This document shows, one piece after another, positions 1-64,000 of a DNA stretch of 64,000 nucleotides; position 1 is the stretch's first letter; each line of letters opens with the position of its first letter. Location: assembly GCF_004366035.1 (NCBI RefSeq), contig NZ_SOEE01000002.1, positions 1 to 64,000 on the forward strand. Reading direction: 5' to 3'. Below the pieces are notes generated by a model. That model had not been told where the DNA came from, did no database searches, and saw nothing but the letters and a program-made list of their open reading frames with translations. The position numbers and the translations under genes were made by a program. This DNA is from Cytobacillus oceanisediminis (GTDB taxonomy: Bacteria > Bacillota > Bacilli > Bacillales > Cytobacillaceae).

Positions 1-487
1 TCTACCCCGACTACCGTTATATTAAGACCCCAAATAAAAAGGTCAACCAGAAATATCTGGCTAACCTTATATTACGAACGGGTGCTTATGTTCAAGATTA
101 GCTGCCAAACCAGGCGGCTTTTTGTTTAATTAAAGGGGCAGGTTAGTTCACAAGTAGTATGATATCATGGAATAAATTAACTGTTTTCATGAATGGCAAT
201 TTTATGGAAGAACATAAAAGAAAGTATTTGCACTTAGTGATGTGGAACCGCATTTTTTTAGTTAGCTTTGTTCGTAACGCTCTTTTTCTGTGTCTATGAT
301 TATATAGTTTCAATAATCTCAACCTCTCGGAAAAAAATACACTGCTCCAAACCCTAAGAAATGCACAAAATAACAACTATTTTTCTCGATATAATACAGT
401 TAATGGAGTACAAAACAAGGAATAGATTCTGGTACTTACATCTAAGTCCCGTCAAATAATGGTAGTTTTTATATATGAGGTGTCAGT
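1..487. other. Left-edge intergenic region
   Basis: No convincing gene is visible before the first coding region. An imperfect inverted repeat (about 41-71) is followed by a copy of the dispersed repeat at 77-150. A 77-codon open frame on the minus strand (143-376) has no Shine-Dalgarno site and an atypical composition, so I treat it as chance. The rest is AT-rich and featureless to me. Confidence 0.5.
77..150 (+). repeat. Dispersed two-module repeat, copy 1
   Basis: The left module reads ACGGGTGCTTATGTTCAAGA and leads into a short GCTGCC...GGCGGC hairpin with a T-run. The right module carries the core GGGGCAGGTT at 135-144. The same order of modules recurs at 13190-13269, 13751-13830 and 28585-28645. 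Confidence 0.6.
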
Positions 488-1087
488 ATGATAAATAGAA
501 ATCAGCGTATTATTTTATATATTTTTATTGCATTATTTTTGGGTATTTCATGGATTGGAATTTATAAAGAAGTTGGGAATGAAATGCAAAACAGTTATGC
601 GTTTTATACGATGATTGTTCCTTGTTTTTCAATTCTTATAGGATTATTTACACTATTAATCGGAAGAAGAATAAATTATTCGGTATCAATAAGTTGGGTA
701 GCCATGACATTGGCGAATATTTTTTTGATTTTCATTGGAATGATAAATTATAAAAGTGATTTGAGTTATGACACATTTTTTCTTTTCTGGATTTTAGGTA
801 GTTGGGTTTTACTTACTTTAATTGGAATTGTCTGTGTTCTAGGAGAAAATAAGGAAAACTTAATGCGGAACATTTACATTACAACAAGCATAGGTTTCAT
901 CAGTTTTTATTCACTTTCTTATTTAAATGAAAGACTAACGTCATTAAGTTATATTCATTTTCTAGAAAATATATCAGGTGTTACTATGTTCATTTTCATC
1001 TCTTATGCAAAAGTTGTCTTTTTTGCTCTACTAATTATTATAGTTCTTTTTGATGTATATAAAGATGATTTATTAAAAGTTGATTAA
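488..1087 (+). CDS. Hypothetical multi-pass membrane protein
   Basis: A 199-residue protein with about six hydrophobic segments (roughly residues 8-25, 38-58, 68-88, 98-120, 130-150 and 168-192) separated by short charged loops. The ATG is preceded by GAGGTG at a good distance, so this start is well supported. I do not recognise the family and see no catalytic or ligand-binding motif. It stands alone between a repeat and a very small gene, with no operon context. AT-rich codon use matches the neighbouring small genes, and the region around it is full of decayed genes, so it may belong to a poorly conserved accessory stretch. Confidence 0.75.
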   Translation: MINRNQRIILYIFIALFLGISWIGIYKEVGNEMQNSYAFYTMIVPCFSILIGLFTLLIGRRINYSVSISWVAMTLANIFLIFIGMINYKSDLSYDTFFLFWILGSWVLLTLIGIVCVLGENKENLMRNIYITTSIGFISFYSLSYLNERLTSLSYIHFLENISGVTMFIFISYAKVVFFALLIIIVLFDVYKDDLLKVD

Positions 1088-1117
1088 TCATTGATTTTGA
1101 AGGGGTGAAAAAAATCA

Positions 1118-1294
1118 ATGGGACACGGTAATAAAAATATTAATCAAAAGCAAGGTAAAGTTCAAAGCATATAAAGAATGATAAAAAATCAAAATACAAA
1201 AAAGAGTGATGATAATAAATTCGGGGCATTTGGGGTAGTGATTGTTATTATATGGATTATTGTTCTTTCTTTAAATGCAATCTTTGATATATAG
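1118..1294 (+). pseudogene. Small membrane protein interrupted by an in-frame stop
   Basis: From an ATG with a GAAGGGGTGA ribosome site, 18 codons run to a TAA (1172-1174). The same frame continues after the stop, with an ATG at 1178, for 38 more codons ending in one strong hydrophobic segment and a TAG at 1292-1294. Either this is one small single-span membrane protein broken by a nonsense mutation, or two tiny genes. The second half has no obvious own ribosome binding site, which favours a broken gene. Family unknown. Confidence 0.4.
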
Positions 1295-1351
1295 ATTCGC
1301 TACATTCCTAAAAAGGAAAAGAGCTCTGAAAATGTGTCCTGGAAGTAATTA

Positions 1352-1380
1352 AAGCCCCTCTCGGATGAGTAGGGCTTTTG
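1352..1380 (+). terminator. Intrinsic terminator
   Basis: AGCCCC/AGGGCT stem followed by TTTTG and further T's, closing the small-gene transcript from 488-1294. Confidence 0.65.
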
Positions 1381-1390
1381 CTTTCTTATA

Positions 1391-1420
1391 AAACTAACGG
1401 GGCAGGTTTTTTTAATAAGA
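1391..1420 (+). repeat. Dispersed repeat core, copy 2
   Basis: AACTAACGGGGCAGGTTTTT followed by TTAATAAG. This copy directly follows the terminator hairpin at 1352-1380, which takes the place of the left module. Confidence 0.55.
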
Positions 1421-1453
1421 ATTACAGAGCTGCAAATTTAGTCTTAGATAAAA

Positions 1454-1482
1454 ATACATCAGCCCGAATAAGGCTGATGTAT
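1454..1482 (-). terminator. Terminator of the ABC exporter gene
   Basis: ATACATCAGCC / GGCTGATGTAT is a near-perfect 11-bp stem. On the minus strand it is followed by ATTTTTATC, and it lies just past the stop of the minus-strand ABC gene. Confidence 0.8.
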
Positions 1483-1489
1483 TGTAATT

Positions 1490-3238
1490 TCATAAAGTTA
1501 ATTCAAACTGACGGGAATATAGGTTGGAATAAACTCCATTGCTTTCAAGTAAAGAATTGTGAGTACCTTGTTCCACAATACCATCCTCAGTTAAGACAAT
1601 GATCCTTTGAGCATTACGGATAGTTGAAAGGCGATGGGCAATAACAATAGTTGTACGCCCTTTCGCCAGCTTTTCGAGTGATTCCTTGATAATGCTTTCA
1701 CTCTCGTTATCTAATGAACTAGTTGCCTCATCTAATATGAGAACAGGCGGATTCTTAAGAAATACACGGGCTATACTTACTCTCTGTTTTTGCCCTCCAG
1801 AAAGTCTAACTCCTCGTTGACCAATAATGGTGTGGTATCCGTTTGGCAAGTTCATGATAAAATCGTGAGCGTTTGCATCCTTAGCTGCATTTATTATTTC
1901 CTCATCGCTGGCTGATGAATTTCCGTAACGAATATTTTCCAATATTGTTCCACCAAATAGGTAAACATCCTGCTGTACAATTCCTATAGCTTTTCTTAAA
2001 GACTGAAGGTCAATAGAGCGGACGTTTTTCCCATCCAGTAATACCTCGCCATTTGTTACTTCATAAAAGCGGGGTATGAGAGAGCAAAATGTTGTTTTTC
2101 CAGCACCTGATGGACCAACTAAGGCTATATATTCTCCGGTTCGGATATGAAGAGACAAATTTTCCAAGACATAGCCAGAATTATCTTCATAACGGAAGAA
2201 AACATTATTGAACTCTATTTCACCCAGTACTTCTTCCATAGGCAGAGGCACGGCATTCGGTTGGTTTTCGATTGAAGGCTTAAGGTTCATAATTTCCATA
2301 AATCGCTGGAAGCCAGTGATTCCTTCCTGAAATTGCGTACTCATATGAGTCAGTTTTTGAATTGGCTCAATCATATAGTTGATATAGAGTAAAAATGTGA
2401 TTAAATCGGCCAAATCAAATGAGTTGTTTACAATACTGGCACTCCCGATAATAATTACTGTGATTGTAATCAGCTGGATAATTGTTTGAACACTATTGTA
2501 AAACTTGGCTTCGACGTTGTAAAACTCTTTTCTGCTCTCAAGGAAACGATTGTTTTCCCGGCTGAACTTCTCAATTTCATAGTGCTCGTTGCCAAATGAT
2601 TTTACTGCTCGGATTCCTGATAGACTATCCTCTACCTGTGCGTTTACGTCTCCAATCCTTTCTTTGTTTCTTCTTAATGCCTTGTTTTCAATCTTATTAA
2701 AATATAAGGAAAGGGCACCTAACAAAGGAAGAAAACAGAAAGCAACAATTGTTAATTGGGAGTTAATAAAGAATAAAATAACAAAGGCTCCAATAAAACG
2801 GACTAGGTATTTGAGATAGTCTTCCGGGCCATGATGATACAACTCGGAAAGCAGCAGCAGATCATTAGTAATCCTTGACATAAGTTGACCTGTTTTTTCT
2901 TTATCGAAAAAACTGAAGGAAAGCTTTTGCATATGAGCGAACAGTTCATTACGCATATCACTTTCCATTCGAGCCCCAACTTCATGTCCTTTGAAGTCCA
3001 AAAAATAGTTTGCTATATTTTGGATTGCTACTAAAACAAGCATTAGCGCGCCAATCCAATAAACTTTAGGTAAGGCGATCGATAAATCTCCTTCCAAAAC
3101 ATTTTTCGTTATATACCTAACAAGTAGCGGAAGTACCAAAGTCACACCTGAGACAATTACTGCACAGGCCAATACTGTTAGATACAACTTTACATATGGT
3201 CTGTAATACGAGAGAAATTTTTTCATTGGAAAATCCAT
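1490..3238 (-). CDS. ABC multidrug/lipid exporter (permease-ATPase half transporter)
   Basis: A 582-residue type IV ABC half-exporter of the MsbA/BmrA/LmrA class, expected to act as a dimer in the cytoplasmic membrane. Six membrane helices occupy about residues 1-310. The nucleotide-binding domain has Walker A GPSGAGKTT (375-383), signature LSGGQ (479-483) and Walker B ending LILDEATSS, followed by the H-loop IAHRLST. Length fits the family (570-600). The ATG start follows AAAGGGG at good spacing. A short translated leader (3298-3354) with a hairpin lies upstream, suggesting induction by ribosome stalling or a translation inhibitor. The substrate cannot be told from sequence. It is a single-gene transcript ended by the hairpin at 1454-1482. 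Confidence 0.92.
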   Translation of the reverse strand: MDFPMKKFLSYYRPYVKLYLTVLACAVIVSGVTLVLPLLVRYITKNVLEGDLSIALPKVYWIGALMLVLVAIQNIANYFLDFKGHEVGARMESDMRNELFAHMQKLSFSFFDKEKTGQLMSRITNDLLLLSELYHHGPEDYLKYLVRFIGAFVILFFINSQLTIVAFCFLPLLGALSLYFNKIENKALRRNKERIGDVNAQVEDSLSGIRAVKSFGNEHYEIEKFSRENNRFLESRKEFYNVEAKFYNSVQTIIQLITITVIIIGSASIVNNSFDLADLITFLLYINYMIEPIQKLTHMSTQFQEGITGFQRFMEIMNLKPSIENQPNAVPLPMEEVLGEIEFNNVFFRYEDNSGYVLENLSLHIRTGEYIALVGPSGAGKTTFCSLIPRFYEVTNGEVLLDGKNVRSIDLQSLRKAIGIVQQDVYLFGGTILENIRYGNSSASDEEIINAAKDANAHDFIMNLPNGYHTIIGQRGVRLSGGQKQRVSIARVFLKNPPVLILDEATSSLDNESESIIKESLEKLAKGRTTIVIAHRLSTIRNAQRIIVLTEDGIVEQGTHNSLLESNGVYSNLYSRQFELTL

Positions 3239-3276
3239 AAGTTACCCCTTTTTGTGTTATTTAAATAAACACATAT

Positions 3277-3318
3277 TAGGGGGTACACCGTAAACAATTA
3301 AGAGAGTGTTACACCCCA
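3277..3318 (-). promoter_or_regulatory. Hairpin between leader peptide and ABC exporter
   Basis: On the minus-strand RNA, GGGGT-(GTA)-ACAC can pair with GTGTACCCC, a bulged stem that includes the end of the leader reading frame. A ribosome stalled or slowed in the leader would disrupt it. There is no long T-run, so translational rather than transcriptional control is more likely. This is inference from pairing only. Confidence 0.4.
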
Positions 3319-3354
3319 ATATGTTTCAACGGATGTGTTAATCATTTTTCGCAT
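3298..3354 (-). CDS. 18-residue leader peptide upstream of the ABC exporter
   Basis: A short frame of 18 codons (MRKMINTSVETYWGVTLS) starts with ATG nine bases after a perfect AAGGAGG and ends with TAA 59 bases before the exporter start. Such a strong ribosome site on a tiny frame in front of an ABC exporter matches the known design of antibiotic-inducible leaders, for example bmrB before bmrCD in Bacillus subtilis. The stalling residues are unknown. I see the frame and its ribosome site directly; the regulatory role is inferred. Confidence 0.6.
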   Translation of the reverse strand: MRKMINTSVETYWGVTLS

Positions 3355-3372
3355 GGAAAATTCCTCCTTGAC

Positions 3373-3388
3373 AATTGATATATCAATT
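3373..3388. promoter_or_regulatory. 16-bp perfect palindrome upstream of the leader/ABC gene
   Basis: AATTGATATATCAATT reads the same on both strands and lies just upstream of the leader's ribosome site on the minus strand. It could be an operator for a dimeric repressor such as a MarR- or TetR-family protein, though no such gene is adjacent. AT-rich palindromes also arise by chance. Confidence 0.4.
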
Positions 3389-3492
3389 ATATGTGAGTAC
3401 TCCAATAAAGTACAGAATATTTAATTAATTGTCATTGCTAATAAAAATAAATGTTTTATGGTTTTGTATTTATACTAACGGCTCAATGATCT

Positions 3493-3732
3493 GGAAGTAA
3501 TAATGTACTTATTGCTAAACTTTTTGGTATGCTAAAGGGCGCGTTGTTCCCAGAAGGATTAACGCTTGAGTTCGGTCTGGACTCCAACTTCGACGCTGCG
3601 ACCGTGGCCTGCCTCGGACCGCTTGAGTAATCCGCCGAGGAGCTATCCGCTTCTTCCGCGGAGACCTCTAAGCAGACTGAAATTGCGATGAAAGTGGTAA
3701 CATGCAGCTTCCTTGACGTTTTCTTTTTATGA
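3493..3732 (+). pseudogene. Decayed methyl-accepting chemotaxis protein fragment (probable)
   Basis: A GC-richer island in AT-rich DNA. One frame reads 45 codons to a TAA (3628-3630) and then 34 more to a TGA. The second part contains SAEELSASSAETSKQTE, close to the heptad signature of chemotaxis-receptor signalling helices (SAEEL.ASSEETSKATE). The first part is not recognised. There is no start or ribosome site, so this is a remnant. A different reading on the minus strand is open but shows no recognisable motif. Confidence 0.45.
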
Positions 3733-3855
3733 GTCGGAAACACACTTCGGGGTCTAAAAAACTAACGAAGATAGTAATTATCGAGGATGCCGTATATGAA
3801 TCTAGCTCATTCTAATCTGAAGTAATCTTTCATTTAGAAGAAAACTATATGGAGT

Positions 3856-4149
3856 TTGACCCTCTCCCTTGAGTCATCCTTACTAATTGTATTTGATGGA
3901 CCAGTTATAAAGACAAAATATTTGCAATATCCACATCGCTTTCCACCAAAATTATTCGATTCAAATATTGTGTTTCTTTACATACTATGTCCTCTAACAT
4001 GTGTCATGTACAATCAATTCACCTATAAAATGAAACCATTAAAAAATGTTTTAAGCGTGGTCCTTTTTAGCGGCCCTATGACTCTTTTTGAGAATTGGCT
4101 AGAAAAAAACACAAAAGGGGGAGGTTTGTTGAATAAGAAATTTCAATAA
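3856..4149 (+). pseudogene. Truncated CBO0543-like membrane protein
   Basis: The frame (reading also upstream from about 3847) contains PHRFPPKLFDSN, a FLYILCPLTCVMYNQ segment and PMTLFENWLEKNT, the layout I associate with CBO0543-family Bacillus membrane proteins. The normal C-terminal membrane helices are missing. After WLEKNT the reading frame runs straight into the dispersed repeat (KGGGLLNKK) and stops. No good ribosome site precedes the TTG. I infer a gene whose 3' half was lost at the repeat. Confidence 0.5.
4112..4140 (+). repeat. Dispersed repeat core, copy 3 (variant)
   Basis: AAAAGGGGGAGGTTTGTTGA followed by ATAAG. It differs from the consensus in the C of GGGGCAGG and is fused in frame to the end of the truncated membrane-protein gene. 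Confidence 0.5.
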
Positions 4150-4215
4150 TTTTACAAATATATACCCATTTCAATAAGAAGGCAACAATGGGGACTATTC
4201 ATATTGAAAAGTAAA

Positions 4216-4247
4216 ACCAGTGAGGTACTTCCTTACTGGTTTTTTTA
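4216..4247 (+). terminator. Intrinsic terminator
   Basis: ACCAGTGAGG / CCTTACTGGT stem with one wobble pair, followed by seven T's. Confidence 0.8.
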
Positions 4248-4266
4248 CTTCAAGTTGAGTGGGAAA

Positions 4267-4520
4267 TTAATTAATTTGGATAGTATAAAGTTTCAGACTA
4301 AACGCTTTAACCAATTCCAAAATACCATTTTGGAATCCAACCCACGAGATATCCACGATTGGTACGTTATTGTCCAATAAATCCTCTGGTTCTCTGGCTA
4401 ATACAAAAGTCACAGAAAGGTAAAGGCTCCTCATTTTTGGACAAAAAAAAACCAAGATTCAAGATTAGTTTTGAATCTCCATATTTTCTACAAAACTTCC
4501 TATTAAAATATGTTGGTGTG
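4267..4520 (-). pseudogene. Frameshifted small Cys-containing protein
   Basis: Two minus-strand frames join around 4367-4385. One gives FCRKYGD...LPFCDFCISQRTRGFI and the other continues LDNNVPIVDISWVGFQNG to a stop at 4267. Spliced together they make a plausible protein of about 80 residues with CxxC-like zinc-ligand spacing. There is no clean start, because the first frame runs back through the ribosome site of the gene at 4544. I read this as a decayed gene of unknown family. Confidence 0.35.
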
Positions 4521-4543
4521 AATAGATAGAAAAGGGGAGTTTT

Positions 4544-5278
4544 ATGTATTCGTTTTTCAGTCAAATCAGTAACATTTTTACGCAGCCAATTATAAGTTTA
4601 GCCCGAAACTTCGAAACGATTCCTATGCTGTTTGCTTTTCTACTTGGAATTGTCGGCGCCATGGCTCCCTGTCAGTTTTCCGGCAATATCGGAGCCATTA
4701 CTCTTTATGGAAATAAGTCCTTACAAAGAGGTATAGCATGGACTGAAGTGATTTTCTTTACTTTGGGTAAAATTGCTGTTTTCTCTGGGCTGGGTCTATT
4801 GGTTTGGATGTTAGGGAAAGAGTTTCAGAGAGAGCTGGTTCTTTTTTTTCCCTGGTTTCGCAAAATAATCGGACCAATGTTTGTGCTGGTGGGAATATTT
4901 ATGCTTGGGCATATAAATTTAAAGGGGACGTGGACCATCTTGGAGATTCCCGAAAGGTTTTTTAAAAACGGGAAACTAGGTTCTTTTTTTATGGGGGTCA
5001 GTTTTTCCCTTGGGTTTTGTCCAACCATGTTCGTATTATTTTTTCTATCATTAATGCCAATCGTTCTCTCTACTTCCTATGGGGCTGTCCTTCCCAGTCT
5101 TTTCGCTGTTGGAACGTCGCTGCCGCTATTTATAGCCATCTTCTTAATTTGGTATTATGGTGCTGGAGGCTCTGTTCTAAAGAAGGGCAGAAAAATTGGT
5201 TCGTATGTACAAAAAGGTGCTGGAGCTATTATGGTTCTTATAGGGATGCTCGATACATTGACCTACTGGACGATTTGA
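4544..5278 (+). CDS. CcdA/DsbD-like transmembrane protein (cytochrome c biogenesis / TauE-like)
   Basis: A 244-residue membrane protein with about six helices. It has the paired motifs APCQFSGNIGA (near residue 42) and GFCPTMFVLFF (near residue 158), each carrying one Cys-Pro or Pro-Cys. These are the hallmark of the CcdA/DsbD transmembrane family, which moves reducing equivalents from cytoplasmic thioredoxin to the outside; DsbD-like members also occur in copper gene clusters. ATG after GGGGAG. It opens a co-directional block with a two-component system and secreted metal-type proteins, so a redox or metal-loading role outside the membrane is plausible. Substrate unknown. Confidence 0.8.
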   Translation: MYSFFSQISNIFTQPIISLARNFETIPMLFAFLLGIVGAMAPCQFSGNIGAITLYGNKSLQRGIAWTEVIFFTLGKIAVFSGLGLLVWMLGKEFQRELVLFFPWFRKIIGPMFVLVGIFMLGHINLKGTWTILEIPERFFKNGKLGSFFMGVSFSLGFCPTMFVLFFLSLMPIVLSTSYGAVLPSLFAVGTSLPLFIAIFLIWYYGAGGSVLKKGRKIGSYVQKGAGAIMVLIGMLDTLTYWTI

Positions 5279-5303
5279 AAAATTTTTAATTCGAGGTAAC
5301 AAT

Positions 5304-5435
5304 ATGGAGAAGCTAACATTAACTGGCTTATTTTTGTTGACGACTTTTAGTCCAGTAGGAAGGGCATTCGCCCAAAACGGGGTGGAGAGTCAAATAGGGG
5401 GACGTGGGCAGTCTTACAGGAGCATCAGTAACTAG
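5304..5435 (+). CDS. Small secreted peptide (43 residues)
   Basis: ATG follows GAGGT at five bases. The product has a Lys near the N-terminus, a hydrophobic core (LTGLFLLTTF) and a signal-peptidase-like A-F-A|Q site near residue 23. This leaves a mature peptide of about 20 residues rich in Gly, Ser and Gln. Its TAG overlaps the AGGAGG of the response-regulator gene, so the two are probably translationally coupled. I do not recognise it. It could be a signal for the adjacent sensor kinase or a metal-binding exopeptide. Confidence 0.55.
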   Translation: MEKLTLTGLFLLTTFSPVGRAFAQNGVESQIGGRGQSYRSISN

Positions 5436-5448
5436 GAGGTATTCCTTG

Positions 5449-6153
5449 ATGAACAAAGACACAGTATTAATTGTTGATGACGAATGGAATATGAGGCAGT
5501 TGCTGAAAATTCACTTATCTCCCCATTTTCATATCAAACAGGCAGGGAGCGGCAAAGAGGCTCTATCCTGTTTGGAAAGGGAAGAAGTCGATTTAATTAT
5601 TCTTGATATCATGATGCCCGAAATGAACGGCTGGGAAGTGTGTGAAAAAGTCAGGGCAAGAAGCGAGGTTCCAATCCTTATGTTAACGGCTCGCGGGGAT
5701 GTAAAGGATAAGGTGCAGGGCTTAAGCATCGGAGCAGATGATTACCTTGTAAAGCCTTACATCCCGGAGGAACTAGTAGCAAGGTCAAAAGCCTTGATCA
5801 GGAGATCCTTGCAGTCCTCTTCCGGTAATACGGAGGAAGAAACAATTGAAATATCTGACCTTAAAGTAAATCGGAGTGAAAGACAAATTTTCGTTGATGA
5901 TTCCGAAGTGGAGGTAACACCAAAGGAGTTTGATTTACTGGAACTTCTTGCGTTAAATCCAAAAACCATCTTCACCCGAGATATGTTACTAGACCAAATA
6001 TGGGGGATCAACGGAATTCGTGATATTCGTACAATCGACACCCATGTCAAAAACCTTAGGGAAAAAATAAGGAAAAAAGGACTTTCTTTTAATCCGATAA
6101 GAACCGTTTGGGGGAGGGGCTATAAGTTTCAGGCTCCGGATGAAAACGAATGA
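5449..6153 (+). CDS. OmpR/PhoB-family response regulator
   Basis: A 234-residue two-domain regulator. The receiver domain (1-120) has acidic DD at 10-11, phospho-acceptor Asp53 (LILDIMMPEMNG) and the conserved Lys of VKPY. The C-terminal winged helix ends RTVWGRGYKF. The start is ATG at 5449, set by TAGGAGGT eight bases upstream; an earlier in-frame start would overlap the secreted-peptide gene. It overlaps the kinase gene by four bases. Neighbours suggest control of copper or envelope-redox genes. Confidence 0.92.
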   Translation: MNKDTVLIVDDEWNMRQLLKIHLSPHFHIKQAGSGKEALSCLEREEVDLIILDIMMPEMNGWEVCEKVRARSEVPILMLTARGDVKDKVQGLSIGADDYLVKPYIPEELVARSKALIRRSLQSSSGNTEEETIEISDLKVNRSERQIFVDDSEVEVTPKEFDLLELLALNPKTIFTRDMLLDQIWGINGIRDIRTIDTHVKNLREKIRKKGLSFNPIRTVWGRGYKFQAPDENE

Positions 6154-7565
6154 ATAGGAATAGCATTGTTGTCAAGATAGGGACTAGCATTTTATTGATT
6201 GTATTGGCAGTTCTCCTGCCATTGGGTTTTATAATGAATCAATTATTTACTGGTTTTTATTTTAATAAAACGCAAGAGCGTATTAATGACTTGTCTGACA
6301 GATATGCGGCATCTATCTCATCGCTCAAGCAGGAAGAATTCCTCGATATGTTCGAAACATTGGGAGGCTTAACAGGTCAGCAAATCGTGATTGTGGATGA
6401 ACAGGGTACGGTGATTGCAAATTCTGGTCTTCCTAGCCTGGCTGAAGGGCAAAGGATAGACGAATCAGCTTTTGCGCTTTTAAAGTCAGGTTCCACTGTA
6501 CAGGAGATGTACGCTGATCAAAAAATAGAGGAACGTTTTCTTAGCGTCGGCAAGCCTATTTTTTCTAACGACCGATTTATTGGCGCAATCTTTGTTCTGG
6601 AACCGGTCGAAGACATGTACCAGTCGGTTGATATGGTTGAAAAAGCAATGGTATTAGCGGGAATTGGTGCGCTTTTTCTAGCCATTGGCTTTATCTTTAT
6701 TGTGTCAAGAAAATTATCCAATCCTCTGTTGGAAATGGAAAAAGCGACCCGAAACATGGCAGAAGGGGACTTACAGATTCGGTTGGATGCTTCAACAAAG
6801 GATGAAATTGGATCCCTGGCTGTAGCCATAAATGATCTTGCGGTAGAGCTTGATCGGTTCCGGTCAAACAGGAGAGAGTTTTTCGCCAATATTTCTCATG
6901 AGTTACGCACACCCATTACGTATTTAGAGGGATACGCAAATGTGCTTGAAAATGAACTTTACCAAAACGAAGAGGAAAGACAGCAGTATCTTCAGATTAT
7001 CCAACAAGAGGTACGACGGATGTCCAAACTCGTTGAAGACTTGTTTGAGCTATCAAAGTTGGAAGAAGGACGGCTGGCTCTCGATTGCGAAGAAGTGGAT
7101 GTAATGGAGGTCGTAGAAAGTGCTGTAGTAAAAACTCGAATGAAAGCCGAGGAAAAGGGGTTGAAATTAGAATTTCACAAAGAGAACGATCTGCCAAGCC
7201 TGTATGCAGATGGCTTAAGAATGGAACAAATTCTGATTAATTTAATCGATAATGCCATCCGATACACTGAATTCGGAAAAATTAGAGTCCGTTTAACAAA
7301 GGAATCAAATAATATCATGATATCCGTTATTGATAGCGGTATGGGAATCCCCGAAGAGGATCTTCCATTTTTATTTGAACGATTTTATCGTGTGGAAAAA
7401 TCCAGATCCCGGGAACTGGGCGGAACAGGTCTTGGTCTCGCCATCGTGAAACAGCTGGTTAAGCTTCAAAGAGGGAGGATAGAAGTAACAAGTGAGGTTG
7501 GAAAAGGGACTGCCTTCCACCTGACTTTCCCGGTAGAAAAGAGGGATGAAAATGAAGAAGATTGA
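6150..7565 (+). CDS. Sensor histidine kinase (HAMP-HisKA-HATPase)
   Basis: A 471-residue membrane kinase: helix 1 (about 10-30), an extracellular sensor loop (about 31-165), helix 2 (about 168-190), a HAMP linker, a HisKA box SHELRTP with phospho-accepting His250, then N (NLIDNAIRY), G1 (DSGMGIPEEDL), F (FERFYRVEKSR) and G2 (GGTGLGLAI) boxes. Cognate of the overlapping response regulator. The sensor loop shows no His/Met cluster typical of copper sensors, so the signal cannot be named from sequence. Confidence 0.93.
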   Translation: MNRNSIVVKIGTSILLIVLAVLLPLGFIMNQLFTGFYFNKTQERINDLSDRYAASISSLKQEEFLDMFETLGGLTGQQIVIVDEQGTVIANSGLPSLAEGQRIDESAFALLKSGSTVQEMYADQKIEERFLSVGKPIFSNDRFIGAIFVLEPVEDMYQSVDMVEKAMVLAGIGALFLAIGFIFIVSRKLSNPLLEMEKATRNMAEGDLQIRLDASTKDEIGSLAVAINDLAVELDRFRSNRREFFANISHELRTPITYLEGYANVLENELYQNEEERQQYLQIIQQEVRRMSKLVEDLFELSKLEEGRLALDCEEVDVMEVVESAVVKTRMKAEEKGLKLEFHKENDLPSLYADGLRMEQILINLIDNAIRYTEFGKIRVRLTKESNNIMISVIDSGMGIPEEDLPFLFERFYRVEKSRSRELGGTGLGLAIVKQLVKLQRGRIEVTSEVGKGTAFHLTFPVEKRDENEED

Positions 7566-7749
7566 AGTATTATTATCTGTTCTTTTAATCGTCACTGGAC
7601 TTGTTTGCTTGACAATGTCCGGAACGATGATGATTAGGCAGGATATAACGGCGTATTTTAAAACATTTCTACAAACCTGTGCCTGGATGGGTGTTCCCAT
7701 AATTCTGGCAGGGATTGTTTATTTGATCATTGTAAAGAAAAGGGGATAA
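7546..7749 (+). CDS. Small two-helix membrane protein
   Basis: 67 residues with two hydrophobic stretches (about 6-25 and 43-63) and a Lys/Arg-rich end. It overlaps the 3' end of the kinase gene by 20 bases, so it is translated from within that message. The start may be ATG 7546 or 7552. Family not recognised; its position implies a link to the two-component system. Confidence 0.65.
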   Translation: MKMKKIEVLLSVLLIVTGLVCLTMSGTMMIRQDITAYFKTFLQTCAWMGVPIILAGIVYLIIVKKRG

Positions 7750-7753
7750 CAAG

Positions 7754-8989
7754 GTGAAACTAAAAGGAATTTTATTTTCAATTTTTATGTTTTTATACTC
7801 AAGTCCAATCGGTGTCTTGGCACATGGGACGGAAGAAGAGCACCAACAGGAAGTGGCATCTAATACGTTTGCTACCAATGGGCTGCTGGTTTCCGCTGCT
7901 ATTCTTGTTACGGGCATCATTTCGATTTTTGTAATGAATAGGCGGATGAAAACCCTCAATGTTAAAAAACAAAAAGAGAAAGGAAAACGAGACAGCCTGC
8001 AAAAGGGAGTTAAAATTGGGCAATGGGTCTCTATTGTGTCTTTGGTTGGGGTCATTTCATTTGGTATTTTTTCTTTTATTAATACGAAAGCGAAGGATAT
8101 TGAGAACTCGGTAGAATTAATGCATGTTCACGGCTTAGGTATTACGAATGATGGAGAAGAAATCTATGTACCTGCGCATGACGGCTTGAAAGTTTTCGAG
8201 GCTGGAGAATGGAGAAGTGCAAAGGGGGACAAGCACGATTATATGGGATTCTCCATGGTTGATGATGGTTTTTACAGCAGTGGACATCCTGAACCTGGTT
8301 CTAGCATGAAAAACCCTTTTGGCGTGGTTAAGAGCAACGATATGGGAGAAAACCTGGAGATTCTGGATTTGTACGGAGAAATTGATTTTCATGGAATGTC
8401 TGTTGGCTATAATTCTCATACAATATATGTTTTCAACCCTCAAGCTAACTCCCGAATGGATGATGTTGGACTACACTACTCCATGGATGATACGAAAACA
8501 TGGGTAAAAGCTGAGCTAAAGGGAATTTCAGGCAAGCTTTCAGCGATTGCTGCCCATCCAACAGAAGAAAAGACGGTTGCTCTTGGAACAACAGAAGGAG
8601 TATTTGTTTCGCATGACGGGGGGCAAACGGTTAATCAAATCTCGAATCTACCTGTTTCTGGACTTTCCTTCTCTCGTCAAGGAGATTTGTTTGCAGGTTT
8701 TGCATCAGATAAAATGGCTATATCCAAGATCAATCTTGAGACAAAGGAACAAACGGCATATGAAATTCCATCGTTAGGCGAGGGAAATGCCATCAATTAT
8801 ATAGCCGTAAATCCAAATGATGAAAATAATATTGTGTTTGCCACGGGTCAAAAGGATCTTTATTTGACCATTAATAATGGAGAAGAATGGGAGAAAATTG
8901 CGGATAAAGGAACGGGAATTGCAAGCCAATCATTAACAGGAGAAGGTGAACATGAACATGAACATGAACATGAAGACAATGGGGAGTGA
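7754..8989 (+). CDS. F510_1955-type BNR-repeat glycosylhydrolase-like protein, His-rich
   Basis: 411 residues, GTG start. Signal peptide ending VLAHG (about 24), a second membrane helix (about 41-60) and a third (about 90-110), then a beta-propeller-like domain with Asp-box style repeats (HDGGQT, NNGEEWEK, MDDTKTW). The tail is an alternating (His-Glu)n run, EHEHEHEHED, and the mature N-terminus is also His/Glu-rich; both are likely metal-binding. NCBI names such proteins F510_1955 family glycosylhydrolase, but no sugar substrate is proven. Position in this cluster points to metal, probably copper, stress at the envelope. Confidence 0.7.
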   Translation: MKLKGILFSIFMFLYSSPIGVLAHGTEEEHQQEVASNTFATNGLLVSAAILVTGIISIFVMNRRMKTLNVKKQKEKGKRDSLQKGVKIGQWVSIVSLVGVISFGIFSFINTKAKDIENSVELMHVHGLGITNDGEEIYVPAHDGLKVFEAGEWRSAKGDKHDYMGFSMVDDGFYSSGHPEPGSSMKNPFGVVKSNDMGENLEILDLYGEIDFHGMSVGYNSHTIYVFNPQANSRMDDVGLHYSMDDTKTWVKAELKGISGKLSAIAAHPTEEKTVALGTTEGVFVSHDGGQTVNQISNLPVSGLSFSRQGDLFAGFASDKMAISKINLETKEQTAYEIPSLGEGNAINYIAVNPNDENNIVFATGQKDLYLTINNGEEWEKIADKGTGIASQSLTGEGEHEHEHEHEDNGE

Positions 8990-9025
8990 GGTTTTTACCG
9001 AATAAAAGAAAGGAGAAGAACAATC

Positions 9026-9226
9026 ATGATGGGATTAGGAATGATGCTGAGCATGCTTTTCTGGATCATTGTCATTGGATTTGCGATTTATGGGTTCATA
9101 ATGCTTATTGCAAAGCCTTTTGAAAATAGGAACAATAAACCTGAATCGCTATTGAAAGAACGTTTTGCACGCGGAGAAATCAGCGAGGATGAGTACAAGG
9201 AAAAAAGACGTGTCTTAAGGGAATAG
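9026..9226 (+). CDS. SHOCT-domain small membrane protein
   Basis: 66 residues: one N-terminal membrane helix (about 5-28), then the short SHOCT motif LLKERFARGEISEDEYKEKR at the C-terminus. SHOCT peptides are oligomerisation tails common in Gram-positive small membrane proteins and often sit beside copper-transport genes. GGAG ribosome site upstream; follows the BNR gene by 36 bases. Confidence 0.85.
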   Translation: MMGLGMMLSMLFWIIVIGFAIYGFIMLIAKPFENRNNKPESLLKERFARGEISEDEYKEKRRVLRE

Positions 9227-9244
9227 AATAAACGGAATGTAAAA

Positions 9245-9275
9245 AAGGGGCTGTTTAAAGGCAGTCCCTTTCCGC
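9245..9275 (+). terminator. Probable terminator
   Basis: AGGGGCTG ... CAGTCCCTTT hairpin followed by TTCCGCTTTT. Ends the 4544-9226 transcription unit. Confidence 0.55.
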
Positions 9276-9368
9276 TTTTACTGGAAAAATAAAAAGATTT
9301 ATAAAGTCCATATTTCCTTCAAACTTTATCTTTATCATTAGATTTAGAAAACAAAGGAGGGATTGGAA

Positions 9369-9578
9369 ATGAAAAAGAAAATAGTATTGGTTTTATCTTT
9401 TGCCCTTTCATCTATACTGGTCGTTGGTCAGTTCGCTCTTGCGGATAAGCCAGATAGTATGATGAGTGGGAATGGCAATGGGATGATGAATATGATGGAA
9501 GCGATGGATTCTCCTGAAGGTCAAAAAATGATGAAAGCTTGTGGAAACTTTATGGATTCTTACAATAGTAAAGAGTAA
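9369..9578 (+). CDS. Met-rich secreted small protein
   Basis: 69 residues from the ATG placed after AAAGGAGGG. It has a signal peptide ending ALA|DK, then a short mature chain with ten Met residues (SMMSGNGNGMMNMMEAMDS...) and one Cys. Met-rich stretches bind Cu(I) in known copper chaperones. It stands between the SHOCT gene and the CopCD gene, supporting a copper-buffer role, which is inferred. Followed by a strong hairpin. Confidence 0.65.
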   Translation: MKKKIVLVLSFALSSILVVGQFALADKPDSMMSGNGNGMMNMMEAMDSPEGQKMMKACGNFMDSYNSKE

Positions 9579-9587
9579 AAAGTAAAA

Positions 9588-9617
9588 AGTAAAGGACCTA
9601 AGTTTAGGTCCTTTACT
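9588..9617 (+). terminator. Hairpin/terminator after Met-rich protein
   Basis: AGTAAAGGACCTAA / TTAGGTCCTTTACT is a perfect 14-bp stem. The downstream T-run is poor, so it may act mainly as an mRNA 3' stabiliser. Confidence 0.6.
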
Positions 9618-9634
9618 GAAAAAGGAGTTTTTAT

Positions 9635-9817
9635 TTGGAATGGTTTTTATACCTGCCGTGTCCTCTTATCAAGCTGCTTTGTATGGAAGGAATGTATTCA
9701 GGCGAAAAAACAGAATGCATGCCATAGAAAGATTCAAATGAACCAGCCGACGTAAAAGCACTACAACTCCAAATGAAAAGCTGCAACAGTAAATTGGAAA
9801 GCTGATGGAGGAAATAA
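9635..9817 (+). pseudogene. Broken small copper-cluster protein (two in-frame stops)
   Basis: A single frame starting at TTG, after AAAGGAG, reads MEWFLYLPCPLIKLLCMEGM... It has an in-frame TAG (9725-9727) and TGA (9803-9805), then stops for good at 9815-9817. The N-terminal pattern (MEWxxYLxCPLxxLxCMxGM) resembles short DUF2933-like membrane proteins of Bacillus copper operons, and the later part (ADVKALQLQMKSC) would be their coiled tail. The continuous frame with two stops indicates recent decay. Confidence 0.5.
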
Positions 9818-9818
9818 C

Positions 9819-9856
9819 CAACCGCAAAGGACAGCCTAACGGTTGTCTTTTTTATG
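9819..9856 (+). terminator. Weak terminator
   Basis: CAACCG ... CGGTTG stem with a long loop, then CTTTTTTAT. Confidence 0.4.
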
Positions 9857-9949
9857 GGCTTGATTTAACTGTTGGGTTGGGACAAAATTTAAAATGTAGA
9901 TTAAATAGGGTCTTTGATAGATCTAAAATGTTTTTGGGAGGCTTTTTGT

Positions 9950-11848
9950 TTGTTGCACTGTTTTCGATTTTTTATTTTATTTATGGCGTTTGCCCTGCAG
10001 CTTATGATTCCAAGCAATAGCAATATAGCTTTTGCTCATTCTGAATTGGAAAAAACCTATCCGCAGGAAGAGGAGACGATATCTGAAGGACCTGAAACTT
10101 TTGAGGTTTGGTTTCAGGATCCGGTCGTGACCCATTCGGATTCCATCCAAGTTTTCAATTCAGACGGGGAGCTTCAGGAAACTGGAGCAGTTTCGGTTGA
10201 CCCGGAGGATAAAACCCACATCCTGACAACATTTAAGGGTGATTTGCCGAATGGAAATTATCTCGCAAGGATTAAAGTTATTGCTTTGGATGGGTATATT
10301 TTGAATGAAGAGATACGCTTTACGGTTAAAGAACAAGAGGAGATTTCGGTAGAGGAAGCTTTAGAAATTGTTGATTTTTCCCCAGCGGACGGCGAAATTC
10401 TGGATGCCTCTCCTCAGAAAATTGATTTATGGTTCAACCAGCCGGCTGAGATTACAGCTATTGGGTTATTCGATGACCGTCAACAGTCTATTAAGTTAAA
10501 AAAACCTTACGCTGACTCAAGTGATCCAACACATTTTATTGTGGAGATAGACGAGAAACTGACACCTGGAACGTACCAGGTTACATGGTATGCCCGTCAA
10601 ATGGATCCTAAATCTCAGCCTGATAGATTAGATGTCTTTTATTTTGCTGTAGATCAATTTACTCCTATTACGCAAGAGAACACAGGAGAACCCGCCTCCT
10701 CTGTTTGGTTTACTAACTTAGGGTTAAAGCAAGTTGGATATTGGCTATTTTTTATCGGAATTACAATCTTGTTCGGAGGGGCTTTTTTCAACGCCTTCAT
10801 ACTGAAAAAAACATGTGATAGGAGATGGAACAAAATATCTCTGCTTATTCTTCTCTTCGTCCTTGTTGGCTGTACTTTTATAATCTCTGTTCAGCAGAAA
10901 GAGTTACAATCGCTCACTATCGATCAATTTCTCTCAATAAAATTCGTGTGGATACCAATTGTACAACTCATTTTGCTTGTGACAGGATTTTTCTTTCATA
11001 AAATAAAACTTCTTTTCTATTTTGCAGCACTTATTCTTTCCGTATTTATTATTGGTCACGCTCCGTATCCCCGGTATGGAGGATATATAACGATGGCAGT
11101 TAATGCTCTACATTTAACGGCGGCTTCTGTCTGGGTTGGTGGGTTGTTTGCGCTTATTTTGATACCTCAAAAAGAAAGAATGAAAGAATGGCTTAAAGAT
11201 GTTCTCCCGCGGTTTTCAAAATGGGCATTGATTAGCCTTTTTGCCATTATCATAACTGGTTTGGTAATGGTTACTCAATATGTTCCATCTTTTACTCTGG
11301 AGAGTTTCATGAAAAGCGAATGGGGGAAATCCATTTTACTAAAAGCTGGTCTTACATTAATCGTTTTACTCATTGGGATTTTTCAGTGGAATACAGTAAA
11401 AAAACTGGCTGCTAAGACGATTAATGTTGTGATTACACGGGCGAAAGTTGAAATGATTTACAGCGTCCTGATTTTATTTTTTGCGTCCCTGCTGGTGGTT
11501 TCGACACCTAGTGCAGCAGAGCAGGGAGTTTATCCATCTTCAATAAAAAAAGAGGAAGTTGGATTAAGTGTTGAGATCTCTCCGTTATATCCAGGTCTTA
11601 ACGAGCTTACATTACAGTTTGATAAAGAAAATATAAAACAAGTAGAAGTAACCTTGAGCATGCCGCCAGAATATAATGTCACTTATAACGCCTTTCACGT
11701 TGGAAGGGGAGAATTTAAGCTAACCGGAAATTTACTACATGCAGCCGGGACCATGAAATTGAAGGTAAAGGCCACTTTGGATAATGGAACTACAGTAAAA
11801 TTTCCTTTCAAAATTGTAGTTCCGGGAGAAATGAGTTTAAACGAATAA
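9950..11848 (+). CDS. CopC-CopD fusion copper resistance/import protein (YcnJ-like)
   Basis: About 632 residues. I choose TTG 9950 because GGGAGG lies eight bases before it. The signal peptide then ends IAFA|H, making the mature N-terminus His, the expected first copper ligand of CopC. CopC domain follows (HSELEKTYP...), then a second CopC-like Ig domain (about 140-230), eight or so CopD membrane helices (about 265-510, with IGHAPYPRYGG and LHLTAASVWVGGLF) and a C-terminal YtkA-like beta domain. In B. subtilis YcnJ the same architecture imports copper. It is the last gene of the metal cluster. Confidence 0.88.
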   Translation: MLHCFRFFILFMAFALQLMIPSNSNIAFAHSELEKTYPQEEETISEGPETFEVWFQDPVVTHSDSIQVFNSDGELQETGAVSVDPEDKTHILTTFKGDLPNGNYLARIKVIALDGYILNEEIRFTVKEQEEISVEEALEIVDFSPADGEILDASPQKIDLWFNQPAEITAIGLFDDRQQSIKLKKPYADSSDPTHFIVEIDEKLTPGTYQVTWYARQMDPKSQPDRLDVFYFAVDQFTPITQENTGEPASSVWFTNLGLKQVGYWLFFIGITILFGGAFFNAFILKKTCDRRWNKISLLILLFVLVGCTFIISVQQKELQSLTIDQFLSIKFVWIPIVQLILLVTGFFFHKIKLLFYFAALILSVFIIGHAPYPRYGGYITMAVNALHLTAASVWVGGLFALILIPQKERMKEWLKDVLPRFSKWALISLFAIIITGLVMVTQYVPSFTLESFMKSEWGKSILLKAGLTLIVLLIGIFQWNTVKKLAAKTINVVITRAKVEMIYSVLILFFASLLVVSTPSAAEQGVYPSSIKKEEVGLSVEISPLYPGLNELTLQFDKENIKQVEVTLSMPPEYNVTYNAFHVGRGEFKLTGNLLHAAGTMKLKVKATLDNGTTVKFPFKIVVPGEMSLNE

Positions 11849-12049
11849 TTTTTAACATTAGGACTTTCATTTCTTTTTCGAAACTGTAAAAAGTCTTGTT
11901 AGAACAAATTAAACCTGGTCAAAAAGGAAATGGTGCAGAGCAGTGAAGCGATTTAACTGCCTTTTAGGAAATTACGAGAGTAATCTTTAGAAAATATAGG
12001 ATTTTGGAATATTCAATTTTATATTTATGATTTGGGTACTATCATTTCA

Positions 12050-12205
12050 CCACATACCTTAATCCATACATTTGCTGCTAATTTAGCTCGGTAGGGGATG
12101 CCATTAGCCTGTATACAGGTTCTATTAGGGCATTATGGCCCGCACCGAACACAGCTGTATGCTCATTTATATCATGAAGCAAGAAAAGAACTGTATGATC
12201 AGTGA
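12050..12205 (+). pseudogene. Tyrosine recombinase (integrase) C-terminal remnant
   Basis: One frame reads HTLIHTFAANLAR, an in-frame TAG, then GMPLACIQVLLGH and TQLYAHLYHEARKELYDQ. This is the end of a phage-type integrase: the H-x-L-R-H-T-F-A box (Arg changed to Ile here), the LLGH box and the Tyr nucleophile region. The lost Arg, internal stop and missing N-terminus make it inactive. No att-like direct repeats were identified nearby. Confidence 0.75.
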
Positions 12206-12270
12206 ATGTAAAATAAGGGAATGAATGTTCGTGTAATACAAATTAACGCATTCATAAACCTTGTTAAAAA

Positions 12271-12310
12271 AGTGTCCTATCCCTTGGTATATAAGGGATG
12301 GGGCATTTTT
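12271..12310 (+). terminator. Intrinsic terminator
   Basis: TGTCCTATCCCTT / AAGGGATGGGGCA stem with wobble pairs, then TTTTTT. Confidence 0.7.
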
Positions 12311-12370
12311 TAAATTATATCCTATTTAACGTTAAGAAGGATTAACGCCTTTTTTGTGGGATTTCTATTG

Positions 12371-12395
12371 AACAAACGGGGCAGGTTTGTGGAAG
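12371..12395 (+). repeat. Dispersed repeat core, copy 4
   Basis: AACAAACGGGGCAGGTTTGT followed by GGAAG; core at 12378-12387. Confidence 0.55.
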
Positions 12396-12433
12396 AAGAA
12401 ATTGTTTTATAGCAGCTGTTGTGACATTCATAA

Positions 12434-12460
12434 AGACGGGTTTCCCCGTCTATTTGTTTT
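12434..12460. terminator. Hairpin, possibly terminating the NmrA-type gene
   Basis: AGACGGG / CCCGTCT stem with T-rich sequence on the plus side and a weaker run on the minus side. It lies downstream of the minus-strand gene at 12503. Confidence 0.45.
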
Positions 12461-12502
12461 GTTTATCAAGCTTATCTGTATGAAAGTAGTATAAGAATAT
12501 TA

Positions 12503-13123
12503 TTAGTAGGCGATACCTACACGTGATTTTATATAATCGCTTGTTTTTATCTGGCTAAATGTAAATTCTGCTGTATCCGGTACGGATATTTCAACTCCAT
12601 CCTCCGGCAAAAAACTTCGCTCTATACGATATTTGCCTATCCTTTCTCCATCCGGCAAGTAGGTAGGACAGACAATCGTCCATTCGAGGGTTGATTGTTT
12701 GAGTATATCATAAACTTTATGATGTTCTTTCGCTGCCCGAGTTGTCTTACGCTTTGATTCACTTGATTGATAACGCAGAGAATTTGGCGTGGTCCTACTT
12801 TGCAGGATACCTGCGGTTCCTATAGTTATTATTCGTTTTATACCTTCATTTTCCATTGCTTCTATAATAAGTGGCATACTTTCTGATAGAGTGGTGGTGC
12901 CATCAGTATTTAGCGCACTAATAACTATATCAATCCCATTCATAGCACGTACGATATCATCATTATTTAAAACATTCCCTCGAATAATGGTTAAATTTTC
13001 ATTATTTAATTGAATCTTCTCGGGAGTACGAACTAATACAGTAACATTATGTCTGTCATGAAGGGCATAAGTAACTATTTGCCTTCCAACTCGTCCAGTT
13101 GCACCCAAAATTAAAATATTCAT
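12503..13123 (-). CDS. NmrA/SDR-type NAD(P)-binding oxidoreductase
   Basis: 206 residues. Rossmann start MNILILGATGRVGRQIV with the GATGxxGR dinucleotide motif, a DIVISALN strand and TIGTAGIL. No Tyr-x-x-x-Lys catalytic pair is visible, which places it with atypical SDRs such as NmrA-like or YwnB-type NAD(P)H-binding proteins. Start at 13123, set by AAAAGGAGC; an upstream in-frame TTG would overlap that ribosome site. Single gene; substrate unknown. Confidence 0.85.
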   Translation of the reverse strand: MNILILGATGRVGRQIVTYALHDRHNVTVLVRTPEKIQLNNENLTIIRGNVLNNDDIVRAMNGIDIVISALNTDGTTTLSESMPLIIEAMENEGIKRIITIGTAGILQSRTTPNSLRYQSSESKRKTTRAAKEHHKVYDILKQSTLEWTIVCPTYLPDGERIGKYRIERSFLPEDGVEISVPDTAEFTFSQIKTSDYIKSRVGIAY

Positions 13124-13189
13124 AAGAATGAGCTCCTTTTGCAAATACTAATATTTTACTATATAAGTTACTTTATTGTCTTTTTAAAC

Positions 13190-13269
13190 TAACGAGGGCT
13201 AAAGTTGAAGATCAAGGTTTGCTTCGGCAGCTTTTTCTTATACGAATAACGGGGCAGGTTTGTTGAATA
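13190..13269 (+). repeat. Dispersed two-module repeat, copy 5
   Basis: AACGAGGGCTAAAGTTGAAG, then a GGTTTGCTTCGGCAGCTTTTT hairpin-like segment, then AACGGGGCAGGTTTGTTGAA. This is the fullest copy in the window, with both modules intact. Confidence 0.65.
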
Positions 13270-13373
13270 GCACTAACTTGCGTCCAGTATGGTTATCAAG
13301 GGAAATCTATTGGTTTTATTTAGTAAGAATTGTTACCATTAAGGAGCAATCAAGTTAATTTAGAGGTGAGCTT

Positions 13374-13751
13374 TTGCGAAATAAAAAAGTAATTCTTCCA
13401 CTTTTAGTTATTGTAATAATTGGGTTCATCATAATATTGAACAATTTATTAACAACAAGCTCTACAACAGCTATCGTTACAGTTTTAGAAAAAAAATATT
13501 CAGAAGCAAATGAAGAAGCATTTGTTGTAGTAGTTCCTCCCAATATGAAAATATCTGAAGGTTATCATGAGGAAGCTAAAACTAAAATATTTATTAAAGA
13601 ACCGATGGTATGGAATTTAATTAAAGAAAATAAAACCTACCTTGTAAACTATAATAATAAACAGAATGGTGTGAGCATACTAGACCACATTCAAAATATT
13701 GATGATAATAATGCTATTGATTTAAACCAAACTAAGAATTACTTTAACTAG
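13374..13751 (+). CDS. Hypothetical membrane-anchored protein
   Basis: 125 residues from a TTG after AGAGGTGAG. Basic start (MRNKK), one N-terminal helix (about 6-24), then a soluble, probably extracellular domain rich in Asn, Lys and Glu with alternating beta-type stretches (AFVVVVPPNMKISEGY). No Cys lipobox. Family not recognised. It lies between two copies of the dispersed repeat and may be a small accessory gene. Confidence 0.65.
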   Translation: MRNKKVILPLLVIVIIGFIIILNNLLTTSSTTAIVTVLEKKYSEANEEAFVVVVPPNMKISEGYHEEAKTKIFIKEPMVWNLIKENKTYLVNYNNKQNGVSILDHIQNIDDNNAIDLNQTKNYFN

Positions 13752-13830
13752 CAGATGGCAATAGTTGAAGATCCAGGCTGTCCCTATGACAGCTTTTTCT
13801 TATTATACTTACTGGGCAGGTTAACGGAAG
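13751..13830 (+). repeat. Dispersed two-module repeat, copy 6
   Basis: GCAGATGGCAATAGTTGAAG, then GGCTGTCCCTATGACAGCTTTTT and TGGGCAGGTTAACGGAAG. It begins directly at the stop of the preceding gene and may act as its terminator. Confidence 0.6.
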
Positions 13831-13912
13831 TTAGGTTTAAGGGGAAAGATTCAAGTAAATGTAAAAATATAAGATTAGAGAAAATATTATTTTAAATAAA
13901 AGGTGGGATTTT

Positions 13913-14083
13913 TTGATTTGGTTTATATTGGGGTTTTTATTTGTGATATACGTAATTTTTAGTCTTTCAACAATAAAATATCAGTTAAGATCGATTATTA
14001 AACACCTTAACATTAATGAAGAACCCTCTAAAGTACCTGATGAGGAAATTGAAAGAGAATTAGAAGAAGACAAAAAGGGGTAG
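13913..14083 (+). CDS. Small single-span membrane protein (56 residues)
   Basis: TTG start after AGGTGGG. A strong hydrophobic helix (about 2-20) is followed by a basic patch and a highly acidic tail (EEPSKVPDEEIERELEEDKKG). The layout suggests a membrane-bound small regulatory or hypothetical protein; not recognised. Confidence 0.55.
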   Translation: MIWFILGFLFVIYVIFSLSTIKYQLRSIIKHLNINEEPSKVPDEEIERELEEDKKG

Positions 14084-14696
14084 TTTAAAACGTTAAGATT
14101 GTGAAGAAATGTACTTAAACAAACGAGGGCGTTAGTTCATCATGGAACATAAAAAGGATCAAACCTTGATTTATAGCTACAGCATAAACGGAGAAAACCC
14201 CTTGGCCACCAAGGGGTTTTCTTTTTGATGGTTCCTTAAAGAGTGTTTGTGCCAACTAGTTTTTTATTCATCGAAGGTTCGATTGTTCCAGCTTTGTACA
14301 TTGGGCCATTTCAGGCAGAGGTAAATATTCAAAATCAGGGGGAGCATTTATAAGCTTATCCCGTCTTTTTAATTAAGTAAAAAATATTCGGAAACCGTTA
14401 AGTAACAATAAAATCGTTTAAAAAATTATAAGCTTTAAAAAAAGCCGGTCACAAAAAAATACAAACGAGCGCTTTTCTGTAACAAGGAAAGTGCTTCATT
14501 ACATATTAGGACCATTAGCGGAATATTAGGTGCATAATTAACTTGTCTAAGGGTCGAACGTTATTGTGGTTAAATAATCTAGGGGCTATTTTCCTCGTAT
14601 AAACGAACTGTTTTATTGAAAATTCGGAAAATAAATTTACTTTAAGTACCTTCCTAAAGATAATAGACATAACCAATTGAATAGGAGGGAAACATT
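14084..14696. other. Gap of about 610 bases, mostly featureless
   Basis: Contains a partial dispersed repeat (AACGAGGGCGTTAGTTC at 14112-14128) and a terminator (14194-14226). A short coding-like plus frame around 14246-14352 (reading FIEGSIVPALYIGPFQAEV) lacks a good start. The rest, including the upstream region of the next gene, shows no recognisable site. Confidence 0.45.
14194..14226 (+). terminator. Strong intrinsic terminator
   Basis: AAAACCCCTTGG / CCAAGGGGTTTT perfect stem, then CTTTTTG. Confidence 0.85.
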
Positions 14697-15632
14697 TTGC
14701 CAAAAAAAGTATTCATCGTTTTTGCTCTTTTTGCATTATTGATTACCGGAGGGACAAGCCTGTCGCTAGCTGACAGCCAAACCGAGCAGCTTGAGTTAAA
14801 CGGAAAGACGTTAAGCACGGTTACAGTAAATGGAAATCCTTATGTATCAGTGAAACAGGTAGCCCAGGCTGCAGGAGGGGATGTACATAAAAAGGCCAAT
14901 ACATACGTCATTGGTTCAAGGCTCGACCATATTTTAAAGAAAGGTGTGATTCGGGTAGGTACAACTGGTGACTATAAGCCATTTACGTACTTTAATCCGA
15001 AAACAAAAGAGTATGAAGGCTATGATATCGAAGCGGCTAAATTAATGGCAGAAGACCTTGGGGTGAAGATCACATTTGTTAAAACTTCCTGGCCAACCTT
15101 AATGGAGGACCTCAATAAAAATAAGTTTGATATAGCGGTTGGCGGGATCAGCCGCAATACCGATCGGCAAAAAACAGCACACTTAACGCATCCTTATATT
15201 AATGACGGAAAGGCTCCTTTAATCCGACAGGAAGATAAGGAGAAATATACAAGCTTGGAAGCGATTGACCAGCCAGATGTCACCATCGGCGTAAACCCAG
15301 GGGGAACCAACCAAAAATTCGTAAATGCCAACATTACACAGGCAAAGGTTGTCGTAATCGAAAACAATTTGGATATTCCGAATATGGTTGCTGAAGAAAA
15401 AGTAGACGTGATGATTACCGACAGCATTGAGGCCATCTACTATGCAAGCCAGGATTCCAGGCTTTATGCAGCTCTGACGGACAATACGTTCACGAAGAGC
15501 CAGAAAGGCTATCTTATGCATCGCGGGGATGCAGTATTCCAGAACTGGGTCAATCTCTGGATGGAGGAGATGGAGCTCAATGGAGAATTTGACCGATTAA
15601 AAGAAAAATGGATTTACAACAAGGGAGTATAG
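14697..15632 (+). CDS. Secreted stalk-domain plus amino-acid-type solute-binding protein (PheC-like)
   Basis: 311 residues, TTG start after AGGAGGG. Signal peptide ends LSLA|DS. Residues about 32-75 form a small copper-amine-oxidase-type stalk domain (LNGKTLSTVTVNGNPYVSVKQVA). From about 80 a periplasmic-binding type 2 fold follows (RVGTTGDYKPFTYFN...YEGYDIEAAKLMAEDLG, then FDIAVGGISRN). This fold is shared by ABC amino-acid binding proteins and cyclohexadienyl dehydratase (PheC). No Cys lipobox and no permease genes lie next door, so a dehydratase or scavenging role is as likely as transport. The stalk-binding fusion is unusual. Confidence 0.75.
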   Translation: MPKKVFIVFALFALLITGGTSLSLADSQTEQLELNGKTLSTVTVNGNPYVSVKQVAQAAGGDVHKKANTYVIGSRLDHILKKGVIRVGTTGDYKPFTYFNPKTKEYEGYDIEAAKLMAEDLGVKITFVKTSWPTLMEDLNKNKFDIAVGGISRNTDRQKTAHLTHPYINDGKAPLIRQEDKEKYTSLEAIDQPDVTIGVNPGGTNQKFVNANITQAKVVVIENNLDIPNMVAEEKVDVMITDSIEAIYYASQDSRLYAALTDNTFTKSQKGYLMHRGDAVFQNWVNLWMEEMELNGEFDRLKEKWIYNKGV

Positions 15633-15814
15633 TAGAAAAGAATAGGCCAGACATCCATATCCTTTGCTATTCTATTAGAAAAAAGAGATGACAGAATAAA
15701 ATGGGTGGTTTTGCAGCGTATATTATGGAACGAATCTGCAAAAAAAGCCAGCCATATCGCATGTGACAATGAATGTTGAGATTTCAAGACAGGCGATACA
15801 AAAAGGTTTTATAA

Positions 15815-15850
15815 GGAAAAGCTGCTATCACCTGGCAGCTTTTCTTTTTG
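15815..15850 (+). terminator. Intrinsic terminator
   Basis: GGAAAAGCTGC / GCAGCTTTTC stem followed by TTTTTG. Confidence 0.8.
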
Positions 15851-15870
15851 ACTAAAATCAGCCCATTTCA

Positions 15871-16599
15871 TTAAAAATGGGAACGTCCTTTATGGCTATT
15901 TTCCAGTTTTCGCAAGATAAACCATGTGATTAGGCTCAGAACTAGCAGTAAGCTCTCCAAAGAGAAGATATACCATGGATAGGGACCCAATATGTCAAAG
16001 AAACTTGGAGTTTCAGGTTTATGACGCAAAAACCAATAATTCCCATTCGTTTGATGGTTAATGAGAAGGATTGCCGGCAAGAGTACATTGATAAATACAA
16101 TTAGCTTTATGACCGATTGGAATGATGGATAATAATTTCTAGCCCACAAAAAATATAAGGCTGACCATACAACCATCATGTGTGCATAGAAAAAGTGAAA
16201 AAAGCGAAAGTGAGGAAAATCGTATGTTAACGCTGGAGTAAATATTGCTTGAGTAGCACCCAATATCGCAATAAAAAACAATAGTTCAAAAATAAATTTT
16301 TTTCTAGTCATGAGTAAAAGGATACATAATATAACTCCAATATTACACAATTCCAATGGCATGGACCTGCCAAATTTCCAGACTCCATTCACTAACATCC
16401 ATACGTGATTTAATATCTCGACCAAAATTAAAGAAATGGCTGATCCAACTTCAAACCTTCTCCATCCATCCCCATTCAGCTTTTTCCGGTAAAGAAAAAT
16501 AGCAGATGATACAAAAAAAAACACTGCCAATGTAACAAGATGACTGGCTGAAAACATCTCAAAATGGAAATACTTATGACTTTTGCCAAACCACTCCAT
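15871..16599 (-). CDS. YwaF/TIGR02206-family integral membrane protein
   Basis: 242 residues with about seven membrane helices. It carries conserved His, Asn and aromatic positions (LVEILNHVWM, RSMPLELCNIG, RFFHFFYAHMMVVW, NHQTNGNYWFLRHKPETPS) that characterise the TIGR02206 (YwaF) family. Biochemical function is unknown in the family as far as I know. ATG after GGGGTG. Single gene, transcribed away from the Fur-boxed flavodoxin operon. Confidence 0.85.
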   Translation of the reverse strand: MEWFGKSHKYFHFEMFSASHLVTLAVFFFVSSAIFLYRKKLNGDGWRRFEVGSAISLILVEILNHVWMLVNGVWKFGRSMPLELCNIGVILCILLLMTRKKFIFELLFFIAILGATQAIFTPALTYDFPHFRFFHFFYAHMMVVWSALYFLWARNYYPSFQSVIKLIVFINVLLPAILLINHQTNGNYWFLRHKPETPSFFDILGPYPWYIFSLESLLLVLSLITWFILRKLENSHKGRSHF

Positions 16600-16790
16600 C
16601 TATGCACACCCCAAGTCTTATTAAATAATCAGACATAAGTTGTGCATCTCCTCTATTTTTTATACAGCATTTCGGCTCCACGACGTTCAAGCTTACTCAT
16701 ATCTGCTCAGTTGACTTATGCAACACATATTTCCTCCCTTTGCTTTTTATCACATCACTCAGGAAAAAGGTCACAAAATTAAAAATTTCA

Positions 16791-16855
16791 TTGACACTGA
16801 TAATCATTATCATTTATTATCAATTTAATAATAATTGAAAATTATTATCAATTAG
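16791..16855 (+). promoter_or_regulatory. Fur-box promoter of ykuNOP
   Basis: TTGACA (16791-16796) and TATTAT (16815-16820) form a sigma-A type promoter with an 18-base spacer. TGATAATCATTATCA (16798-16812), a near-consensus Fur box, fills the spacer. A second Fur-like sequence (TTGAAAATTATTATCAAT) lies just downstream. Repression in iron-replete cells is expected. Confidence 0.88.
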
Positions 16856-16865
16856 GAGGCGAAAA

Positions 16866-17333
16866 ATGAAGGCTTTCATTGGATATTTAAGTATGTCAGG
16901 AAATACAGAAGATATGGCATCCATTATGAAAAAAGTTCTTGTCTCTAAAGGGTGTGAAGTGGATATGGAAAGCCTGGAATTGACAGAAATTCATAGTATT
17001 CTTGCCTATGACTGTATTTTCATTGGTGCTTATACATGGGGGGATGGCGACCTTCCTTATGAAGCTGAGGATTTTTTTGATGAATTGAATGATCACGATT
17101 TAACAGGAATAGATGCTGCGTGCTTTGGTTCTGGTGATCATGCCTATCCAAAATTTTGTGCAGCAGTGGACACGCTTGCTGACAAATTGAGTGAAAGAGG
17201 AGCCAATGTTTTTCAGCAAAGGTTAAAAATAGAACTCAACCCTGATACAGATGAGCAAATTCTTGAGTGTAAGCAATTTGCCGAATCTGCCTATGAATGG
17301 GCAGTGAAAAATGGGGAGATGGAACATGTTTAA
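16866..17333 (+). CDS. ykuN: Flavodoxin YkuN-like
   Basis: 155 residues. Short-chain flavodoxin with the FMN phosphate loop SMSGNTEDMA (about 9-18), TWGDGDLP and FGSGDHAYPKFC loops around the isoalloxazine ring. It carries one electron at a time and can replace ferredoxin when iron is short. AGGAGG ribosome site; the Fur box precedes it. Gene order and size match B. subtilis ykuN-ykuO-ykuP. It overlaps the next gene by eight bases. Confidence 0.92.
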   Translation: MKAFIGYLSMSGNTEDMASIMKKVLVSKGCEVDMESLELTEIHSILAYDCIFIGAYTWGDGDLPYEAEDFFDELNDHDLTGIDAACFGSGDHAYPKFCAAVDTLADKLSERGANVFQQRLKIELNPDTDEQILECKQFAESAYEWAVKNGEMEHV

Positions 17334-18213
17334 TAAGGGCTCCACTGCAGTGCTATCAACCCCAGATCTTCCCTTCATAGTAGCAGTAAAGCAGGCAGGC
17401 ATTTATTCCTTTGAGGATGGAGACTGGTTCCTTCAGTATGGGTTAACACAAAATATATACAAACTTGTCCAATTAGGTCATTTCATATTCGGCATCGGAG
17501 ACAATGGCACAATTATCCGGTACGATCTTCAGCGGAAAAAATGGAATCAGACCTCATTCCCAACCGCCCAGCGGCTGTGGGATATTACTGGAAACCAGAG
17601 GGGATATATCGTAACACATGGCGGCAGCTGCTTATACATATCAGCTAATTTCGGTTCAGATTGGTCTGTATTAAGTCCATTTCAACATATGTCCCAAAAG
17701 CCCCTTATACGATCTCTGTTATACCATCAGGGGAGCATTTATATTGGGACACAAATCAACTCCCAGAATGGAGGGTTATGGAGATATGATGTCAGAAGCG
17801 GGGAATTACAGCTTATAAAAAAAGAAAAGCATTCAATGATATCCTCCATTTATAGAGATGAAAATGACCTTCTTATCATTGCAAAGGGAAACGCCCGTTC
17901 CGGGATGGGAACAATTGAGATGCTGAATCCTTTTACGAATAGATGGGGTGTATGCCAGCAGCAAATATCAGAAAGAGCTTTCCTGGATATTTTTGAGGCG
18001 AATGAAAAAGTATATGCGACGACGAGTCAGGATGAAGATGGTTTTTCAAGAATCTACGAAGTCCATAAGAGTAGAATGTACCTGATTCCCATTGAGACCG
18101 TAGCTGGACATGGATTCAGGGGTGCGGGCTTTGATGACCAGCTTTTTATCTGTTCACATAGAGAAAGTAAATGGATCAGCCACAGATATAACACAACAGC
18201 ATTAATTCATTGA
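17326..18213 (+). CDS. ykuO: YkuO-like protein of the flavodoxin operon
   Basis: 295 residues from the ATG at 17326, which follows GGGGAGATGG; an earlier in-frame start is possible but lacks a site. The sequence has repeated strand-turn patterns (GDNGTIIRYD, GGSCLYISANFGSDWS, GGLWRYDVRSG), suggesting a beta-propeller. No signal peptide, so cytoplasmic. Function unknown. It is recognised mainly by its place between two flavodoxins and its size, as in B. subtilis. Confidence 0.8.
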   Translation: MFNKGSTAVLSTPDLPFIVAVKQAGIYSFEDGDWFLQYGLTQNIYKLVQLGHFIFGIGDNGTIIRYDLQRKKWNQTSFPTAQRLWDITGNQRGYIVTHGGSCLYISANFGSDWSVLSPFQHMSQKPLIRSLLYHQGSIYIGTQINSQNGGLWRYDVRSGELQLIKKEKHSMISSIYRDENDLLIIAKGNARSGMGTIEMLNPFTNRWGVCQQQISERAFLDIFEANEKVYATTSQDEDGFSRIYEVHKSRMYLIPIETVAGHGFRGAGFDDQLFICSHRESKWISHRYNTTALIH

Positions 18214-18228
18214 TAGGAGTGACGAGGA

Positions 18229-18678
18229 ATGAAAATTGGCGTATTTTATGCAAGTATGTCGGGGAACACAGAAGCAATTGCGGACCTAATCTCGGGGGAG
18301 CTGAAGAATCAAAATCATAATGTGGATTTAGAAGATTTTATGAGTGTTCAAAGTGCTTCTGAACTACTAAACTATGAACTTACTTTTATTGGATTGTATA
18401 CATGGGGTGATGGGGATTATCCTGATGAATGTCTCGATATGATTGAAGAAATCGAACAGTTGGACCTTGAGAATCATCCCTTTGCCATCTTTGGATCAGG
18501 AGATACCTCCTACCCTGAATTTTGCGGCGCCCTAGACCACCTTCAAAGACTTATAGAAGAACGGGGGGGAACAGTTGTCGGGAAACCCCTGAGAATAGAA
18601 TTCAATCCGGAACCGGAGGACGAAGAGGAAATAAAAAAGTTTGTCTCTGAAGCTTTGATGTTAAAGGAAACCTGCTGA
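18229..18678 (+). CDS. ykuP: Flavodoxin YkuP-like
   Basis: 149 residues. Same family as ykuN: SMSGNTEAIAD phosphate loop, TWGDGDYPDE and FGSGDTSYPEFC flavin loops. GGAGTGACGAGG precedes the ATG. Third gene of the iron-limitation operon; likely a paralogue with a different redox partner. Confidence 0.92.
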   Translation: MKIGVFYASMSGNTEAIADLISGELKNQNHNVDLEDFMSVQSASELLNYELTFIGLYTWGDGDYPDECLDMIEEIEQLDLENHPFAIFGSGDTSYPEFCGALDHLQRLIEERGGTVVGKPLRIEFNPEPEDEEEIKKFVSEALMLKETC

Positions 18679-18710
18679 GTATGGCAGCGAGTTTAGAAAG
18701 GATGGCCTTA

Positions 18711-18851
18711 ATGAAAAAGAAAACATTTCATAAACTCGTAGAAGAAAACATGAAAAATATCCTAAAAGATAAAGATCAATTGGAAGAAATATATCGAAGG
18801 ATTGATGAAAATATTTTGATGGAGACAGAAAAAACAAGAGAAAATCAATAG
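18711..18851 (+). CDS. fbpB: FbpB-like small basic protein (iron-sparing cofactor)
   Basis: 46 residues from ATG 18711, with GAAAGGA upstream; ATG 18681 and 18702 in frame are alternatives. The core TFHKLVEENMKNILKDKDQL followed by EEIYRRIDE matches the Fur-regulated basic protein family ((S/T)FxxLVxxNKxxLLxDKxxLExIExxI). In B. subtilis FbpB works with the small RNA FsrA to shut off iron-rich proteins. Its place directly after ykuP, with no terminator between, implies co-transcription under the same Fur box. This linkage is an observation; the function is by family. Confidence 0.7.
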   Translation: MKKKTFHKLVEENMKNILKDKDQLEEIYRRIDENILMETEKTRENQ

Positions 18852-18876
18852 AAATATTAAGGCTGGAAAAGGAAAG

Positions 18877-18915
18877 AAATATGCGTTTCTGCAATATGCA
18901 GGGACGCATATTTTA
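18877..18915 (+). terminator. Terminator of the ykuNOP-fbpB unit
   Basis: AAATATGCGT ... ACGCATATTTT stem with an internal TGCA stem, ending in T's. Confidence 0.7.
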
Positions 18916-18970
18916 ATGTCAGCAGTCCGTTGTTTTCCAGTTGGAGAGAACTGCTTCTGTTTTAAATTTC

Positions 18971-18998
18971 AAAAAAAATCCCCCCATGGGGAATGAAA
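18971..18998 (-). terminator. Terminator of the 35-residue gene
   Basis: On the minus strand CCCCATGGGG is followed by GGATTTTTTTT, directly downstream of the small minus-strand gene. Confidence 0.75.
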
Positions 18999-19008
18999 GA
19001 GTAACTCA

Positions 19009-19116
19009 TTATTTTGATTTTTTCTCATTCGACTTTTCCTTTTGAAGCTTTTCTTTTTCAAGACGCTCTGCATCCTTCTTATATGCTTCCATAGCTTTGT
19101 AATAGAGGAAAGTCAT
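19009..19116 (-). CDS. Small Lys/Glu-rich protein (35 residues)
   Basis: ATG follows a perfect AAGGAGGTG. The product starts MTFLYYKAMEAYKK and continues as a highly charged helix (Lys and Glu repeats), with a proper terminator after the stop. Strong signals at both ends make it a real gene despite the size. Not recognised. Confidence 0.65.
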   Translation of the reverse strand: MTFLYYKAMEAYKKDAERLEKEKLQKEKSNEKKSK

Positions 19117-19275
19117 TGGTTTTCACCTCCTTACCTGTTTACTTCGTTATCTGAATTCTTTATACCTTCTTCTATTTTTTGTAAAATAAAGATTTTGACT
19201 GCAGGAAACACCTTTTAAGTAATTACATCAGACTTTGAGTAAAAGGAATACTTAGTTAAAGTCAGGTGGAATAAA

Positions 19276-19291
19276 GTGACAAAATTGTCAC
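19276..19291. promoter_or_regulatory. Inverted repeat upstream of the small export gene
   Basis: GTGACAA-AA-TTGTCAC, 7-bp arms around a 2-bp centre, lies 95 bases before the next start. It is a candidate operator for a dimeric regulator; the regulator is unknown. Confidence 0.4.
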
Positions 19292-19385
19292 ATCCCCATG
19301 AGGATTGTTAGGTATTACGATGGTGATTGTATGCTTTTTTTCATAAGGTAAGAGTAGGTTGGATTTTTTATTGGAGGGAAGAGAT

Positions 19386-19862
19386 ATGCTGGAATGGGCA
19401 CAAGATGCACCTATATACATACAATATGCCGTATTATTTTTGCTTGCGGCAGCACCCTGGATGGATGTATCAATTATTGTACCTCTTGGGATTCTTGGGG
19501 GACTATCGCCGATCGGAGTCAGTCTTACTGCATTTACGGGAAATCTTCTGTTAATTCTTTTGCTGGGTGCCTTCTTTAAACAGGTTGAAAACTGGCGGCA
19601 GGCAAGGAAATTAAAAAAGGGCATTACAGAACCATCAAGAAAAGAAAGACGTTCAAAGGAGATTTGGCAAAAATACGGGATCCCGGGATTAGCATTATTA
19701 GCGCCAATATTTGTCGGAACCGATATTGCGGCCATTATTGCTCTGGCATTTGGGGCATCAAAATCGGGAGTGATAAGATGGATGACCATAAGTTTGGCAC
19801 TCTGGACTATCATTTTTGCTGCAGGTGCAGTGTATGGGTTCAGCTTTTTAAATCTTTTATAA
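19386..19862 (+). CDS. Small multidrug export-family membrane protein
   Basis: 158 residues from the ATG after GGAGGGAAGAG. Features LLAAAPWMDVSIIVPLGILGG, the diagnostic block of the Sm_multidrug_ex family, four helices and a cytoplasmic basic loop (about 70-95). Despite the name, transport function is poorly established. Single gene before the Clp-N/GNAT gene. Confidence 0.8.
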   Translation: MLEWAQDAPIYIQYAVLFLLAAAPWMDVSIIVPLGILGGLSPIGVSLTAFTGNLLLILLLGAFFKQVENWRQARKLKKGITEPSRKERRSKEIWQKYGIPGLALLAPIFVGTDIAAIIALAFGASKSGVIRWMTISLALWTIIFAAGAVYGFSFLNLL

Positions 19863-19947
19863 ATAAAGTGGCAGGAATTTTGTATTTTGGGTTGAATATG
19901 AAGTGAAGTTCCAAAGCTGTAAAAAGGGTTTGAAAAGGAGTGATTAT

Positions 19948-20787
19948 TTGATAAATACAGCAAACTTTACGGATAGGATAAAAAGAATCATAAAAAATGC
20001 CGAACGGGAAGCCAGCTTTTCAGAAAAAAAAGTGCTCCATCCAGTTCATCTGCTTATCGCATGCCTGGAAGAAAAGACAGGGGCACTGGGTGAAATTTCT
20101 TTGAAAATCAATTTCAATAAATTTTCTTTAAGTAATTTGGCTGGGAATATAAATGGCAAAATGCAAAGCGAACTTTTTAGCATTACTGTTACAAAAGAAG
20201 TGGTGCAGATTTTTGAATCTGCCTTAAATTATATGAAAATGTATAATCAGGTTTATGTTAACGAAGGTCATCTTCTTAAAGCTTTGTTAACAGACTCATC
20301 CTTAAAACACCATTTATCTGAAGAAGATAAGAATACCATTTTAACCCTCGGTACAACCTCAAGAGACATGATCGCTCACCTTGGCAGCTATACCTTCCCC
20401 AGGATAAACTCCCAGACTATTCGCAAAGCAAGAAGATATGATGAAATCATGCTGGTAAACTTTGTTAAGGAGAATTTCTCCAAGGAATGGTCTCATACCA
20501 TTCGCAGCGGATTCCAGAAAGAGAAGCTTTCCATTTATATTGCGCTTAATCAAAATGATGAAATAAATGGATTCGCAGCATTTGATGTCTACCGGAACAA
20601 AAAGGGATATTTCGGCCCTATGGGTGTCGTAAAAACCAGCAGGGTTAAAGGCGTAGGAAATGCATTGCTTCATCACTGCTTAAGAGATATGAAAGAAATA
20701 GGATATGAATATGCAATTATTGGAGGAGCAGGGCCAATTGAGTTTTATGAGAAAGCTTGCAGGGCTGTTGTTATTCCTTCTATATAA
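19948..20787 (+). CDS. Clp repeat (N) domain fused to GNAT acetyltransferase
   Basis: 279 residues from a TTG after AAAAGGAGTG. Residues about 5-140 resemble the double Clp-N repeat of ClpA/ClpC (FTDRIKRIIKNAEREA, VLHPVHLLIACLEE, VNEGHLLKALLTD). From about 165 a GNAT fold follows with GYFGPMGVVKTSRVKGVGNALL as acetyl-CoA motif A and a YAIIGGAGPIEFYEKAC ending. The AAA+ ATPase part of Clp is absent. The Clp-N module may bind substrate or adaptor proteins for acetylation, which is inference. It ends close after the fold, so the end may be slightly shortened. Confidence 0.8.
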   Translation: MINTANFTDRIKRIIKNAEREASFSEKKVLHPVHLLIACLEEKTGALGEISLKINFNKFSLSNLAGNINGKMQSELFSITVTKEVVQIFESALNYMKMYNQVYVNEGHLLKALLTDSSLKHHLSEEDKNTILTLGTTSRDMIAHLGSYTFPRINSQTIRKARRYDEIMLVNFVKENFSKEWSHTIRSGFQKEKLSIYIALNQNDEINGFAAFDVYRNKKGYFGPMGVVKTSRVKGVGNALLHHCLRDMKEIGYEYAIIGGAGPIEFYEKACRAVVIPSI

Positions 20788-20846
20788 TCTTCAATCACAG
20801 GAAGAGTCGTTTTTCTCATAAATTTAAAAATAATTAAAGAATATTG

Positions 20847-20876
20847 TTGCAATTTGATTTTCATTATTGGTATGAT
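20847..20876 (+). promoter_or_regulatory. Putative promoter of the UvrA-like gene
   Basis: TTGCAA, 18 bases, TATGAT, about 55 bases before the GTG start. Confidence 0.5.
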
Positions 20877-20932
20877 GGTTCTCCGCGCATATTTCATACA
20901 TAAGAAAAGTGATTTTAAAAGGAGCTGATTGT

Positions 20933-23173
20933 GTGAAGCAGGAATTCATCGAAATTTTCAATGCCAGAGTAAACAACCTGAAACATATTGATCTGCAGAT
21001 TCCAAAAGGAAAGATCACGATTTTTACAGGTGTCTCCGGTTCAGGCAAATCATCTATTGTTTTTGATACGATTGCCCAGGAAGCAGGCCGGCAGTTAAAT
21101 GAGACTTACAGCAGTTTTCAGAGGCTTTTTCTTCCGAAATATAGCCGTCCGGAAGCAGATGAAATCAACAATCTTTCTACTGCCGTTGTAGTCGATCAAA
21201 AACGGCTCGGCGGAAATGCCCGATCCACACTTGGAACCGCTACAGATATTAATCCTCTTCTTCGCCTGTTATTCTCTCGGTTTGCAGAACCTCATATAGG
21301 TTACAGCAACGCATATTCATTCAATGATCCCAGCGGCATGTGCCCGGAATGTGAGGGGATTGGGAGAATTATCACCCTAAACCTTGATGCTGCTCTTGAT
21401 AAGGAAAAAACCTTAAATGAAGGAGCTATTCTGCTTCCGGGATTTGGACCCGGAACTTGGCAATGGAAGGCGTATGCGGAGTCTGGATTCTTCGATATCG
21501 ATAAAAAGATTAAAGATTATTCAGAAGAAGAATTTAATAGGCTTGTCTATGCGGAGCCGCAAAAAGTAACAGTCAGTTATATGAATAATGATATGAATGC
21601 AACCTATGAAGGCCTGGCAGTCAAATTTATGCGGCAGCATGTGAAGAGGGACAAAGAGACTTCAAAATCAGGCGAGAAGCTCCTGAAAAACTTTAGCACC
21701 ATGACGAAATGCCCTTCCTGCGAAGGAAAACGGTACAATAATAAGGTGCTTTCATCCACAATCAATGGCTATTCCATTTTTGACCTGACGTCCATGCAAT
21801 TGGATCAGCTAATTAAAACTCTCCCAAAGATTACATCACCGGAAGCTAAACCAATTGCTGACGGGATCATGGAACGATTGGAAAACCTTTGTGATATTGG
21901 GCTGGGCTATATGGATTTAACAAGGGAAACGCCAACACTATCAGGCGGTGAATCCCAAAGGGTGAAAATGGTCAAATATTTATCCAGTAACCTAACCGGC
22001 CTCATGTACATATTTGATGAACCCAGCACCGGCCTTCATCCGCGGGATGTCTACCGGTTAAATGAATTGCTGGTTCGGCTGCGTGACAGGGGCAATACCG
22101 TACTAGTTGTGGAGCATGATCCGGACGTCATCCAGATAGCCGATCATATCGTTGATGTCGGGCCTCAAGCCGGAACACACGGCGGAGAGATTATGTTTAC
22201 CGGCAGTTATCAGGATTTCTTATCTTCTGACACTTTGACTGCCAATTATTTAAACCGAAGTGCAGAGATCAACGCCAATCCGAGACCGGTTTCCGAGTTT
22301 ATGGAAAGCAGGAAAAGCACCCTTCACAATTTGAAGAATGTGAGTCTTTCAGTTCCAAAAGGGGTTTTTACTGTCATTACCGGAGTAGCGGGTTCTGGGA
22401 AAAGCACACTTGTGAACGAAGTGTTTGCAAAAGATTTTCCTGAGTCAATCCGTATTGATCAAAGCCCGGTCCACGCCAACATACGGTCCAACCCGGCAAC
22501 TTTCACTGGCATTATGAATTCGATCCGTAAATCTTTTTCAGATGCCAATGGAGTGGAGAGCGGATTATTCAGCTATAATTCTACCGGGGGCTGTCCGTCG
22601 TGCGGAGGCACTGGGACGGTTGAGATCAATTTATCTTTTATGGATACAATGGAAGTCGAATGCAGCGAATGTCATGGAAGCCGTTTTAGGCAGGACGTGC
22701 TCCACTACTTATATAAAGGCAAAAGTATTGTTGAAATCATGGAGATGTCTGTAGCGGATGCTGTGGAGTTCTTTGATGCCAAAGATATTCAGAAAAAACT
22801 CAAAGCTCTAGAGACTGTCGGTCTTGGCTATTTGTCATTGGGCCAGCCCCTGACCACCTTGTCAGGAGGCGAATGTCAAAGGCTTAAGCTTGCAAAGGAA
22901 CTGAATACTAAAGGAAACATTTATATACTTGATGAACCAACAACTGGATTGCATATGTCCGATGTCGCTAATATTCTGGACATCATTAATAAATTGGTGG
23001 AAAAGGGCAATACCGTTATAGTCATTGAACATAATCTGGATGTTATCCGAAAAAGTGATTGGATCGTTGATTTAGGTCCGGATGGAGGTGCTGGAGGCGG
23101 TGAAATCCTGTATGAAGGACCGCCGGCACGAATTTTGGAATATGAGCGTTCGGTTACTGCCCAGCATCTGTAA
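20933..23173 (+). CDS. UvrA-like ABC ATPase, short class
   Basis: 746 residues from the GTG placed after AAAAGGAGC. Two ABC cassettes: Walker A GVSGSGKSS near residue 34 and GVAGSGKST near 488, signatures TLSGGESQR and TLSGGECQR, Walker B IFDEPSTGLHP and ILDEPTTGLH. Zinc modules CPECEGIG, CPSCEGK and CPSCGGTG/CSECHGSR are kept. It is about 200 residues shorter than housekeeping UvrA and lacks a clear UvrB-binding insertion, so it belongs with the UvrA2/drug-resistance type rather than core repair. Own promoter and terminator. Confidence 0.88.
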   Translation: MKQEFIEIFNARVNNLKHIDLQIPKGKITIFTGVSGSGKSSIVFDTIAQEAGRQLNETYSSFQRLFLPKYSRPEADEINNLSTAVVVDQKRLGGNARSTLGTATDINPLLRLLFSRFAEPHIGYSNAYSFNDPSGMCPECEGIGRIITLNLDAALDKEKTLNEGAILLPGFGPGTWQWKAYAESGFFDIDKKIKDYSEEEFNRLVYAEPQKVTVSYMNNDMNATYEGLAVKFMRQHVKRDKETSKSGEKLLKNFSTMTKCPSCEGKRYNNKVLSSTINGYSIFDLTSMQLDQLIKTLPKITSPEAKPIADGIMERLENLCDIGLGYMDLTRETPTLSGGESQRVKMVKYLSSNLTGLMYIFDEPSTGLHPRDVYRLNELLVRLRDRGNTVLVVEHDPDVIQIADHIVDVGPQAGTHGGEIMFTGSYQDFLSSDTLTANYLNRSAEINANPRPVSEFMESRKSTLHNLKNVSLSVPKGVFTVITGVAGSGKSTLVNEVFAKDFPESIRIDQSPVHANIRSNPATFTGIMNSIRKSFSDANGVESGLFSYNSTGGCPSCGGTGTVEINLSFMDTMEVECSECHGSRFRQDVLHYLYKGKSIVEIMEMSVADAVEFFDAKDIQKKLKALETVGLGYLSLGQPLTTLSGGECQRLKLAKELNTKGNIYILDEPTTGLHMSDVANILDIINKLVEKGNTVIVIEHNLDVIRKSDWIVDLGPDGGAGGGEILYEGPPARILEYERSVTAQHL

Positions 23174-23194
23174 TGGAATAAGTATAAAAGATCA

Positions 23195-23230
23195 AATGGC
23201 CATGGAATTTTTTCAATGGCCATTTTCTTA
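23195..23230 (+). terminator. Intrinsic terminator
   Basis: AAATGGCCAT ... ATGGCCATTTTCTT stem after the UvrA-like gene. Confidence 0.75.
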
Positions 23231-23253
23231 TCACTTATGTGGAGGTGATTACA

Positions 23254-23976
23254 ATGGATGAACTATTAAAAGACCTTAAAGCAGGGGGTGTACATAGTAT
23301 AAAAAGTGATTCCGTGATTATTTTGGAAATCTTTCAAGATGAACGAATAAGTCCTAATAAAGTAGATTATTTAATAAATAGGCTTCTTACCTTGGATGAG
23401 AGCAGCATTGAAAAAGTTAAGCTTGAGTGCCCTCAAGGAATTTTGGATAAATTAATGGTCACGCGAGGAAAAATGAAAGTGATTGGTGAGAGAGTTATAT
23501 TTAAAAAGCGGTTTGCAGAATGTGAGAATGAAAAAGTCCCTCCTTTTGAAGTTTGGCCGCTCCTTAATAAAAGTTCCATTGCTTTTTTATCTGAAGTTAT
23601 GAATTTTACTTATGAACAAACTGAGACCTTTTTAAAGACCATGAAGTCAGAGCTTCCTGAACAAGCAGAAAAAATGTTTACGGTTTATACAGTTAATTCT
23701 GAACCGGCTGGAGCCGTTTTTCCTCATTTGGAACCAGACCGGGAATGTGAAGGAAGGATTTTTTGGATTGGCATCCACCCTGATTATAAGGGTAAAGGGT
23801 ATGGCAAGAACCTGCATTTAATTGGGCTCCATAGATTGCAGTATGATTTTAAAGCTGAAAAATATCTCGGGGCAACCCGTGCCGATAATGCAGCCATGAA
23901 AAAAGTTATGGCAGCAAATGGATGTATTCAGGAGAGCAATTCTGTTTTTTCCTTAGAGTATTCTTTTTCTGAATAA
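23254..23976 (+). CDS. GNAT-family N-acetyltransferase
   Basis: 240 residues from the ATG after GGAGGTGAT. The N-terminal half is not recognised. The C-terminal half (about 110-240) has the GNAT fold with IFWIGIHPDYKGKGYGKNLH as the acetyl-CoA-binding motif (R/Q-x-x-G-x-G/A variant) and a RADNAAMKKVMAANG segment. Substrate unknown; single gene. Confidence 0.8.
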   Translation: MDELLKDLKAGGVHSIKSDSVIILEIFQDERISPNKVDYLINRLLTLDESSIEKVKLECPQGILDKLMVTRGKMKVIGERVIFKKRFAECENEKVPPFEVWPLLNKSSIAFLSEVMNFTYEQTETFLKTMKSELPEQAEKMFTVYTVNSEPAGAVFPHLEPDRECEGRIFWIGIHPDYKGKGYGKNLHLIGLHRLQYDFKAEKYLGATRADNAAMKKVMAANGCIQESNSVFSLEYSFSE

Positions 23977-24020
23977 TCAAGAATGATGTATAAAAAACAC
24001 GGTTGGAGAGAAGCGAAACA

Positions 24021-24365
24021 ATGAAAAGGGTAATAGGTATTTTATTCATATTAGTATTGTTGTTGCTTTGGTTTATGGGAAATTTAAGTCAGCGGTCACA
24101 AGTTAATGAAGGAACTGCCACTATGGAAGGAACGATCGTTTTGAATGGAACTATCATCCTCCTGGTTGAAGATAAAGGATTTACGAAGGCAGATGCTCAA
24201 AACCAATCAATTAATGAAATAATAGGAGATTATAAATCTGTTTATAAATTGAATAATGCTGTTTTGAGTGGAATAAAGAGTGGAGATAAGGTGAGAATCT
24301 GGTATTCAGAAATACTGGAATCCTTCCCGGCACAAGTGAAGGTGTTAAAAATAGAGAAATTGTAA
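24021..24365 (+). CDS. DUF3221-type membrane-anchored or secreted protein
   Basis: 114 residues from ATG 24021 with an N-terminal hydrophobic helix (about 4-22). The tail KSGDKVRIWYSEILESFPAQ then VKVLKIE matches the end of DUF3221 proteins, small beta-barrel domains of unknown role found on the Bacillus surface. GGAG lies 12 bases upstream, a bit far. Confidence 0.7.
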   Translation: MKRVIGILFILVLLLLWFMGNLSQRSQVNEGTATMEGTIVLNGTIILLVEDKGFTKADAQNQSINEIIGDYKSVYKLNNAVLSGIKSGDKVRIWYSEILESFPAQVKVLKIEKL

Positions 24366-24792
24366 GAGGAAGAACGTTTTTCATAAAGTTAGAGGTGGGG
24401 CAAGTCCGTTAGATATCTTTAAAGATAACCCGCTATTACAAAACCAGCAGAGGTTATTGAGGAAACTATATATAGGATGGAACTCCAGTTGAAGTTGAGT
24501 TATATTGTCACCCTATTAAGATAGGGGATACAAGGGCCATCGAAACTTATGTAAAAGACATTATGGAGAGAAAAAAACAAGATAAAGCACAATAGGAAAT
24601 GAATATACAAATAAATGAGTTTGTTTTATTCGATAAAAATTTTAATAGATCATACAGAGAGTCGTTAATAGTATTCGATAGGGCTAAAGAGGCCATTGTA
24701 CATAAATTAAACACATATGAATTTTTTCTTTGAGGTGTTACCTGGACATTAATGCTAGGCATCCCCTTAAAAACTTAGAAGGTGATAGGTCT
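24366..24792. other. Gap with a decayed coding stretch
   Basis: Holds the frameshifted remnant at 24418-24595 and a weak 44-codon plus frame (24599-24733, ATG with only AGGA nearby) that I do not call as a gene. No promoter or terminator is clear. Confidence 0.45.
24418..24595 (+). pseudogene. Frameshifted remnant of a small acidic protein
   Basis: Reading across frames gives LDIFKDNP, then KPAEVIEETIYR, then DGTPVEVELYCHPIKIGDTR and AIETYVKDIMERKKQDK to a TAG at 24593-24595. At least one base is missing near 24473 and another change lies near 24440. No start codon with a ribosome site is left. Family not recognised. Confidence 0.4.
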
Positions 24793-25560
24793 CTATATGG
24801 TGTTTACGAATTGAAGAATTAGCTGGTTAAGTTCATTTGCACTCTTTGTCGGGATACGGTGGTCAACATTCTCGATAAAATGCAATTCGTTTTGGGGCAA
24901 TTTCTCATGTAATTGCCTTGCATATGAATGAAAAGGCTTATCCTTTTGACCATAAACCAATAAGATAGGCAGAATGATCTCATTTAGCTGATTTACACAA
25001 TTATATTTTAGACTATAACGGTAATATTGCTCGATGTTGCGGTAATCCCCTTTTTTTGCTTCTGAATACATGTGTTTAAACAGTTTTATATTATTTGAAT
25101 TCTTCCAGGAGATGGACCAGGCTAATAAGCTAATCGCTCCTTTACCTGAAAGCTTTATTCCTAAAGAAATCTTCTTTCTCAAGAAATCATCGTTTACATT
25201 GGGCATTGCTCCAATCGAAATTCCCCCTAAAGCTCTTTCAGGAAATGTCAGCATGAATTCTAAAACAATAGAACCGCCCGTAGAATATCCACATAAAAAC
25301 GCTTTATTTATATGAAGGTGGTCCAATAGCCGAATGATATCCTTACAAATCAGCGGATAGGTTATTGGTTCGGAGGAGAATGGGCTTTTTCCGTGACCGC
25401 GTATATCAAAAGTAATTATCTGAAAACTCTTTGAGAGTTCCTCTAATTGATATTTAAAATTTACTGAAGTCAATACAGGCGGGTGGATAAAGACAATCGG
25501 AGTTCCGCTTCCTTTTACAGTATAATACAGGCTGGCGCTGTTCATATTCAGCATTGGCAT
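24793..25560 (-). CDS. Alpha/beta hydrolase
   Basis: 255 residues. Alpha/beta-hydrolase fold: oxyanion HPP near residue 26, DIRGHGKS, nucleophile elbow GYSTGG (Ser near 93), acid in LLVYGQKDKP and the catalytic His in ENVDHRIP. ATG after GAGGTGACAG. It is a general esterase/peptidase-type enzyme whose substrate cannot be told; single gene. Confidence 0.87.
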   Translation of the reverse strand: MPMLNMNSASLYYTVKGSGTPIVFIHPPVLTSVNFKYQLEELSKSFQIITFDIRGHGKSPFSSEPITYPLICKDIIRLLDHLHINKAFLCGYSTGGSIVLEFMLTFPERALGGISIGAMPNVNDDFLRKKISLGIKLSGKGAISLLAWSISWKNSNNIKLFKHMYSEAKKGDYRNIEQYYRYSLKYNCVNQLNEIILPILLVYGQKDKPFHSYARQLHEKLPQNELHFIENVDHRIPTKSANELNQLILQFVNTI

Positions 25561-25799
25561 GGATCTGTCACCTCAATTACATATTTTCTTTAACCATTTT
25601 GCCGGATAGAAAGGGTGGCAAAGATCATCAATCCATACGGAAATACATGCATGGATTCCCTGCTGCCAGCGACAAAGACTTTCTCTTTACCTGCACAGAT
25701 GATCTAATAGCCTAATGGGACGCTATACGATATAAGATAGATTAATTACAAAGAGAGGTCACACGAAAATTCATTCTTGACCGAATTCATTGTCATTTT

Positions 25800-26396
25800 T
25801 TATTGCAGGTGTTTTGGTACATCAGGTGAATTTTTCGTTACAGTTTCAATGAAAATGTTGTCGTGAAGCGGTTTTTGACTGCTTAGATTCACGGGTTGGC
25901 CAGTTTGGATCAGCTGAATAAGATTTTGAATATCTTCCTTTGTGGCAGGCTGTTTTTGCGGTTTTAAAATGTATCCCATTTGCCCGCTGGATTCTATAGT
26001 TGCGAATTCAACGTCACCGATAGATGAAATTCCTGACTGACGAAGCCGAGCCTCTAATTTATCTACAGGCAGGCGTAACTTTTGCAAGTTCTTTTCGTTT
26101 AAAGTTCCGTTTTCAATCACGGGAACTGCTTTACCGGAAATAATGGTTTCACCGCCATCAAACTTTAATTGGATGTATTCGATCACAATTAGGCTTAAGA
26201 TTAGTATCAGAGCAACACCAAAGGTCGCCCAAAGCCCCTTTCCGGTGACAGGTTGAATAAGAAGTGTCCCGATTCCAATCATAATAACTGTTTGAGGTAT
26301 AGTCATTTGTGAGATCGATCTCCTCCCACTAATTCTTAAGAGGATATTACCAACCAAAAAAATAAGAAGGGTTTGCCATATAAGATTTAAATCCAT
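25800..26396 (-). CDS. DUF421 (YetF-like) membrane protein
   Basis: 198 residues from the ATG at 26396, set by GAGGTG. About three helices up to residue 85, then the conserved DUF421 cytoplasmic domain (VIENGTLNEKNLQKLRLPVDKL, then EARLRQSGISSIGDVEFATIE). Family function is poorly known; YetF-like proteins have been linked to germinant or stress phenotypes. Shorter than 220-240-residue relatives at the C-terminus. Confidence 0.85.
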   Translation of the reverse strand: MDLNLIWQTLLIFLVGNILLRISGRRSISQMTIPQTVIMIGIGTLLIQPVTGKGLWATFGVALILILSLIVIEYIQLKFDGGETIISGKAVPVIENGTLNEKNLQKLRLPVDKLEARLRQSGISSIGDVEFATIESSGQMGYILKPQKQPATKEDIQNLIQLIQTGQPVNLSSQKPLHDNIFIETVTKNSPDVPKHLQ

Positions 26397-26702
26397 ATTT
26401 TTCACCTCGATTTATAATTAGAACTATTGTCTGCAGAATTACATTCTTATATTCAACTAAGATCCTGTTGCAAATTTAAATAAAAGACACAATTTCAATA
26501 TTTATTAATTTAAGACTCTAATTAAGGTTATGCGTATACAAGAAGCTCATTAATTGTGGCGTCAAATGCTAGTGTATTGTCGTTTTATGCTAGTTACAGA
26601 AACGGATTATAAAAGTAAAATGAAATAACTATCCCCTTAACAAACATAGCTACGATCATTTTCTAATAACGTTAATGTGTTGATAGATGAGAGGTGTAAT
26701 AT
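26397..26702. other. Gap between DUF421 gene and AraC regulator
   Basis: AT-rich, about 300 bases. No clear promoter box, hairpin or reading frame was identified; it must hold both divergent promoters. Confidence 0.4.
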
Positions 26703-27713
26703 ATGACTTCACATAATCGTATTAAAATTCCGGATGGATTTTGGGCAGGGCTGTACAGACTTGGAATTACAGCTCAAGATGTGGTTAGGAAAGCAAAAAT
26801 GCCACTTACCGTAATCGCTGAATCTGTTGTTACTACTGATCAATATTTCGCTATATGGCAAGCATATTCCGATATTATCGGTGATATGGAGGATGGGATA
26901 ATTAAGCTTCCGACAGTATTTGCAGAATCTCAATATCCACCTTCTGTAATGGCAGCTTACCATGCTCGTGACTATCGGGATGCTCTAAAGAGAATGGCTC
27001 GTTACAAAGAAATGTGTCCTCCTGAAAATATTCGAATTGAGGAGGAAGGCGGCAGTTGTACAATCGAAGTGGAATGGGTAGATACGGATAAACCTGGTCC
27101 ACCGTTGCTTGTTGGAACAACACTTGCATTTTTACTGGAGATAGGGCGACGAGGTACTGGTTTGCCTTTAAAAGCGAGCTTAGTAGAATTTAAACATACA
27201 ATGAATCAAGTACAAGGGATAGAAGCTTACTTTGGCTGCCCTGTTCAGATTGGTGCAAAATGTAACAGATTGACATTGCATAGAGGAGATTTGGATCGCC
27301 CATTTGCGTCTTATAATGCTGAATTACTGGAGGTATTAACTCCTGTATTGGACCAAACATTGGAAGAGCAGCAGCGCCGTCATTCTATAACGGAGATAGT
27401 TAAGTGGATAGTAAAACGCAGTATAACAGGAGAGCGACCAGAAATACAAGATGCAGCAAGAGAGTTGGGTATGAGCGAACGCACCTTACAGCGCAGGCTA
27501 ACTGACGAACAAACAAGCTTCAAACAGCTATTGAGAGAAGCCCGGCATGAACAGGCAAAAGAGTACTTGGCAAACCCTTCTTTAGATATAAAAGAAGTGG
27601 CTTTTCTTGTAGGGTATAAAGATCAGAGCTCGTTCTATCGAGCCTTTCGCTGTTGGGAAGGTACTACCCCTTTGAATTGGCGTAATAAATATGCAAGTAT
27701 TTCAATAAACTGA
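26703..27713 (+). CDS. AraC-family regulator with arabinose-binding-type N-domain
   Basis: 336 residues. N-terminal effector domain of the OruR/ArgR-like 'Arabinose_bd' type (about 20-205, with the conserved RMARY block near 100), then a C-terminal AraC double helix-turn-helix (about 235-330: AARELGMSERTLQRRL, VAFLVGYKDQSSFYRAFR). This type is commoner in Proteobacteria. GAGGTG ribosome site. It lies 36 bases before the SDR gene, which it may co-transcribe with and control. Confidence 0.87.
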   Translation: MTSHNRIKIPDGFWAGLYRLGITAQDVVRKAKMPLTVIAESVVTTDQYFAIWQAYSDIIGDMEDGIIKLPTVFAESQYPPSVMAAYHARDYRDALKRMARYKEMCPPENIRIEEEGGSCTIEVEWVDTDKPGPPLLVGTTLAFLLEIGRRGTGLPLKASLVEFKHTMNQVQGIEAYFGCPVQIGAKCNRLTLHRGDLDRPFASYNAELLEVLTPVLDQTLEEQQRRHSITEIVKWIVKRSITGERPEIQDAARELGMSERTLQRRLTDEQTSFKQLLREARHEQAKEYLANPSLDIKEVAFLVGYKDQSSFYRAFRCWEGTTPLNWRNKYASISIN

Positions 27714-27748
27714 AACCCTCTTAAATGAAAAGTTAAAAGGAGAAATAT

Positions 27749-28546
27749 ATGATGGAAATGGGATTAAACAATAAAACAGCCTTAGTTACAGGTTCCACCA
27801 AAGGAATAGGTAAAGCAATTGCCAAAGAACTTGCCAAAGAAGGAGTTAACGTCCTTATAAATGGACGTCATTATCAAGAGGCAGAACAAACTGTAAAGGA
27901 AATTAAATCAGCTTTTCCAGCCACTTCTCCTCAAAATGCTACAGCTGATCTTGTTGATGCCCAACAAAGAGAAGCATTATTTAAAAAATTTCCCAATGTC
28001 GATATTTTAATTAACAACATCGGAAAATATGAAATTATGCAATATGCAGATGTTACAGATGAGATATGGGAAGAATACTTCCGTACTAACGTATTAGCCG
28101 CAAATGGATTATCCAAATATTATTTAACTAAAATGCTGGAAAATAATGATGGCCGAATTATCTTTATTGCAAGTGAAGAAGCAGTAATGCCTTCTGGACA
28201 GATGCCTCAGTATTGTATGACAAAGTCCATGCTTTTATCATTATCAAAAAGCCTATCTAAGTTAACAAAAGGAACGGAAGTTACAATCAATACGATTATG
28301 CCTGGACCAACGCTTTCTGAAAATGTACAACAAATTATTGAGGATATTTACAATAATGAAAAAATGCCTTTTTCAGAAAAAGAAAGACAATTTATGATTA
28401 ATAATCTGCCTCAATCTGAAATACAGCGATTTATTAAACCGCTGGAAATAGGGAGACTAGCTACATTTTTATGCAGTCCATATGCTTCTGCATTTAAGGG
28501 ATCTCCAATCCGTATGGATGGAGGAATGGTTCCAACCATTTATTAA
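27749..28546 (+). CDS. Short-chain dehydrogenase/reductase
   Basis: 265 residues. Classical SDR: cofactor motif TGSTKGIGKA near 15, NNIGKY instead of NNAG, a Ser in IFIASEE and the catalytic Y-x-x-x-K as YCMTKS, then PGP and the C-terminal GSPIRMDGGM. AGGAG precedes ATG-ATG. Substrate unknown; adjacent to the AraC regulator in the same direction. Confidence 0.9.
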   Translation: MMEMGLNNKTALVTGSTKGIGKAIAKELAKEGVNVLINGRHYQEAEQTVKEIKSAFPATSPQNATADLVDAQQREALFKKFPNVDILINNIGKYEIMQYADVTDEIWEEYFRTNVLAANGLSKYYLTKMLENNDGRIIFIASEEAVMPSGQMPQYCMTKSMLLSLSKSLSKLTKGTEVTINTIMPGPTLSENVQQIIEDIYNNEKMPFSEKERQFMINNLPQSEIQRFIKPLEIGRLATFLCSPYASAFKGSPIRMDGGMVPTIY

Positions 28547-28584
28547 TAGAACTGTAAATGAACATAAGTTTGAATACAATTAAA

Positions 28585-28645
28585 CAATAAGGTTGTTTTA
28601 TGTTCAAGATTAACTGCAAAATAAGGGGCAGGTTGATTGAGGAAG
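28585..28645 (+). repeat. Dispersed two-module repeat, copy 7
   Basis: GGTTGTTTTATGTTCAAGAT, TAACTGC, then ATAAGGGGCAGGTTGATTGA. The left module matches copy 1 closely (TATGTTCAAGATTA). Confidence 0.6.
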
Positions 28646-28736
28646 AAAAAAGGATAGTTATTCACCTGTAAAATAAGTGGAGACGCATTTTCTCATAGAG
28701 ATGAGAAAAAGGAGACAAATATTTTTTGAGTTAATG

Positions 28737-28768
28737 GGTGCTATCCTTGATTGGGATAGTGCTTTTTT
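28737..28768 (+). terminator. Intrinsic terminator
   Basis: GCTATCC ... GGGATAGTGC followed by TTTTTT. Confidence 0.6.
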
Positions 28769-28970
28769 AGATAAAGGCCAATTTGTTGAGTATAGGAGGA
28801 ATTGATAAAACGTAAATCTAACCCCAAAATGATGAAGGTAATGGGCAGCTTAGCGGAGGAGAAATGATGATTGTTTATTCTTAGAATACCTTAGATAAAA
28901 CTTAATACAATGTATTAACATGTTTACCCAGCTTTCAGGCATTACCGTATTAATGTGAGGAGTGAAGTCA

Positions 28971-29468
28971 ATGGAAATTCAAGAAATACTGGAATGGGCT
29001 TTTCAGAGGCATCTAAATCCGTTAAGCTGGTATATTCGCCCTGTCTTTTTAATCGTATTGGTTTATTTTGCATATAAACGCAGCTTGAAAGGTGTTATCA
29101 TAACGTTTGTTTTAATGATGAGCAGTATGGTCTGGTTTCCAGCACCAGAGACGATTAATCAGCAAATGCAGGCAGTTTTGGAATACGAGCAAATGCTCTT
29201 AAGTAACCCTATTTCCGCTAGTTTTACGATTGATTTAATGATGGTTTTTGTGGTTTTAATCTTAATGTCTTTTTGGAAGCATTCCCTTATACTTGGTTTG
29301 ATCATATTGAATGTTACACTTGTTGGAAAGGTTGGCCTGTCATTACTATTTACAGGCGAGAATGGCTGGGCACCTCTAGGAAACACGATTTTTGGGCTGA
29401 TTTTGATAAATGGTACCGGTGCGTTCATAATGTATAGAAAACGAAAAAATAAATTAGTAAAGGAATAA
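28971..29468 (+). CDS. Hypothetical four- or five-helix membrane protein
   Basis: 165 residues from the ATG after GAGGAGTGAAG. Hydrophobic segments at about 24-38, 44-62, 88-106, 110-130 and 138-155, a basic C-terminal tail (RKRKNKLVKE). No recognised motif; single gene. Confidence 0.65.
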   Translation: MEIQEILEWAFQRHLNPLSWYIRPVFLIVLVYFAYKRSLKGVIITFVLMMSSMVWFPAPETINQQMQAVLEYEQMLLSNPISASFTIDLMMVFVVLILMSFWKHSLILGLIILNVTLVGKVGLSLLFTGENGWAPLGNTIFGLILINGTGAFIMYRKRKNKLVKE

Positions 29469-29598
29469 ACTTTTTCATAAAAAAGCGGCAATTTTTCTTT
29501 TAAACTACCATGAAAAGCCCTACTAAATAGACGCAGTTCAATCATTTTAGAATGCCTGGTCAGTAATTTATTTTTTTGGATAGGAGGTTTCCGAAATG

Positions 29599-29740
29599 GT
29601 TTCCAGTATATCCTAAGTTCTTGAGTCTTCGAACTGAATGCCGAATATTGGACACCGGCCTTTGCTTGTCAAAGTAATCTGCACCTAAATCAACATACAT
29701 TTCTTTTCTGGTAAGCAGATAATATGCAATACGCACTTTC
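29599..29740 (-). pseudogene. Transposase-like C-terminal scrap
   Basis: One minus frame reads YYLLTRKEMYVDLGADYFDK then VRRLKNLGYT. The 'LGADYFDK...RxLxxLGY' pattern is typical of transposase C-termini. The start and remaining domains are absent. I cannot assign the IS family safely. Confidence 0.5.
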
Positions 29741-29772
29741 GGAGAGGTAAAGCCTTAAACCGGTAGTATAAA

Positions 29773-29809
29773 TTAATGCCCTTCTCTCAAGAAGGGCATT
29801 AATTTTTCT
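29773..29809 (+). terminator. Strong hairpin/terminator
   Basis: TTAATGCCCTTCT / AGAAGGGCATTAA stem, then TTTTTCTTTTT. Confidence 0.75.
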
Positions 29810-29960
29810 TTTTCCATCTATTCCGTTTGTTTTTATTGGTGCGATGTTCCCGTGAACCATCCCATTAAATTTTAAGGGTGTTCGATTTCGCCAAATACCT
29901 TACAACATCCGCTGGCTGCCCATTTATCACGGAAGGGCTTGCCATAAACATATATGGTGA

Positions 29961-29980
29961 TTAGGGGCAGGTATAAATTG
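29961..29980 (+). repeat. Dispersed repeat core, copy 8
   Basis: TTAGGGGCAGGTATAAATTG; diverged core without a left module. Confidence 0.4.
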
Positions 29981-30165
29981 AAACAGTTATAGTCTTCGCA
30001 GCCCACGGCTCCGTTCATAGCCAGTACACTGCTATCACATCATTTCTTGCTTTAAACAAGCCTCGTGTTCCCACTGCAGATCCATTACCTGTACAATTCA
30101 ATCTCACTGCCAATAGTGCTAACCATCCACTATACTAATCTATTAAACCGGTGAATCACGCACCG

Positions 30166-30205
30166 AAAGAATGTCCCGTATTTATCTGGGACATTCTTTT
30201 TATTT
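30166..30205. terminator. Hairpin at the left end of the xyl region
   Basis: AAAGAATGTCCC / GGGACATTCTTT 12-bp stem with T-run on the plus side. The same 12-base arm recurs in the terminator after xylE (37111-37157). Confidence 0.7.
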
Positions 30206-30221
30206 CGGCCGATCAATTGGT

Positions 30222-31403
30222 CTATTTATTCAGGTTTTCCTGCAGATCCGAGTTCAGAAAATTTTCAGTTGCATAAGCGGAGGCTCCAAGTGCTGTGGAG
30301 TAGATCGATAAATCTGCAAATGTAATGTTCAGGTTTTTTTGATTAAATTTTAAGGAATGGGAGTCGACAACTTCCATAATTGAATCTTTCAATAATTCTC
30401 TGGCAATTGCTAAGCGATTTCCTATAATGATTTGCTCGGGGTTGAATGTATTGATGATATTGTTGATGCCAATGCCGAGGCATCTGCCAATTTGACGGAA
30501 CAGATCTTTCACTTCCTCATCTTCTTCCGCCATTTCAACTAATGACTCCAGGTTCAGATCATCCCGTTTTAAGGATGATTGAATATTCTTTGCCTGGGTT
30601 AGTAGTGCCTGTTCAGAAGCGTACAATTCCCAGCATCCTTTGCTGCCGCATCTGCATTCTTTTCCATCTATATCAATCACCATGTGGCCCATTTCACCGG
30701 AGAAGCCTTCAGCGCCCCGATATAGGCTGTTTTGTAAAATAAAGCCGACTCCTATTCCAATACCAGCACTTACATAAATAAGGTTTTCAAACTCTTTCCC
30801 GGCACCGAAACGCTTTTCCCCGTATGCTCCGGCGTTTGCTTCGTTGTCGATAATAACGGGAAGGTGAAACTCTGTTTCGATTTCTGCCTTTAAATTGATA
30901 TCTGTCCAGCCCAGATTAGGTGCCAGCAGGATATTGCTGCCTTCCTTATTGACGATTCCTGGAACACCAATACCGATTCCGATCACACCATACGGGCTCT
31001 CAGGGGTAGAGTCCAATAAAGATTGGATAACTTCTTTTATGACAAGTATGGTTTCTTCATATCTCATACTTTTCATATGCTTCAAATTCTCGCTCACAAT
31101 ATTGCCAGATAAATCAGTTATGACACCTAAGATATAATTAACCCCTAAATCAATTCCAATTGCATATCCTGCTCGTTCATTAAAGAGCAGCATAACAGGG
31201 CGTCGTCCGCCGCTCGATTTGCCTGGTCCTGTTTCGGAACAGATTTTTTCTTCTATCAGCTCATTGACTAATGAGGAAACAGTTCCTTTAGTCAGTCCCA
31301 AATGCTGTGAGATATCAGCCCGTGAGATAGGGGATTGGTCGATGATCGTCTGCAGAACGCGCGATTTGTTTTTCATTTTTACCAGCTGCTGATTCCAAGT
31401 CAT
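30222..31403 (-). CDS. xylR: Xylose operon repressor XylR (ROK family)
   Basis: 393 residues from the ATG at 31403, which follows GAGGAGAAAG; a longer in-frame start exists but lacks a site. N-terminal MarR-like helix-turn-helix (about 25-65: ISRADISQHLGLTKGTVSSLVNEL), then ROK sugar-kinase-like domain with GIDLGVNY, GVPGIV and the zinc motif C-x-C-x(4)-C (CRCGSKGC). Divergent from xylA with a matching operator between. Xylose binding should release DNA. Confidence 0.93.
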   Translation of the reverse strand: MTWNQQLVKMKNKSRVLQTIIDQSPISRADISQHLGLTKGTVSSLVNELIEEKICSETGPGKSSGGRRPVMLLFNERAGYAIGIDLGVNYILGVITDLSGNIVSENLKHMKSMRYEETILVIKEVIQSLLDSTPESPYGVIGIGIGVPGIVNKEGSNILLAPNLGWTDINLKAEIETEFHLPVIIDNEANAGAYGEKRFGAGKEFENLIYVSAGIGIGVGFILQNSLYRGAEGFSGEMGHMVIDIDGKECRCGSKGCWELYASEQALLTQAKNIQSSLKRDDLNLESLVEMAEEDEEVKDLFRQIGRCLGIGINNIINTFNPEQIIIGNRLAIARELLKDSIMEVVDSHSLKFNQKNLNITFADLSIYSTALGASAYATENFLNSDLQENLNK

Positions 31404-31431
31404 TATCTTTCTCCTCAAATCCTCAATTTCT

Positions 31432-31460
31432 TTGTCTATTACAATCATATTCCATTTATA
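31432..31460 (+). promoter_or_regulatory. xylA promoter
   Basis: TTGTCT, 17 bases, TTTATA, placing transcription start just before the XylR operator. Confidence 0.55.
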
Positions 31461-31484
31461 CCATAATTAAAAATAAAAATAAAA

Positions 31485-31511
31485 CTTAGTTCATCCAATA
31501 GACAAACTAAG
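31485..31511. promoter_or_regulatory. XylR operator
   Basis: CTTAGTTCATC-CAATA-GACAAACTAAG: 11-bp arms with 9 matches, closely matching the B. subtilis xyl operator (TTAGTTTGTT...AACAAACTAA). Confidence 0.85.
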
Positions 31512-31542
31512 TATATGGTGGTAAAATCGATTTGTAATCAAA

Positions 31543-31556
31543 TGAAAGCGATAACA
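31543..31556 (+). promoter_or_regulatory. cre site (CcpA) before xylA
   Basis: TGAAAGCGATAACA matches every position of the TGWNANCGNTNWCA consensus. It lies between operator and xylA start, so CcpA would block the operon when glucose is present. Confidence 0.88.
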
Positions 31557-31584
31557 AATCAAAAAAAAAGATGGAGGAATGAAA

Positions 31585-32916
31585 ATGAACTACTTTAATA
31601 ATGTAAATGGAGTAAAATACGAAGGTCCAGATTCTAATAATCCATTGGCTTTTAAATATTATAATCCTGAAGAAATCATCAACGGCAGAAAAATGGAAGA
31701 CATTCTCCGCTTTGCAGTGTCTTACTGGCATACCTTCACTGCGGAAGGCACAGATCCTTTCGGAGATGGAACGATGATCCGTTCATATGACAGATTTTCC
31801 GGAATGGATTTGGCCAAGGCGCGTGTAGAAGCATCCTTTGAATTCTATGAAAAACTGAATGTTCCATTTTTCTGTTTCCATGACGCTGATATTGCGCCTG
31901 AAGGGAATACATTAAGCGAAACTTTTAAGAACTTAGATGAAATTACGGCCATGATGAAGGAATACATGAAATCCAGCAAAACAAAGTTATTATGGAATAC
32001 CGCTAATATGTTTTCACATCCGCGCTGGCTTCACGGAGCCGCGACGGCACCTAACGCTGATGTTTTTGCCTATGCAGCAGCAAAAGTGAAAAAGGGACTT
32101 GAGATCGGCAAGGAGCTGGGTGCTGAGAACTATGTATTCTGGGGCGGCCGAGAGGGATACGAAACATTGCTGAATACGAATATGAAGCTTGAATTAGATA
32201 ATCTTGCGCGCTTCTTCCATATGGCAATCGATTATGCAAAGGAAATTGGGTTTGATGCACAATTCCTGATCGAGCCGAAGCCGAAGGAGCCTACTAAACA
32301 TCAATATGATTTTGATGTGGCAACCAGTTTATCATTCTTGCAATCTTATGGCTTAAAAGACTACTTTAAATTCAATATTGAAGCAAACCACGCGACCCTT
32401 GCCGGCCATACATTTGAGCATGAACTGCACACTGCGCGCATAAATGGAATGCTTGGTTCTGTAGATGCAAACCAGGGAGATACCCTGCTGGGATGGGATA
32501 CTGACGAATTCCCGACAGACATTTATTCAACTGCACTGGCAATGGTAGAAATTCTTAAAAATGACGGCCTTGGAACAGGCGGCCTTAACTTTGATGCGAA
32601 AGTACGAAGAGGATCATTTGACCCTGAGGACCTGTTCTATGCTCATATAGCAGGAATGGATACATTTGCGGTTGGCGCAAAAGTTGCACAGCGTTTAATT
32701 GAAGATAAAGTATTAGACAACTTTATTGCTGACAGATATAGCAGCTATACAGAAGGCATCGGCCTTGAAATCGTTGAAGGAAGGGCAGACTTCCGCAAGC
32801 TTGAAAAGCATGCCCTTCACCTTGAAAAGATTGAAAACAAGTCGGGAAGACAGGAACAGCTAAAAGCTGTCCTAAATAAATACATTCTCGAAGCCTATGC
32901 GAGTGTAAAAGCGTAA
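31585..32916 (+). CDS. xylA: Xylose isomerase
   Basis: 443 residues from ATG 31585; the ATG six bases earlier touches the GGAGGA site, so the second is better placed. Converts D-xylose to D-xylulose. Seen: [10 protein letters not shown] (catalytic His), [10 protein letters not shown], metal-binding [10 protein letters not shown] (Glu and Lys), [18 protein letters not shown] and SVDANQGD (Asp). A class II (longer) xylose isomerase. First gene of the xyl operon. Confidence 0.96.
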
Positions 32917-32936
32917 GAGATTAAGACAAAAAGATT

Positions 32937-32976
32937 AAATGTACTGGGAATGCAATAGTGCCCCAGTACATTTTTA
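32937..32976 (+). terminator. Attenuator-like hairpin between xylA and xylB
   Basis: AAATGTACTGGG ... CCCAGTACATTTTT: 11-12-bp stem with T's. It would reduce but not abolish read-through into xylB, a common way of making xylA more abundant. Confidence 0.7.
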
Positions 32977-33022
32977 AAAGTAAAGATTAGCATACATTTC
33001 ATTAACTAAAGGATGATCAATC

Positions 33023-34525
33023 ATGAAATATGTAATCGGGATTGACCTTGGCACCAGCTCGGTAAAAGTTTTATTAATGAATCAAATGGGAGAAGTATGC
33101 AGCGAAGTTTCCAGGTCTTATCCGCTCATTCATGAAAAGTCGGGTTATAGTGAACAGGACCCCGGTGAATGGATTGATAAAACAGTGGCTGCTCTTAAAG
33201 AACTTACAGAGCAGTTTGATGGAAGTGCGGAAGACATTCAAGGAATCAGTTTTTCAGGCCAAATGCACGGCCTGGTCCTTCTGGATGAAGAGTATAAGGT
33301 TCTGCGCAATGCAATCCTCTGGAATGATACCCGAACGACAGAGCAGTGTAAACAGCTCTATGAAATGGCTGGTGAGAAGCGTCTGCTTGAAATCACAAAG
33401 AATCCGGCATTGGAAGGATTTACTTTACCAAAGCTGCTTTGGGTGAAGCAGTATGAGCCGGAAGTTTTTGAAAAAGCGGCTGTATTTATGCTCCCTAAAG
33501 ATTATCTTCGCTTTAAACTGACTGGAAGGATTCATAGTGAATATAGTGATGCAGCGGGTACTTTGCTTCTGAATGCCGGCCGGAAAATGTGGAGTGAAGA
33601 GATATGCGGGCTAACCGGGATTGATGTGAATATCTGTCCGCCTTTAGTTGAATCCCATGAATGTGTAGGGACGTTAAAGGATGAGATTGCTGAGAAGACG
33701 GGATTATCTGCTTTAACGAAGGTATTTGCAGGAGGAGCTGACAATGCATGCGGTGCGATCGGTTCAGGTATTCTGTCAGATGGCAAAACATTATGCAGCA
33801 TTGGCACATCCGGAGTCGTTTTATCCTATGAAGAACAGAATAACAAGGATTTTAAAGGGAAAGTCCATTACTTTAATCATGGTGAAGAAAATGCCTATTA
33901 CACAATGGGCGTAACCCTGGCAGCGGGACATAGTTTGAGCTGGTTTAAAGATACGTTTGCAGAAATGGAATCATTCGACTCCCTGCTGGCTGAAATGAGT
34001 GAGGTTCCGATTGGATCGAACGGTCTTTTGTTTACGCCATATTTAGCCGGTGAGCGTACGCCATATGCAGATTCGCAAATTCGCGGAAGCTTTATCGGCA
34101 TGGACTCCTCACATAATCGAAATGACTTTGTAAGATCGGTCATTGAAGGAATTACCTTTTCTTTAAATGAATCGATTGAAATATTCAGGGAAAGCGGCAA
34201 GCTGGTCGATACAATCATTTCAATAGGCGGAGGCGCCAAAAGTGATGCCTGGCTGCAAATCCAGGCCGATATCTTCAATAGCAAAATTGTAAAGCTTTCA
34301 AGTGAACAAGGACCTGCTGTAGGTGCGGCTATGCTAGCGGCTTACGGATGCAAATGGTATGAATCTCTGGAAGCCTGTGCTGATGATTTCATAACATACG
34401 AAAAGACGTATACGCCAATCCCTGAAAACGTTAAGAAATATCAGGAGCTTTTCCAGATATACAAAGAAGTTTATGCGCAAACCAGGAAGCTGAATGAGGG
34501 TTTGGCCGGTTTTAGGAAAAAGTAA
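33023..34525 (+). CDS. xylB: Xylulokinase
   Basis: 500 residues. FGGY-family kinase that phosphorylates D-xylulose to xylulose 5-phosphate. IDLGTSSVK phosphate loop at the N-terminus, FSGQMHGLV, GGADNACGAIGSG, GTSGVVL and IGGGAKSDAWLQIQADI near the C-terminus. AAGGATGAT ribosome site. Followed 21 bases later by galM. Confidence 0.96.
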   Translation: MKYVIGIDLGTSSVKVLLMNQMGEVCSEVSRSYPLIHEKSGYSEQDPGEWIDKTVAALKELTEQFDGSAEDIQGISFSGQMHGLVLLDEEYKVLRNAILWNDTRTTEQCKQLYEMAGEKRLLEITKNPALEGFTLPKLLWVKQYEPEVFEKAAVFMLPKDYLRFKLTGRIHSEYSDAAGTLLLNAGRKMWSEEICGLTGIDVNICPPLVESHECVGTLKDEIAEKTGLSALTKVFAGGADNACGAIGSGILSDGKTLCSIGTSGVVLSYEEQNNKDFKGKVHYFNHGEENAYYTMGVTLAAGHSLSWFKDTFAEMESFDSLLAEMSEVPIGSNGLLFTPYLAGERTPYADSQIRGSFIGMDSSHNRNDFVRSVIEGITFSLNESIEIFRESGKLVDTIISIGGGAKSDAWLQIQADIFNSKIVKLSSEQGPAVGAAMLAAYGCKWYESLEACADDFITYEKTYTPIPENVKKYQELFQIYKEVYAQTRKLNEGLAGFRKK

Positions 34526-34546
34526 GCTGACTTAAGGGAGATCGAC

Positions 34547-35584
34547 ATGAACATAACTGAAAGTATCTTTGGCGAATGGAATGGACACAAGATTAAATCC
34601 TATACAATCAGCAATGATCATGGAATGAAGGTATCGTGTATCGAATACGGAGGAATCATTACCGGGATATCTGTCCCTGACAGTAAAGGAAATATAGAGA
34701 ATGTGGTCATGGGGTTTGACACACTTGAAGAGTATATAAATCATTCACCATTCTTCGGCGCTATTATCGGAAGGGTGGCCGGAAGGATAGCAGGCTCGGC
34801 TTTCACTCTTGATGGAACTGCTTACCAGCTGCAAAAAAATGATGGGGAACACCATCTGCATGGAGGTGCAGGCGGTTTTCATCATGTGATTTGGGACTCG
34901 GACGCCGAAAAGGGTATGAATGAGGCGAATATCAGGTTCTCCTATGTAAGCCCGGATGGGGAAGGAGGGTATCCTGGGACACTTGAGGTAACGGTAAACT
35001 ATACACTGAACAATGAGAATGAACTGGTTATTAGTTATGAAGCGATATCTGATGAAAAAACGATCATCAATCTGACAAACCATACTTATTTTAACCTTAG
35101 CGGGGACTTAAAGAGGGACATTCTTGAGCATGAGGTGACCATGCAAAGTGATCAGTTTCTGGAGCTTGATGAAACATTGATTCCTACTGGGGAATTCATA
35201 CATGTTGAAAATACACCGTTTGATTTCAGAGCAGGGAAGAAAATCAAAGAAGGCGTAAAGTCCGTCCATCATCAGAACATCCTAGCAGGCGGCGGGTATG
35301 ATCATCCATTTCTATTAAATACTGGTGAAATGACGGTAGTGGATTCTGCAAGCGGACGAAAGCTGACAGTGGAAACGGATAGGCCGAGTGTTGTTTTATA
35401 TACAGCTAACATGCTCGGAAATGATTTTCAAATTAAAGGTGTTCAGTCAAAAAGGCATTTGGGGCTGTGTCTCGAAACTCAATGTCCGCCTGATGCCATT
35501 CACCATGAAAACTTTCCTTCTATTGTCCTGGAGAAAAATGAGGTCTTCAAAACAAAAACCAGTTTCAAGTTTCTCGTTGTTTAA
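34547..35584 (+). CDS. galM: Aldose 1-epimerase (mutarotase)
   Basis: 345 residues. Interconverts alpha and beta anomers of aldoses. Catalytic His pair visible in HLHGGAGGFHHVIW and NLTNHTYFNLSG, and the catalytic Glu in LETQCPPDAIH. GGGAG ribosome site. In the xyl operon it likely speeds conversion of xylose to the anomer used by XylA. Confidence 0.93.
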   Translation: MNITESIFGEWNGHKIKSYTISNDHGMKVSCIEYGGIITGISVPDSKGNIENVVMGFDTLEEYINHSPFFGAIIGRVAGRIAGSAFTLDGTAYQLQKNDGEHHLHGGAGGFHHVIWDSDAEKGMNEANIRFSYVSPDGEGGYPGTLEVTVNYTLNNENELVISYEAISDEKTIINLTNHTYFNLSGDLKRDILEHEVTMQSDQFLELDETLIPTGEFIHVENTPFDFRAGKKIKEGVKSVHHQNILAGGGYDHPFLLNTGEMTVVDSASGRKLTVETDRPSVVLYTANMLGNDFQIKGVQSKRHLGLCLETQCPPDAIHHENFPSIVLEKNEVFKTKTSFKFLVV

Positions 35585-35597
35585 TCATTTCTAATAG

Positions 35598-35682
35598 AAA
35601 GGAGTAAAGATAGATTTGAATTATATTAATGCAAAATTGTAAGCGCTCTATTTTAGTTCAAATCTGTCTTTTACAAACTATG
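35598..35682 (+). promoter_or_regulatory. Split ribosome binding site bridged by a hairpin before xylE
   Basis: AAAGGAG (35598-35604) is followed at once by a 15-base arm (35606-35620) that pairs with 35657-35671 (14 of 15 positions). Next come eight unpaired bases and ATG 35680. Folding would bring the Shine-Dalgarno site to about nine bases from the start; unfolded it is about 75 away. The loop holds a partial cre sequence (TGTAAGCGCTCTAT, 35638-35651) and a tiny 8-codon TTG frame. Confidence 0.6.
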
Positions 35683-37080
35683 AAACAGAATCGGAACTCT
35701 CTATATATTGGTTCACTTACATTGGTTGCTGCGATAGGCGGTTTGCTTTTCGGATATGATACGGCGGTTATTTCCGGAGCTGAAAAGTCACTGGAAATCT
35801 ATTTGATCAATAGTTTGGGATTAGGGTCGCTCGCTCACGGGGCGACAACCTCGAGTGCTTTAATTGGCTGTATCATCGGCGGTTTAATATCCGGTTATTT
35901 TGCGTCGAAGTTTGGGCGGAAAAAATCGCTGATAGCGGCGGCTGTTCTTTTTTTCCTATCCGCCTTAGGCTCCGCTTTTCCTGAATTTTTATTTTTCACT
36001 AAAGGGGAACCAACCATCTCGTTATTATTGACTTTTAATCTTTATCGCATTATTGGCGGAATTGGGGTTGGCCTTGCGTCAGCCATTGTTCCCATGTACA
36101 TCGGCGAAATCGCACCTGCCGAAATCCGCGGACGCTTAGTTTCATTCAATCAGTTTATGATTATTTTCGGGATGCTTGTCGTGTACTTTGTAAACTGGGG
36201 GATTGCCGGCGGGCGTCCTTTGGAATGGATCAATGAAGTGGGCTGGAGATATATGTTTGCTTCAGAAGCCATTCCGGCCCTTGTCTTTGGTCTTCTGCTG
36301 CTCCTGGTTCCGGAAACACCCCGATACCTGGCCATTAAAAATCATGATGATAAAGCTTTAGCAGTCCTTACGAAAATTAATGGTTCTTCAGAAGCGAAAG
36401 CGATCTTGGGTGAAATCAGAAAATCGGTAGCAGCCTCAGCAAATGTTCCGGCAGAAAAGCTGCTTGCATACGGAAAATTAGTGATTGTGATAGGAATTCT
36501 GCTGTCTGTATTCCAGCAATTTGTCGGAATAAACGTTGCTTTGTATTATGCACCGCGAATTTTTGAAAGCATGGGAGCAGCAAAGGATGCCTCGATGCTG
36601 CAGACAATTGTTATGGGTATCATAAATGTCATCTTTACAGTTGTGGCCATTTTAACTGTAGATAAATGGGGGCGCAAGCCATTATTGATTACAGGTTCCA
36701 TTGGCATGGCGATCGGAATGTTTGGTGTGGCAGGAATGGCTTTTTCCAATATAATCGGCATGGGCACGTTAATTTTTATTATCATCTACACAGCGTCTTT
36801 CATGATGTCATGGGGACCAATATGCTGGGTGTTAATCTCGGAAATTTTCCCAAACAAAATCCGAGGACAGGCAGTTGCAGTAGCTGTTGCTGCACAATGG
36901 GCCGCAAACTATTTTATTTCATCGACTTATCCGATGATGATGGAGTTCAGCGGCGGCTTAACTTACGGCTTCTATGGACTGATGAGTGTTCTTTCAGCCA
37001 TATTTGTATGGAAGTTTGTACCTGAAACGAAAGGGAAGACTCTTGAGAACATGGAGAATATTTGGAAAAGAACTGCCTGA
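35680..37080 (+). CDS. xylE: D-xylose:H+ symporter
   Basis: 466 residues from ATG 35680. Sugar-porter MFS protein with 12 helices. Motifs: GGLLFGYDTAVISGA, FGRKKS, YRIIGGIGVGLASA, RGRLVSFNQFMIIFG, PETPRY, QQFVGINVALYYAP, DKWGRKP, SWGPICWVLISEIFP and PETKGKTLE. It resembles Escherichia coli XylE along its whole length, including the SALIGCIIGG helix. Upstream ATG at 35629 is in frame but lies inside the predicted hairpin loop and lacks a site. Last gene of the xyl operon; imports xylose with protons. Confidence 0.92.
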   Translation: MKQNRNSLYIGSLTLVAAIGGLLFGYDTAVISGAEKSLEIYLINSLGLGSLAHGATTSSALIGCIIGGLISGYFASKFGRKKSLIAAAVLFFLSALGSAFPEFLFFTKGEPTISLLLTFNLYRIIGGIGVGLASAIVPMYIGEIAPAEIRGRLVSFNQFMIIFGMLVVYFVNWGIAGGRPLEWINEVGWRYMFASEAIPALVFGLLLLLVPETPRYLAIKNHDDKALAVLTKINGSSEAKAILGEIRKSVAASANVPAEKLLAYGKLVIVIGILLSVFQQFVGINVALYYAPRIFESMGAAKDASMLQTIVMGIINVIFTVVAILTVDKWGRKPLLITGSIGMAIGMFGVAGMAFSNIIGMGTLIFIIIYTASFMMSWGPICWVLISEIFPNKIRGQAVAVAVAAQWAANYFISSTYPMMMEFSGGLTYGFYGLMSVLSAIFVWKFVPETKGKTLENMENIWKRTA

Positions 37081-37110
37081 TTAATTCCATTAGCTTTTAT
37101 AATCGTGAAA

Positions 37111-37157
37111 AAAGAATGTCCCGATGATTATCACATTCGGAAGGGACATTCTTCTTT
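37111..37157 (+). terminator. Terminator of the xyl operon
   Basis: AAAGAATGTCCC ... GGGACATTCTTCTTT; shares its arms with the hairpin at 30166-30205. Confidence 0.8.
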
Positions 37158-37214
37158 CTGTTATCTGCTGCTTATACCATTTTCTTTACTAGGGCAAAAA
37201 AAACTGCTGAATAT

Positions 37215-37610
37215 TCATGGAACATACCAAGCGTTTTTCTTATTATCTTCTATAAAGCTCTTAATTTTAAAAACAACATCCGTTCCGATATGCATTTCAA
37301 CTTCACTAACTTTCATCCGGATCAGTTTCTCTTCAACCCCAATTAGTTGATAAAACTCCATTAAAACCTGATGATCCTGGTAGAGTTTTTGGCCAATCTC
37401 CAATCCAGCTTTTGTCAAAGTAACTGTTCCATAGGGCTGAAAGTGAATGTAACCTTCTGTTTTAAGCTTACCGGCCATTTTAGAGGCAGCTGAGACGGTG
37501 ACTTTCAATACCTTTGCAATGCCGGATATGGTCGCATGCCCATGTGCTTCCTGTAATAGATAAATCTCGAGAATATATCTCTTTGAACTAATGGGGATCA
37601 CATGTTTCAC
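37215..37610 (-). CDS. MntR/DtxR-family metal-dependent regulator
   Basis: 131 residues (GTG 37610; GTG 37601 is an alternative with AGGTGAA upstream). N-terminal winged helix (about 5-65, ISGIAKVLKVTVSAASKMAGKLKTEGYI) and a short dimer/metal domain. The helix matches MntR, but the C-terminal ligand block reads VSEVEMH where MntR has VEGIEHH, so some metal ligands differ. It is the last gene of the ABC operon, 25 bases after the binding-protein gene, so it is probably autoregulated. Confidence 0.8.
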   Translation of the reverse strand: MKHVIPISSKRYILEIYLLQEAHGHATISGIAKVLKVTVSAASKMAGKLKTEGYIHFQPYGTVTLTKAGLEIGQKLYQDHQVLMEFYQLIGVEEKLIRMKVSEVEMHIGTDVVFKIKSFIEDNKKNAWYVP

Positions 37611-37635
37611 CTGCTTGCTGGAATAGTGCCCTATA

Positions 37636-38577
37636 CTACTGGGTCAAGCCTTCTTTAATGGTTTTAATATTCCATTCCATCATCGAGATGTACGTATCGC
37701 CATCCTCACCCGGCTTTGCCAGAGAGTCTGTAAACACTTTTCCCATGATCGGAACATTGGTTTCATCGGATACGGCTTCCATGCTTCTTGCGTCAATGCT
37801 GGTTTCCAGGAAAAGTCCTGTAATTTCTTTTTCATTAATAATATCCACAATTCTTGTAATTTGCTCTGGTGTTCCCTGGTTTTCCTGATTGATTTCCCAG
37901 ATGTATTCTGCCTGGAATCCGTAGGCTTCACTGAAATATTTAAAAGCACCTTCACTTGTAACGAGTACCCGTTCGTTTTCTGGAATTTCATTAAATTGTT
38001 CGACTGCCTCATCATGCAGCTCTTGCAGCTTTGCGATGTATTCTTCCGCGTTTTTTTCGTAAACCTCTTTGTTGTCTGGATCTGCCTTGATAAGTCCATC
38101 TCTGGCATTTTCCGCGTACTTGATTCCATTTCGGATGTCCAGCCAAGCATGGGGGTCTTCTTCACTTTCTTTGCCTTTTGTGGTTAAGTGCATCGCATCA
38201 ACGCCTTTGCTCATAAGGAAGACTGGCGCATCTTTACCGTCTTTTCCGGCAGTTTCCATCAATTTATTGAACCATGAGTTGCCGGCTTCCAGATTCAGGC
38301 CGTTGTAAAATACAGCATCTGCATCGGTTGTTTTTTGCACATCCTCAGGAAGCGGGTCATATTCGTGGGGATTGGAGCCAATAGGTGCTAAACTATGAAT
38401 CTCAACCAAATCCCCGCCTACATTTTTGACAATGTCATACACAATCGAATAGGTAGTCACAACCTGGATTTTCCCATCTTCATTGGATGATGTGCTGCTT
38501 GTTCCGCTGCTGCAGGCTGACAGGAATAACACAGAAAGAAGGGGTGCTGCTAATAAAAGAAAGCCTTTTTTAATCAT
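37636..38577 (-). CDS. Metal-binding lipoprotein of a Mn/Zn ABC importer
   Basis: 313 residues from the ATG after GGAGGTAAG. Lipobox LFLSAC near residue 19. Cluster A-I binding-protein fold with metal ligands visible as NPHEYDP (His), DPHAWLD (His), then Glu in LVTSEGAF and Asp in FTDSLAKPG. No His-rich loop like ZnuA, so Mn rather than Zn is favoured. Third gene of the operon. Confidence 0.88.
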   Translation of the reverse strand: MIKKGFLLLAAPLLSVLFLSACSSGTSSTSSNEDGKIQVVTTYSIVYDIVKNVGGDLVEIHSLAPIGSNPHEYDPLPEDVQKTTDADAVFYNGLNLEAGNSWFNKLMETAGKDGKDAPVFLMSKGVDAMHLTTKGKESEEDPHAWLDIRNGIKYAENARDGLIKADPDNKEVYEKNAEEYIAKLQELHDEAVEQFNEIPENERVLVTSEGAFKYFSEAYGFQAEYIWEINQENQGTPEQITRIVDIINEKEITGLFLETSIDARSMEAVSDETNVPIMGKVFTDSLAKPGEDGDTYISMMEWNIKTIKEGLTQ

Positions 38578-38612
38578 AGTCTTACCTCCAGAGAATTTTG
38601 ATTTTATTAAAA

Positions 38613-39470
38613 TTAAACTAATGAAGCTCTCTTCTTCTTTACTTTCAGCGTTTTCCATATTAACCCATGCTTAGGTGAGAATAAGAAAACGAGAATAAAA
38701 ATAGCAGTGGATGATATAACTATCGTTGCTCCTGAAGCTAAGTTGTAGGTAAAGCTAAAGTAAAGTCCCACGATGGATGAAATCACACCAATGCCAGACG
38801 CAAGGAAAATCATCATCCACAGCCGCTCGGTTAACAGATAAGCTGCCGCTGCAGGGGTTATCAGCATGGCAACAACAAGGACAATCCCAACTGTCTGGAG
38901 AGATGCAACGGTTACCATCGTCAAGAGAGTCATTAGGAAATAATGAATGAAACGCACTGGCAGTCCGTAAGCTGCTCCCATCGTTTCGTCAAACGAGGTG
39001 ACCAATAATTCTTTGTAAAAGAGGTATACAGCTGCCAATACAATCAGGCTGATGCCCAGTGTGATCCACATGTCTGATAATCTTACAGCCAGTACATTAC
39101 CAAATAATATATGGTATAGATCTGTACTGCTTTTAAGCATGGTAATAATAATGATTCCTGAAGCAAATGCCGCTGTAAACATAATTCCAATTGAGGTATC
39201 ATGCTTTATCCGGCTGTTTTGGGATACAAAACCAATGGCGATAGCTGTAGTTACTCCGCTTATGACTGCGCCAAAGAAGAAGTTGACTCCCAGCATATAT
39301 GAAATAGCGACGCCTGGAAGGACGGCATGTGATATGGCATCTCCCATGAGAGCCATTCCTCTGAGGATGATAAAGCACCCAATGACTCCGCAGATAATTC
39401 CTACCATAACCGAGGTTAATAACGCTTTTTGCAGGAAACCATATTGCATGACCGCTTCAATAAAAGCCAT
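38613..39470 (-). CDS. Mn/Zn-type ABC transporter permease
   Basis: 285 residues, about eight or nine helices, ABC-3 family. Features GCFIILRGMALMGDAISHAVLPGVAI near the N-terminus and a GAAYGLP coupling region. Its ATG overlaps the ATPase stop (TAATG), indicating translational coupling. Confidence 0.92.
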   Translation of the reverse strand: MAFIEAVMQYGFLQKALLTSVMVGIICGVIGCFIILRGMALMGDAISHAVLPGVAISYMLGVNFFFGAVISGVTTAIAIGFVSQNSRIKHDTSIGIMFTAAFASGIIIITMLKSSTDLYHILFGNVLAVRLSDMWITLGISLIVLAAVYLFYKELLVTSFDETMGAAYGLPVRFIHYFLMTLLTMVTVASLQTVGIVLVVAMLITPAAAAYLLTERLWMMIFLASGIGVISSIVGLYFSFTYNLASGATIVISSTAIFILVFLFSPKHGLIWKTLKVKKKRASLV

Positions 39471-40219
39471 TATAGCGACACCCCAATCTCATTCATAAAA
39501 GCAAATTGCCCCTTGTATGCTTTTGCAATAACTTCAGGTTTAAACACTTCTTCAACCGTCCCATAACTGATCAATTCCTTATTTAGCAGAATTAACTGAT
39601 TGAAATAATCATTTGCTTTACTTAAATCATGGTGTACCACAATAACGGTTTTTCCTTGTCTGCAGAGCTCCTTCAAAATTTGCACTATGGTTTCCTCACT
39701 GGATACATCAACTCCAACAAAGGGCTCATCCAGAAAGAACAAATCCGCTTTTTGAGCAAGTGCCCGCGCGAGAAAAACTCTCTGCTGCTGGCCGCCTGAC
39801 AGTTCCCCAATCTGCCTTTTGCTGAACTCCTGCATGCCAACTCGCTGAAGACATTCCATGGCCCATTCTTTATCCTTTTTCTTTGGACGGCGGAACAGTT
39901 TTAAATGGGGGTAGGTCCCAATAAGAACCGCATCAAGTACAGTGATTGGGAAATCCCAGTCAATGTCATTCCGCTGGGGCACATAGGCGATACTCTTGCG
40001 CACTTCTGCAATGGGTTTCCCCATCACTCTTACAGCACCTTTATCCTTTGGTATAAGATTTAACATCGCTTTTAAAAAAGTCGATTTGCCTGCGCCGTTC
40101 GGTCCGATAATTCCTACCAGATTACCAGTATTAACAGAAAGGCTAACTCCTGTCACCGCTTCATTTCCAAAATAGGAAACATGCAAATCCTCTATGCTTA
40201 TTGCTGGATCCTTCATCAT
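39470..40219 (-). CDS. Mn/Zn-type ABC transporter ATP-binding protein
   Basis: 249 residues. Walker A GPNGAGKST near residue 37, signature ELSGGQQQR, Walker B LFFLDEPFVGVD, H-loop VVHHDL. First gene of the operon; GGGGGC ribosome site. Energises import of the metal delivered by the lipoprotein encoded downstream. Confidence 0.94.
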   Translation of the reverse strand: MMKDPAISIEDLHVSYFGNEAVTGVSLSVNTGNLVGIIGPNGAGKSTFLKAMLNLIPKDKGAVRVMGKPIAEVRKSIAYVPQRNDIDWDFPITVLDAVLIGTYPHLKLFRRPKKKDKEWAMECLQRVGMQEFSKRQIGELSGGQQQRVFLARALAQKADLFFLDEPFVGVDVSSEETIVQILKELCRQGKTVIVVHHDLSKANDYFNQLILLNKELISYGTVEEVFKPEVIAKAYKGQFAFMNEIGVSL

Positions 40220-40560
40220 TTTAGCCCCCTTTATTTTCCAAATTTAAATTAATTCAAATTAATTGTTTTTGCACAATTATAAGTCACGCGGACAAGATTT
40301 ATGGATTCATTAAAAAGTTTTGCCTTAATGCAAATTATATGCAATTACTAAACAATGTCAACACAAAATAATTATTTTTACAGAAAGTTTAATCTTGGCA
40401 TTAAAATAGGGGAATTATGAAAACAGGCTCTGGCAATCAATTTGTTTAATGGTAAAATTAGGGGTGTTATACTATCTTTATCAGTTAATAGATTGTAATT
40501 TTGTAAATATATGAAACTTTTTACCCTTTTTGATCGTTTAAATAGTATAAGGCGGGATAT
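40220..40560. other. Divergent intergenic region
   Basis: Between the metal-uptake operon and the PlsY cluster. Holds the inverted repeat at 40247-40264 and, by position, promoters for both units. No gene is seen. Confidence 0.5.
40247..40264. promoter_or_regulatory. 18-bp perfect inverted repeat, candidate metalloregulator operator
   Basis: AATTAATT-CA-AATTAATT lies 28 bases before the start of the ATPase gene. It has the size and symmetry of DtxR/MntR-family operators but not the B. subtilis MntR sequence, which agrees with the altered regulator encoded in the operon. Confidence 0.5.
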
Positions 40561-41145
40561 GTGCTTATGATCGATGATGTGTGGACTGCCCTGATGGTTA
40601 TGATCTTTTCTTACACATTAGGGAGCGTAACCGGTGCTTATTATGTAGTTAAATACATAGCAAAAGAGGATATAAGAATAAAGGGGAGCGGGAATGTAGG
40701 GGCTACCAATGCAGGCAGAGCAATCGGCAAGAAGGGGTTCTTGCTGACAATAGCCATTGATGCAGTAAAGGCATGGGCAGCTTTATATGTTACTGGACTT
40801 ATATTTCAAGGTGATGGTTTATTCATTCTTAGTGCTTTTTGTGTACTTATTGGCCATTTGTTTCCCATTCAGCTGGGTTTTCATGGTGGAAAAGGAGTGG
40901 TTGTCTACTTGGCTTCTGCCTTGTTTTTGGAACCGGTGACAATAGCGATAATGGCTATCACGATGGGAATTGCCTATGCGGTTCTCCGGAAGTATACACT
41001 ATCAGGTTTTATCGCCATGGCTTCAATTCCCATAACAGCCTGGGTGATTGGTGATTCATTCATCATTTCTGCAGGCCTTCTGCTGCTGCTTTTGATTGTT
41101 TTAATTTCCCATACCCATTTCATCATGCCTAAACATAGGAGGTAA
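40561..41145 (+). CDS. PlsY-family glycerol-3-phosphate acyltransferase paralogue
   Basis: 194 residues, GTG start (ATG 40567 is an alternative). Five to six helices with the three PlsY motifs: KGSGNVGATNAGR, GHLFPIQLGFHGGKGV and a third near LISHTHF. PlsY transfers acyl from acyl-phosphate to glycerol 3-phosphate. The linked GNAT-aminotransferase and LtaS-like genes are not the usual plsY setting, so this is likely a paralogue with a special lipid role. Three bases separate it from the next gene. Confidence 0.85.
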   Translation: MLMIDDVWTALMVMIFSYTLGSVTGAYYVVKYIAKEDIRIKGSGNVGATNAGRAIGKKGFLLTIAIDAVKAWAALYVTGLIFQGDGLFILSAFCVLIGHLFPIQLGFHGGKGVVVYLASALFLEPVTIAIMAITMGIAYAVLRKYTLSGFIAMASIPITAWVIGDSFIISAGLLLLLLIVLISHTHFIMPKHRR

Positions 41146-41148
41146 ACT

Positions 41149-42759
41149 GTGAATATAATCTGTAAAATCGCAACCGAACCTAATGAATTTGAACAGATTC
41201 ATCAGCTGAACTACCAGACATTTGTGGAAGAAATTCCTCAGCATAAGCAAAATGAAGATCAGCATTTAATTGATAAATTTCATAAAGAAAATACATATGT
41301 CATTGCCAAGTTTGGCGAGGAAGTTGCAGGAATGATCGCGATCCGTGCCAAAAGGCCATTTTCGCTTGATTATAAGCTTCCTAATCTCGAAGAATACTTG
41401 CCTGTAAAGGGAGAATTTTGTGAGGTCCGTTTGCTGTCAGTCAAAAAAGAGTTTCGCAGCACCCGTGTATTTTATCAGCTTTGTGAAAAGCTTGTAGAGC
41501 TTTGCCTCGAAAAAAATTATACGATGGCGCTGATTTCGGGCACGGTCAGACAGCTGAAATTGTATAAGCGGATGGGGTTTCTGCCTTTTGGCCCTCTGAC
41601 AGGTGAGGATGGAGCCCAGTTTCAGCCCATGTATTTAACAAAAGAGAATTTCGAACGTTCAACGAAAGCCTTTGAACGCTTAATGGCCAGAAATTCGGTA
41701 CCCGCCGATCAGCATTCATTTTTGCCGGGTCCTGTGCCCATTCATCCAAAAGTGAAAAGGGCTTTTTCAAAAGAAGCCGTATCTCATCGCAATCATGATT
41801 TTATCAGCGGTTTGCAAGACTTGCGTTCTCAATTATGCAAGATGACAGATGCCAAATATGCTGAAATTGTTGTTGGCACGGGAACGCTTTCCAATGATCT
41901 TGTGGCAGCACAGCTGAAAAACATCGAAGGGGATGGGCTGATCCTGGCCAATGGTGAATTTGGCTTTCGTCTCATTGATCATGCAAGAAGGTTTCAATTA
42001 TCTTTTCATACAATTGAAAGAGATTGGAATGAGCCTATTGCCCACGAGGAAATAGCTTGCATGCTGAAAGAAAACCCCTCTATAAAATGGGTGTGGACTG
42101 TGCATTGTGAAACTTCAACTGGGTATGTATTCGATATCAGAGGCATTCAGGAGCTATGCGAGGAGCATGGTGCCGAGCTGTGCGTGGATGCATGCAGCAC
42201 GGCCGGAATTTTGCCGTTGAATCTTAAGAATATTTATTTTGCATCGACCGTCAGCGGAAAGGGATTTGGTTCCTATCCGGGTCTGGCAATCGTATTCCAT
42301 CGTGACAAGATTAAAGGGAACAGTGCAGTTCCAAGATACTTGGACTTAAAGATGTACGAAGAAAACCAAAGCATTCCATACACCCATTCTTCCAATCTGG
42401 TCAGCGCATTAAAAGAGAGTATAAAGCTGATAGATTATGAAAAATTAAATCTTTTGGCTGGAAAAGCAAGGATGAGGCTGAAGGACAGCGGATTTTCCGT
42501 TCTAGGGGACGAAGATTATTCCCCTGGCATCCTGACTATCAGTTTGCCGCAGAGCATTTCCAGCAGGGAATTTGGCGATGCATGCAAACAGAAAGGAATT
42601 CTTTTAAGCTATGAAAGCGGGTACCTCCTTGAAAGAAATTGGGTTCAGGTGGCTCTAATGGGGGCACAGGAAGAGCAGAAGGTCATGGCATCCCTCGAAA
42701 TGATGGCAGGTATTTTAGAAAAACAATATGAAAAGCGGTATGATTATGAAGTTATTTAA
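41149..42759 (+). CDS. GNAT (acyl-amino-acid-synthase-like) fused to class V aminotransferase
   Basis: 536 residues, GTG after AGGAGGT. Residues about 1-165 form a GNAT domain that recalls FeeM/autoinducer-synthase-like N-acyl transferases (AGMIAIRAKRPFSLDY, FCEVRLLSVKKEFRSTRVFYQL, LYKRMGFLPFGP). Residues about 185-525 form a PLP-dependent class V aminotransferase of the serine-glyoxylate/alanine-glyoxylate type (FLPGPVPIHPKV, HCETSTGYVFDI, DACSTAG; PLP Lys371 in SGKGFGSYPG). It overlaps the next gene. A product joining an amino group and an acyl chain is plausible but not shown. Confidence 0.8.
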   Translation: MNIICKIATEPNEFEQIHQLNYQTFVEEIPQHKQNEDQHLIDKFHKENTYVIAKFGEEVAGMIAIRAKRPFSLDYKLPNLEEYLPVKGEFCEVRLLSVKKEFRSTRVFYQLCEKLVELCLEKNYTMALISGTVRQLKLYKRMGFLPFGPLTGEDGAQFQPMYLTKENFERSTKAFERLMARNSVPADQHSFLPGPVPIHPKVKRAFSKEAVSHRNHDFISGLQDLRSQLCKMTDAKYAEIVVGTGTLSNDLVAAQLKNIEGDGLILANGEFGFRLIDHARRFQLSFHTIERDWNEPIAHEEIACMLKENPSIKWVWTVHCETSTGYVFDIRGIQELCEEHGAELCVDACSTAGILPLNLKNIYFASTVSGKGFGSYPGLAIVFHRDKIKGNSAVPRYLDLKMYEENQSIPYTHSSNLVSALKESIKLIDYEKLNLLAGKARMRLKDSGFSVLGDEDYSPGILTISLPQSISSREFGDACKQKGILLSYESGYLLERNWVQVALMGAQEEQKVMASLEMMAGILEKQYEKRYDYEVI

Positions 42760-44575
42760 AAGGCTTTCACCCATTTGGTTTGCCGTCCTTTTAATCTGGA
42801 TTAAAACGGTCATTGTATCCTTTATCGGATTTAATCTGCATCCGGAGAACTGGACTGATATTTTATTTATGATTTTAAGCCCGATCGGGGCCATAATGGT
42901 CATTCTTGGAGTTAATATTTATTTTAAGCGAAAAGTGAAACCGGCAGCCATTTTTATAACAATGGTTATTTTGACGGGCATTCTTTTTGGGGATTTGCTT
43001 TATTATCGTTTTTATACTGATTTTGTAACCGTTCCGATCCTTTTTCAGTTTAAAAATGTCGGAGGGATTGGACCGAGTACACTTGAATTGATTAGCCCGT
43101 GGGATCTTCTGTTATTTGCTGATCTGGCCGTTTTTTGGCTTTTCTATATAAAAAGAAAGTCAGTACATGAACAAATCACTGCTAAGTCAAAAAGAGTATA
43201 CACGGCTGTCAGTGTGTTATTTATATTCATGACCATCATTCTCGGCATGGTGAAAGTGCCTCATTTATTTTCGGAATCCTATAATCGCCAGCAGCTTGTT
43301 AAGCATATAGGTTTGTATCAGTATCATCTCTATGATATTGGCATCGCCGCATCATACCCGCTCAATCGCGCTTTTGCCAGTCCATCTGATGCAGAAGCCT
43401 CAGCGGAGTATGTCCAATCCCAAGAAGATAAGCCATCAGATTATTTTGGTGCGGCAAAAGGAATGAATGTCGTTCTGATTAGTATGGAGTCCACACAGAA
43501 TTTTGTTATCAATCAGAAGGTGAATGGCCAGGAAATAACCCCATTCCTTAATTCACTGATTGAAGACAGCTTTTATTTCAGCCAGGTATATGATCAGACA
43601 GCACAGGGGAAAACGTCTGACTCGGAATTCATGATCGATACAGGCCTTTATCCATTATCCAGCGGATCTGCGTTTGTCAGAAAAACGGAGAATGCTTATC
43701 GAAGTCTGCCGCATATTCTATCTGATGAGAAGTATTACTCAGCTGTTTTCCATGGGAATGACGCTTCGTTCTGGAATCGGGAGGCCATGTATGATTCTCT
43801 GGGGTATAATCGTTATTTTTCTAAAGCCGATTATTTGGTCACTGAAGAAAACTCAGTGAACTACGGCATTAAGGATATCCCATTCTTCCAGCAGTCCATT
43901 CAGCATCTGGAGAAACTGCAAAAGCCTTTCTATGCCAGATTTATTACATTGACAAACCATTTCCCATTCTTGCTGGAGGAGGAAGATCAGTTCATTCCTG
44001 AGTCCAGCACGAGTGAAATGGTCGTCAACCGCTATGTGACAACCGTTAGATATCAGGATGAAGCCATTAAAACATTCTTCCAGGATTTAAAATCAAGCGG
44101 ACTCTATGAAAATACGATGTTTGTATTGTACGGCGACCATTATGGCATCTCGGACAAATACGAACATGGCGTTCTGGAGCTGCTGGGACAGGAAGATACC
44201 ATAGTTAATCGAATGCAGCTGCAGAGTGTGCCGCTGATTATTCATGTGCCAGGTGTGGAAGGCAAAACGTTTTCGAACATTGGCGGGGAAATTGATATCA
44301 GGGCAACAATCCTACATCTGCTCGGCATTAGTGCTGAGGATAACTTCAGCTTCGGGCATAACCTTTTTACAAGGGATCCCAATCATCCAGTTATTTTCCG
44401 GGATGGAAGCTTTATGGCTAAAGACTATTTTTACAAATCCGGTAAATGCTTCAAAAGCGAATCGGAAGAAGAAACAGATATCGCCAGCTGTGAACCGTTA
44501 ATGGATATCTCAAGAAAAGAGCTAGGGCTATCTGATGACATTGTGCATGGAGATCTGATGAGGTTTATGGAATAA
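42746..44575 (+). CDS. LtaS-like sulfatase-fold membrane enzyme
   Basis: 609 residues from ATG 42746, inside the end of the previous gene. Five N-terminal helices (about 1-165), then an extracellular sulfatase domain with VVLISMEST metal site, catalytic Thr290 in QGKTSDSEF, LTNHFPF, GDHYG and VPLIIHVPG. The family includes lipoteichoic acid synthase and primase, which transfer glycerol phosphate from phosphatidylglycerol. C-terminal two Cys (GKC, ASC) may form a disulfide. Its coupling to a PlsY and a GNAT-aminotransferase suggests a modified glycerolipid or teichoic-acid-type product. Confidence 0.86.
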   Translation: MKLFKRLSPIWFAVLLIWIKTVIVSFIGFNLHPENWTDILFMILSPIGAIMVILGVNIYFKRKVKPAAIFITMVILTGILFGDLLYYRFYTDFVTVPILFQFKNVGGIGPSTLELISPWDLLLFADLAVFWLFYIKRKSVHEQITAKSKRVYTAVSVLFIFMTIILGMVKVPHLFSESYNRQQLVKHIGLYQYHLYDIGIAASYPLNRAFASPSDAEASAEYVQSQEDKPSDYFGAAKGMNVVLISMESTQNFVINQKVNGQEITPFLNSLIEDSFYFSQVYDQTAQGKTSDSEFMIDTGLYPLSSGSAFVRKTENAYRSLPHILSDEKYYSAVFHGNDASFWNREAMYDSLGYNRYFSKADYLVTEENSVNYGIKDIPFFQQSIQHLEKLQKPFYARFITLTNHFPFLLEEEDQFIPESSTSEMVVNRYVTTVRYQDEAIKTFFQDLKSSGLYENTMFVLYGDHYGISDKYEHGVLELLGQEDTIVNRMQLQSVPLIIHVPGVEGKTFSNIGGEIDIRATILHLLGISAEDNFSFGHNLFTRDPNHPVIFRDGSFMAKDYFYKSGKCFKSESEEETDIASCEPLMDISRKELGLSDDIVHGDLMRFME

Positions 44576-44595
44576 TTGTTGGAGGAAAAGCATGC

Positions 44596-44901
44596 ATGGA
44601 AGTGTTTGGGTTTATATTTTTGTGGGGAATCCCATTGCTGCTGCTTTGGAGCTTTATCCTAACGCTTGTCGAAGTTAAGAGAGCAGGCAGCGAAGGACAG
44701 TTCCTGGGCAGGACGCTGACATTTATTGGCGGAATTTATCATTATACCATTTCTTCATTTGCAGCATGGATTGGTTTGATTGCCATCGCATTTGGTATTG
44801 CAGCCCTGGTAGAGGGGGCCATTTTCGGAGCATTATTTTTTGGTTTATTTGGTGTTTTTATGGTTTATAACTTTTTTCCGAGATTGAATATGCCGGAATG
44901 A
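44596..44901 (+). CDS. Small membrane protein of the PlsY-LtaS cluster
   Basis: 101 residues, ATG 44596 with GGAGGA nine bases before. Three hydrophobic segments (about 5-25, 50-75, 78-95). No family recognised. Last gene of the cluster, followed by a terminator, so it is probably a subunit or accessory protein of the same pathway. Confidence 0.65.
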   Translation: MEVFGFIFLWGIPLLLLWSFILTLVEVKRAGSEGQFLGRTLTFIGGIYHYTISSFAAWIGLIAIAFGIAALVEGAIFGALFFGLFGVFMVYNFFPRLNMPE

Positions 44902-44906
44902 GATGG

Positions 44907-44935
44907 AGGTATGTCCTTTTGGGCATGCCTTTTAT
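44907..44935 (+). terminator. Terminator of the PlsY-LtaS cluster
   Basis: AGGTATG ... CATGCCTTTTATTTT hairpin with one wobble pair. Confidence 0.65.
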
Positions 44936-45311
44936 TTTGGCTGTTATCATAAAATTGATCAGCCCTTACGCTATGCTCATGTAAACATGAGAAACAGATA
45001 CCTGAGTAAAGGGCCTGTACATTTCGGACTCGATAAGAAGAAATTTTAGGGTAAGAGTCCGTCTTCGGACAGAAAAAGTGAAAATAAGAGGGAAGGAATC
45101 CGAAGTTGGTGCGACTTCGGACAGGAGAAGAGGAAACAGGAGGGAAAGAGGTCCGAAGATGGTGCGACTTCGGACAGAAGAAAAGGAAACAAGAGGGAAA
45201 GTGTCTGAACCTGTTGCAACTATGGACCGAAAGTTAGCGAGCAAGTCAGAACCCGTTTCCTGGAATATTCTAAAACGACAGACCCTCTTTATTAAATACT
45301 CTGCCCCAGTT
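44936..45311. other. Gap occupied by a tandem repeat
   Basis: No gene. The main content is the 52-53-bp array at 45063-45260. Reading frames through it are a side effect of its purine-rich sequence. Confidence 0.5.
45063..45260. repeat. Tandem 52-53-bp repeat with internal hairpins
   Basis: Four decaying units start at 45063, 45115, 45168 and 45220. Each begins CTTCGGACAG and ends in a TCCGAAG...GCGA segment that pairs with the next unit's CTTCGGA. A purine-rich spacer (GGAAACAAGAGGGAAAG) lies between. This makes a chain of TCCGAAG/CTTCGGA hairpins. Confidence 0.7.
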
Positions 45312-45797
45312 TTAAAACTGTTTTGCAATAGAACGATAAATCTGCTTAATCGTTTCCATGTGCAGCGCTTCATGATAAAAGCCGAACAAAAAAGCTTCCC
45401 CGGTTGTGTAGAATGTAATGCCGCCGCGGTTTGTGAAGGGACTTGGCAGTTTGTGTTCCATACGCCCATGAAGAAATGTCTTTATTCTGGATTTTTGTTC
45501 GGTTAAGACAGATGCAATTTCGTCGAAAGTATGCGGTGGTTCGGTCCAATCGGCAGGCTTAGTCCCAGCGCCAAATAACTGTTCATAGTTCTTCGGGACG
45601 TTCATTTCTTCACCTGATATTCCAAAGACAAGCTTTTCCTGCACAAATGCAATATGCCCGAAGTTCCAGCGGATGCTATTGTTAAATCCTTCTGGAATGA
45701 TATCGGCCATTTCTTCAGGAATCCGTTTGATCGATTTTTCAGTAATGCCCCGCACTGTTTCCATATGTTCAAAAATAGTCTGTTCCAATACACTCAC
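45312..45797 (-). CDS. DinB-family protein
   Basis: 161 residues, four-helix DinB/YfiT-like fold. Metal-binding His in WNFGHIAF and the pair in FYHEALHME. Family members are probable metal-dependent thiol (bacillithiol or other) transferases or stress proteins; substrate unknown. Single gene. Confidence 0.85.
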   Translation of the reverse strand: MSVLEQTIFEHMETVRGITEKSIKRIPEEMADIIPEGFNNSIRWNFGHIAFVQEKLVFGISGEEMNVPKNYEQLFGAGTKPADWTEPPHTFDEIASVLTEQKSRIKTFLHGRMEHKLPSPFTNRGGITFYTTGEAFLFGFYHEALHMETIKQIYRSIAKQF

Positions 45798-46007
45798 CCT
45801 CCATAATCATGCTCATTGCATAATGTTCTAGGAATTCACTTCATTTTCCTACATCTATATTTATTTTTTTCTTAAAAGAGCTATGAATGAAAATTAATAA
45901 CCTTAAGTCTCAAGTCCTATAAGCATATACAGCGCAGGCTTCTTAATCTAGAGACCGTGTTTCTTTATTATAAAAATATAAACATATTTTTGATAAGGAG
46001 ATACGTT

Positions 46008-46616
46008 ATGTCTAATCAAAAAATCTATATACTCCTTACGGATACCGGAACGTTATTTACCCGGCTTATTAAGCTTTACACAAAAAAGCCGTACAATCAT
46101 GCTTCTATCTCACTTGATCCTGAATTAAAAGAAGTGTACAGCTTTGGCAGAAAAACAGCGAAAAATCCATTCATAGGCGGCTTTGTTAAAGAAAATATAC
46201 GAGGAGAATTTTTTAGCAACTCTAGATGTACAGTCATTAGCTGTTCTGTTACAGACGCACAGCAGAACAAGCTTAAAGCATTCATAAATAAGATAGAATC
46301 TGAGAAAGACGATTACGGATATAATCTGCTGGGGCTATTTGCGATCATGTTTAATAAACAACTCTCAAGAAATAATGCTTTTTTCTGCTCTCAATTTGTA
46401 GCAACTGTCCTACAGAGGTGTGAGATTGTCCATTTTACTAAACCGCCATCGCTGGTTATACCGCATGAGTTTATGGAAATGGAAGCTTTCCATGTTGTTT
46501 TTAAAGGAAATCTGAAAGAGTATTTTTTGAATTTAGACAGCCGGACTATAGATATAAACACATACATTTCATCCCCCGACCAGGAACAGTTCGGACAATC
46601 AATGGCCATTTCCTAA
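46008..46616 (+). CDS. Permuted papain-like (YiiX/NlpC-P60-type) hydrolase
   Basis: 202 residues from the ATG after AAGGAG; an upstream start adds an implausible leader. No signal peptide. The catalytic His comes before the Cys, as in permuted papain-fold enzymes: YNHASISLD near residue 28 and FFCSQFVATVL near 127. The family cleaves amide or ester bonds in lipids or peptides; substrate unknown. Its last bases overlap the convergent AraC gene by four. Confidence 0.8.
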   Translation: MSNQKIYILLTDTGTLFTRLIKLYTKKPYNHASISLDPELKEVYSFGRKTAKNPFIGGFVKENIRGEFFSNSRCTVISCSVTDAQQNKLKAFINKIESEKDDYGYNLLGLFAIMFNKQLSRNNAFFCSQFVATVLQRCEIVHFTKPPSLVIPHEFMEMEAFHVVFKGNLKEYFLNLDSRTIDINTYISSPDQEQFGQSMAIS

Positions 46617-47515
46617 GGTGACTGCAATGAATTCCGATTCTTTTTATACGCTAAAGGTGTCATATTCATAGACTTTCGGAATTTTTCAATAAAGTAACTG
46701 CTGCTGTTGAATCCTACTTTAAAGGCAACTTCTGTTACATTGGAGTCTCTTTCTTGAAGCAGAGTGAGACTTTTTTGTATGCGATAATGAATCAGGTAGT
46801 TAATGGGTGTCGTCTTTAAGATTTTTTTAAAATATCTGCAGCATTCAGAATTGCTCAGTCTGCCGGCTTTGGCAATATCGGCAAGAGAGACTTTTTCAGC
46901 GAAATGCTGATGGATCCAATTCAGCATTTCCTTCATCCGAACATGCTTTTCAACTTCAGCCTGGCTGTATTCCAATTGGAATCCGTTCCTGATTAACTGC
47001 TGCCAGATGACCGTCAGCAGACTGGTTATGTTAATCTCATAAAATGGAGAGTTTTCATTAATTAGTTTTTTGATTTCTATGATGCTGTTTAATATGTTTT
47101 TCCCCCATTCCTCGCTGTGTTTCAGGATTATGTAAGGAAGATTTGTTGCTGATATGTACGGATATACATAGCTGCTGAATAACTCCTGCGGGAGAAGGAA
47201 GTGAGGGGAGACATTTAAACAAATATAAACGCAATCTCCGCTAACATCCTCGGCTGAATGAAGACACCCGCTATTGATGAAAATGCCGTCTCCTTCTTTT
47301 ACCAATAATTTTTCTTCATTGATTTGGACCATAGCTTCCCCTTTTACAGTATGGATAAATTGAATTTCCTCATGCCAGTGCAAAGGGATTTTGCCATGGA
47401 TATTATCTGCAATCTTCGTTTCGTAGCTGGCCACCGGCAACACCACCGTCCTGTGGCTCGTCAATTCTTTCAGGCTTTTATCCACTTTAAAATCTTTAAT
47501 CTGCAAAAGAGCCAC
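46613..47515 (-). CDS. AraC-family regulator with cupin sensor
   Basis: 300 residues. N-terminal cupin (about 30-110: [36 protein letters not shown]), then two helix-turn-helix motifs (about 210-295: [41 protein letters not shown]). Divergent from the EamA exporter gene 96 bases away, its most likely target. Confidence 0.9.
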
Positions 47516-47611
47516 CTCAATATAGTTATATTTTTTTATTATATTCAGCTATATTTATCACAGGATTTGGATTATTATAACACTATTATTATATTTAAGG
47601 TGGAATATAAC

Positions 47612-48565
47612 ATGAATGGACGTTCAAGGAGCACGGGTTTATTGCTTGTTATTTTTGGAGCTTCATTTTGGGGTATTGGCGGAACAGTTGCCCAAAAGCT
47701 TTTTCAGGAATTTGGAATCTCTGTTGATTGGCTTGTCACTGCCCGGCTTCTGACAGCAGGCATTCTTCTGTTAGCCGTACAATTTTTAATGAAAGACCGC
47801 TCACAGGTATTTGGAGTATGGAAGAATAAGACGGCAGCCATCATGCTCTTAATCTTTGGCCTCGCAGGCATGCTGGCTGTGCAGTATACCTATATGGCTT
47901 CAATTCATCATGGCAATGCGGCTGTTGCCACATTGCTTCAATATCTTGCACCGGCTATGATTATCATTTACCTGGTTCTGCGGAAACAATCCGTATTTTC
48001 GAGGCAGGATTTTGTAACAGTTTCTCTTGCTTTAGCGGGATGTTTTTTTCTATTGACTAACGGTTCCGTCTCTCAGCTTTCCGTACCGGCACCTGCTGTT
48101 GTGTGGGGAGTTCTATCTGGTGTGGCACTCGCGTTTTATACTTTGTACGCCATCCCGCTGCTGAAGGAATATGATTCCCTTGTCGTTGTTGGATGGGCGA
48201 TGGTCATTGGCGGATCTGCATTGAGTTTAATCCATCCCCCATGGCAAATGGATTTTGGCAGCTTAACAGCTGAAGCTGGACTGTACTTGTTTTTTGTCAT
48301 TATTTTTGGAACGATGCTCGCATTCTGGTTTTATATTGAAAGTCTCCAAACCCTTTCTCCAACAGAAACCAGCCTCTTAAGCAGCCTGGAGCCCCTCGCG
48401 GCAGTATTTACTACTGTTATCTGGCTGAATGAACCTTTCGGCATGTTCCAGTGGGCGGGAACAGCCTGTATCTTTGGCATGATTCTGCTGCTGGCTTTAA
48501 ATAAACAGAAACCTGCAAAGAACAGTCATTGTTCTGAAAATGAGGAACCGTTAAGAGTGAGCTGA
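47612..48565 (+). CDS. EamA/DMT-family transporter
   Basis: 317 residues from the ATG after AAGGTGG; a longer frame exists upstream but overlaps the divergent regulator. Ten helices in two EamA repeats ([51 protein letters not shown]). Likely exports an amino acid or metabolite, controlled by the adjacent AraC protein. Confidence 0.92.
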
Positions 48566-48600
48566 AAGCCAGTCCCTTTAGAAGGGGGCTGGTTTTTTCT
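48566..48600 (+). terminator. Intrinsic terminator
   Basis: AAGCCAGTCCC ... GGGGGCTGG then TTTTTTCTT. Confidence 0.8.
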
Positions 48601-48637
48601 TACTTGGGCTTGGAGCGGAGGTTGGACAACAAAATGA

Positions 48638-48814
48638 TTTCGCTCATAAATCCAAGAAATTCGCTCATAAAAAAGGATTTTCGCCCATAAACCGAAGAAA
48701 ATCGCTCATAAAAAAGGATTTTCGCTTATAAACCGAAGAAAATCGCTCATAAAATAAAAGTTTCTCCCATAAGAAACAAAAATCGCTTATAACAAAATAT
48801 TTCCGCTTAAAACC
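48638..48814. repeat. Nine-unit array with 20-21-bp period
   Basis: The core TCGCTCATAA (variants TCGCCCATAA, TCGCTTATAA, TCTCCCATAA) starts at 48640, 48661, 48681, 48702, 48722, 48743, 48763, 48783 and about 48803. Spacers alternate between an AAAAGGATT type and a CCGAAGAAAA type, giving a 41-bp higher-order unit. The period is almost exactly two helical turns. It fills the gap before the oxidoreductase gene. Confidence 0.75.
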
Positions 48815-48935
48815 TCTAAAATCTAAAATCTTAATAAATTCTCTTCTATAATTTTGCTCACACTAAGCATTATATTTTGCTAAATTTATTTCGGTTGTTA
48901 AAATAAAATCAATTCTTCATGAAGGAGATTATAAA

Positions 48936-49937
48936 ATGACTAATATACAAATACCTGTTTCTGTTTTGAATCTTGCTCCAATACGAGAGGGGAAGGACAG
49001 CAGGCAGGCAATCGAGGATCTAGCCGATCTGGCTCAGGCAACAGAGGAGATGGGCTACAAACGCTATTGGATAGCAGAGCATCATAATACTCCAACACTG
49101 GTCAGTTCTGCCACTGCTATTTTAATAAAACATGCATTGGAACATACAAAAACCATTCGCATTGGTTCAGGCGGAATCATGCTGCCGAACCATGCACCAT
49201 TAGTTGTTGCCGAGCAGTTCGGAACGATGGCGACGATTTATCCGGATCGTGTTGATCTTGGTCTTGGAAGGGCACCTGGAACGGATATGATGACAGCTAA
49301 TGCGCTTCGCCGCTCGAAAAATGATTCTGTTTATACATTCCCGGACGATGTTAAGCAGCTGCTGACATACTTTGGTCCGTTAGAGGAGCAAAGTTATGTT
49401 AAAGCACATCCGGGAGTGGAAACGAACATTCCAATTTATATTCTTGGCTCTTCGACAGATTCTGCCTATTTGGCTGCAGAGCTGGGGCTTCCTTATGTAT
49501 TTGCCTCACACTTTGCTCCAAGATGGATGGAGGATGCCATCCGGATCTACCGTGCCAACTTTAAGCCTTCGAAGTATCTTGATAAACCATATATGATGGT
49601 ATGCTTAAATGTCATTGCAGCGGAAACGGATGAGGAAGCCGAATTCTTATCAACCACGATGAAGCAGTTCTTCTTGAATGTTGTCAGAGGAACTTCCATG
49701 AAATTGAGCCCGCCAGTCGATGACTTGGATTCGATCTGGAACCCAATGGAGAAGGAAGCGGCAGAGGGAATGTCAAGCGTGACCTTTATGGGGAGCAAAG
49801 AAACAGTCAAGGGGCAGCTGGAGCAATTCCAGGATATGTACAATGTCGATGAAATCATGGCGGTTTCTTATATCTATGATGAAGAAAAACAAAAACGTTC
49901 ATATGAAATATTTAAGGAAATTACAGACGGCAAATGA
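48936..49937 (+). CDS. LLM-class flavin-dependent oxidoreductase (luciferase-like)
   Basis: 333 residues. Bacterial luciferase-like TIM barrel of the MsnO8/YwcH type: [12 protein letters not shown] start, [55 protein letters not shown] ribosome site. Uses reduced FMN and oxygen; substrate unknown. Single gene with its own terminator. Confidence 0.92.
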
Positions 49938-49965
49938 GCGGGGAAATAATCCCCGCTCTTTTTTT
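49936..49965 (+). terminator. Strong intrinsic terminator
   Basis: GAGCGGGGA / TCCCCGCTC stem followed by TTTTTTT. Confidence 0.88.
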
Positions 49966-50472
49966 ATAGATTTAAAAGGTTTTGAACTTCTTTACAAGTC
50001 CAGTTCAAACCATACATGCGATGTCACAAGACGATCCTTCAAAAAGGGGAAGAACCCCTTTCTTTCGAGGCTCGTCTTTTTGCTTGTGGTCTTGACAAGG
50101 AAGGCTGCGCCAGAATAATCAGTACAAAGCCAAAAGCAGCAGCTTTAGGGAGTATTTGGTCATGAAGACATTGCCGCGGGTTGTGGCTTATTTAATCTGC
50201 GTACCCTTAGAGGGCAAGGAGCTTCCGTTTATCATATTTCTCGGGAAAGCGCAGGATTAGACTTTTCTTGCGCTGAAAGGTCGGATAATGGCCCTTTGTG
50301 GCGAAATCGTTGCGCTTACATGAAAAAATAAAAGACTGCATTGGGAACTCTATAAAAATTTTTTAAACATGGTATTTAAATGGATGTTTATATGCAAGAA
50401 GTGGAAGCCTAATCACATTAGAAAAATTCCTGTATGGAGAACATGATTTTAGCTATTTAAAGGGTGAATAAA
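49966..50472. other. Gap with a nested inverted repeat
   Basis: Holds the compound hairpin at 50022-50097. Further on, GC-richer sequence (50100-50330) looks like decayed coding DNA but I cannot recover a protein. The ger operon promoter must lie near the right end; no confident sigma-G box was assigned. Confidence 0.45.
50022..50097. other. Compound nested hairpin, possible structured RNA
   Basis: From outside in: TGTCA/TGACA, CACAAG/CTTGTG, ACGATCCT/AGGCTCGT (one mismatch) and AAGGGG/CCCCTT pair around one centre. TCGTCTTTTTGC gives a T-run on the plus strand. It may be a terminator, an element remnant or a small structured RNA. Confidence 0.45.
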
Positions 50473-50601
50473 ATGTGGAAAGCCATCGTTTCCCATCTGC
50501 CTGATTGGGAAGTTTTTTTGCAGAGTTTTGCTGTGATCATTGTACCGATAGGGATTTCAAGGTTTTTTCACAAAATCGGACCTTCAAAGGAGGGTTCTTG
50601 A
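50473..50601 (+). CDS. Small membrane protein at the head of the ger operon
   Basis: 42 residues: MWKAIVSHLPDWEVFLQS, then a hydrophobic helix (about 15-30) and a basic end. AGGG ribosome site; its TGA lies just before the gerA-type start and its last codons contain that gene's AAAGGAGG. Some ger operons carry small extra membrane proteins that adjust germinant response; a similar role is inferred. Confidence 0.55.
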   Translation: MWKAIVSHLPDWEVFLQSFAVIIVPIGISRFFHKIGPSKEGS

Positions 50602-50604
50602 ATA

Positions 50605-52167
50605 ATGAAAATGTCCCAAATAAAGAAAAAACCTATTAAAAGCAGTACCATGAAACATGAAAAGAAGAATGAGGATGAAGGCCCTTATGAACTAACGGGT
50701 GAAATTCAAAGAGATCTTCAACTATTTAAAAAGGAAATCGGACATAATTCGGACGTTCATTTTCGTGAATTTAATATTGGGCTAACGAGTATACGGGCAG
50801 TACTAATCTATGTTGATGGCCTTTCCGATAAAGAACTGATTGATAAACATATCATGAAGTCGTTAATGCAGGATTTTACAGATGCAAAGGGTGATGGAAG
50901 GCACGAGGCAAAAGAGAAATTTACAGTCGATTATATAAAAAGTCATATTCTGTCCCTTGGTGAAATCTCTGCTGCCTCCAATATAAAAGATACGGTGCCG
51001 CAAATTTTAAAGGGATCAGCTGTACTACTCCTCGACGGAGCCTTTGAAATGCTTATATTGGGTATTGCAAATGGGAAAACAAGGAATATTGAAGAGCCTG
51101 TTTCCGAGCAAGCTGTCAGAGGACCGCGTGAAGGCTTCACAGAAAATCTCAGCGATAATACAGCTCTCTTAAGGAGAAACGGCGGAACAGAAAAACTGAT
51201 ATTTTCAAAGTTTATAGTCGGAAAGCGCTCCAATAAAGATCTTATTGTTGCTTATATTGAAGATATTGCTAATCCAGCAATAGTTGAGGAAGTAAAGTCC
51301 AGAATTCAGCAAATTGACATCGATAATGTGATGGAATCTGGATATGTCGAACAGCTTATCGAGGATAATTTTATGAGTCCTTTTCCCCAAGCGCAGAATA
51401 CTGAACGTCCAGATAGAGTGAATGCTGCTTTAATGGAAGGGCGGGTAGCGATCCTCCTTGATGGCACTCCTTTTGCACTTCTTGTTCCCGTAACATTCAG
51501 CATGATGCTGCAAGCATCTGAGGATTATTATGAACGGTGGATTTCCGGCTCACTTATTCGATTATTGCGTTTTGTGGCCATCTTTATTTCACTTTTTGGG
51601 CCGGCACTTTACATCTCTTTCGTTTCATTTCATCAGGGTTTGATCCCGACTAAATTAGCGATGTCCATAATTGGCACCAGGGACGGGGTACCTTTTCCTT
51701 CTATAATAGAAGCTCTGATTATGGAAGTGGCAATTGAAATTCTTCGTGAGGCCGGGCTGAGGCTGCCAAAGCCAATTGGTCCTGCAATCGGCATTGTCGG
51801 GGCCTTAATTATTGGGGAGGCTGCAGTTTCAGCTGGAATTGTCAGCCCGATTATGGTCATAGTAGTTGCGGTTACAGCTATTTCATCTTTTGCTATTCCT
51901 GAATATAGCTTGGGGATTTCTCTGCGTTATCTTCGTTTTGTCTGCATGTTTTTTGCTGCTGTTTTTGGTTTATATGGGGTTATTTTGTTTTTCCTTTTTA
52001 TCAGCAGTCATTTAGTCAAGCTCAAGAGTTTTGGGGTACCCTATATCAGTCTGGCAGTTCCTTACCGGCTGAGTGACTGGAAGGACTTTATCGTACGGTT
52101 CCCGTTAAAAGTTTTGAAAGAAAGGCCAAGTATGCTTCACCCAAAGGACCCCACCCGGAAAGGATAG
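50605..52167 (+). CDS. GerA-family spore germination protein, A subunit
   Basis: 520 residues. Soluble N-terminal half (about 1-290), then about five membrane helices. Typical blocks: [78 protein letters not shown] and [25 protein letters not shown]. Forms the ion-channel-like subunit of a germinant receptor in the spore inner membrane. Forespore expression expected. Confidence 0.95.
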
Positions 52168-52191
52168 ACTATTTCACAGGAGGTTATCCGC

Positions 52192-53283
52192 TTGAAAATT
52201 GGTTCAAAGGAAAAGCTTTCAAGTCCTCAAGCTGCTGTCATCCTGGTTAATTATATTCTTGCTGCAGGCATACTTACTTTACCGCGATCTTCTGCAGAAA
52301 AATTGGAATCGCCTGATATCTGGATGACAGTAATTCTCGGCGGTCTATTTGCAATGGGAGCTGGGATAATAATCGTAAAGCTTAGCCAAAGGTATCCTGG
52401 CAGGACTATTTATAAATATAGTCAGGAAATTGCAGGCAAATGGGCAGGCAGTTTCCTCGGCTTAATTATTATCATTTATTTCTTTAGCCTCGCTGCCTAT
52501 GAAATAAGGGTTCTTTCAGAAGTAACAAGTCTATTTCTGCTGGAAGGCACCCCTATTTGGGCGATCATTATGCCATTTATGTGGATAGGCCTTTATCTGA
52601 TCGGCGGCGGTATCGATCCAATTGCCCGTTTATTTGAACTCATTCTTCCGATTACCGTAATCATTTTTCTAATTGTCATAAGCATGAGTATGGGAATCTT
52701 TGAACTAGATAATCTCCGTCCTGTTCTAGGTTCGGGAATTACTCCTATAATAAAAGGCGTGAGTACAACAGTTGTCGCGTTTTTAGGAATCGAGATTATG
52801 CTTATTATTGTTGCTTTTATGGATAAGCCTGCCCAGGCAGTGAAAGTAGTTTTGATTGGCACAGGAACTTCGATGTTCTTTTATTTGATTACAGTGGTGA
52901 TGGTTATAGGCGGGCTGTCTGTGGATGGCGTTTTAACCAAAACCTGGCCCACGATTGATCTGATCAGGAGCTTTGAAATTCAAGGGCTTATTTTTGAAAG
53001 ATTTGAGTCTTTATTGCTGACAATTTGGATAATGCAAATCTTTACAACCTATACAATCACCTTTTATGCAGCTTCGCTGGGCCTTTCTCAAATCTTTAAA
53101 AAGAAGATCGGCCCATTTCAGTTTGGCCTGCTGCCTGTTATCTACCTGATAGGCATGATTCCTGCAAATATGAATGAGGTGTTTGCAATGGGGGACATGA
53201 TCGGCTATTCAGCATTAATTCTATTTGGTGTTCTGCCCCTGGCCTTGCTTATCATTTCAAAAATAAAGGGTGATAAAGCATGA
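52192..53283 (+). CDS. Germination receptor B subunit (amino-acid permease-like)
   Basis: 363 residues, TTG after AGGAGG. Ten-helix GerB-type endospore germination permease of the APC superfamily (ILTLPRSSAEKLESPDIWM, IIYFFSLAAYEIRVLSE, SVDGVLTKTWPTIDLIRSFEI). Holds the germinant-binding pocket in this family. Overlaps the C gene by four bases. Confidence 0.94.
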   Translation: MKIGSKEKLSSPQAAVILVNYILAAGILTLPRSSAEKLESPDIWMTVILGGLFAMGAGIIIVKLSQRYPGRTIYKYSQEIAGKWAGSFLGLIIIIYFFSLAAYEIRVLSEVTSLFLLEGTPIWAIIMPFMWIGLYLIGGGIDPIARLFELILPITVIIFLIVISMSMGIFELDNLRPVLGSGITPIIKGVSTTVVAFLGIEIMLIIVAFMDKPAQAVKVVLIGTGTSMFFYLITVVMVIGGLSVDGVLTKTWPTIDLIRSFEIQGLIFERFESLLLTIWIMQIFTTYTITFYAASLGLSQIFKKKIGPFQFGLLPVIYLIGMIPANMNEVFAMGDMIGYSALILFGVLPLALLIISKIKGDKA

Positions 53284-54452
53284 AAATGACTCAGAAAGTC
53301 CTGATTTTTATACTGGCGGTTATATCTTTATCGGGCTGCTGGAGCAGCAAAGAAATCGAGGAACTTGGACTGATAATAGGAACGGCAATTGACTTGGACA
53401 ATGAAGGGGAATTTGAGGATCGGCAAAGCGGGATTGACAATGGTAATGTTTTTAAATTAACGAATCAGCTTATTACGGCAGAGACAGCCAATAATGCAAC
53501 GAATGGCGGGCAATCACAGGTGAGGGCCTATAAAAATATTACAGAAACAGGAGAAGCGGTTCTCCCTGCGTTAAGAAATATGATTCTGCGAATTGACAAA
53601 CGTGCTTTTGGAGAACATGCAAAAGTCATTATTATTGGGGAGGAACTTGCCCGCGGCTATAATCTTGAACAGGTGCTGGATTTTTTCCGCAGGGAACAGG
53701 AGATGCGGTCAAGTACGCTAATTGTTATTGCCAAAGGCAGTGCAAGTAAAACCCTGGAATCTGCCGAGCCAACTGTTATTCCTGCAATCCAGCTTGTCGA
53801 AATGATACAAGGTAAGGAACGAAGCACGAAAATCCTTACTCCCATGCCAATCGCTAAAATGGAAGGACAGCTGAATTCAGGAAATAGCTTTCTAATACAG
53901 ACAGTTTCGACAGAAAATAACGATAGAAAGCTTACCGGTGCTGCAATGATTGACGGTAATACAAAAACACTCCGGGCATTCTTGAATGATACGGAAACTG
54001 AAGGAGTAACCTGGATAAAAGGGAAAGGGAAAGGCGGGCTTGTAAGGAGCTACGATGAAGAAGACAGTCAGCCAATTGTATATGAGAGTTTGTCGATGAA
54101 AAGTAAAATAAAACCTTCTGTACAAGGAGATTCGATTTCTTTCACGGTTAAAATTGAAACAGAAGGGCGTATAGGCGAGCATTGGGATATAAGTGGAAAA
54201 GCATTTGACAGCAAATACATGAAAAAGGCGGAAAAAGCTACAGAAAAGGAAATTGAGCGTTTGGTAAAAAATGTACTGGAGAAAACGCAGGAAGAATATA
54301 AAATGGATGTGCTGGGATTTGGAAGAAGCCTTCAAATCAGCCATCCCCAGGTGTGGAAAAAGGTTAAAAATAATTGGGATGAAACCTTTAGCGATATACC
54401 GGTCGAATTCAGCATTAACGTCTCAATCAAAGAAATGGGTACATCTCGCTAA
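53280..54452 (+). CDS. Ger(x)C-family germination lipoprotein
   Basis: 390 residues with lipobox LSGC (Cys near 20) and the WSSKEIEELG start typical of GerC lipoproteins. Domains follow as in GerBC, ending EFSINVSIKEMG. Third receptor subunit, anchored to the outer face of the spore inner membrane. Terminator follows. Confidence 0.94.
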   Translation: MKMTQKVLIFILAVISLSGCWSSKEIEELGLIIGTAIDLDNEGEFEDRQSGIDNGNVFKLTNQLITAETANNATNGGQSQVRAYKNITETGEAVLPALRNMILRIDKRAFGEHAKVIIIGEELARGYNLEQVLDFFRREQEMRSSTLIVIAKGSASKTLESAEPTVIPAIQLVEMIQGKERSTKILTPMPIAKMEGQLNSGNSFLIQTVSTENNDRKLTGAAMIDGNTKTLRAFLNDTETEGVTWIKGKGKGGLVRSYDEEDSQPIVYESLSMKSKIKPSVQGDSISFTVKIETEGRIGEHWDISGKAFDSKYMKKAEKATEKEIERLVKNVLEKTQEEYKMDVLGFGRSLQISHPQVWKKVKNNWDETFSDIPVEFSINVSIKEMGTSR

Positions 54453-54490
54453 TTAAAGGGCGGCTGCCATTCATTGCAGCTGCCCTTTTA
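54453..54490 (+). terminator. Terminator of the ger operon
   Basis: AAAGGGCGGCTGC ... GCAGCTGCCCTTTT; also runs into the stop of the convergent minus-strand gene. Confidence 0.85.
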
Positions 54491-55216
54491 TGGTTCAATA
54501 TATTCTTCTTTATAAAGGGCAGGATTGGCTGCAGTATTCAAACTCTGTGCAGATGCCCACAAATTCGCAAGGAAACGCGGCATCATCTGCTGTGAAGGAA
54601 GAGTGCCATATCTGGAAAAGTAAACAAACAGTTTTAAATAAGTTCTTGCATTATGGGGCAGGTGAATTTCCCTTGCGTAGTATTCATTTTCAGTGATGGT
54701 CGCAAAAGAACGAGTTTCAAAGCCTGAAATAAACCTTGTGTTTTTTCCTTTGTATTCATTTTGAATGTAATGGATTTTTTTTATAATCGCGGGATCATCA
54801 GTGCCATCATAATTGGCCAGTCTTGCCTGCCGAAATGCGGGAACAGAAGACAGGTTTTCTGATAGAGCCAAAGCGTGCCCATATGCTTTATCATGTCCTT
54901 CATATAAGGGCTTGAGATTTACATTCTCCATGTTATCCACCAGTGGAAGTTCCTCATTTTTCAAATAGGGCGGCCTGAAAATTTGTCTGGATAGCATTAG
55001 CTCATCATGTGAATCACAAACAAATGAAGTAAAAAAATACCACTGCCCATTGTCATCCATGCTGAGATCATAATCCTGTCCTTCTTTTTCAATCCGGTAA
55101 TCAATAAAGCGGTCTTCACGGTCGAAAGTAAAATCTGATTGCTCTTTTTCTGCTGGCCTGAATCCAAAAGGAATCTGAATCGGTATACAAACCTCAGAGA
55201 AATATTGATTTTTCAT
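54488..55216 (-). CDS. Hypothetical cytoplasmic protein
   Basis: 242 residues from the ATG at 55216 (TAAGGTG upstream). Acidic, Tyr/Phe-rich, no signal or membrane segment. Regions such as DNGQWYFFTSFVCDSHDELM and ENEYYAREIHLPHNARTY look like a compact globular protein. Family not recognised. Convergent with the ger operon. Confidence 0.7.
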   Translation of the reverse strand: MKNQYFSEVCIPIQIPFGFRPAEKEQSDFTFDREDRFIDYRIEKEGQDYDLSMDDNGQWYFFTSFVCDSHDELMLSRQIFRPPYLKNEELPLVDNMENVNLKPLYEGHDKAYGHALALSENLSSVPAFRQARLANYDGTDDPAIIKKIHYIQNEYKGKNTRFISGFETRSFATITENEYYAREIHLPHNARTYLKLFVYFSRYGTLPSQQMMPRFLANLWASAQSLNTAANPALYKEEYIEP

Positions 55217-55358
55217 GCTGATACACACCTTACATGTTTTTTTTTAGTTTTCCCTGCTATAGAAAATACCCTGCAGAATTCTTAGTCAGGCCAAAAAGTA
55301 AGGATAAATTCCTTTAGTTATATAAAAATAATAAAAACGCATGGAAAGGACATCGAGA

Positions 55359-56363
55359 ATGAAAAAATGCATTTTTCTAGTCTTCAGTCTTGCATTAATC
55401 TGGCAATTCAATTGGACCTCTGTACAGGCCGAAAACAATCCCCGCAATATTTATGAGGTAAAGAAGGGAGATACCCTTACATTGATCGCAAAAAAATATG
55501 GATCAACAGCAGGGAACTTAAAGCAATATAACGGCCTGCAGTCAGACAGACTTTTAATAGGACAAAAGCTCCGAGTTCCAATCATGTACAAAGTGGCTCC
55601 CGGAGATACACTCTGGAAGCTGGCGGAAAAATTTGATTCCTCCGTGCAGGCGATTAAAGCAGCTAATGGGCTATCTGCCAATGGTTTGAATGCAGGGCAA
55701 AAATTAAAGATAGTTCCTGAGAAATTAGCCATGGACGGAAAGTTCGTCCTGATGACGAGAGAGGAATTTCGCGATTGGATTTTCAATCAGAAATTTACGA
55801 GAAAAGTGGCCAAGGTTCAGCAGCATCATACCTATCAGCCATCTTACAGACAGTTCAATGGCTCAAATCATTTTGCTTTAATGAAGGGAATGGAGGAGTA
55901 TCATGTGAGCGGGATGAAGTGGAGGATGATCAGCCAGCAGCTGACCACTTTCCCGGATGGAAAGGTGGCTGTGGGGCGGCCGTTCGATATAGTACCGGAA
56001 GGATCATTCGGACTGCAGAATAAAGAAGTCATGCACAAGATCGAAGCGGATGCGATAGCAATTGAAAATCTCGGCAATTTTGATGATAATCATATGACTG
56101 CTGAACAAAAAGAAACGATCGTGACAGTCACAGCTCTTCTGATGATGAAATATGGCCTGGCACCATCCATTGACAGCATCACCTATCATCATTGGTGGGA
56201 TATTAACTCCGGTGAACGGGTGCTGGATAGCAGTCATGGTCATGCAGTGAAAACCTGTCCAGGCACTGATTTTTTTGGCGGGAATTCGACTGCAAGCGCT
56301 AAGAATAACTTTTATCCTCTAGTCAGGAAAAAAATGCAGGAAATCAGGGGAACATTGCACTAA
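55359..56363 (+). CDS. Secreted N-acetylmuramoyl-L-alanine amidase with two LysM domains
   Basis: 334 residues from ATG 55359 (AAAGGA eight bases upstream). Signal peptide ends VQA|EN. Two LysM repeats (YEVKKGDTLTLIAKKYGST, YKVAPGDTLWKLAEKFDSS), then a PGRP-like amidase domain with zinc ligands in QQHHTYQP and YHHWWDINSG and KTCPGTDFFG. Degrades peptidoglycan; the neighbouring ger operon fits a sporulation or germination role. Confidence 0.85.
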   Translation: MKKCIFLVFSLALIWQFNWTSVQAENNPRNIYEVKKGDTLTLIAKKYGSTAGNLKQYNGLQSDRLLIGQKLRVPIMYKVAPGDTLWKLAEKFDSSVQAIKAANGLSANGLNAGQKLKIVPEKLAMDGKFVLMTREEFRDWIFNQKFTRKVAKVQQHHTYQPSYRQFNGSNHFALMKGMEEYHVSGMKWRMISQQLTTFPDGKVAVGRPFDIVPEGSFGLQNKEVMHKIEADAIAIENLGNFDDNHMTAEQKETIVTVTALLMMKYGLAPSIDSITYHHWWDINSGERVLDSSHGHAVKTCPGTDFFGGNSTASAKNNFYPLVRKKMQEIRGTLH

Positions 56364-56364
56364 T

Positions 56365-56398
56365 GAGAAAAACCCGCAGCTGGTGCGGGTTTTTCTCA
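56365..56398. terminator. Bidirectional terminator
   Basis: GAGAAAAACCCGCA / TGCGGGTTTTTCTC perfect stem between convergent genes, with T's on both strands. Confidence 0.9.
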
Positions 56399-56626
56399 TC
56401 GCTTTTTCTTTTTCTTTTTATCATCTTCTGCTGCAAGCTTCGCTTTATTTACACTTTCAAGCTCTACCTGCACATGGATTTTCCTTTCATCTGCAGCCGT
56501 TACGCTGGTCACTATGCCTTTTCTTCCTTTGATCTTAACCTGTTCGCCTTGATTTGGAACACTTTTGCGAAGCTGATTTAATAAAACATTTCTCCCATCA
56601 AGATAATATACCGTAAACATTCTCAT
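56396..56626 (-). CDS. Small KOW-like protein with poly-Lys tail
   Basis: 76 residues (ATG 56626; ATG 56620 is an alternative). Beta-rich core QGEQVKIKGRKGIVTSVTAA like a small SH3/KOW barrel, followed by a helix and a KKKKKKR tail, suggesting nucleic-acid or cell-wall polymer contact. Family not recognised. Confidence 0.65.
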   Translation of the reverse strand: MRMFTVYYLDGRNVLLNQLRKSVPNQGEQVKIKGRKGIVTSVTAADERKIHVQVELESVNKAKLAAEDDKKKKKKR

Positions 56627-56814
56627 CACGCCTTTTTTCTATGGAATGTGGTACAAGTTATTGCACCTTTCCTATAAAATATAGGCTTAGTGATAAAAAT
56701 AGACCGATTATATTTATTTTTTTAAATAACAGTTGCGAACGTACGTTCTTTGTAGTAAAATCGATTTTGTATCAAATGTTAAGAAAAGTGAAAAAATTAG
56801 GGGAGCTGATTAAA

Positions 56815-57240
56815 ATGACAGTTAAAGTGATTCCTTATTTAGTGATGGACGGAAATGCAAATGAAGCAATTGAATTTTACAGAGATGCATTAGAAGCGGA
56901 AGTTTTGTATAAGCAAACATTTGAGGAAGGTCCGGAAAACCCTGAATATCCACTTCCTGAAGAAGCAAAGAACCGCATTATGCATGCAACTGTTAAGGTT
57001 GGGGAGAATGAAATTATGTTTAGCGATACATTCCCTGGCCAGAATCATCAAATAGGCAATCAGGTGACCATTTGCCTCTCTTCATCTGATTCTCAAAAAT
57101 CGAAGAAATTTTTTGAAGCTCTGCAGCAGGGCGGGCAAGTAACGATGCCTATTCAGGAAACATTTTTCAGCCCTGCATATGGCAGCGTAATCGATAAATT
57201 CGGAGTGAATTTTCAAATTTACACGGAGGGCGAGCATTAA
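56815..57240 (+). CDS. VOC-family (PhnB/glyoxalase-like) protein
   Basis: 141 residues from the ATG after GGGGAGC. Two beta-alpha-beta-beta-beta modules: VIPYLVMDGNANEAIEFYRDALEAEV and YGSVIDKFGVNFQIY. Similar to PhnB/YjdN proteins that lost full metal sites. Substrate unknown. Confidence 0.87.
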   Translation: MTVKVIPYLVMDGNANEAIEFYRDALEAEVLYKQTFEEGPENPEYPLPEEAKNRIMHATVKVGENEIMFSDTFPGQNHQIGNQVTICLSSSDSQKSKKFFEALQQGGQVTMPIQETFFSPAYGSVIDKFGVNFQIYTEGEH

Positions 57241-57276
57241 TTCGTTCAGATATAAAGAACCCACAGGAGTTAGATT

Positions 57277-57697
57277 ATGAGCATCGTTAATTATCTTGGA
57301 TGTAGTGTTATATTGCCAATTAGTGATCCAGAGAGTGATGATGAAATCATCATAGGTGATTTCTTCTCTGATGAAAAAATGCGAGCAGAGGTACATAAAC
57401 ATCTATCATCAAAATATATCTACGAAGTAACCTCTAATCAGCACGGCAGTATTTGGTTTAATAAATACTACAAACAGGATTATCCAAAAAGGGCAAGAAG
57501 AAGGGCAGCGAATATTTAAATCATTATGTGCTTTTTTAGATCAGCACCTTGCCTCGGGAGATTATTGTGAATTGTATACCTGCTGGGTTGGCGACGAATC
57601 GGAGGAACCCGAATACAAGGACAGCATAAACCTTCATGACTTTGATATCAATAAGATTGAAGTGTATGAAAAATCCCTGCTTGTCTTAAAAAAATAA
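57277..57697 (+). pseudogene. Frameshifted hypothetical gene
   Basis: ATG 57277 opens 80 codons ending at 57519. A second frame from 57491 (GQEEGQRIFKSLCAFLDQ) runs to TAA 57697. Removing one A from the A5 run at 57486-57490 joins them into one 139-residue acidic protein ending KIEVYEKSLLVLKK. The join is exact at a homopolymer, so this is a recent mutation, phase variation or a sequencing error. Family unknown. Confidence 0.65.
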
Positions 57698-57707
57698 CTG
57701 TCTGATT

Positions 57708-57748
57708 GAGCCCATTCCTTTATGGAGGAGGAATAGGCTCTTTTTTTA
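57708..57748 (+). terminator. Intrinsic terminator
   Basis: GAGCCCATTCCT ... AGGAATAGGCTC then TTTTTTT. Confidence 0.85.
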
Positions 57749-57821
57749 ATGAACTTGTTTATGTTGGCATATTCATAGTTCATGAAAGAAATATCTATCA
57801 AGAGAAAGAGAGAGAATTTTT

Positions 57822-58373
57822 ATGATAATAAAATCAAAAGAATACATAGTTAAAAATTTAACCTATATTATTAGATCTGCTGTCGAGGAAGATGCATAGG
57901 AACTTTCTAAAGTAAGGGTGCAGATTGATGGAGAAACAGAGTATATGGACCGGGAAGCAGGCGAAGCATACATAGATGAAGCAGGTTTTAAAGAGTTAGT
58001 TACGAAGGATTCCATCAGCGGCCGGAATATATTCCTTATTGCTGGAGTGAATGGGAAAATTGCCGGCTTCTCCAGATGTGAAGGCAGCGAACTGAAAAGA
58101 AGCGGTCATAAAGTGGAATTTGGTGTATGTGTGCTCAAGGAATTCTGGGGCTTTGCTATTGGAAAAAACCTTTTAGTACAGTCTATTAAATGGGCGGACT
58201 CTAATCATATTAAGAAGATTACTTTAAATGTTCTTGAAACAAACAAGAAAGCGATTAAAATATATGAGCAAAATGGCTTTGAAATTGAAGGAATATTAAA
58301 AATGGATAAGCAATTGTCTGATGGCAGCTATTACAGCACCATAGCAATGGGCAGGATTAATGATAAAAGATGA
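57822..58373 (+). pseudogene. GNAT acetyltransferase with an in-frame amber stop
   Basis: Frame of 183 codons from ATG 57822, broken by one TAG at 57897-57899 (EEDA*ELSKVR). The rest is intact: FGVCVLKEFWGFAIGKNLL acetyl-CoA motif, LNVLETNKKAIKIYEQNGFEIEG and a normal end, as in RimI/SpeG-like GNATs. One base change would restore it. Translation from a downstream GTG or ATG would lose the first strand and helix. Confidence 0.75.
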
Positions 58374-58591
58374 ATATTTTTGGCTCTAACTCTTGTAGCG
58401 AACACATGAAGAGCTATAGCATAAAACACGGCTGAGCCGGCCACCAAAGCACTTAGGTTCGCTGTTTATTGGATATCAAATCCCGGTTTTCATATTCGGA
58501 CCCCGGAAATACTTCTCTTCATTTCCGCAACTCCGTACCTCTTATTTATTTATTGAATATAATTTAACATACGTCAGCTAAGGAGTATGTT

Positions 58592-59236
58592 ATGGACAAT
58601 CAACTAAAAGAGATCGTCGGAGCCACTTTAGCTGCGATCGGAACGATCATTTCTGCTGTCTCAACCATACCCGCAAAGTCAGAAAAAATGGAAAAACTCT
58701 TTGATGGCCTTGATATCGTTGGAAACAGCCTCCAAGGAACAGGTAACGCTCTTCAGGCGGATGGGCAAAGCGGACCATCACTTGAAAAGGTCGGCAATGA
58801 GATACAGGCAATCGGAAACAGTATTGTTGTTGCCGGATTAACTTTAGACTTAGAGAATGAAAATGAAGAGAAGTTAGTGATTGCAGGAAATTGGCTTCAG
58901 GCTCTTGGCGGAGCGGCAGCCCTTGGAGATGAATTTGAAGATCCCACTGCAGCGGGCCAGATTTTTAATATAAATGGCAATCTGCTTCAATCGATTGGCA
59001 ATTCACTTCAGGCATATGGAGGCACGATAAATCTCAAGGAAAAAGAGAGGGGTGGATCAGAAGAAAGTGCGAATAATATTATAGCAGTTGGAAGCTGGAT
59101 TCAGGCAGTCGGATCTGTCTTATCCCTAATCGGCACGATTCAGGAGGAGAATCAGGAGATTTCTTCTGAGAGCAGTGAAGAAAACAATGAACCTGACTCA
59201 AAATCTTCTGTATGGCTAAATGAAGAACTTCTTTAG
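58592..59236 (+). CDS. GN-x-LQ repeat protein 1 (DUF6944-like)
   Basis: 214 residues, AAGGAG before ATG. No Cys and no signal peptide. Repeats of the type (I/V/A)xGNxLQxxGNxLQAxG occur at about residues 43-60, 66-82, 100-115, 128-146 and 166-180, separated by acidic linkers; the C-terminus is Ser/Glu-rich. The pattern predicts amphipathic helices packed through Gly and Ala. Function unknown. Twelve bases before a paralogue, so a probable operon. Confidence 0.75.
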   Translation: MDNQLKEIVGATLAAIGTIISAVSTIPAKSEKMEKLFDGLDIVGNSLQGTGNALQADGQSGPSLEKVGNEIQAIGNSIVVAGLTLDLENENEEKLVIAGNWLQALGGAAALGDEFEDPTAAGQIFNINGNLLQSIGNSLQAYGGTINLKEKERGGSEESANNIIAVGSWIQAVGSVLSLIGTIQEENQEISSESSEENNEPDSKSSVWLNEELL

Positions 59237-59248
59237 AGAGGGGTAATC

Positions 59249-59836
59249 ATGTATCTAGAAGGAGATGATCTATTAACTATCGGAGCTTATTTTTTGGTTG
59301 CGGGTACATTTATTTCAGCAATTGGTGAAACTATGAAGCCAGATGAAAATAATATCAGCAAAAAGTTAATCCGGGACGGAAACGGAGTCCAGGCGGTTGG
59401 CAATAGCCTGCAGGGATTTGGAAGAATAAGCGCAGCTGAAGGGAATGAAGAAGCAGCAAATTTATATGGAATAATTGGGAGCTTTACGCAGGCAGGCGGC
59501 AATTCCATCAACACTGCCGCAAACAATATCGAAATTCAAAATCCATCAGTTTCTGTGTCAGGCTTTAATTCACTGGGCAGTACCATTCAATCGATGGGTG
59601 CAGCATTGGAAGCTGCGGGAGTTGCAAACGTAGAAAACAATATGCTCAGCAATCTCGAAACTCTGGGTTACTCATTAATTTCCGTATCGGCCATCCTCGA
59701 CGCTGTAGGAATTCTTATAGAAGATGAAGAGAGCATACAAAAAAGACTGATTCTGGCTGCAGGGGGATGGCTGGAATTCATAGGTGCCACTCTTGGCGCT
59801 TATGTAATAATCCAGGCACCTGAGGAAACAGTATGA
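59249..59836 (+). CDS. GN-x-LQ repeat protein 2 (paralogue)
   Basis: 195 residues; GAGAGGGG before ATG. Shares the repeat type with its neighbour: DGNGVQAVGNSLQGFG, IIGSFTQAGGNSINTA, SLGSTIQSMGAALEAAG, ETLGYSLISVSAILDAVG. More hydrophobic at its N-terminus (LLTIGAYFLVAGTFISAIG). Likely a heteromeric partner of protein 1; no known activity. Confidence 0.75.
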   Translation: MYLEGDDLLTIGAYFLVAGTFISAIGETMKPDENNISKKLIRDGNGVQAVGNSLQGFGRISAAEGNEEAANLYGIIGSFTQAGGNSINTAANNIEIQNPSVSVSGFNSLGSTIQSMGAALEAAGVANVENNMLSNLETLGYSLISVSAILDAVGILIEDEESIQKRLILAAGGWLEFIGATLGAYVIIQAPEETV

Positions 59837-59935
59837 TTTCGCATTAATAGAGAAAATAAATGGTTATCATGATGATATCAGTTGATATGTGTCGAATATC
59901 ACCATGCTAGCAGGTGCTATCTTTGTGCGAATGTA

Positions 59936-59968
59936 TGAAAAACCTGGAATAAACCTACTCCAGGCAAA
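59936..59968 (-). terminator. Terminator of bioY-yhfT-yhfS
   Basis: On the minus strand GCCTGGA ... TCCAGG is followed by TTTTTC. Confidence 0.75.
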
Positions 59969-59980
59969 CTTACACTTTTA

Positions 59981-61072
59981 TTATACCCCTTCAAACAAAA
60001 CGGCAACTCCGACGCCTCCTCCGCTTCCAATGGCAGCTAATACATATTTGGAAGGAGGTCTTCTTTGGACTTCATAAAATAATTTTGTAATCATCACAGC
60101 ACCTGAAGCTCCATAAGGGTGGCCAATCGTTAGAGCACCCCCATTAACATTCAGTTTTTCATATGGGATGGAAAGCTCATTGGCGCATGCTGCGATTTTT
60201 GAAGCGAATGCTTCATTAATTTCGATTAAATCAATATCGTCGATTGTTAAATAATTTCTTTCCAGGATAGCTTGTATGGCTGGGACTGGCGCAGATCCCG
60301 GATAGTTGGGGTGTACACCAGCTACTGCACTATCGGCAAAACGCAGAATGGGCCTGTATCCATTTTTTTCTGCTGTTTCTTCCTCCATTAGCAGCACAGC
60401 AGATGCTCCATCATGGATACCGCAGCTATTGGCTGCTGTTACAGTGCCATCCTTTTTAAATGTAGGCTTTGCACGTTTAAGGAGAGTCTCCATTTTTCTT
60501 TTTCTAAAAAACTCTTCATCATGCAGATGGCTTCCAATTGGGATCATTTCTTCGGCCAGCACTCCCTTTTCAAAAGCTTTCCAGCTCCGTTCATAGCTCA
60601 ATTGTGCATATGTATCCTGACTTTCCTTTGAAATGTTGTATTTCTCGGCTACATTTTCCGCTGCTGCACCCATATCGGGGTCTCCGATTTGGTCCGGGGA
60701 GAAGCGGGCTCTTTTGGAAAAGGGGGAGGTGCTGGCACTTTCCGTACCACCCGCTATATAACAAGTCCCGGCACCTCCCTGGATGTAATAGCATGCCAAT
60801 CGAATGGCTTCAAGACCCGCACTGCATTGCCTGTCCAGGGTTAGGCCCGGAACAGAAAGAGGAAGTCCAGCTTCCAATGCTGACAAGCGGGCGACATTCC
60901 CGCCGGGTCCTACGACATTACCCAAAATGACGTCATCAATTTTTTCTTCCATACCTTCAGCCAGATATTTCAGAAGCGGGGCAGCAAGTTCATGAGGCTC
61001 ATAGTCCTTAAGCATCCCATTTAATTTTCCAATAGGTGTTCTTTTTGCCTGTACAATCACTGCTTTCTTAAT
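59981..61072 (-). CDS. yhfS: Acetyl-CoA C-acyltransferase (thiolase), probable AUU start
   Basis: 363 residues if started at ATT 61072. Thiolase: active Cys in TLDRQCSAGLEA, NGGALTIGHPYGASG (His) and the final GSGGGVGVAVLFE where biosynthetic types have a Cys-Gly-Gly. The usual second Cys reads S (IGSGGGVG). AAAGGTGAT sits nine bases before ATT, which overlaps the yhfT stop (ATTAA). The first GTG (61060) is 21 bases from that site and would drop the KKAV strand. Length then matches B. subtilis YhfS. Fatty-acid or biotin-related role by operon. Confidence 0.82.
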   Translation of the reverse strand: MKKAVIVQAKRTPIGKLNGMLKDYEPHELAAPLLKYLAEGMEEKIDDVILGNVVGPGGNVARLSALEAGLPLSVPGLTLDRQCSAGLEAIRLACYYIQGGAGTCYIAGGTESASTSPFSKRARFSPDQIGDPDMGAAAENVAEKYNISKESQDTYAQLSYERSWKAFEKGVLAEEMIPIGSHLHDEEFFRKRKMETLLKRAKPTFKKDGTVTAANSCGIHDGASAVLLMEEETAEKNGYRPILRFADSAVAGVHPNYPGSAPVPAIQAILERNYLTIDDIDLIEINEAFASKIAACANELSIPYEKLNVNGGALTIGHPYGASGAVMITKLFYEVQRRPPSKYVLAAIGSGGGVGVAVLFEGV

Positions 61073-62519
61073 GGCTAATCACCTTTCTTTCGATGGCTTC
61101 CTTCAGCTGGGCACGGGCAATTTTTCCGCCGGCTGTGTAGGGCATTTCTTCTGTGAAAATCCATCTGCGCGGAACCTTATAAGAGGCTAAATGTTTTTTA
61201 CATAGGCGCTTTAACTCAAGTGCATCTGTTTTGCCTTTGATGACTGCAGCTGCAATTTGCCCCCAATATTGATCCTCCAGTCCAATCACAGCAGCCTCCT
61301 CGACATCCGGGTGCAAACTGATTACTTTTTCAATTTCTTCAGGAAAGATATTAATAGCTCCATATAATATCATGTTTTTTTCACGGCCGCTGATGTATAA
61401 ATATCCTTTATCATCAACATAGCCCATATCATCAACGGTGGCCCATCCATCCTGATCCTGTATGGACTGGATTGTTTCATTTGAAAGGTATCCATCGAAA
61501 ATAAGTTCGCTTCTGACAAATATTTTGCCAATTTCATAAGGAGCGAGCTTCTTGCCTTCTGTTCCTCTAATTTCGATTTCAACACCATAGCAGGGCTTTC
61601 CGACTGATCCTGCTATATTTTCATCCGCAAGAAATGTTACATAGCTCAATTCACTAGCTCCATAGAATTCAATCATTGAGAGCTGGTGGAATATTTTGCT
61701 GATTTCCAGCTTCGAAGTTTCATCCCATTTCGCACCTGAGGAAAAGATTTTTATCGGTTTCTCTATGATTCTTTTTTCTTTTAAAATAGCTGAAACCATC
61801 GTCGGAACTGTATAAAGTGTGCTGATGGGCTGGTCCTCGATACATGAGAGAACCTGGGGTGCACTGAATTTTTCGAGCAGGTGAACTGTTCCGCCCGTAC
61901 AAAGCGTACTTACAGCTCCATACAAAAAGTGAGAGTGGATAAGTGCGCCTGGAATTAAGACGTTTTCCTGCTCATCCATTTTGAAATCATGCTGATTAAC
62001 CTTAAAGCTGGCCGCCCAGGATCTATGGGAACGGATAAAGGCTTTAGGGCTGCCGGTCGTGCCTGAAGTAAATCCCATATAAAACGGGCTGTTAGTTTCT
62101 GAATCGATGTGAAACGAAGCGCTCTGACGGCGAATTTCCTCCAGGGCATCCTCCCAGATAAGCACGAAAGGGTGCAGGCGGGCAATCTGATCATAGTATT
62201 CTTTACCTGTGATCACGATAGAAGGGTTGGATATTTCGATCCGCTGGCTAAGTTCTTCGGCCTTCCATTTTAAGTCAAAAGGTACAGCAGTCCATCCAGC
62301 CATGGAGGCACCTGTGAATAATTGCAGAAAAGGAATTCCATTTGGCAGCAGGATTGCTGCAGATTTATTGGTTACAGATAAAGAATTAAGCCAGTTAGCA
62401 GTTTTGCAGAGATGAGAGCTCCATTCTTTATAGTTTAAAGTTTGGCTTTTCGAAATGATTGCTGCTTTATATGGAGAATCATCGGCTATTTTTTTTATAT
62501 TTGCTGTGATATTTGTCAA
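61068..62519 (-). CDS. yhfT: Acyl-CoA synthetase (AMP-forming)
   Basis: 483 residues, TTG after AAGGAGAGG. ANL superfamily: P-loop YMGFTSGTTGSPKAFI, MIEFYGASELSYVTF, DDMGYVDDKGYLYISGREKNMIL and the C-terminal Lys in PYTAGGKIARAQL. Activates a fatty or dicarboxylic acid as CoA ester. Middle gene of the BirA-controlled operon, so a pimelate-type substrate feeding biotin synthesis is possible. Confidence 0.9.
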   Translation of the reverse strand: MTNITANIKKIADDSPYKAAIISKSQTLNYKEWSSHLCKTANWLNSLSVTNKSAAILLPNGIPFLQLFTGASMAGWTAVPFDLKWKAEELSQRIEISNPSIVITGKEYYDQIARLHPFVLIWEDALEEIRRQSASFHIDSETNSPFYMGFTSGTTGSPKAFIRSHRSWAASFKVNQHDFKMDEQENVLIPGALIHSHFLYGAVSTLCTGGTVHLLEKFSAPQVLSCIEDQPISTLYTVPTMVSAILKEKRIIEKPIKIFSSGAKWDETSKLEISKIFHQLSMIEFYGASELSYVTFLADENIAGSVGKPCYGVEIEIRGTEGKKLAPYEIGKIFVRSELIFDGYLSNETIQSIQDQDGWATVDDMGYVDDKGYLYISGREKNMILYGAINIFPEEIEKVISLHPDVEEAAVIGLEDQYWGQIAAAVIKGKTDALELKRLCKKHLASYKVPRRWIFTEEMPYTAGGKIARAQLKEAIERKVISH

Positions 62520-62554
62520 CGGGTTGTTCCTCTCCTTATGGAAAAGGAGACACC

Positions 62555-63118
62555 TTATAGTGTCTCCAGAGATTTAGAAAATTGCTTATTTATAATCGGA
62601 TGCTTGAGCAGTCTGAATACCAGGAATGATGCGAGAGTCGCTTTCAATACATCTCCCGGGATATAAACCAGACTTAATTTGATAGCTTCTGCTAGAGGTA
62701 TATTCATCATAAAGGCCTGTACCGGAATTCCAAAAAGATAGATAAGGAATATGCCGACAGTCAGGTTTATGAGCAGGATATTCTTTAATTTTAACGTTTT
62801 GAAGCGTGAGAGTAAATACCCGATAAAAAATGCTGTAAGCGGATAGGAAATCAAATACCCTGCACTAGGCCCGAAGAATACACCAATGCCGCCGCGGCCT
62901 CCTGATAATAATGGTGCACCCGCAGCAACCAACAGTAAAAACACTGCCATGCTGATTCCGCCAAGTCTGGCGCCTAAAATACCGCCGGCCAAAAGGACAC
63001 CAAGTGTCTGCAGGGTAATCGGAACGGGTGTAAAAGATAGCATGATTGGGGGAACAAGACCAAGTGCTCCCATTACTGCAGCAAATAAAGCCACATAAGT
63101 CATCTCTTTAACTTTCAT
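62555..63118 (-). CDS. bioY: Biotin transporter BioY
   Basis: 187 residues, six helices. Family blocks TLQTLGVLLAGGILGARLGGI, GAPLLSGGRGGIGVFFGPSAGYL, and YIPGDVLKATLA near the end. Substrate-binding component of an ECF-type biotin importer. GGAGAGG before ATG. First gene of the operon, right behind the BirA operator. Confidence 0.95.
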   Translation of the reverse strand: MKVKEMTYVALFAAVMGALGLVPPIMLSFTPVPITLQTLGVLLAGGILGARLGGISMAVFLLLVAAGAPLLSGGRGGIGVFFGPSAGYLISYPLTAFFIGYLLSRFKTLKLKNILLINLTVGIFLIYLFGIPVQAFMMNIPLAEAIKLSLVYIPGDVLKATLASFLVFRLLKHPIINKQFSKSLETL

Positions 63119-63141
63119 AATACCTCTCCAATTCAGATTAA

Positions 63142-63186
63142 TAGGTTAACTGTTTTCATTTTATGGTTAACATAAAAGTTTGTCAA
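63142..63186 (-). promoter_or_regulatory. BirA operator overlapping the bioY promoter
   Basis: AGGTTAACT ... ATGGTTAACAT (63143-63173) has the GTTAAC dyad of Bacillus BirA operators. On the minus strand TTGACA (63186-63181), 17 bases and TAAAAT (63163-63158) form a promoter inside it. Biotin excess should shut off bioY-yhfT-yhfS. Confidence 0.88.
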
Positions 63187-63356
63187 CCTGAAAAAAACGA
63201 AGTTTACAATTGAGAGAAAGTCAGTTGGTGTAATGCTTGTAAGTCCACCAGTTTATGTTTACTGAATAGCTGCAGCTATTAAATATTAATGTTTATTTTA
63301 TCTAAAATAAATCAAACTAAGCGGGTATCAAAATATTTTATAGGGGGTTATTTAAA

Positions 63357-63497
63357 GTGTCCAGAAAAAACAATACACCATCTGATCAAGTTGACCAAAA
63401 GGAATTATTGGACGATAAAGTGAAAGATGCCAGAAAAAACAACTTTGAAGAGGACCACGTACGCAGGGTTACATCAAATGGTGCACAAGGTCAATAA
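63357..63497 (+). CDS. Small acidic/charged protein (46 residues)
   Basis: GTG start ten bases after AGGGGG. The product is hydrophilic and rich in Asp, Lys, Asn and Gln, with no membrane segment; size and composition recall minor spore proteins, but I cannot name it. A terminator follows. Confidence 0.6.
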   Translation: MSRKNNTPSDQVDQKELLDDKVKDARKNNFEEDHVRRVTSNGAQGQ

Positions 63498-63526
63498 GTA
63501 ACACTTAAAAGCTGAGTTGCAAAATT

Positions 63527-63555
63527 AAAAACCCGTTCTTATGATCGGGTTTTTA
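63527..63555 (+). terminator. Intrinsic terminator
   Basis: AAAAACCCGTTC ... GATCGGGTTTTTA stem with T's. Confidence 0.85.
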
Positions 63556-63714
63556 TTATTGGTTCAGGAAACGTGTTAACCAAAGGCTGGGGCAATGATA
63601 TAAGAGATAAGATATTTTTTGACTATTCAGTTGACTATTCCAGAATATGATTTATGATAAGGATAACCGAAACGATGTTTTACTTACAAAACAAACATGT
63701 GTGGAGGTTATAAA

Positions 63715-64000
63715 ATGCCATTTATTGATGTGAATGATTTAACGATTCATTATGAAATAGAAGGAAATGGTGAGCCGCTTGTTATTCTTCATGGGCTGGG
63801 CAACAATTCACAATCCTGGAAAAAGCAGCTGGAAGGGCTGAGTAAGGAATTTACTGTTATCGCCTGGGATGCGCCAGGCTATGGCAAGAGCTCTGATCCT
63901 AGGGAGGAATTTACACAATTCAGCCAATTTGCTGATGTTTTAAAGGGCTTTATTGACGGTTTGCATTATAAAACTGTTAATCTTTTAGGTCATTCAATGG
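63715..64000 (+). CDS. Alpha/beta hydrolase, partial (runs off the window)
   Basis: First 95 codons only. ATG after GGAGG. LVILHGLGNNSQSW oxyanion region, AWDAPGYGKSSDP and the start of the nucleophile elbow LLGHSM, all typical of the alpha/beta hydrolase fold. The catalytic Asp and His lie beyond the edge. Confidence 0.88.
   Translation, partial: MPFIDVNDLTIHYEIEGNGEPLVILHGLGNNSQSWKKQLEGLSKEFTVIAWDAPGYGKSSDPREEFTQFSQFADVLKGFIDGLHYKTVNLLGHSM

What the first reader, a model, noticed from the sequence alone, without database searches (positions are those of the whole stretch)
40561..44901. Four-gene PlsY / GNAT-aminotransferase / LtaS-like cluster
Genes are packed with 3-base spacing, a 14-base overlap and one terminator. 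They join an acyltransferase of the PlsY type, a fusion of an N-acyl-type GNAT with a class V aminotransferase (Lys371 present), an LtaS-like phosphoglycerol transferase (Thr290 present) and a small membrane protein. Family knowledge gives the single activities. The combination suggests a pathway that makes an amino-acid- or amine-bearing glycerolipid, or a modified teichoic acid precursor. I do not recognise this as a described system.
Basis: partly seen in the sequence, partly recalled or inferred. Interest (0 to 1): 0.75.

Follow-up and report, generated by a model that had tools for sequence, protein, structure and literature searches.

The report
Stress-controlled bacterial aminolipid operon (predicted)
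Many Bacillus relatives carry the same three genes side by side, in some lineages behind what looks like an envelope-stress switch, and the genes probably build an unusual membrane lipid in which one fatty acid is held by a nitrogen atom.

Summary
The cluster is real; coordinates, 3-base gap, 14-base overlap, Lys371 and Thr290 check out. The conserved unit is three genes, PlsY-like > GNAT-aminotransferase (GNAT-AT) > LtaS-like; the fourth gene is local. Of 103 non-redundant loci, 64 keep all three together while outer flanks change. In a 61-genome sample all 40 GNAT-AT genomes carry an extra, divergent PlsY, against 2 of 21 others. This PlsY lost Ser142 (contact to the 2-OH of glycerol-3-phosphate) in 83 of 83 non-redundant linked copies; housekeeping PlsY keeps it in 33 of 33. 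Three of its four phosphate-clamp residues stay in at least 82 of 83. The GNAT half resembles acyl-homoserine-lactone synthases and FeeM. The aminotransferase half is nearest PhnW, but Gln replaces the carboxylate-binding Arg in 105 of 105 readable sequences. An ECF-sigma-type promoter precedes PlsY in 35 of 82 loci, against 9 of 602 other ORFs. No PEP mutase reaches its cut-off in this genome. Best reading: an envelope-stress operon for an N-acyl, O-acyl aminolipid, perhaps from serinol phosphate (an amide analogue of phosphatidic acid), with LtaS adding phosphoglycerol. No substrate has been shown. The open papers searched gave no description of the cluster.

The parts
40512..40537 (+). ECF-sigma-type promoter: TGAAAC (40512-40517), 17-base spacer, CGT (40535-40537), 23 bases before the PlsY start
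   Evidence: Only site of this pattern (TGAAAC, 15-18 bases, CGT) on either strand of the 64-kb window; the pattern precedes PlsY in 35 of 82 loci vs 9 of 602 other ORFs
40561..41145 (+). PlsY-like acyl-phosphate-type acyltransferase with altered acceptor pocket (GTG start)
   Evidence: PF02660 116 bits; this copy: Ser35, Thr41, Arg45, His92, Lys104, His177 kept, Gly at 142, Phe at 180
41149..41703 (+). GNAT domain, N-acyl (FeeM / AHL-synthase) type, residues 1-185 of GNAT-AT
   Evidence: PF21926 over cut-off; model pLDDT 91, best Foldseek match BjaI 5w8e E 1.2e-8, FeeM 2g0b E 1.2e-6
41704..42759 (+). Class V (PhnW-like) PLP aminotransferase domain, Lys371, Gln500 in place of the carboxylate Arg
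   Evidence: PF00266; Foldseek 7e7g E 8.1e-25; K371 106 of 106, Q500 105 of 105 readable
42746..44575 (+). LtaS-like phosphoglycerol transferase
   Evidence: NF053595 648 bits, below its 970-bit cut-off; aligns with solved LtaS, Thr290 kept; 41, 38 and 30% identical to three other LtaS-like proteins of the genome
44596..44901 (+). Small membrane protein, local addition
   Evidence: No Pfam or NCBIfam match; seen in 10 of 120 other loci
44905..44932 (+). Terminator-like stem-loop with T-run
   Evidence: 12 pairs; number of such sites in the region not above shuffles

Best explanation
A lipid-synthesis operon that, in part of its range, is switched on by an envelope-stress (ECF) sigma factor. 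Step 1 (inferred): the PhnW-like domain transaminates a small phosphorylated ketone without a carboxylate, most simply dihydroxyacetone phosphate, giving serinol phosphate. Step 2 (inferred from fold): the fused FeeM/AHL-synthase-type GNAT puts a fatty acyl chain on the new amine. Step 3 (inferred from residues): the PlsY-like enzyme puts a second acyl chain, probably from acyl-phosphate, on a hydroxyl of that phosphorylated N-acyl compound instead of on glycerol-3-phosphate. The product would be an N,O-diacyl aminolipid, in the simplest case an amide analogue of phosphatidic acid. Step 4 (where present, speculative): the LtaS-like enzyme adds glycerol phosphate from phosphatidylglycerol to this lipid or uses it as anchor. 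Shown by computation here: conserved linkage and co-occurrence, domain folds, residue changes, a promoter-like motif. Not shown: any substrate, product or expression. The confidence is for the general reading (N-plus-O-acylated aminolipid operon); serinol phosphate in particular about 0.3.
For: Linkage: 64 of 103 non-redundant loci hold all three genes together, with 27 upstream and 39 downstream flank families. A PlsY-like gene also lies directly upstream of GNAT-AT in both genomes of another class. Co-occurrence: 40 of 40 GNAT-AT genomes have an extra PlsY (110-145 bits) beside the housekeeping ones, also in 11 genomes where it lies about 30-102 kb away on the same contig. PlsY: Ser142, the 2-OH contact (PMC5700162), absent in 83 of 83 non-redundant linked copies, in 11 of 11 unlinked copies of GNAT-AT genomes and in 18 of 18 of a second set (15 new genomes); kept in 33 of 33 non-redundant and 15 of 15 more housekeeping copies. 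AT: Q500 stands where PhnW 7e7g has Arg, 105 of 105 readable; Arg347 of plant AGT1 binds the carboxylate (PMC6797613), taken here as the same position; SHR 212-214, of which H and R are 106 of 106, lines up, weakly, with E. coli SerC H41-R42. GNAT: BjaI, LasI and FeeM among the best 50 folds. PEP mutase over its cut-off in 1 of 61 genomes, not in this one. Precedents: RtxA makes serinol phosphate from DHAP (PMC3222319); Gemella N-acyl serinols (PMC10666787, PMC11271093). A TMEM164-family protein (one member profile-tested) is the next gene upstream of PlsY in 13 of the 64 trio loci. ECF-type promoter.
Against: No substrate was tested. The SHR motif also occurs in 2dr1, a putative serine aminotransferase. 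The amino donor needs a carboxylate site, and the usual Arg is gone. Asn180 of PlsY is variable rather than uniformly lost: Asn in 13 of 83 linked, 8 of 11 unlinked and 7 of 18 second-set copies. Thr41, which touches the acyl-phosphate carbonyl, is Arg in 41 and Lys in 2 of 83 linked copies; Arg45 is lost in 4 of 18 second-set copies and in the 10 extra copies of Planococcaceae-like genomes that have Arg41, so the extra PlsY may not share one donor or acceptor. LtaS is not adjacent in 26 of 103 loci, and 13 of 103 have neither neighbour. Two of 21 genomes without GNAT-AT (G063, G081) have a divergent extra PlsY that also lacks Ser142; G205 has GNAT-AT but only a 58.6-bit partial extra PlsY. 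The ECF-type site is absent in most loci of several lineages (35 of 82 have it; 3 of 21 GNAT-first loci, 0 of 13 unlinked PlsY). The Foldseek list for the GNAT mixes plain acetyltransferases with the N-acyl type. Genomes in the counts are related, so counts are not independent events.
Confidence: 0.5

Rival explanations
1. N-acyl amino-acid lipid: the AT domain makes or recycles an alpha-amino acid, the GNAT acylates it, PlsY O-acylates it, as in ornithine/glycine lipids.
For: FeeM over Pfam cut-off; two-step N- then O-acylation is the known logic of bacterial aminolipids (PMC11631085, passages).
Against: The carboxylate-binding Arg of class V aminotransferases is Gln in 105 of 105 readable sequences; PlsY keeps phosphate-clamp residues Ser35 and Arg45 in 83 of 83 and Lys104 in 82 of 83 linked copies, which fits a phosphorylated acceptor better.
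Confidence: 0.2
2. N-acylated 2-aminoethylphosphonate lipid: the AT is a true AEP transaminase working in the biosynthetic direction.
For: Nearest curated family is PhnW-AepZ, 137.5 bits; nearest fold 7e7g.
Against: 137.5 bits against a 360.8-bit cut-off; Gln in place of the PhnW Arg; PEP mutase over cut-off in 1 of 61 genomes, not this one, whose best match is 61 bits of 319.55. Uptake of AEP was not examined.
Confidence: 0.05
3. Lipoteichoic-acid modification: the unit makes a special lipid anchor or a second LTA, with LtaS as the main enzyme and the other genes supplying the anchor.
For: LtaS-like gene adjacent in 77 of 103 loci; catalytic Thr and surrounding motifs kept.
Against: PlsY and GNAT-AT also pair without adjacent LtaS (13 of 103; another class), so LtaS is not the core. 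This rival is compatible with the best explanation as its last step.
Confidence: 0.2
4. Spare phospholipid supply: the extra PlsY is just a backup glycerol-3-phosphate acyltransferase, next to an unrelated detoxifying acetyltransferase/aminotransferase.
For: PF02660 well over cut-off; Asn180 still present in part of the copies.
Against: Ser142 absent in every linked copy examined; co-occurrence with GNAT-AT; a housekeeping-type PlsY present in every one of 61 genomes.
Confidence: 0.05

Closest known systems
Two-step bacterial aminolipid synthesis (GlsB/GlsA; OlsB/OlsA, recalled)
   Same: A GNAT-superfamily N-acyltransferase followed by an O-acyltransferase (PMC11631085, passages; GlsB/GlsA also in PMC10666787, passage)
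   Different: Here the amine is probably made by a fused aminotransferase, the O-acyltransferase is of the PlsY type, not PlsC-like, and the hosts are Bacillota
Gemella N-acyl serinol synthases (hm-NAS)
   Same: N-acylation of an amino alcohol; reviews attribute N-acyl serinols to Gemella NAS genes (PMC11271093, PMC10666787, passages). That the Gemella enzyme also has an aminotransferase domain is recalled, not checked; the original paper is not held
   Different: No PlsY, LtaS or stress promoter known to me for Gemella; homology to the Gemella protein not tested
RtxA N-terminal domain (rhizobitoxine pathway)
   Same: Aminotransferase that turns DHAP into serinol phosphate (PMC3222319, passages)
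   Different: Fused to a sulfhydrylase-like domain, makes a rhizobitoxine precursor, not a lipid; sequence not compared here
PntC-AEPT fusions
   Same: Class V AEP transaminase fused to a second enzyme that can use its product (PMC6697681, passages)
   Different: Partner is a nucleotidyltransferase; pathway needs PEP mutase
LtaS and its paralogues
   Same: Sulfatase-fold phosphoglycerol transferase, catalytic Thr present
   Different: 41, 38 and 30% identical to three other LtaS-like proteins of the same genome and below the curated LtaS cut-off

Membership tests
N-acyl amino acid synthase (FeeM) / AHL-synthase-type GNAT | Family profile over the curated cut-off | tested here: met
   PF21926 34 bits, cut-off 27
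N-acyl amino acid synthase (FeeM) / AHL-synthase-type GNAT | Fold nearest to long-chain N-acyltransferases | tested here: met
   BjaI 5w8e rank 1, LasI 1ro5 rank 15, FeeM 2g0b rank 26 in Foldseek; plain acetyltransferases are mixed among them from rank 4
N-acyl amino acid synthase (FeeM) / AHL-synthase-type GNAT | Transfers a long acyl chain to an amine | not testable with these tools
   Needs enzyme assay
2-aminoethylphosphonate transaminase (PhnW/AepZ) | Score over NCBIfam cut-off | tested here: not met
   TIGR03301 137.5 bits, cut-off 360.8
2-aminoethylphosphonate transaminase (PhnW/AepZ) | Substrate-binding Arg near the C-terminus | tested here: not met
   Gln500 in 105 of 105 readable sequences; Arg in 7e7g; the role of this Arg in PhnW is recalled
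Class V PLP aminotransferase fold | Fold and PLP lysine | tested here: met
   Foldseek 7e7g E 8.1e-25; K371 106 of 106
PlsY glycerol-3-phosphate acyltransferase | Pfam fold family | tested here: met
   PF02660 116 bits, cut-off 24.1
PlsY glycerol-3-phosphate acyltransferase | Curated PlsY equivalog cut-off | tested here: not met
   TIGR00023 91.8 bits, cut-off 137.2
PlsY glycerol-3-phosphate acyltransferase | Glycerol-3-phosphate pocket (S35, R45, K104, N180, S142, H177) | tested here: not met
   83 non-redundant linked copies: S35 83, R45 83, K104 82, H177 83, S142 0, N180 13
LtaS lipoteichoic acid synthase | Curated LtaS cut-off | tested here: not met
   NF053595 648 bits, cut-off 970
LtaS lipoteichoic acid synthase | Sulfatase-fold domain with catalytic Thr | tested here: met
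   PF00884 140 bits; aligned to 2w8d, 4uoo, 2w5q over the catalytic domain
N-acyl serinol synthase | Makes N-acyl serinol | not testable with these tools
   Needs heterologous expression and mass spectrometry; relation to the Gemella gene not tested

The most novel reading that the evidence does not exclude
The operon makes a natural phospholipid whose second acyl chain is amide-linked: DHAP is transaminated to serinol phosphate, N-acylated by the fused GNAT, and O-acylated by a PlsY that has given up its contact to the 2-hydroxyl, giving an amide analogue of phosphatidic acid, made under envelope stress in the lineages with the ECF-type promoter. Such lipids would be expected to resist phospholipase A2.
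Probability: 0.25. Interest if true: 0.88.

Novelty: new variant of a known kind. Interest (0 to 1): 0.66.

Why it matters
It predicts an uncharacterised lipid class in common soil and marine Bacillota, with its own acyltransferase and, in part of the range, its own stress switch. It gives an explicit, testable substrate prediction for an orphan aminotransferase-acyltransferase fusion, and shows a PlsY branch that seems to have left glycerol-3-phosphate. If the amide-phospholipid reading holds, a chemistry known to me only from synthetic phospholipase inhibitors (recalled) would be natural.

Tried and rejected
Aminoethylphosphonate product: rejected as a main reading after the PEP mutase scan and the Arg-to-Gln change. 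Backup PlsY: rejected after the residue comparison. Four-gene unit: rejected, small protein in 10 of 120 other loci. Uniform loss of Asn180: I first read it so; the recount shows a variable position, and I have weakened the claim. G063 and G081, without full-length GNAT-AT, have a divergent extra PlsY; both lack Ser142 and have further changes (G063 Leu at 104; G081 Asp at 35, Ala at 41, Lys at 45); both are counted against strict co-occurrence. Universal ECF control: rejected; strict pattern in 35 of 82 PlsY loci, 3 of 21 GNAT-first loci, 0 of 13 unlinked PlsY. Three of the 35 (L134, L136, L141) lie 7 bases from the start codon and may be chance. Register of PlsY position 142: MAFFT places Gly there in most; shifted by one it would be Phe/Leu; Ser is absent either way. 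A search for the role of the PhnW Arg in PMC12366243 found no passage. Literature: the searches for the gene combination and for N-acyl serinol with an aminotransferase gave no description of this cluster in their listings; closed journals were not covered. Gemella homologue: not identified; the class scans are unnamed.

Rows dropped before counts: one search reduced 120 GNAT-AT proteins (the window's among them) to 106 at 97% identity; one search used 103 of 105 non-redundant loci (two lacked flank; the window itself is not among them). PlsY: one search used 95 linked, 13 unlinked and 37 housekeeping rows with repeats; one search reduced them to 83, 13 and 33. Of the 18 second-set rows, three (L152, L153, L155) repeat genomes of the first set. 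In one search two extra copies of a third type (L247, L258) and the partial L257 also lack Ser142 and are not in any count. The 602 control ORFs are mechanical ORFs over 450 bases, not annotated genes.
Full report
What is there. Lys371 and Thr290 are correct. Pfam gives G3P_acyltransf for gene 1, FeeM-type GNAT plus class V aminotransferase in gene 2, Sulfatase (LtaS) for gene 3 and nothing for gene 4. None of the three main proteins reaches the curated cut-off of its nearest characterised enzyme: PlsY 91.8 of 137.2 bits, PhnW-AepZ 137.5 of 360.8, LtaS 648 of 970. All three are thus off-centre members of their superfamilies.

Conservation. I searched the neighbourhoods of 120 loci with profiles made from the linked genes. 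After removing near-identical copies, 103 loci had enough flank: PlsY and LtaS both adjacent in 64, PlsY only in 13, LtaS only in 13, neither in 13. Beyond the 64 trios there are 27 different upstream and 39 different downstream families, so the trio is not just a piece of a long conserved region. Genera with GNAT-AT include Cytobacillus, Rossellomorea, Peribacillus, Virgibacillus, Oceanobacillus, Halobacillus, Planococcus, Shouchella and Pseudalkalibacillus. Of 398 Bacilli genomes, 49 have one near-full-length match to the fusion in the listed matches, and two more have pieces of it. Of 398 genomes drawn from the phylum, two outside the class have it, both with the PlsY-like gene directly upstream, though in one of them (L277) that gene is split into two frames. 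The small membrane protein was found in 10 of 120 loci besides the window.

Co-occurrence. In 61 genomes every genome has at least one PlsY of housekeeping score (the best copy at 177 bits or more). All 40 with GNAT-AT (one of them, G035, with a broken copy) have a further PlsY at 110-145 bits. In 11 of these it is not next to GNAT-AT but about 30-102 kb away on the same contig. Of 21 genomes without full-length GNAT-AT, two (G063, 129 bits; G081, 110 bits) have a divergent extra PlsY, both with further residue changes. Thirteen further GNAT-AT genomes without an adjacent PlsY were scanned: 12 have extra copies of 117-137 bits, and G205 has only a 58.6-bit partial match; G007, a same-genus genome without GNAT-AT, has only two copies of housekeeping score.

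PlsY residues. The A. aeolicus structure (PMC5700162, abstract and passages) assigns Ser35, Arg45, Lys104, Asn180 to the glycerol-3-phosphate clamp, Ser142 and His177 to its 2-hydroxyl, and Thr41, His92 and the Lys104-Ala107 backbone to acyl-phosphate. In 83 non-redundant linked copies (95 rows) Ser35 is kept in 83, Arg45 in 83, Lys104 in 82, His92 in 83, His177 in 83, Ser142 in none (Gly 74, Met 5, Thr 2, Ala 2), Asn180 in 13, and Thr41 in 40 (Arg 41, Lys 2). In 33 non-redundant housekeeping copies Ser142, Asn180 and Thr41 are kept in 33. The 11 unlinked copies of GNAT-AT genomes have Gly142 and Arg41 in 11 and Asn180 in 8. A second set gives Ser142 absent in 18 of 18 GNAT-adjacent copies (three of them repeats) and present in 15 of 15 housekeeping copies; there Asn180 is kept in 7 and Arg45 lost in 4 of the 18. 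In ten Planococcaceae-like unlinked copies and one more (L259) Arg45 is replaced by Ala or Val while position 41 is Arg, as if the positive charge had moved. So the loss of Ser142 is the uniform mark; Asn180 is variable. I read this as an enzyme that still handles a phosphorylated acceptor and an activated acyl chain but no longer glycerol-3-phosphate. This is inference.

GNAT half. A separate model (pLDDT 91.3, pTM 0.85) is nearest to acyl-homoserine-lactone synthases (BjaI, E 1.2e-8), with LasI and FeeM among the first 50, mixed with ordinary acetyltransferases. By sequence its best solved relative is again BjaI, weakly (E 0.0078; FeeM not listed). A long-chain donor is likely; whether it is ACP- or CoA-bound is open.

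Aminotransferase half. The full model (pLDDT 89.4, pTM 0.67) matches PhnW-type structures best. The PLP lysine is invariant (106 of 106). The Arg that in plant AGT1 binds the substrate carboxylate, and that the authors call found in all aminotransferases (PMC6797613, passages), corresponds to the Arg of PhnW 7e7g that aligns with Gln500; the match between AGT1 and PhnW positions is from general knowledge. Gln500 stands in 105 of 105 readable members. An invariant Ser-His-Arg (212-214) lines up, with a weak local score, with E. coli SerC Ser40-His41-Arg42, where His41 and Arg42 reach the far end of the substrate from the other subunit. That these bind the phosphate of phosphoserine is recalled. 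A phosphorylated ketone without carboxylate, such as dihydroxyacetone phosphate, would fit both changes. RtxA is a known precedent for that reaction (PMC3222319, passages). The missing carboxylate Arg also leaves the amino donor unexplained.

LtaS and neighbours. The LtaS-like protein keeps the catalytic Thr and aligns along the whole catalytic domain with solved LtaS. It is 41, 38 and 30% identical to three other LtaS-like proteins of the genome. In Rossellomorea and a few others a protein of family 7 is the next gene upstream of PlsY (13 of 64 trio loci); the one member tested is TMEM164 by Pfam, 172 bits. Human TMEM164 is a phospholipid transacylase (PMC11592020, passages). A beta-propeller protein sits in the loci of 11 unlinked PlsY genes and beside GNAT-AT in one (BLAST; PF09826 confirmed for three members). 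PF09826 occurs in 35 of 40 genomes with GNAT-AT and 4 of 21 without.

Promoter. TGAAAC, a 15-18 base spacer and CGT precede PlsY in 35 of 82 loci, against 9 of 602 other ORFs in the same loci and 0 of 37 housekeeping PlsY rows. In 83 upstream stretches, 35 have it against a mean of 0.16 and a maximum of 2 in 100 dinucleotide shuffles; 21 different spacers occur, so the two boxes persist while the spacer changes. The window has one such site on both strands, at 40512-40537. That this is the ECF-sigma (W/M/X-like) consensus is from general knowledge of Bacillus subtilis. It is lineage-limited: of the 35, 32 have Thr41-type PlsY, and the three with Arg41 (L134, L136, L141) are the doubtful ones.

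Judgement. The linkage, the residue changes and the promoter motif are computed results. The chemistry is inference. I rate the operon a new variant of the known two-step aminolipid logic (PMC11631085, passages), with a fused amine-making domain, a PlsY-type second acyltransferase and, in part of the range, stress control. The amide-phospholipid reading is the boldest that the evidence allows.

Noticed in passing
L167-L169, L171, L173, L175, L176, upstream of GNAT-AT (e.g. L175:369-1484): In the Planococcaceae-like family f46 an FAD-dependent oxidoreductase (PF01266 DAO, 203 bits in L175, the one tested; others by eye) lies just upstream of GNAT-AT in place of PlsY; it could supply a ketone to the aminotransferase.
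   Followed up: partly
L088:4503-5327 and family 7 (16 of 120 loci): Bacterial TMEM164-family protein directly upstream of the PlsY-like gene in Rossellomorea-type genomes.
   Followed up: partly
L211-L221, L050:1718-3907; own genome G000:C2:315102-316685: Beta-propeller plus Big_5 protein recurs near the unlinked PlsY and once beside GNAT-AT; function unknown.
   Followed up: partly
L277:7627-8076, L278:7628-8080: The gene after GNAT-AT in two genomes of another class looks like the mechanosensitive channel MscL (recognised by eye, not profile-tested).
   Followed up: no
L038:3681-5290; L277:5408-5989: Broken copies: GNAT-AT in two reading frames in G035, PlsY-like in two frames in G855. Intact copies exist in relatives.
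   Followed up: no
L148, L150: GNAT-AT at 47% identity on contigs labelled Candidatus Sumerlaeaceae/Sumerlaeota (MAGs), without PlsY or LtaS detected on the short stretches held.
   Followed up: partly
L079, L073, L131: Records titled Pseudomonas sp. ISL-84, Paenibacillus sp. FSL R5-0490 and Roseburia sp. 1XD42-34 carry Bacillaceae-like trios; the labels are probably wrong.
   Followed up: no
window 37636-40219 (-): Divergent operon upstream that looks like a TroA/ZnuA-type metal ABC transporter (by eye); two of its genes (families 4 and 5) stay near the trio in 19 of 120 loci each, mostly close relatives.
   Followed up: no
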